Assembly (NCBI GenBank): GCA_035288405.1
Contig: DATEAK010000372.1
Location: 1 to 12,719, forward strand
Source of the DNA: JACPSX01 sp035288405 [NCBI: bacterium]
GTDB lineage: Bacteria; JACPSX01
Length of the DNA stretch: 12,719 nt
Direction: 5' to 3'
A program made the position numbers and the translations under genes. The notes below the pieces were generated by a model. The model saw only the letters and a list, made by a program, of their open reading frames with translations. It ran no database searches and had not been told where the DNA came from. Of this stretch, positions 1 through 12,719 are shown in pieces; positions within the stretch are counted from its first letter, which is position 1, and the number at the start of each line of letters is the position of its first letter.

Positions 1-179
1 GAGGACTCCGACCCAATCCGGGCGGTGACAAGGTCGGGGGCGGCAAGCTGGCTCGGTTCCTGCCCGGATTTTCTCATCACTACAGGATGGAAACCGATGC
101 AATTGTATCGGCGGCGTGCAGAATTCACCACACTCACTTGGCGCCGTAAATAGCAGCCGCCCAAGAAAAGGAGGTCTTC
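1..179. other. Upstream region; possible tail of a preceding reading frame
   Basis: No gene can be assigned with confidence. Two plus-strand frames are open from the window edge: one stops with TAG at 151-153, the other with TAA at 147-149. Either could be the last roughly 50 codons of a truncated upstream gene, but neither translation resembles a family I recognise, and third-position GC does not separate them. The stretch also contains an 18-bp imperfect palindrome (94-111), listed separately, and the ribosome binding site of the first gene. I see no convincing sigma-70 promoter. Confidence 0.25.
94..111. promoter_or_regulatory. 18-bp imperfect palindrome, candidate operator
   Basis: The sequence CCGATGCAATTGTATCGG is its own reverse complement at every position except one symmetric pair (the G at 99 against the T at 106), centred on CAATTG. 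It ends 68 bp before the ATG of the first solute-binding protein gene, a usual place for a dimeric repressor or activator site. No regulator gene is in the window and no second copy of the site was noticed, so the operator role is inferred from symmetry and position only. As RNA it would also form a small hairpin with a G-U pair. Confidence 0.35.
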
Positions 180-1166
180 ATGAAACGTAGATGGAGAGGG
201 ATTGCGGTTTTATTGTTCCTCATCGTTCTTGTTGCCGCCGGCTCGCCGGCCCAAGTAACTGCGGAGGAATTCCTTCGAGTTGGGGTTCCGTTATACCCAA
301 TATCCGCTTTTCCTTCGCTCGCTGCCAGCGCGAAAGGCTTTTTCCAGAAGAACGGCCTGAAAGTGGAAAATATCAGGATCAATAGCGAGCCCACGACGTA
401 CCAGGCGCTGTTATCGGGAGACATTGATGTAGCTGCCGGCTCAGGCACAGGTTTTGTGCTCTCTCATTTACAAGGTATTGGAGTTGTTTGCCTTGGGAGT
501 TTTGAAAACATCGTTCCCTATACTTTGGCGACGCGCGAAAAGATAACCGATATTGCCCAGTTGCGCGGCAAGAAAATAGGGGTGAACCGGTTAGGGGGTA
601 AATCGTCGTTGATTCTACGTGTCATGTTGGAGGATGCGGGGCTGGATCCGTTCAAGGATGTTACCTTGCTTCAACTGGGCAGTTCCCAGGAGAGGATGGC
701 CGCCCTTATGAAGGCCGGAATCGACGCCGCTCCTGTGGATTACTCAATTGAGCCTACCATGAAGAGGATGGGATTTTTCTTGCTCCAGGGAAAGAAGACA
801 TTCTTTCTGAATGGGCCGATCGTTTTCAAGAGGGCTTATTTGGAGTCCCGTCGATCGACCGTGAAGAATTTTATGAAGGGGTTGTTAGAGGGGACCAGCT
901 ATATCATGAGTAACAGGGAAGGAACCCTCAATGTCTTATCGCGAGAAATGAAGATCGGAGATAAGGAAACTCTCGAGTACATCTATGATCATATGCGCTC
1001 TACGGCGGATGCAAGCCTTTACCCACCGGAAGAGTCAGTGACAAACCTTTTGAAAATGATGGCCTATGTCGACAAGAGAGCGGCATCGGTCCGCCCGGAA
1101 AAGATCATGGACTATTCTCTTCTGGAGGAGCTGGGACAGAAGAGGCCTCCGCTGTCGCAGAAATAG
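180..1166 (+). CDS. ABC transporter substrate-binding protein, NMT1/SsuA-like (copy 1)
   Basis: A 328-aa periplasmic solute-binding protein. Residues 1-28 form a signal peptide: basic MKRRWR start, hydrophobic core, probable cleavage after QVTA. The mature part has the two-lobe NMT1/SsuA/TauA layout: an N-terminal strand RVGVPLYP (33-40), a helix where the ligand lobe begins (AKGFFQKNGLKVE, 51-63), LLSGDIDVAAGSGTG (77-91), the hinge region LRGKKIGV (128-135), and the second-lobe MAALMKAGIDAA stretch after residue 170. The family binds small organic solutes such as sulfonates, nitrate, pyrimidine precursors or aromatic acids; the ligand cannot be read here. The start is fixed by a strong AAGGAGGT at 168-175, 4 bp before the ATG. 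No permease or ATPase gene accompanies it. It heads the cluster and is followed directly by a hairpin. It clearly differs from the second binding protein at 10466. Confidence 0.88.
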   Translation: MKRRWRGIAVLLFLIVLVAAGSPAQVTAEEFLRVGVPLYPISAFPSLAASAKGFFQKNGLKVENIRINSEPTTYQALLSGDIDVAAGSGTGFVLSHLQGIGVVCLGSFENIVPYTLATREKITDIAQLRGKKIGVNRLGGKSSLILRVMLEDAGLDPFKDVTLLQLGSSQERMAALMKAGIDAAPVDYSIEPTMKRMGFFLLQGKKTFFLNGPIVFKRAYLESRRSTVKNFMKGLLEGTSYIMSNREGTLNVLSREMKIGDKETLEYIYDHMRSTADASLYPPEESVTNLLKMMAYVDKRAASVRPEKIMDYSLLEELGQKRPPLSQK

Positions 1167-1185
1167 AAACTCAGGAGCTGAGTTT
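1167..1185 (+). promoter_or_regulatory. Perfect 8-bp hairpin directly after the binding-protein stop codon
   Basis: AAACTCAG-GAG-CTGAGTTT is a perfect inverted repeat with a 3-nt loop, starting on the base after the TAG of the first binding-protein gene. The stem has only three G-C pairs and is followed by GTAAC rather than a U run, so it is not a standard intrinsic terminator, although its 3' arm ends in TTT. Stem-loops after binding-protein genes often protect the upstream mRNA or partly terminate transcription, giving more binding protein than downstream enzymes. That role is inferred from position. Confidence 0.4.
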
Positions 1186-1293
1186 GTAACACGACGGTTC
1201 ATCCTTGTAGAAGTCGAATCAGGTTCTGCTCGTCGAACGAAGGAAGGCGTGGTGTTCTTAAAGGAAAGAAGCTCGGATGGAGGAGATCCCGGG

Positions 1294-3342
1294 ATGCGGG
1301 TTGGGGTGGATATCGGCGGCACGTTTACCGACTTCGTGGCGATGGGAGAGGATGGACGGATACTCCATACCAAATCATCGACCACGCCCAAAGAACTGAC
1401 CGAGGGGATCCTGCAATGCTTTGACAAGGCGGGTTTACACAAGCTGGCTCAGGTGAAGCAGCTTCTCCATGGATCCACGGTGGCCATCAATACGATTATA
1501 CAAGGAGTGGGGGCCAAGACCGCCCTGATTACAACCAAAGGGATGCGAGACATCTATGAGATCGGCCGGGAAAACCGACCGGATAGCTGGAATCTCTTCT
1601 TCCACCGTCCACGGCCGCTGGTCACTCGGGAGTGGCGCCTGGAGGTTTCGGAACGCAGTACTCCGAAGGGTGATATTTTGGTGCCGCTGGACGAATCGGA
1701 GCTGGAAGGAATTGCAGGGCGGCTGGAGAAGCATGGCGTTGAAGCGGTGGCCGTCTGTTTTCTTCATTCCTACATGAACCCGGCCCACGAGAGGAGAGCG
1801 GGCGAGATCCTGCACAAAGAGTTACCGGATGTTTTTATTTCCCTATCCAACGAGCTGGTGAGGGAGATGGGGGAGTATGAGCGAACCTCGACTACAGTCC
1901 TGAACGCGTATGTGGGACCGGTGGTATCGAGTTACCTGAACCACTTGGTAGGGCATATGCAGAGGCTGGAGTTTCAAGGTGTCTTGCTGATCATGCAGTC
2001 CAACGGCGGCTGCATGTCGGTCGAGGTAGCCAAACAACAGCCCATTCATACCACGGAATCCGGACCGGTTTCGGGAATGATCGGCGCCGCTCACCTTTCA
2101 CAGATTCTCGACTTGCCTTCGGCGGTTGCTTTCGATATGGGCGGTACCACGGCGAAAACGGTCTTCGTTCAGAAAGGGACTGTTCCCCTTGCGCCGGTCT
2201 GCTACATCGGGGGGTATGAGACCGGACAACCGATGAAGGTGCCGGTGGCGGACATTGTTGAGATCGGCGCCGGAGGCGGCAGCATCGCCTCCGTGGACGA
2301 TCTGGGAGTCCTCAGTGTGGGGCCCAGAAGCGCCGGGGCGGATCCCGGACCCGTCTGTTACGGTCAGGGCGGCACGGAACCGACCGTCACCGATGCAAAT
2401 CTTCTCTTGGGCCGGTTAAATCCCCAGAACTTTCTTGGAGGCGAAATGCCTCTTGCCGTCGAGCCGGCCAGGGATGCGCTGAAGCGTCGAGTTGCAGACC
2501 CCAAGGGAATGGATGTATACCGGGCGGCCGATGCCATCCTCCAGATCGTTACGAACAACATGTCACTGGCCGTTCGCAGAATTTCCGTCGAAAGAGGTAT
2601 CGATCCCCGGGATTGTGTGATTATCGCCTTTGGAGGTGCCGGGCCGCTTCATGCCGTAGGGGTGGCTAAGGAACTTTTAATCCCGAAGGTGATCGTCCCG
2701 CCCATACCCGGCCACTTCTCGGCCCTGGGCATGTTGGTGGCGGACCTTCGTCATGATTACGTCCAGACGTACCTACATGAACTGAAATCCGCCGATAGGA
2801 ATGCAATTTTATCCTACTTTCGAGAATTTGAGCGTCAAGCCCGAGCTACTCTGGTTTCGGAGGGTGCCTCCATCGACACGATATCAAGCTCTCTGAGACT
2901 CGACTTGCGATACCAGGGGCAGGATCACGTCCTCTCCGTGCCGGTGACATTCAGTGAATTGGAGAATGGCGAGTACCAAGTCTTCATCGAGCGCTACGAC
3001 CGCACTCATTTGGACTATTACGGTCACGCAGCTTCCGGGGAGATCGTGGAGGTTGTGAACCTGAGGTTGGTAGCCAGCGGCCGGGCCAACAAAGAACGGG
3101 TCGAGGTCTTTCGGCCCATCACTGAACAAAAGGGAAGACCGGAGGTTGGCGGACGTCGGACTTACTGGGGTCCCAAATGGGGTTGGTTGGACACGGCCAT
3201 TTATCAACGGGGGCAATTGGGATCCGGCTTCCGTTGCGAAGGCCCGGCGATTGTAGAGGAGTGGGCTTCGACCACGCTCATCTTCCCTGGAGATAAGCTG
3301 ATGGTGGATCCGTTGGGGAATCTTGTCGTGGAGGTTGGTTAA
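1294..3342 (+). CDS. hyuA: Hydantoinase/oxoprolinase family subunit A, copy 1
   Basis: A 682-aa ATP-binding subunit of the hydantoinase/5-oxoprolinase/acetone carboxylase family, cytoplasmic. The actin-like ATPase motifs are intact: MRVGVDIGGTFTDF (1-14), HGSTVAIN (59-66), ESGPVSG (255-261), FDMGGTTAK (280-288), EIGAGGGSIA (323-332), SAGADPGPVCYG (346-357) and FGGAGPLHA (446-454), then a C-terminal domain with RYQGQDHVLSVP (539-550) and EGPAIVEEWASTT (649-661). The family uses ATP to activate a lactam, imide or ketone for hydrolysis or carboxylation, together with a B subunit. The ATG at 1294 is preferred: it has AGGAG at 1281-1285, puts the ATPase motif at the N-terminus as is usual, and gives exactly the length of copy 2. 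A longer in-frame start at 1066 would overlap the preceding gene and add an arginine-rich, unfamily-like stretch. The B gene follows after 2 bp. The substrate is unknown; a carboxylase role is possible. Confidence 0.93.
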   Translation: MRVGVDIGGTFTDFVAMGEDGRILHTKSSTTPKELTEGILQCFDKAGLHKLAQVKQLLHGSTVAINTIIQGVGAKTALITTKGMRDIYEIGRENRPDSWNLFFHRPRPLVTREWRLEVSERSTPKGDILVPLDESELEGIAGRLEKHGVEAVAVCFLHSYMNPAHERRAGEILHKELPDVFISLSNELVREMGEYERTSTTVLNAYVGPVVSSYLNHLVGHMQRLEFQGVLLIMQSNGGCMSVEVAKQQPIHTTESGPVSGMIGAAHLSQILDLPSAVAFDMGGTTAKTVFVQKGTVPLAPVCYIGGYETGQPMKVPVADIVEIGAGGGSIASVDDLGVLSVGPRSAGADPGPVCYGQGGTEPTVTDANLLLGRLNPQNFLGGEMPLAVEPARDALKRRVADPKGMDVYRAADAILQIVTNNMSLAVRRISVERGIDPRDCVIIAFGGAGPLHAVGVAKELLIPKVIVPPIPGHFSALGMLVADLRHDYVQTYLHELKSADRNAILSYFREFERQARATLVSEGASIDTISSSLRLDLRYQGQDHVLSVPVTFSELENGEYQVFIERYDRTHLDYYGHAASGEIVEVVNLRLVASGRANKERVEVFRPITEQKGRPEVGGRRTYWGPKWGWLDTAIYQRGQLGSGFRCEGPAIVEEWASTTLIFPGDKLMVDPLGNLVVEVG

Positions 3343-3344
3343 CC

Positions 3345-5111
3345 ATGGGAAAGTCAACCATCGATCCGGTAACGCTGGAGGTTCTGCGGGCGGCAATCCC
3401 TGCGGTTTGTGATGAAATGGCCGTGGTTCTTCGCCGGGCGGCCCATAACATGTTCATTTATGAGATTCAGGATTTTTCCGTGGCGATCGTCGACCCGGAG
3501 GGGAATTTGATCGGTCAGAACCGCGGTGCGATTCCTTTTTTCCTGGCCGACCTAGGACCACCGATTCAGAGCGGCATCGCAGAGATCGGCAAGGACAATT
3601 TCTTTCCCGGCGATGTCATCATCATGAATCATCCGGCCGTCTGCGGCCAACACCTGAACAATGTCATCATCTATCAGCCCGTCTTCTTCGAGGGCCGGCT
3701 GGTGAGCTTCACGGTGGCAAGGGGTCACTGGATGGACATCGGAGGCTCGAAAATGGGTCTGGGCTTCAGCCGGACTCTGGATGTCTACCAGGAAGGCTTG
3801 CAGTTCAGAAACCTCAAGATTTACGAAGCGGGGAAACCCAATAAGACACTGTTCCGGATGATCGAGGACAACCTCCGGCGCCCGGATCTGGCCCTCGGCG
3901 ATTTGCGAGCGCAAATCGCCGCCTGCCGCCTGGGAGAGAGGCGCTTTTTAGCGATCCTGGAAAAGTACGGGTTGGAGACGGTGCTTCAAGCCGTGAGCCT
4001 CCTTGCCGACCAGGCGGAAGAACGGGCCCGAAAGGGCGTAGCCCGAATTCCTGACGGAGTCTATGAGGCGGAATCGTTCCTGGACAGCGATGGGGTTGAT
4101 CTGGATAAGACCATTCCCGTAAAGGTCCGGGTCATCGTCGAGGGCACTTCGATGACCATCGACTTCTCTGAGATGGGTGAACAGGTGAAGGGACCGGTAA
4201 ATTCCGGTACAGGCGGTTTGCTGACGGCCCGTTCCGCATTTAAGATTCTCACCTCCCCCAACGATTTCGCCAATGAAGGCCATTTCCGGCCTCTCAAGAT
4301 GATCTTACCCCCCGGCAAGTTCATCAGCGCCAAACCCCCGGCCGCGTTGGGATCCTGGAGCAGTGGTCTGTCCACGGTTTTGGACACGATCTTGAAAGCG
4401 TTGGCACCTGCCCTGCCCCATCTTATCCCTGCCGGACACAAAGCGGACCAGGGCGAATTTGGTTTCTACGGAATCGATGCCTCCACGAACAAGTATTGGC
4501 TTTGTGGAAACATCCGGGGTGGAGGCCATGGCGGGCGTCCCCATGAGGATGGAGAGAGCGCTTCCGTGAATCTTTTGCAGGGCGACATCACCACGGCTCC
4601 GGTGGAGGCGATAGAACAAAAGTACCCACTTTTCGTGGAGAATTATTCTCTCATCCCGGATTCGGGTGGTCCTGGAAAATTCAGGGGCGGGTTGGGCACC
4701 GAATGGCTGATCCGGCCTTTTGACGTTGATCATGTCTTTGTCAATATCGGTGGTGAGCGTTTCGGGTGCCCGCCGTGGGGCCTTTGGGGCGGCAAAGCGG
4801 GCATGCCGAACCACTACTTACTGGATCTGGGTGATGGAACGAAACCGGAAATTGTTGCCAAGCGTCCCGGTCAACTGGTGCCTAAGAAAGGTTGGGTCGC
4901 ACTGCGCGGTGGCGGCGGCGGCGGTTGGGGTGATCCTCTGGAACGGGATATAGCCCGGGTCCTCACGGACGTCATCCGAGGCTATGTGTCGCCGGAGAAG
5001 GCCCGCTCCGAGTACGGTGTGGTGATCGATCTATCCAAGAAAGAGGTGGACGAGGCGGCCACTCGAGCACTGAGAGAAAGCATGCGTCAAGCCTGCAAGA
5101 AATGGGATTGA
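3345..5111 (+). CDS. hyuB: Hydantoinase/oxoprolinase family subunit B, copy 1
   Basis: A 588-aa B subunit, the partner of the A subunit 2 bp upstream. Family landmarks are the N-terminal IDPVTLEVLRAAIP (6-19), DFSVAIVDPEGNLIGQ (43-58), PGDVIIMNHP (88-97), GHWMDIGG (127-134), the N-terminal part of a PxGxxxxAKPPAA segment (322-334), DSGGPGKFRGGLG (439-451) and the glycine-rich C-terminal GGGGGGWGDPLER (522-534), followed by the usual DVIRGYVSPEKARSEYGV tail. In characterised relatives the A and B subunits form one complex in which B carries the metal-containing substrate site. Here the familiar NDP and HLPD signatures read NHP (95-97) and HLNN (103-106), while His103, His128 and Asp131 remain. 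GGAGGT at 3330-3335 lies inside the end of the A gene, 9 bp before the ATG, so translation is probably coupled. A 131-bp gap precedes the next gene. Confidence 0.93.
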   Translation: MGKSTIDPVTLEVLRAAIPAVCDEMAVVLRRAAHNMFIYEIQDFSVAIVDPEGNLIGQNRGAIPFFLADLGPPIQSGIAEIGKDNFFPGDVIIMNHPAVCGQHLNNVIIYQPVFFEGRLVSFTVARGHWMDIGGSKMGLGFSRTLDVYQEGLQFRNLKIYEAGKPNKTLFRMIEDNLRRPDLALGDLRAQIAACRLGERRFLAILEKYGLETVLQAVSLLADQAEERARKGVARIPDGVYEAESFLDSDGVDLDKTIPVKVRVIVEGTSMTIDFSEMGEQVKGPVNSGTGGLLTARSAFKILTSPNDFANEGHFRPLKMILPPGKFISAKPPAALGSWSSGLSTVLDTILKALAPALPHLIPAGHKADQGEFGFYGIDASTNKYWLCGNIRGGGHGGRPHEDGESASVNLLQGDITTAPVEAIEQKYPLFVENYSLIPDSGGPGKFRGGLGTEWLIRPFDVDHVFVNIGGERFGCPPWGLWGGKAGMPNHYLLDLGDGTKPEIVAKRPGQLVPKKGWVALRGGGGGGWGDPLERDIARVLTDVIRGYVSPEKARSEYGVVIDLSKKEVDEAATRALRESMRQACKKWD

Positions 5112-5243
5112 CTCCAAGCGAAGTTTAGGGTTACAAAAGTTTACCGATTTGACGTACCCGTCGAGACTCTCGGAAAAGTTCCATTCAGGTCTTCAACGAA
5201 ACGCGGCACCTTTCTCGAAGACCGATTCAAGGAGGTAAAGGAA

Positions 5244-6452
5244 ATGGCCAAGGCACCCAGCCCCAGAATGCCGGAGGTCGCCAGGATTACGAAAGTCGAG
5301 CAGTTGCTCCCCCGGGCCCGCGAGATGGTCAGCCGCACGGCGGCCAACATGTATGAAGGGATCGAGATCAAGAAGGGACAAAAAGTACTGTTCATCAACG
5401 ATACGACGGCGGATCAACTCGTGGTTCAGGCTCTGACAACGGCGATGCTGGAGAGAGGAGCTCACGTCAACACGATCACGCTGGAAGGATTTCGCGGCCT
5501 GAAAAATGCTGGCGAAATGGTGGACAGCATGTTTTCCAACTCCTGGTATCCAGGCTGGGTCTGGAACGCCGCGGCCGAGGCGGACGTTATTTTACTGACC
5601 GCCTTCATCAAGTTTGCTCACGCTCCGATTCCGGCCTTGCCCAATAAGCCCCTCATCGACAACCTGGAGACGGTGAGCGATCTCATGCTCTCCGAATATG
5701 AGGCTTTTCCAGTGGAGATCAGGGATACCATCGATGAGGTAGCCTGGGCGAAACTGTTTAATTGCACGAAGGTGAAATGGACCGATCTGGAAGGCACCGA
5801 CATCACCATGTCACTCACACCGAAAGACTGGGAAGCTTCCACGGCAAAAACCATGAAACAGTGGGGTGTTCCGTACCTCCACGGCCATCCGCTGCTGCCG
5901 GCACCGTGTCTCGAAATGAACGGTGTGTGGGTCACGAGCAGTGTCACCTTCGGCGGACCCATTCCCAGGACGACCATGCACATTGAAAAGGGCAAGGTTG
6001 TGAAGGTGGAAGGCGGCGGAGATTTCGGCGATCGCCTTCGGGAGAGCTTTTCGAGATACGAAGATCTTCATCAGTCCAGGTGCCCGGGGCCGGGTGTGAA
6101 CTGGATTACGACGATCGGACTGTGCACGCATCCGAAAGCCCGGCGCTCGCCGTTCTTTGAGGAGCTGGAGGGTTCCGCGCGCGTTTACGCCTGGACCTTC
6201 GGGCACCGGCGCTCCGGCGTGATGCACACTTCAGTGGGGGAAGGTAAGGTCTCGCCCAGCTACAAAGTCATCCGCCATATGGACACTTTTTTTAACACGC
6301 TGATTACGGATAAAGGCGTCGTGGTTGAAAACGGACGCCTGACCGCCCTGGACGATCCCAAAGTGCGCCAGGTCGCGGCGAAGTACGGCGATCCCGACAA
6401 GCTTTTGGAAGAGATCTGGATTCCCGCTGTCTCCGGAGTCAACGCCCCGTAA
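5244..6452 (+). CDS. M29 aminopeptidase-fold / NicX-like metalloenzyme
   Basis: A 402-aa cytoplasmic protein of the superfamily that contains M29 aminopeptidases (AmpS/PepS) and 2,5-dihydroxypyridine 5,6-dioxygenase (NicX). The N-terminal domain has the family's LxIKKGQKVLFIND pattern (near 40-53), then alternating helices and strands. The second domain has TDLEGTDITMSL (180-191), a strand-turn MHIEKGKVVKVEGGGDFGDRLRES (245-268), THPKARRSP (295-303) and RHMDTFFNTL (344-353). His345-x-Asp347 matches the C-terminal metal-binding His-x-Asp of the superfamily, and His296 is the likely third ligand. M29 peptidases usually have Glu in a GELGxGTNP-like segment; here the matching segment is WITTIGLCTHPKA with no Glu, which fits a NicX-like mononuclear iron site better than a two-metal peptidase. 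That alignment is from memory. GGAGGT at 5231-5236, 7 bp upstream, fixes the start. Its place between the two hyuAB pairs suggests it acts in the same pathway. The specific substrate is unknown. Confidence 0.75.
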   Translation: MAKAPSPRMPEVARITKVEQLLPRAREMVSRTAANMYEGIEIKKGQKVLFINDTTADQLVVQALTTAMLERGAHVNTITLEGFRGLKNAGEMVDSMFSNSWYPGWVWNAAAEADVILLTAFIKFAHAPIPALPNKPLIDNLETVSDLMLSEYEAFPVEIRDTIDEVAWAKLFNCTKVKWTDLEGTDITMSLTPKDWEASTAKTMKQWGVPYLHGHPLLPAPCLEMNGVWVTSSVTFGGPIPRTTMHIEKGKVVKVEGGGDFGDRLRESFSRYEDLHQSRCPGPGVNWITTIGLCTHPKARRSPFFEELEGSARVYAWTFGHRRSGVMHTSVGEGKVSPSYKVIRHMDTFFNTLITDKGVVVENGRLTALDDPKVRQVAAKYGDPDKLLEEIWIPAVSGVNAP

Positions 6453-6553
6453 GTTCCGCCACGTTGATCTGAAGACTTTTTGGGGGGGCAAATTGAGGGG
6501 GAAGGTGCGCCATAAATTTCCACAAGGAAGTGACTGACAGGGAAGGATGTACG

Positions 6554-8602
6554 ATGCGGGTGGGGGTGGATATCGGCGGTACATTTACGGACTTCGTAGG
6601 GATGGGCAAGGACGGACAGGTTTTTCTCTCCAAGGAATCTACCACACCAAAAGAGCTGACAGAGGCGATTCTTCGGTGCTTTGCCAGGGTGGGCTTACAT
6701 AAGCTCGCCGACGTGAACCAAATTCTGCATGGATCCACGGTCGCCATTAACACGATTATTCAGCAGGTGGGAGCGAAGACCGCCCTCATCACGACAAAGG
6801 GGATGCGTGACGTCTATGAGATCGGCCGCAGTAATCGTCCCGATAGCTGGAATCTCTTCTTCCATCGTCCACGGCCGCTGGTCACCCGGGAATGGCGCCT
6901 GGAGGTATCGGAGAGGATTACCGCCAAAGGGGATATTCTCGTCCCCCTGGACGAGTCCGGGTTGGCGGAGACCGTGGATCTGCTGAAACGGGAAGCGATC
7001 GAGGCGGTTGCCGTCTGCTTTCTTCATTCCTATGTGAATCCTGTCCACGAGCAGAGGGTGGGGGAGATTTTGCGCAAAGAACTCCCGGGAGTGTTTGTTA
7101 CGGTGTCCCATGAGTTGATCCGAGAGATGCGGGAATACGAGCGAACATCCACCGCGGTGCTCAACGCGTACGTGGGCCCGGTCGTGGCGAGTTACCTCGA
7201 CAAGTTGGAAAAGCGTGTGAAGGAACAAGAGTTCAAAGGTGTTCTATTGATCATGCAGTCCAATGGCGGTTGCATGTCGACGGAGCTGGCCAGGAGGCAG
7301 CCCATTCTCACCACAGAATCCGGGCCGGTATCCGGAATCATCGGCGCCGCTCACCTTACCGAGGTCATGGATTTAGATGCGGCGATTGCATTTGACATGG
7401 GCGGTACGACGGCAAAAACCGCTTTTATTCGAAACGGCACCGTGCCGCTGGCGCCCGGTTGCTACATCGGAGGTTATGAAACCGGACAGCCGATGAGAGT
7501 CCCGGTGGTCGACATTATCGAGATCGGTGCCGGAGGTGGAAGCATTGCCTGGTTGGACGAGGTGGGCGTCCTCAATGTGGGGCCGAAGAGCGCCGGGGCC
7601 GATCCCGGGCCGGTCTGTTACGGCAAAGGCGGGCATGAGCCCACTGTCACCGACGCCAATCTCCTTTTGGGCCGCTTAAACCCCGCCAATTTTCTTGGCG
7701 GCGAGATGCCCCTTGCGGAAGATCCGGCCCGCGCTGCGCTGAAGAGCCGAATTGCGGATCCCAAACGGTTGAAGCTCCATGAGGCGGCGGATGCCATCCT
7801 GCAGATTGTCACCAGCAACATGTCGCTGGCCGTCCGTCGAATTTCCGTCGAAAAAGGGATAGACCCACGGGATTGCGTCATCATCGCCTTTGGCGGGGCC
7901 GGGCCTCTCCATGCGGTCGGGGTTGCCAAGGAACTGTCGATCCCGAGGGTGATCATCCCGCCCATGCCCGGCCATTTCTCCGCCCTCGGGATGTTGGTGG
8001 CGGATCTCCGCCACGATTATGTCCAGACGTTCCTCCATGATCTGAAGTCGGCGGATATGAAGGTCATGCACTCCTGCCTGCAACAATTCGAACGTCATGC
8101 ACGGGAGACTTTAAGGTCCGAGGGGGCTCACCCGGACAGCCTATCGTCTGCGCTGAGCCTGGAATTGCGATATCAGGGCCAGGACCACGTCTTGTCCGTG
8201 CCGGTGACGTTCGAGGAGTTGAAGGTTGGAGATTACCGGGCCTTTGTGGACCGTTACGATCGCCTTCACCAGGAATATTACGGCCATGCCGCTCCGGGAG
8301 AGACCGTGGAAGTGGTGAACTTGCGGTTGATCGCCGCCGGTCGTTCACGAGGAACCCGGGCGGAGGTATTCCTTCCCATTTCCAAACGACGGAAGAGTCC
8401 GGAGGTGGGATGGCGTCAGGTCTATTGGGGTTCGGTTTGGGGTTGGCGGAACACTGCGATTTATCGAAGGGAACAGTTGAGCCCTGGATTTGAGATGGAA
8501 GGCCCGGCGATCGTGGAGGAGAAGGCTTCCACCACGGCGGTCTACCCCGGAGGCGGTCTTCGGGTGGATCCAATCGGAACCCTTACCGTAGAAGTGGCTT
8601 AG
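6554..8602 (+). CDS. hyuA: Hydantoinase/oxoprolinase family subunit A, copy 2
   Basis: A 682-aa paralogue of the A subunit at 1294, aligning without gaps. All ATPase motifs are kept: MRVGVDIGGTFTDF (1-14), HGSTVAIN (59-66), FDMGGTTAK (280-288), EIGAGGGSIA (323-332), SAGADPGPVCYG (346-357) and FGGAGPLHA (446-454), so neither copy looks catalytically dead. Changes concentrate in residues 16-57, 122-180 and 181-228 and in the C-terminal third, whereas 59-120 is almost invariant; this suits paralogues with shifted substrate or partner choice. The ATG at 6554 is preferred over a GTG at 6530, because GGAAGG at 6541-6546 is well placed 7 bp upstream and the resulting length equals copy 1. The B gene begins 2 bp after the TAG stop. 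ATP-dependent ring opening of a cyclic amide, or carboxylation, are the two family options. Confidence 0.93.
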   Translation: MRVGVDIGGTFTDFVGMGKDGQVFLSKESTTPKELTEAILRCFARVGLHKLADVNQILHGSTVAINTIIQQVGAKTALITTKGMRDVYEIGRSNRPDSWNLFFHRPRPLVTREWRLEVSERITAKGDILVPLDESGLAETVDLLKREAIEAVAVCFLHSYVNPVHEQRVGEILRKELPGVFVTVSHELIREMREYERTSTAVLNAYVGPVVASYLDKLEKRVKEQEFKGVLLIMQSNGGCMSTELARRQPILTTESGPVSGIIGAAHLTEVMDLDAAIAFDMGGTTAKTAFIRNGTVPLAPGCYIGGYETGQPMRVPVVDIIEIGAGGGSIAWLDEVGVLNVGPKSAGADPGPVCYGKGGHEPTVTDANLLLGRLNPANFLGGEMPLAEDPARAALKSRIADPKRLKLHEAADAILQIVTSNMSLAVRRISVEKGIDPRDCVIIAFGGAGPLHAVGVAKELSIPRVIIPPMPGHFSALGMLVADLRHDYVQTFLHDLKSADMKVMHSCLQQFERHARETLRSEGAHPDSLSSALSLELRYQGQDHVLSVPVTFEELKVGDYRAFVDRYDRLHQEYYGHAAPGETVEVVNLRLIAAGRSRGTRAEVFLPISKRRKSPEVGWRQVYWGSVWGWRNTAIYRREQLSPGFEMEGPAIVEEKASTTAVYPGGGLRVDPIGTLTVEVA

Positions 8603-8604
8603 CT

Positions 8605-10371
8605 GTGTCGGAACCAAACATCGGTACGGCGACTCTGGGGATTCTGCGAGCGGCAATTCCCGCCATCTGCGACGAAATGGCGGTCGTTCTCCAGCGCACG
8701 GCGTACAACATGTTCATTTATGAGGTTCAGGACTATTCCGTCGCCATTGTGGATCCGGAAGGCAACTTGATTGCTCAGAACCGGGGAGCGATCCCCCTGT
8801 TCCTGGCGGATCTGGGCCCGCCGATTCGCAGCGGCCTGGAGGAAATCGGCAGGGACAATCTCTTTCCCGGCGATGTGATCCTCATGAATCATCCGGCCGT
8901 CTGTGGTCAACACCTGAACAACGTCATCGTTTATCAGCCCATGTTCTTCGAGGGACGGCTGGTCGGCTTCGCCGTGGCCAGGGGACACTGGATGGACATT
9001 GGAGGCTCCAAGGTCGGCATCGGCTTCAGCCGTACACTGGACGTCTACCAAGAGGGTTTACAGTTTCGCAACCTGAAGATTTACGAGGCCGGCAAGCCCA
9101 ACAAGACGCTGTTTCAGATCGTGCAGGACAATCTCCGGCGCCCGGATTTGGCCCTTGGCGATCTGCGTGCTCAGATTGCTGCCTGCCGATTGGGGGAGAA
9201 GCGCTTCCTCGAACTTTTGCAAAAGCATGGGTTCGATACGGTGCTGCGGGCCGTGCAAATCATCGCCGATCAGTCGGAGGAACGGGCCAGAAAGGCTGTG
9301 GCTCAGATCCCGGACGGAGTCTATGAAGCGGAATCCTTCTTAGATAACGATGGGGTTGATCTGGATAAGACCATTCCCGTAAAGGTCCGGGTGATCGTCG
9401 AGGGCACCGAGATGACCTTTGACTACACGGAGATGAGTGAACAGGTCCAGGGACCGATTAACTCGGGGTCGGGCGGCTTAGTGACCGCCCGTTCCGCGTT
9501 TAAAATTCTCACTTCACCTGCGGATTCTGCCAACGAGGGTCATTTCCGGCCGGTCAAGCTGATCCTTCCCCCGGGCAAGCTCATCAGCGCCAAGCCGCCG
9601 GCAGCCATGGGATCCTGGAGTATGGGCCTCTCCACTGTTTTGGACACCATTCTGAAGGCTTTAGCTCCGGCGATTCCACATCTTATCCCCGCCGGTCACA
9701 AGGCGGATCAAGGCAGTTTCGGCTTTTACGGCATCGATCCGGCCACGGGCAAGTACTGGTTTTGCGGAAACATCCGTGGCGGCGGCTGGGGAGGACGGCC
9801 CCACGAGGATGGGGAAAGCGCCTCGGTAAACATCATGCAGGGCGATATCACCACGGCTCCAGTGGAGGTACTCGAACAAAAATTCCCTCTCTTCGTTGAG
9901 AGTCATATTCTCATTCAGGACTCCGGCGGAGCGGGAAAATTCCGGGGAGGTTTGGGCACCGAGTGGCGTATCCGACCGTTCGGCGTTGATCACGTGTTCA
10001 TCAATATCGGCAGCGAACGTTTCAAATGTCCTCCCTGGGGTCTTTGGGGCGGCAAACCGGCCATGCCGAATCATTACCTGGTGGACCTGGGTGATGGCAG
10101 GGAACCGGAGGTGATTACCAAGCGTCCCGGTGTCCGCGTGCCGAAAGAAGGTTGGGTGGGGTTGCGCAGCGGGGGCGGCGGCGGCTGGGGCGATCCGTTG
10201 GAACGGGAGACGGAACGGGTTCTCACGGACGTCCTTCGCGGTTACGTGTCGTCGGAGAGTGCCTATTCGGATTATGGTGTGGTCCTTGATCGATCCCGGA
10301 AAAAGGTGGACGAGGCGGCCACACGAGCTTTGAGAGAGAAGATGCGCCGGGCACGGGGGGGAGTCCCATGA
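8605..10371 (+). CDS. hyuB: Hydantoinase/oxoprolinase family subunit B, copy 2
   Basis: A 588-aa paralogue of the B subunit at 3345, ungapped in alignment. It shares the altered signatures NHP (95-97) and HLNN (103-106), keeps His103, His128 and Asp131, and retains GGGGGWGDPLER near 523-534 and DSGGAGKFRGGLG (439-451). Its first residues have drifted: Asp7, Pro8 and Glu12 of the usual IDPVTLE opening are Gly, Thr and Gly here. The start is GTG at 8605, and the position matching copy 1's GGAGGT reads AGAAGT (8590-8595), so initiation probably depends on coupling to the A gene that ends 2 bp earlier. The GTG is favoured because it reproduces the length of copy 1 and no better in-frame start is visible. 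It presumably pairs with the A subunit just upstream, although mixed complexes with the first pair are possible. Confidence 0.92.
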   Translation: MSEPNIGTATLGILRAAIPAICDEMAVVLQRTAYNMFIYEVQDYSVAIVDPEGNLIAQNRGAIPLFLADLGPPIRSGLEEIGRDNLFPGDVILMNHPAVCGQHLNNVIVYQPMFFEGRLVGFAVARGHWMDIGGSKVGIGFSRTLDVYQEGLQFRNLKIYEAGKPNKTLFQIVQDNLRRPDLALGDLRAQIAACRLGEKRFLELLQKHGFDTVLRAVQIIADQSEERARKAVAQIPDGVYEAESFLDNDGVDLDKTIPVKVRVIVEGTEMTFDYTEMSEQVQGPINSGSGGLVTARSAFKILTSPADSANEGHFRPVKLILPPGKLISAKPPAAMGSWSMGLSTVLDTILKALAPAIPHLIPAGHKADQGSFGFYGIDPATGKYWFCGNIRGGGWGGRPHEDGESASVNIMQGDITTAPVEVLEQKFPLFVESHILIQDSGGAGKFRGGLGTEWRIRPFGVDHVFINIGSERFKCPPWGLWGGKPAMPNHYLVDLGDGREPEVITKRPGVRVPKEGWVGLRSGGGGGWGDPLERETERVLTDVLRGYVSSESAYSDYGVVLDRSRKKVDEAATRALREKMRRARGGVP

Positions 10372-10465
10372 TTCTTGCGGCCAAGGTTTCCCTGGAATCT
10401 TATGGTGCACAGGCGCTGCTTCGACCGTATCCATACTTTAGGCTTTCAGTTTAAGGAGAGCGATC

Positions 10466-11470
10466 ATGGAGAAAAGGGGACAATGGATGAAGATTCCAGT
10501 TGGGACGGCGATTACTTTGATGATTCTCTTCAGCTTCGCACGAGCCGGCTCGGGCGCTGATATAACGACCCTGCGGTCGAGCTATGGTGGAACTGCGGGC
10601 TATCAACTCCCCATCTGGGTGGTGAAGGAAGCCGGGCTCTACAAGAAGTACGGCGTCCCCGATATGGAAGTCATCATGATCGAAGGGGGCGCGGTCAACA
10701 TTCAGGCGTTGCTGGGAGGAAGCCTCGATATGACCCAGACTTCGGCCTCCTCGCCGATTCAAGCCGCCTTGAAGGGAGCCCCCGTAGTGATCGTCGCCAC
10801 CACGGATAATAAAATCCCGGTACAGATGATCAGCCGCTCCGACATCAAGACGCCTCAACAGCTCAAAGGAAAGACAATCGGCATCGTGCGCTTCGGCGGC
10901 TCCAACGAGACGGCGGTGAAGATGGCCCTCAAAGAATGGAACATCGAACTGCGCGAAGTGAAAATATTGCCTGCGGGCGGCGCGGCGGCGCGAATGGCGG
11001 CGATGTCGAGCGGCAGGATCGATGCGACCGTGCAGTCTTATCCGGAAGTGTATCAGGCCCGAAAACTCGGCATGAATATCCTGGCGGACATCGGAGACTT
11101 CGGCTCGTACACGAACACTTCCCTGATCGTCACGCGCCCTTTTCTGCAGCAGAACCGGGCTTTGACGAAAAACATGGTCAAAGCCGTGATCGAGGCGATT
11201 CACTACATCAAAACCAACAAGCCGGAGACCCTGCGAGTCTTGAAAAAGTATATGCAGATGAATGACATGGAAGCCATCGGAGTGACCTACGACTTCTTCT
11301 CCAAGCGCATGCCCCGTGTTCCTCGCACGGACCCCGAAGGGGTAAAAAATATTCTGGATGAAATTAAATCCCCCTTGAAAGATTATTCGGGGTTCTTGGA
11401 TATGAGCCTGGTGGATGAGATTGAACGGGAAGGATTCATCCAGAAAGTTTACGGGCCGGAAAAACGTTAG
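10466..11470 (+). CDS. ABC transporter substrate-binding protein, NMT1-like (copy 2)
   Basis: A 334-aa exported solute-binding protein. Residues 1 to about 31 are a signal peptide (MEKRGQWMKI, then a hydrophobic run, with cleavage probably after ARA or GSGA). The mature part shows the NMT1/SsuA-like pattern: GYQLPIWVVKEAGLYKKYG (45-63), IEGGAVNIQALLGGSLDMT (72-90), KGAPVVIVAT (103-112), LKGKTIGIVRFGG (133-145) and ARMAAMSSGRIDATVQ (175-190). The GxxxIQALLGGSLD and GRIDA segments form the two ligand-facing lobe edges in this family. AAGGAG at 10453-10458, 7 bp upstream, supports the ATG; Met8 (10487) is a weaker alternative. It is only distantly like the binding protein at 180, so it probably recognises a different ligand or evolved separately. 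No permease or ATPase lies next to it, so it must use a transporter encoded elsewhere or act as a sensor. Confidence 0.88.
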   Translation: MEKRGQWMKIPVGTAITLMILFSFARAGSGADITTLRSSYGGTAGYQLPIWVVKEAGLYKKYGVPDMEVIMIEGGAVNIQALLGGSLDMTQTSASSPIQAALKGAPVVIVATTDNKIPVQMISRSDIKTPQQLKGKTIGIVRFGGSNETAVKMALKEWNIELREVKILPAGGAAARMAAMSSGRIDATVQSYPEVYQARKLGMNILADIGDFGSYTNTSLIVTRPFLQQNRALTKNMVKAVIEAIHYIKTNKPETLRVLKKYMQMNDMEAIGVTYDFFSKRMPRVPRTDPEGVKNILDEIKSPLKDYSGFLDMSLVDEIEREGFIQKVYGPEKR

Positions 11471-11578
11471 AAAGACGGCTTCATTGACAGCTAAAAAGGA
11501 GCCGCACAATCCGGCAGAGTATCGAGAGCGAGGAAGGATTCTCGTCAAGATTTGATTTGTTCGGAAAGGAGAGCAGCG

Positions 11579-12595
11579 ATGGCAAGCGATGGAAGCGCGA
11601 ACCAATTCGTCCGAAACTATGTGGCCGTCGTCACGCCGTTTCAAGAGAACTTTCAGATCGATGAACCCGCCTTGCGCAAGCTCCTGGAGTACTTCATGCA
11701 ACCCAAGTTCCGGGAAGGGGGCGGCATTATCATCAACCCCGAGGCGGGAGAGATCTTCTATATGAGCCGCCAAGAGAAGCGCAGAAACATCGAGATCGCC
11801 AGGGAAGTGTGCGGCGGAAAGGTTCCTGTCTTTGCAGGGGTTACGGATTTGAGGACCGAGGACGCCGTGCGGGTGGCCGTCGATGCGAAGGAAGCAGGGG
11901 CGGACGGCTTATTCCTGCTTCCTCCCATCGGGATGCAAGATATCACCGGCTCTTGGGATCCGGAAAAATATCCTGAGGTTTGGATCGACATGGCGAAGGC
12001 GGAAGTGGAGGCCGTCGATCTCCCGGCCATCGCCCATCCGGTGGCCGGTCGAACCGCGATGTTCGGAATCGGGCTCCCCCTGGCGCCGACCCTGCTCATG
12101 TGCAAGGAGATTCCGAATATCGTGGGATGGAAGATGACCTATAGTTACGAAGGCTGCCGAATTATCGCTAAAGGACTGAAGTCGCTCGACCGGCATGTCG
12201 CAGTCCTGATCGCCACCGGCCGGTACTTTCACGAACATCTGGCCACGGGTATCCTGGAGGGCACACTGTCCGGCTCTTACAACTACGCCATGGAGCCGAT
12301 GATCGACCACATCGAAGCCTGGCGGAGACAAGACCTGGAAGGGGCCTGCCGGATCTGGAATTCCGGAATGGCCGAACTGCACTCTTGCGTCTATTCGGAT
12401 TATTCCCGCCTCCACGTCCGCTACAAGGTGGCTACATGGCTGAGGGGGCTGATTCCCCTTCCTTTCATGCGGCCGCCTCAGCCGCAGCCCAGAAAGGAAG
12501 AAGTGCAAAGTCTGCGCGGGCTTCTTTTGAAAACCGGGCTGAGTGTGATTGAAGACGACGCGGTCAACTTCGTGGTGAACCGGTTAAAACGGTAG
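11579..12595 (+). CDS. Dihydrodipicolinate synthase (DapA/NAL) superfamily lyase, divergent
   Basis: A 338-aa TIM-barrel protein of the DapA/N-acetylneuraminate lyase superfamily, cytoplasmic. The barrel starts with NYVAVVTPFQ (near 13-22). NPEAGEIFYMSRQEK (53-67) replaces the usual GTTGE-x-x-x-L segment, followed by VPVFAGVTDLRTEDAVRVAVDAKEAGADGLFLLPP (82-116) and PNIVGWKMTY (179-188), where Lys185 matches the Schiff-base lysine. The family's PYYN segment, whose tyrosine serves in proton transfer, reads PPIG (115-118), and the usual YNxPGRTG reads HPVAGRT (153-159). It is somewhat longer than the usual 290-300 residues because of extra C-terminal sequence. It therefore probably performs a retro-aldol, dehydration or decarboxylation-type reaction on a keto acid, not lysine biosynthesis. 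AAGGAG at 11566-11571, 7 bp upstream, fixes the ATG; a TTG at 11552 is less likely. As the last gene it may process the opened-ring product. Confidence 0.82.
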   Translation: MASDGSANQFVRNYVAVVTPFQENFQIDEPALRKLLEYFMQPKFREGGGIIINPEAGEIFYMSRQEKRRNIEIAREVCGGKVPVFAGVTDLRTEDAVRVAVDAKEAGADGLFLLPPIGMQDITGSWDPEKYPEVWIDMAKAEVEAVDLPAIAHPVAGRTAMFGIGLPLAPTLLMCKEIPNIVGWKMTYSYEGCRIIAKGLKSLDRHVAVLIATGRYFHEHLATGILEGTLSGSYNYAMEPMIDHIEAWRRQDLEGACRIWNSGMAELHSCVYSDYSRLHVRYKVATWLRGLIPLPFMRPPQPQPRKEEVQSLRGLLLKTGLSVIEDDAVNFVVNRLKR

Positions 12596-12719
12596 GCGCC
12601 GGACTGCCAGCGGTTCCTCCGCATTTCACTCGTATCCTGCGGTTTGCCCTCACCGGCGGCTGCGATCCTGGACCACGAGACTTGCGTAAGCGGCCCGGTG
12701 GATCGGAGTGGGGATGTGG
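12596..12719. other. Downstream intergenic sequence to window end
   Basis: I see no terminator with a GC stem and U run, no RNA gene and no clear reading frame. An ATG at 12714-12716, 5 bp after GGAG (12705-12708), could begin another plus-strand gene, but only two codons are visible and nothing supports it further. Confidence 0.3.

Follow-up and report, generated by a model that had tools for sequence, protein, structure and literature searches.

The HyuAB unit described here was duplicated as a block, both copies are under constraint, and both have a conserved ATP site. We consider it about an even prospect that the duplication took place in this lineage and that both copies were kept as working enzymes, the two pairs probably acting separately on related substrates with different preference. 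The stretch of DNA analysed, hereafter the window, is 12,719 bp long and its eight genes are as follows.

180..1166, + strand: SBP1, NMT1/SsuA-type ABC substrate-binding protein, 328 aa (Pfam NMT1, E=4.1e-24)
1294..3342, + strand: hyuA1, HyuA-type ATP-binding (ASKHA) subunit, 682 aa; Pfam Hydantoinase_A, Hydant_A_N, Hydant_A_C; CapA mapping; Lys288 at the CapA Asp302 position
3345..5111, + strand: hyuB1, HyuB-type metal-site subunit, 588 aa; Pfam Hydantoinase_B (E=2.5e-142); CapB mapping; ligands D43, H103, N106, H128; His395
5244..6452, + strand: 402-aa protein distantly resembling M29 metalloproteases; itself unmatched in Pfam, with a weak Peptidase_M29 match for relative L004
6554..8602, + strand: hyuA2, paralogue of hyuA1, 682 aa; Lys as in hyuA1; alternative GTG start possible at 6530
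8605..10371, + strand: hyuB2, 588 aa from a GTG start, paralogous to hyuB1; third metal ligand Asn; Trp395
10466..11470, + strand: SBP2, NMT1/SsuA-type ABC substrate-binding protein of 334 aa with 27% identity to SBP1
11552..12595, + strand: DapA-family (dihydrodipicolinate synthase-like) aldolase/lyase, 347 aa (Pfam DHDPS, E=2e-21)

The A1-B1 unit (1294-5111) and the A2-B2 unit (6554-10371) measure 3,818 bp apiece, each with a gap of 2 bp between A and B, and stand at an offset of 5,260 that is also given by a repeat finder; the geometry of the original prediction was thus reproduced from the coordinates of the contig as assembled. Both A genes comprise 2,049 bp (682 aa) and both B genes 1,767 bp (588 aa), and gapless alignment yields 506/682 identical residues (74.2%) for A1 and A2 and 469/588 (79.8%) for B1 and B2. 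The residues differing between the copies, 26% in A and 20% in B, bear out the earlier estimate of a fifth to a quarter, and nucleotide identity is 73.6% and 77.2%, respectively. The identical unit lengths mean merely that no indels have been fixed. Homology ends at the edges of the units, since identity is 16-37% in seven 100-bp windows placed outside or across them. All four proteins score far over the gathering score for Pfam domains of the HyuAB superfamily (Hydantoinase_A, Hydant_A_N, Hydantoinase_B).

Divergence between the copies is marked by purifying selection on both, with dN/dS of ~0.14 in A and ~0.10 in B, and synonymous divergence is high (dS ~1.2, NG86). Neither copy was significantly faster in 20 relative-rate comparisons (lowest p 0.067). 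Open frames, dN/dS and symmetric rates rule out a pseudogene or decaying copy, and the spread of divergence across the units rules out recent gene conversion of the whole unit. B1 and B2 share an identical run of 45 nt, a length that 3 of 1000 codon shuffles attained. This may point to some gene conversion, possibly of a short tract, which would counter functional divergence of the copies. Both quick trees place the two copies as sisters (100*), and because the closest HyuAB relatives found are only ~50-56% identical, the A1/A2 and B1/B2 split is seen in no other sampled genome. The outcome named as speaking against the original prediction was a duplication restricted to this genome in which one copy had become a pseudogene; the split is indeed confined to this genome among those sampled, but neither copy is a pseudogene. 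Two intact, non-identical and constrained copies with symmetric rates make the predicted division of labour plausible, and the intactness and retention on which it was built are confirmed.

We infer quaternary structure, reaction and substrates of both pairs from sequence. The unit that was duplicated as a block belongs to the ATP-dependent lactamase/hydantoinase/ketone carboxylase superfamily, and its copies adjoin a metallohydrolase-like gene and genes for putative binding proteins of importers. Most likely each pair would form its own CapAB-like alpha2beta2 enzyme, in which HyuA may use ATP to phosphorylate either bicarbonate or a substrate of amide or ketone type, and the activated intermediate would pass to the HyuB metal site to be hydrolysed or carboxylated there. 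The two pairs would probably accept closely related substrates with differing preference.

The ASKHA phosphate 1, phosphate 2 and adenosine (GxxPGP) motifs are present in both A copies, and the CapA ATPase residues D11, T15, D18, D295 and T299 are intact in both. The earlier statement that both pairs keep every ATPase motif therefore holds for the ATPase, but in the partner subunit one metal ligand, CapB D102, is Asn in B1 and B2; the other ligands, D41, H99 and H124, are conserved in both. A1 and A2 agree at 20/20 comparable CapA positions (22 were considered, 2 of them gapped in both copies), and B1 and B2 at 19/21 comparable CapB positions (23 considered, 2 gapped in both). B1 and B2 differ at the CapB I62 and C410 positions, both of which are listed among the residues lining the substrate pocket (PMC8453981). 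The vicinal Cys410-Cys411 pair of CapB is absent, being Leu-Gln in B1 and Met-Gln in B2. At position 395, in a conserved Gly-rich loop, B2 has the Trp found in 35/40 rows of the Asn type, and B1 has His.

The near identity of the compared active-site residues, the symmetric rates and the possible gene-conversion tract would all suit an explanation by dosage or redundancy, with the same enzyme and specificity from both pairs and a second copy that boosts output or answers another signal. On the other hand, the high dS and the amino-acid divergence of 20-26% exceed what dosage alone needs, and His395/Trp395 and the two pocket positions differ, and we regard dosage as possible but on balance doubtful.

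Both window copies fall in a poorly known branch of HyuAB in which Asn in place of Asp at the third ligand is common to the sampled members, and the sister group has His. Among 87 aligned HyuB rows this residue is Asp in 34, Asn in 40 (B1, B2 and 38 others) and His in 13, and the Asp-, Asn- and His-types form one tree group apiece. The CapA Asp302 position is Lys in A1 and A2, as it is in 19/19 HyuA partners adjacent to an Asn- or His-type HyuB. The metal site and the kinase pocket are thus non-canonical in both copies, which limits any judgement on successive ring-opening steps. Doubled modules recur in the branch: in genome G499 (locus L110) two HyuAB modules with the Asn/Lys signature, one a fused AB gene and the other a separate A-B pair, flank a single ABC ATPase gene, and transporter genes adjoin. 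The G499 modules are 66% (A) and 62% (B) identical to each other and are not sister to the window copies in trees. Four further loci (L066, L067, L068 and L069) of the branch have a single HyuA gene beside two unlike HyuB genes. One may speculate, at a probability we put a little lower than that of dosage, that these proteins make up a distinct HyuAB class in which the Asn/His ligand and the Apc-like Lys of the kinase pocket entail different chemistry, e.g. carboxyphosphate-driven carboxylation or the use of another metal, and which has repeatedly retained either a pair of paralogous modules or two dissimilar B chains, possibly as B-B' heterodimers. The Lys-bearing chain of acetophenone carboxylase (Apc) is thought to phosphorylate bicarbonate.

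A mixed complex, a heterotetramer in which contacts between B1 and B2 would link A1B1 to A2B2 and create two unlike half-sites, is unlikely. The stretch corresponding to the CapB-CapB interface is identical at 40/46 positions in B1 and B2, so that cross-pairing is possible, and the loci pairing one HyuA with two different HyuB genes point the same way; however, this stretch is not significantly more identical than the remainder of B (Fisher p 0.25). In Apc the interface of alpha', the second of the HyuA-like chains, has diverged, and this chain makes no contact with beta; one beta and a four-Cys gamma subunit are shared (PMC5214803). Unlike this chain, both A chains of the window resemble the beta-contacting type, and the CapB-contacting parts of A1 and A2 are identical at 17/21 positions in helix N and 8/8 in the omega loop. 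A gamma-type subunit family was not found among the eight genes, which were the scope of that scan; the only other ORFs of at least 60 aa that lie mostly outside them are two on the opposite strand. The Apc-like mixed complex that had been suggested earlier is unsupported, given the likeness of the A chains, each A standing with its own B and the lack of gamma among the genes scanned, and an Apc-type mixed core complex was rejected as the best reading. The fused chain in G499 suits self-contained modules and speaks for a single A to each B within a module.

A better fit than an Apc-like mixed complex would accordingly be two alpha2beta2 enzymes that work separately and overlap in their substrates. 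This reading is favoured by the gap-free paralogy, dN/dS, matching CapA and CapB positions, the two pocket differences, His395 of B1, symmetric rates, sister placement and the G499 modules; on the other side, the like active-site residues leave room for plain dosage, the possible gene conversion would counter functional divergence, and the one-A/two-B loci are a misfit to a fixed module of one A and one B.

That the pairs catalyse successive steps, with the product of pair 1 handed on to pair 2 and the M29-like enzyme, is very improbable, for although the gene order A1B1 - hydrolase-like gene - A2B2 and the M24 peptidase/creatinase-type genes beside branch relatives (7/82 neighbour proteins scanned) would suit it, near-identical active-site residues would sooner be expected for similar substrates than for a substrate and the product of its ring opening, and the M29-like gene had no hyuAB neighbour in 4 close-relative loci, within the DNA covered (the L001 contig being just 5.7 kb).

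These relatives accordingly give no support for a conserved linkage between hyuAB and the M29-like gene. The label M29/NicX-like given earlier to the middle gene proved weak: with a threshold as loose as E = 10 its protein still had no match in Pfam, two scanned relatives matched Peptidase_M29 short of the cut-off (E = 0.0084 and 0.18), and a PDB profile search gave no NicX match and a lone match (E 0.068) taken for chance. Its predicted structure, built from a 5-row alignment, has a pLDDT of 39.4, too low to serve for a fold search. Four relatives are 64-75% identical, the best (75%) in G001. In G004 a distant M29-like gene lies upstream of hyuB-hyuA. Viral contigs yielded no relative of either B2 or the M29-like protein, and the latter was unmatched on plasmids.

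Of the flanking genes, the SBP-DapA pair recurs in two other loci (L154 and L156), and the best match of the DapA-like protein among 13 genomes searched is 73% identical (G519). Scans of the window for tRNA and Rfam families were empty, and neither promoter-like sites (4, shuffle mean 5.5) nor terminator-like sites (15 against 13.8, sd 3.9) were in clear excess.

HyuAB proteins can be abundant, genome G001 giving 26 HyuB matches at E <= 1e-20, and they receive stock names, for example hydantoinase B/oxoprolinase in plasmid annotations. A whole branch lacks an Asp on which caprolactamase depends, its activity being abolished by the D102A mutation, and functions transferred from canonical enzymes may therefore be wrong in this branch. 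The tandem copies, at 74-80% identity, are a natural pair for locating the residues that set specificity.

Among known systems, the caprolactamase CapAB of Pseudomonas jessenii (PMC8453981; PDB 6YRA) is the best NCBIfam match, and shares with the window the two-gene alpha/beta enzyme, the ATP phosphate motifs and ligands D41/H99/H124; the window differs in having Asn for D102, Lys for D302 and no vicinal Cys410-Cys411. Scores against the caprolactamase NCBIfam equivalogs (528-557 for A, 282-286 for B) lie below the cut-off of 1000. N-methylhydantoinase (PDB 7HK5 and relatives) is the best PDB match (483 bits for A1, 316 bits for B1) and has the same A-then-B order, but it is a single chain of 1,288 residues holding both parts, and Asp is kept at both positions in the alignments. 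Apc (PDB 5L9W) also has HyuA- and HyuB-like subunits, and Lys281 of alpha', the counterpart of CapA D302 (PMC8453981), is Lys in A1 and A2 as well. The fingerprint R/KERiDsxG, which Apc carries in alpha and has lost in alpha', reads SERSTPKG in A1 and SERITAKG in A2, with E, R and G kept in both and I in A2 as well. Apc combines one beta with two unlike alphas and gamma, whereas the window has two like A chains and two B chains; its order A-B-X-A-B departs from the gene set apcABCD(E) (alpha', gamma, alpha, beta). Acetone carboxylase differs likewise, as no acxC-type (gamma) gene is present among the eight and B, at 588 aa, is shorter than the chain of the solved structure, which has 776. The G499 cluster shares the layout of two modules around one gene, although an ABC ATPase gene stands in the middle and one module is fused. 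The layout of the two-gene ATP-dependent hydantoinase/amidohydrolase (Hyd), with only two genes, alpha then beta, is found twice in the window, in the order A-B.

The window carries eight genes on one strand, in the order SBP1, hyuA1, hyuB1, M29-like, hyuA2, hyuB2, SBP2 and DapA-like, SBP1 and SBP2 being NMT1/SsuA-type ABC substrate-binding proteins:
1294-3342 and 3345-5111, same strand, hyuA1 and hyuB1 (A1/B1)
5244-6452, same strand, M29-like gene
6554-8602 and 8605-10371, same strand, hyuA2 and hyuB2 (A2/B2)
11552-12595, same strand, DapA-like gene

As originally predicted, the A-B units are of equal length (3,818 bp each, 2-bp A-B gap, offset 5,260 bp) and about a fifth to a quarter of their residues differ, with 506/682 residues identical between A1 and A2 and 469/588 between B1 and B2 in gap-free alignments. 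The likeness of A1-B1 to A2-B2 stops at the unit borders. Between copies, dN and dS were 0.170 and 1.22 for A and 0.122 and 1.16 for B by NG86, and 0.150 and 2.23 for A and 0.117 and 1.22 for B by YN00; both copies are therefore diverged and constrained. None of 20 relative-rate comparisons of A1 with A2 and B1 with B2, employing the 10 best of 19 outgroups for A and the 10 best of 51 for B, reached p < 0.05 (lowest p 0.067). Constraint on both copies and symmetric rates bear out the claim that both are intact, with no pseudogene in either unit.

HyuB searches covered overlapping sets of 4 genomes, 395 of one phylum, 148 of a class, 400 of a second phylum, 1 and 29, and the first 3 candidates per genome (395- and 400-genome sets) or the first 9 (class set) were scored. 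Among scored candidates, HyuB identity peaked at 53-54% for nearly full-length matches and at 56% for a partial one; of 72,556 plasmid records, 130 matched B2 at E <= 1e-60, none of them reaching 60% identity. Quick LG+G4 trees with SH-aLRT support only were built from 85 of 87 aligned HyuB rows (two short rows left out, no row repeated) and from 67 of 68 HyuA rows, 11 HyuA rows being incomplete repeats of genes that another row gives in full. B1 and B2 were sisters with support 100, as were A1 and A2 (100). Phylogeny had been proposed as the means of seeing whether the A and B splits are shared by many genomes: both were resolved as sister copies, and neither was seen in other sampled genomes. 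Sister placement in both trees is most simply explained by a joint duplication of A and B that postdates the split of the lineage from every relative sampled. On the sampling at hand, the window carries a HyuAB unit duplicated in tandem, the duplication being diverged and specific to this lineage.

The best reading, to which we give an even chance, is that the two pairs are separate enzymes with overlapping substrates. Residues were mapped on caprolactamase (CapAB) of Pseudomonas jessenii at the 22 CapA and 23 CapB positions taken from the structure paper (PMC8453981). A1 equals A2 at 20/20 comparable positions (2/22 gapped in both copies) and B1 equals B2 at 19/21 (2/23 gapped in both); the two differing CapB positions line the pocket, I62 being Phe in B1 and Leu in B2, and C410 Leu and Met, respectively. 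HyuB is here called Asn-, His- or Asp-type by the residue at the CapB D102 position, the third metal ligand. Among 40 Asn-type rows, residue 395 is His in B1 and in four others (loci L016, L104, L114 and L115), and Trp in B2 and 34 further rows. That the second unit serves dosage ranks next, as a tentative alternative.

The C-terminal barrel of A is its most diverged part (39/66 identical, p 0.005) and the ASKHA C-part its least (209/257, p 0.001), both parts picked after the fact and both p values uncorrected. Parts of A contacting CapB are well conserved between A1 and A2 (helix N 17/21, omega loop 8/8), and the B-B stretch is identical at 40/46 residues, not significantly above the rest of B (p 0.25). 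One mixed complex of both pairs, which the original prediction had drawn from acetophenone carboxylase (Apc), comes third and is unlikely; the analogy does not hold for the gene content by which Apc is defined. Two successive ring-opening steps, its other option, come last and are very improbable.

The longest identical run in B, 45 nt, was reached by 3/1000 codon shuffles, that in A by 424/1000, and synonymous identity is about 0.8 in 2/15 B codon blocks (81-120, 241-280) versus 0.4-0.6 elsewhere. The run and the blocks could stem from local gene conversion or local constraint. Codons 81-120 of hyuB1 (3585-3704) and the same codons of hyuB2, with synonymous identity 0.82 and the metal motif inside, are a possible gene-conversion tract.

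Doubling is recurrent within the Asn/His branch. A local pair is present in at least 5/29 surveyed genomes with Asn- or His-type HyuB (G499, G509, G513, G517, G519), a minimum because many other loci were fetched with little flank. In loci L066 and L067 a single HyuA gene is accompanied, inside 10-13 kb, by two HyuB genes that are both Asn-type but differ from each other, and L070 holds two His-type HyuB genes side by side. In L068 (3393-10158) and L069 (4980-10780), from two genomes, one HyuA gene precedes two different, closely spaced His-type HyuB genes, a layout that suggests a single A chain serving two B chains. L110 (G499 contig 130, 2499-11571) carries a gene in which HyuA and HyuB are fused (1,273 aa), next an ABC ATPase and then HyuA and HyuB as separate genes, all confirmed by Pfam, the modules being 66% and 62% identical. 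It is a second AB-X-AB arrangement, all on one strand and adjoining a permease gene (Pfam); a molybdopterin oxidoreductase gene lies next, at 76-2412.

Neighbours were sampled as 82 proteins, hand-picked from 20 Asn/His-type HyuB loci, all but a few out of 134 candidate frames, many antisense. Matches comprised 13 NMT1 binding proteins, 7 M24 peptidases, 5 MmgE/PrpD and 4 amidohydrolases, counts that cover Asn/His-type loci only and do not measure enrichment. On a Neorhizobium plasmid, hyuA-hyuB precedes genes of the M24 type, whose annotation is fragmented, and then a binding protein, an ATPase and two permeases. The M29-like gene has four close relatives (64-75% identity), with no hyuAB beside them within the DNA fetched, and SBP and M29-like genes pair in L001, L157 and L159. 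NicX ligands are known (PMC7910607), and the M29-like protein yielded no alignment to NicX. In L078 (12-6577, genome G004) a distant M29-like gene lies between a UbiD-family decarboxylase gene (Pfam UbiD) and hyuB-hyuA. SBP2 and the DapA-like gene appear to form a module of their own. Pairs of an NMT1-type binding protein and a DapA-family enzyme recur in L154 (8083-10337), L156 (2388-4470) and the window (10466-12595), with no hyuAB beside them in L154 and L156. The window is probably a catabolic island for an imported compound, likely an amide- or ketone-like one.

What most deserves follow-up is the Asn/His metal-ligand branch, home of both pairs. A literature search turned up no description of such a HyuAB branch, an absence that is not proof of none. 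In CapB the metal ligands are D41, H99, D102 and H124; replacing any one of them by Ala left no measurable activity (PMC8453981, Table 4). The third ligand in B1 and B2 is Asn106, within an ungapped local match to CapB, N-methylhydantoinase and Apc beta. Over the 87 aligned rows (84 HyuB from 116 loci, B1, B2 and CapB; sampling skewed to window relatives), 34 carry Asp at this position, 40 Asn and 13 His. Each class falls on one side of one branch of the HyuB tree (support N 97, H 100, D 98), and two changes, the fewest possible, account for the pattern; in the HyuA tree, Asn-type partners are not one group alone, and Asn- and His-type partners together are. Of four plasmid relatives inspected, one is Asn-type and three are His-type, with the HyuA Lys in 4/4. 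At the CapA D302 position, Lys occurs in 19/19 adjacent HyuA partners of Asn/His-type HyuB (44 pairs in all); of the 25 Asp-type pairs, 13 have Asp, 11 Lys and one Glu, and Lys is therefore not exclusive to the branch. PMC8453981 equates CapA D302 with Lys281 in Apc alpha', the chain that section 5 of PMC5214803 tentatively assigns to bicarbonate.
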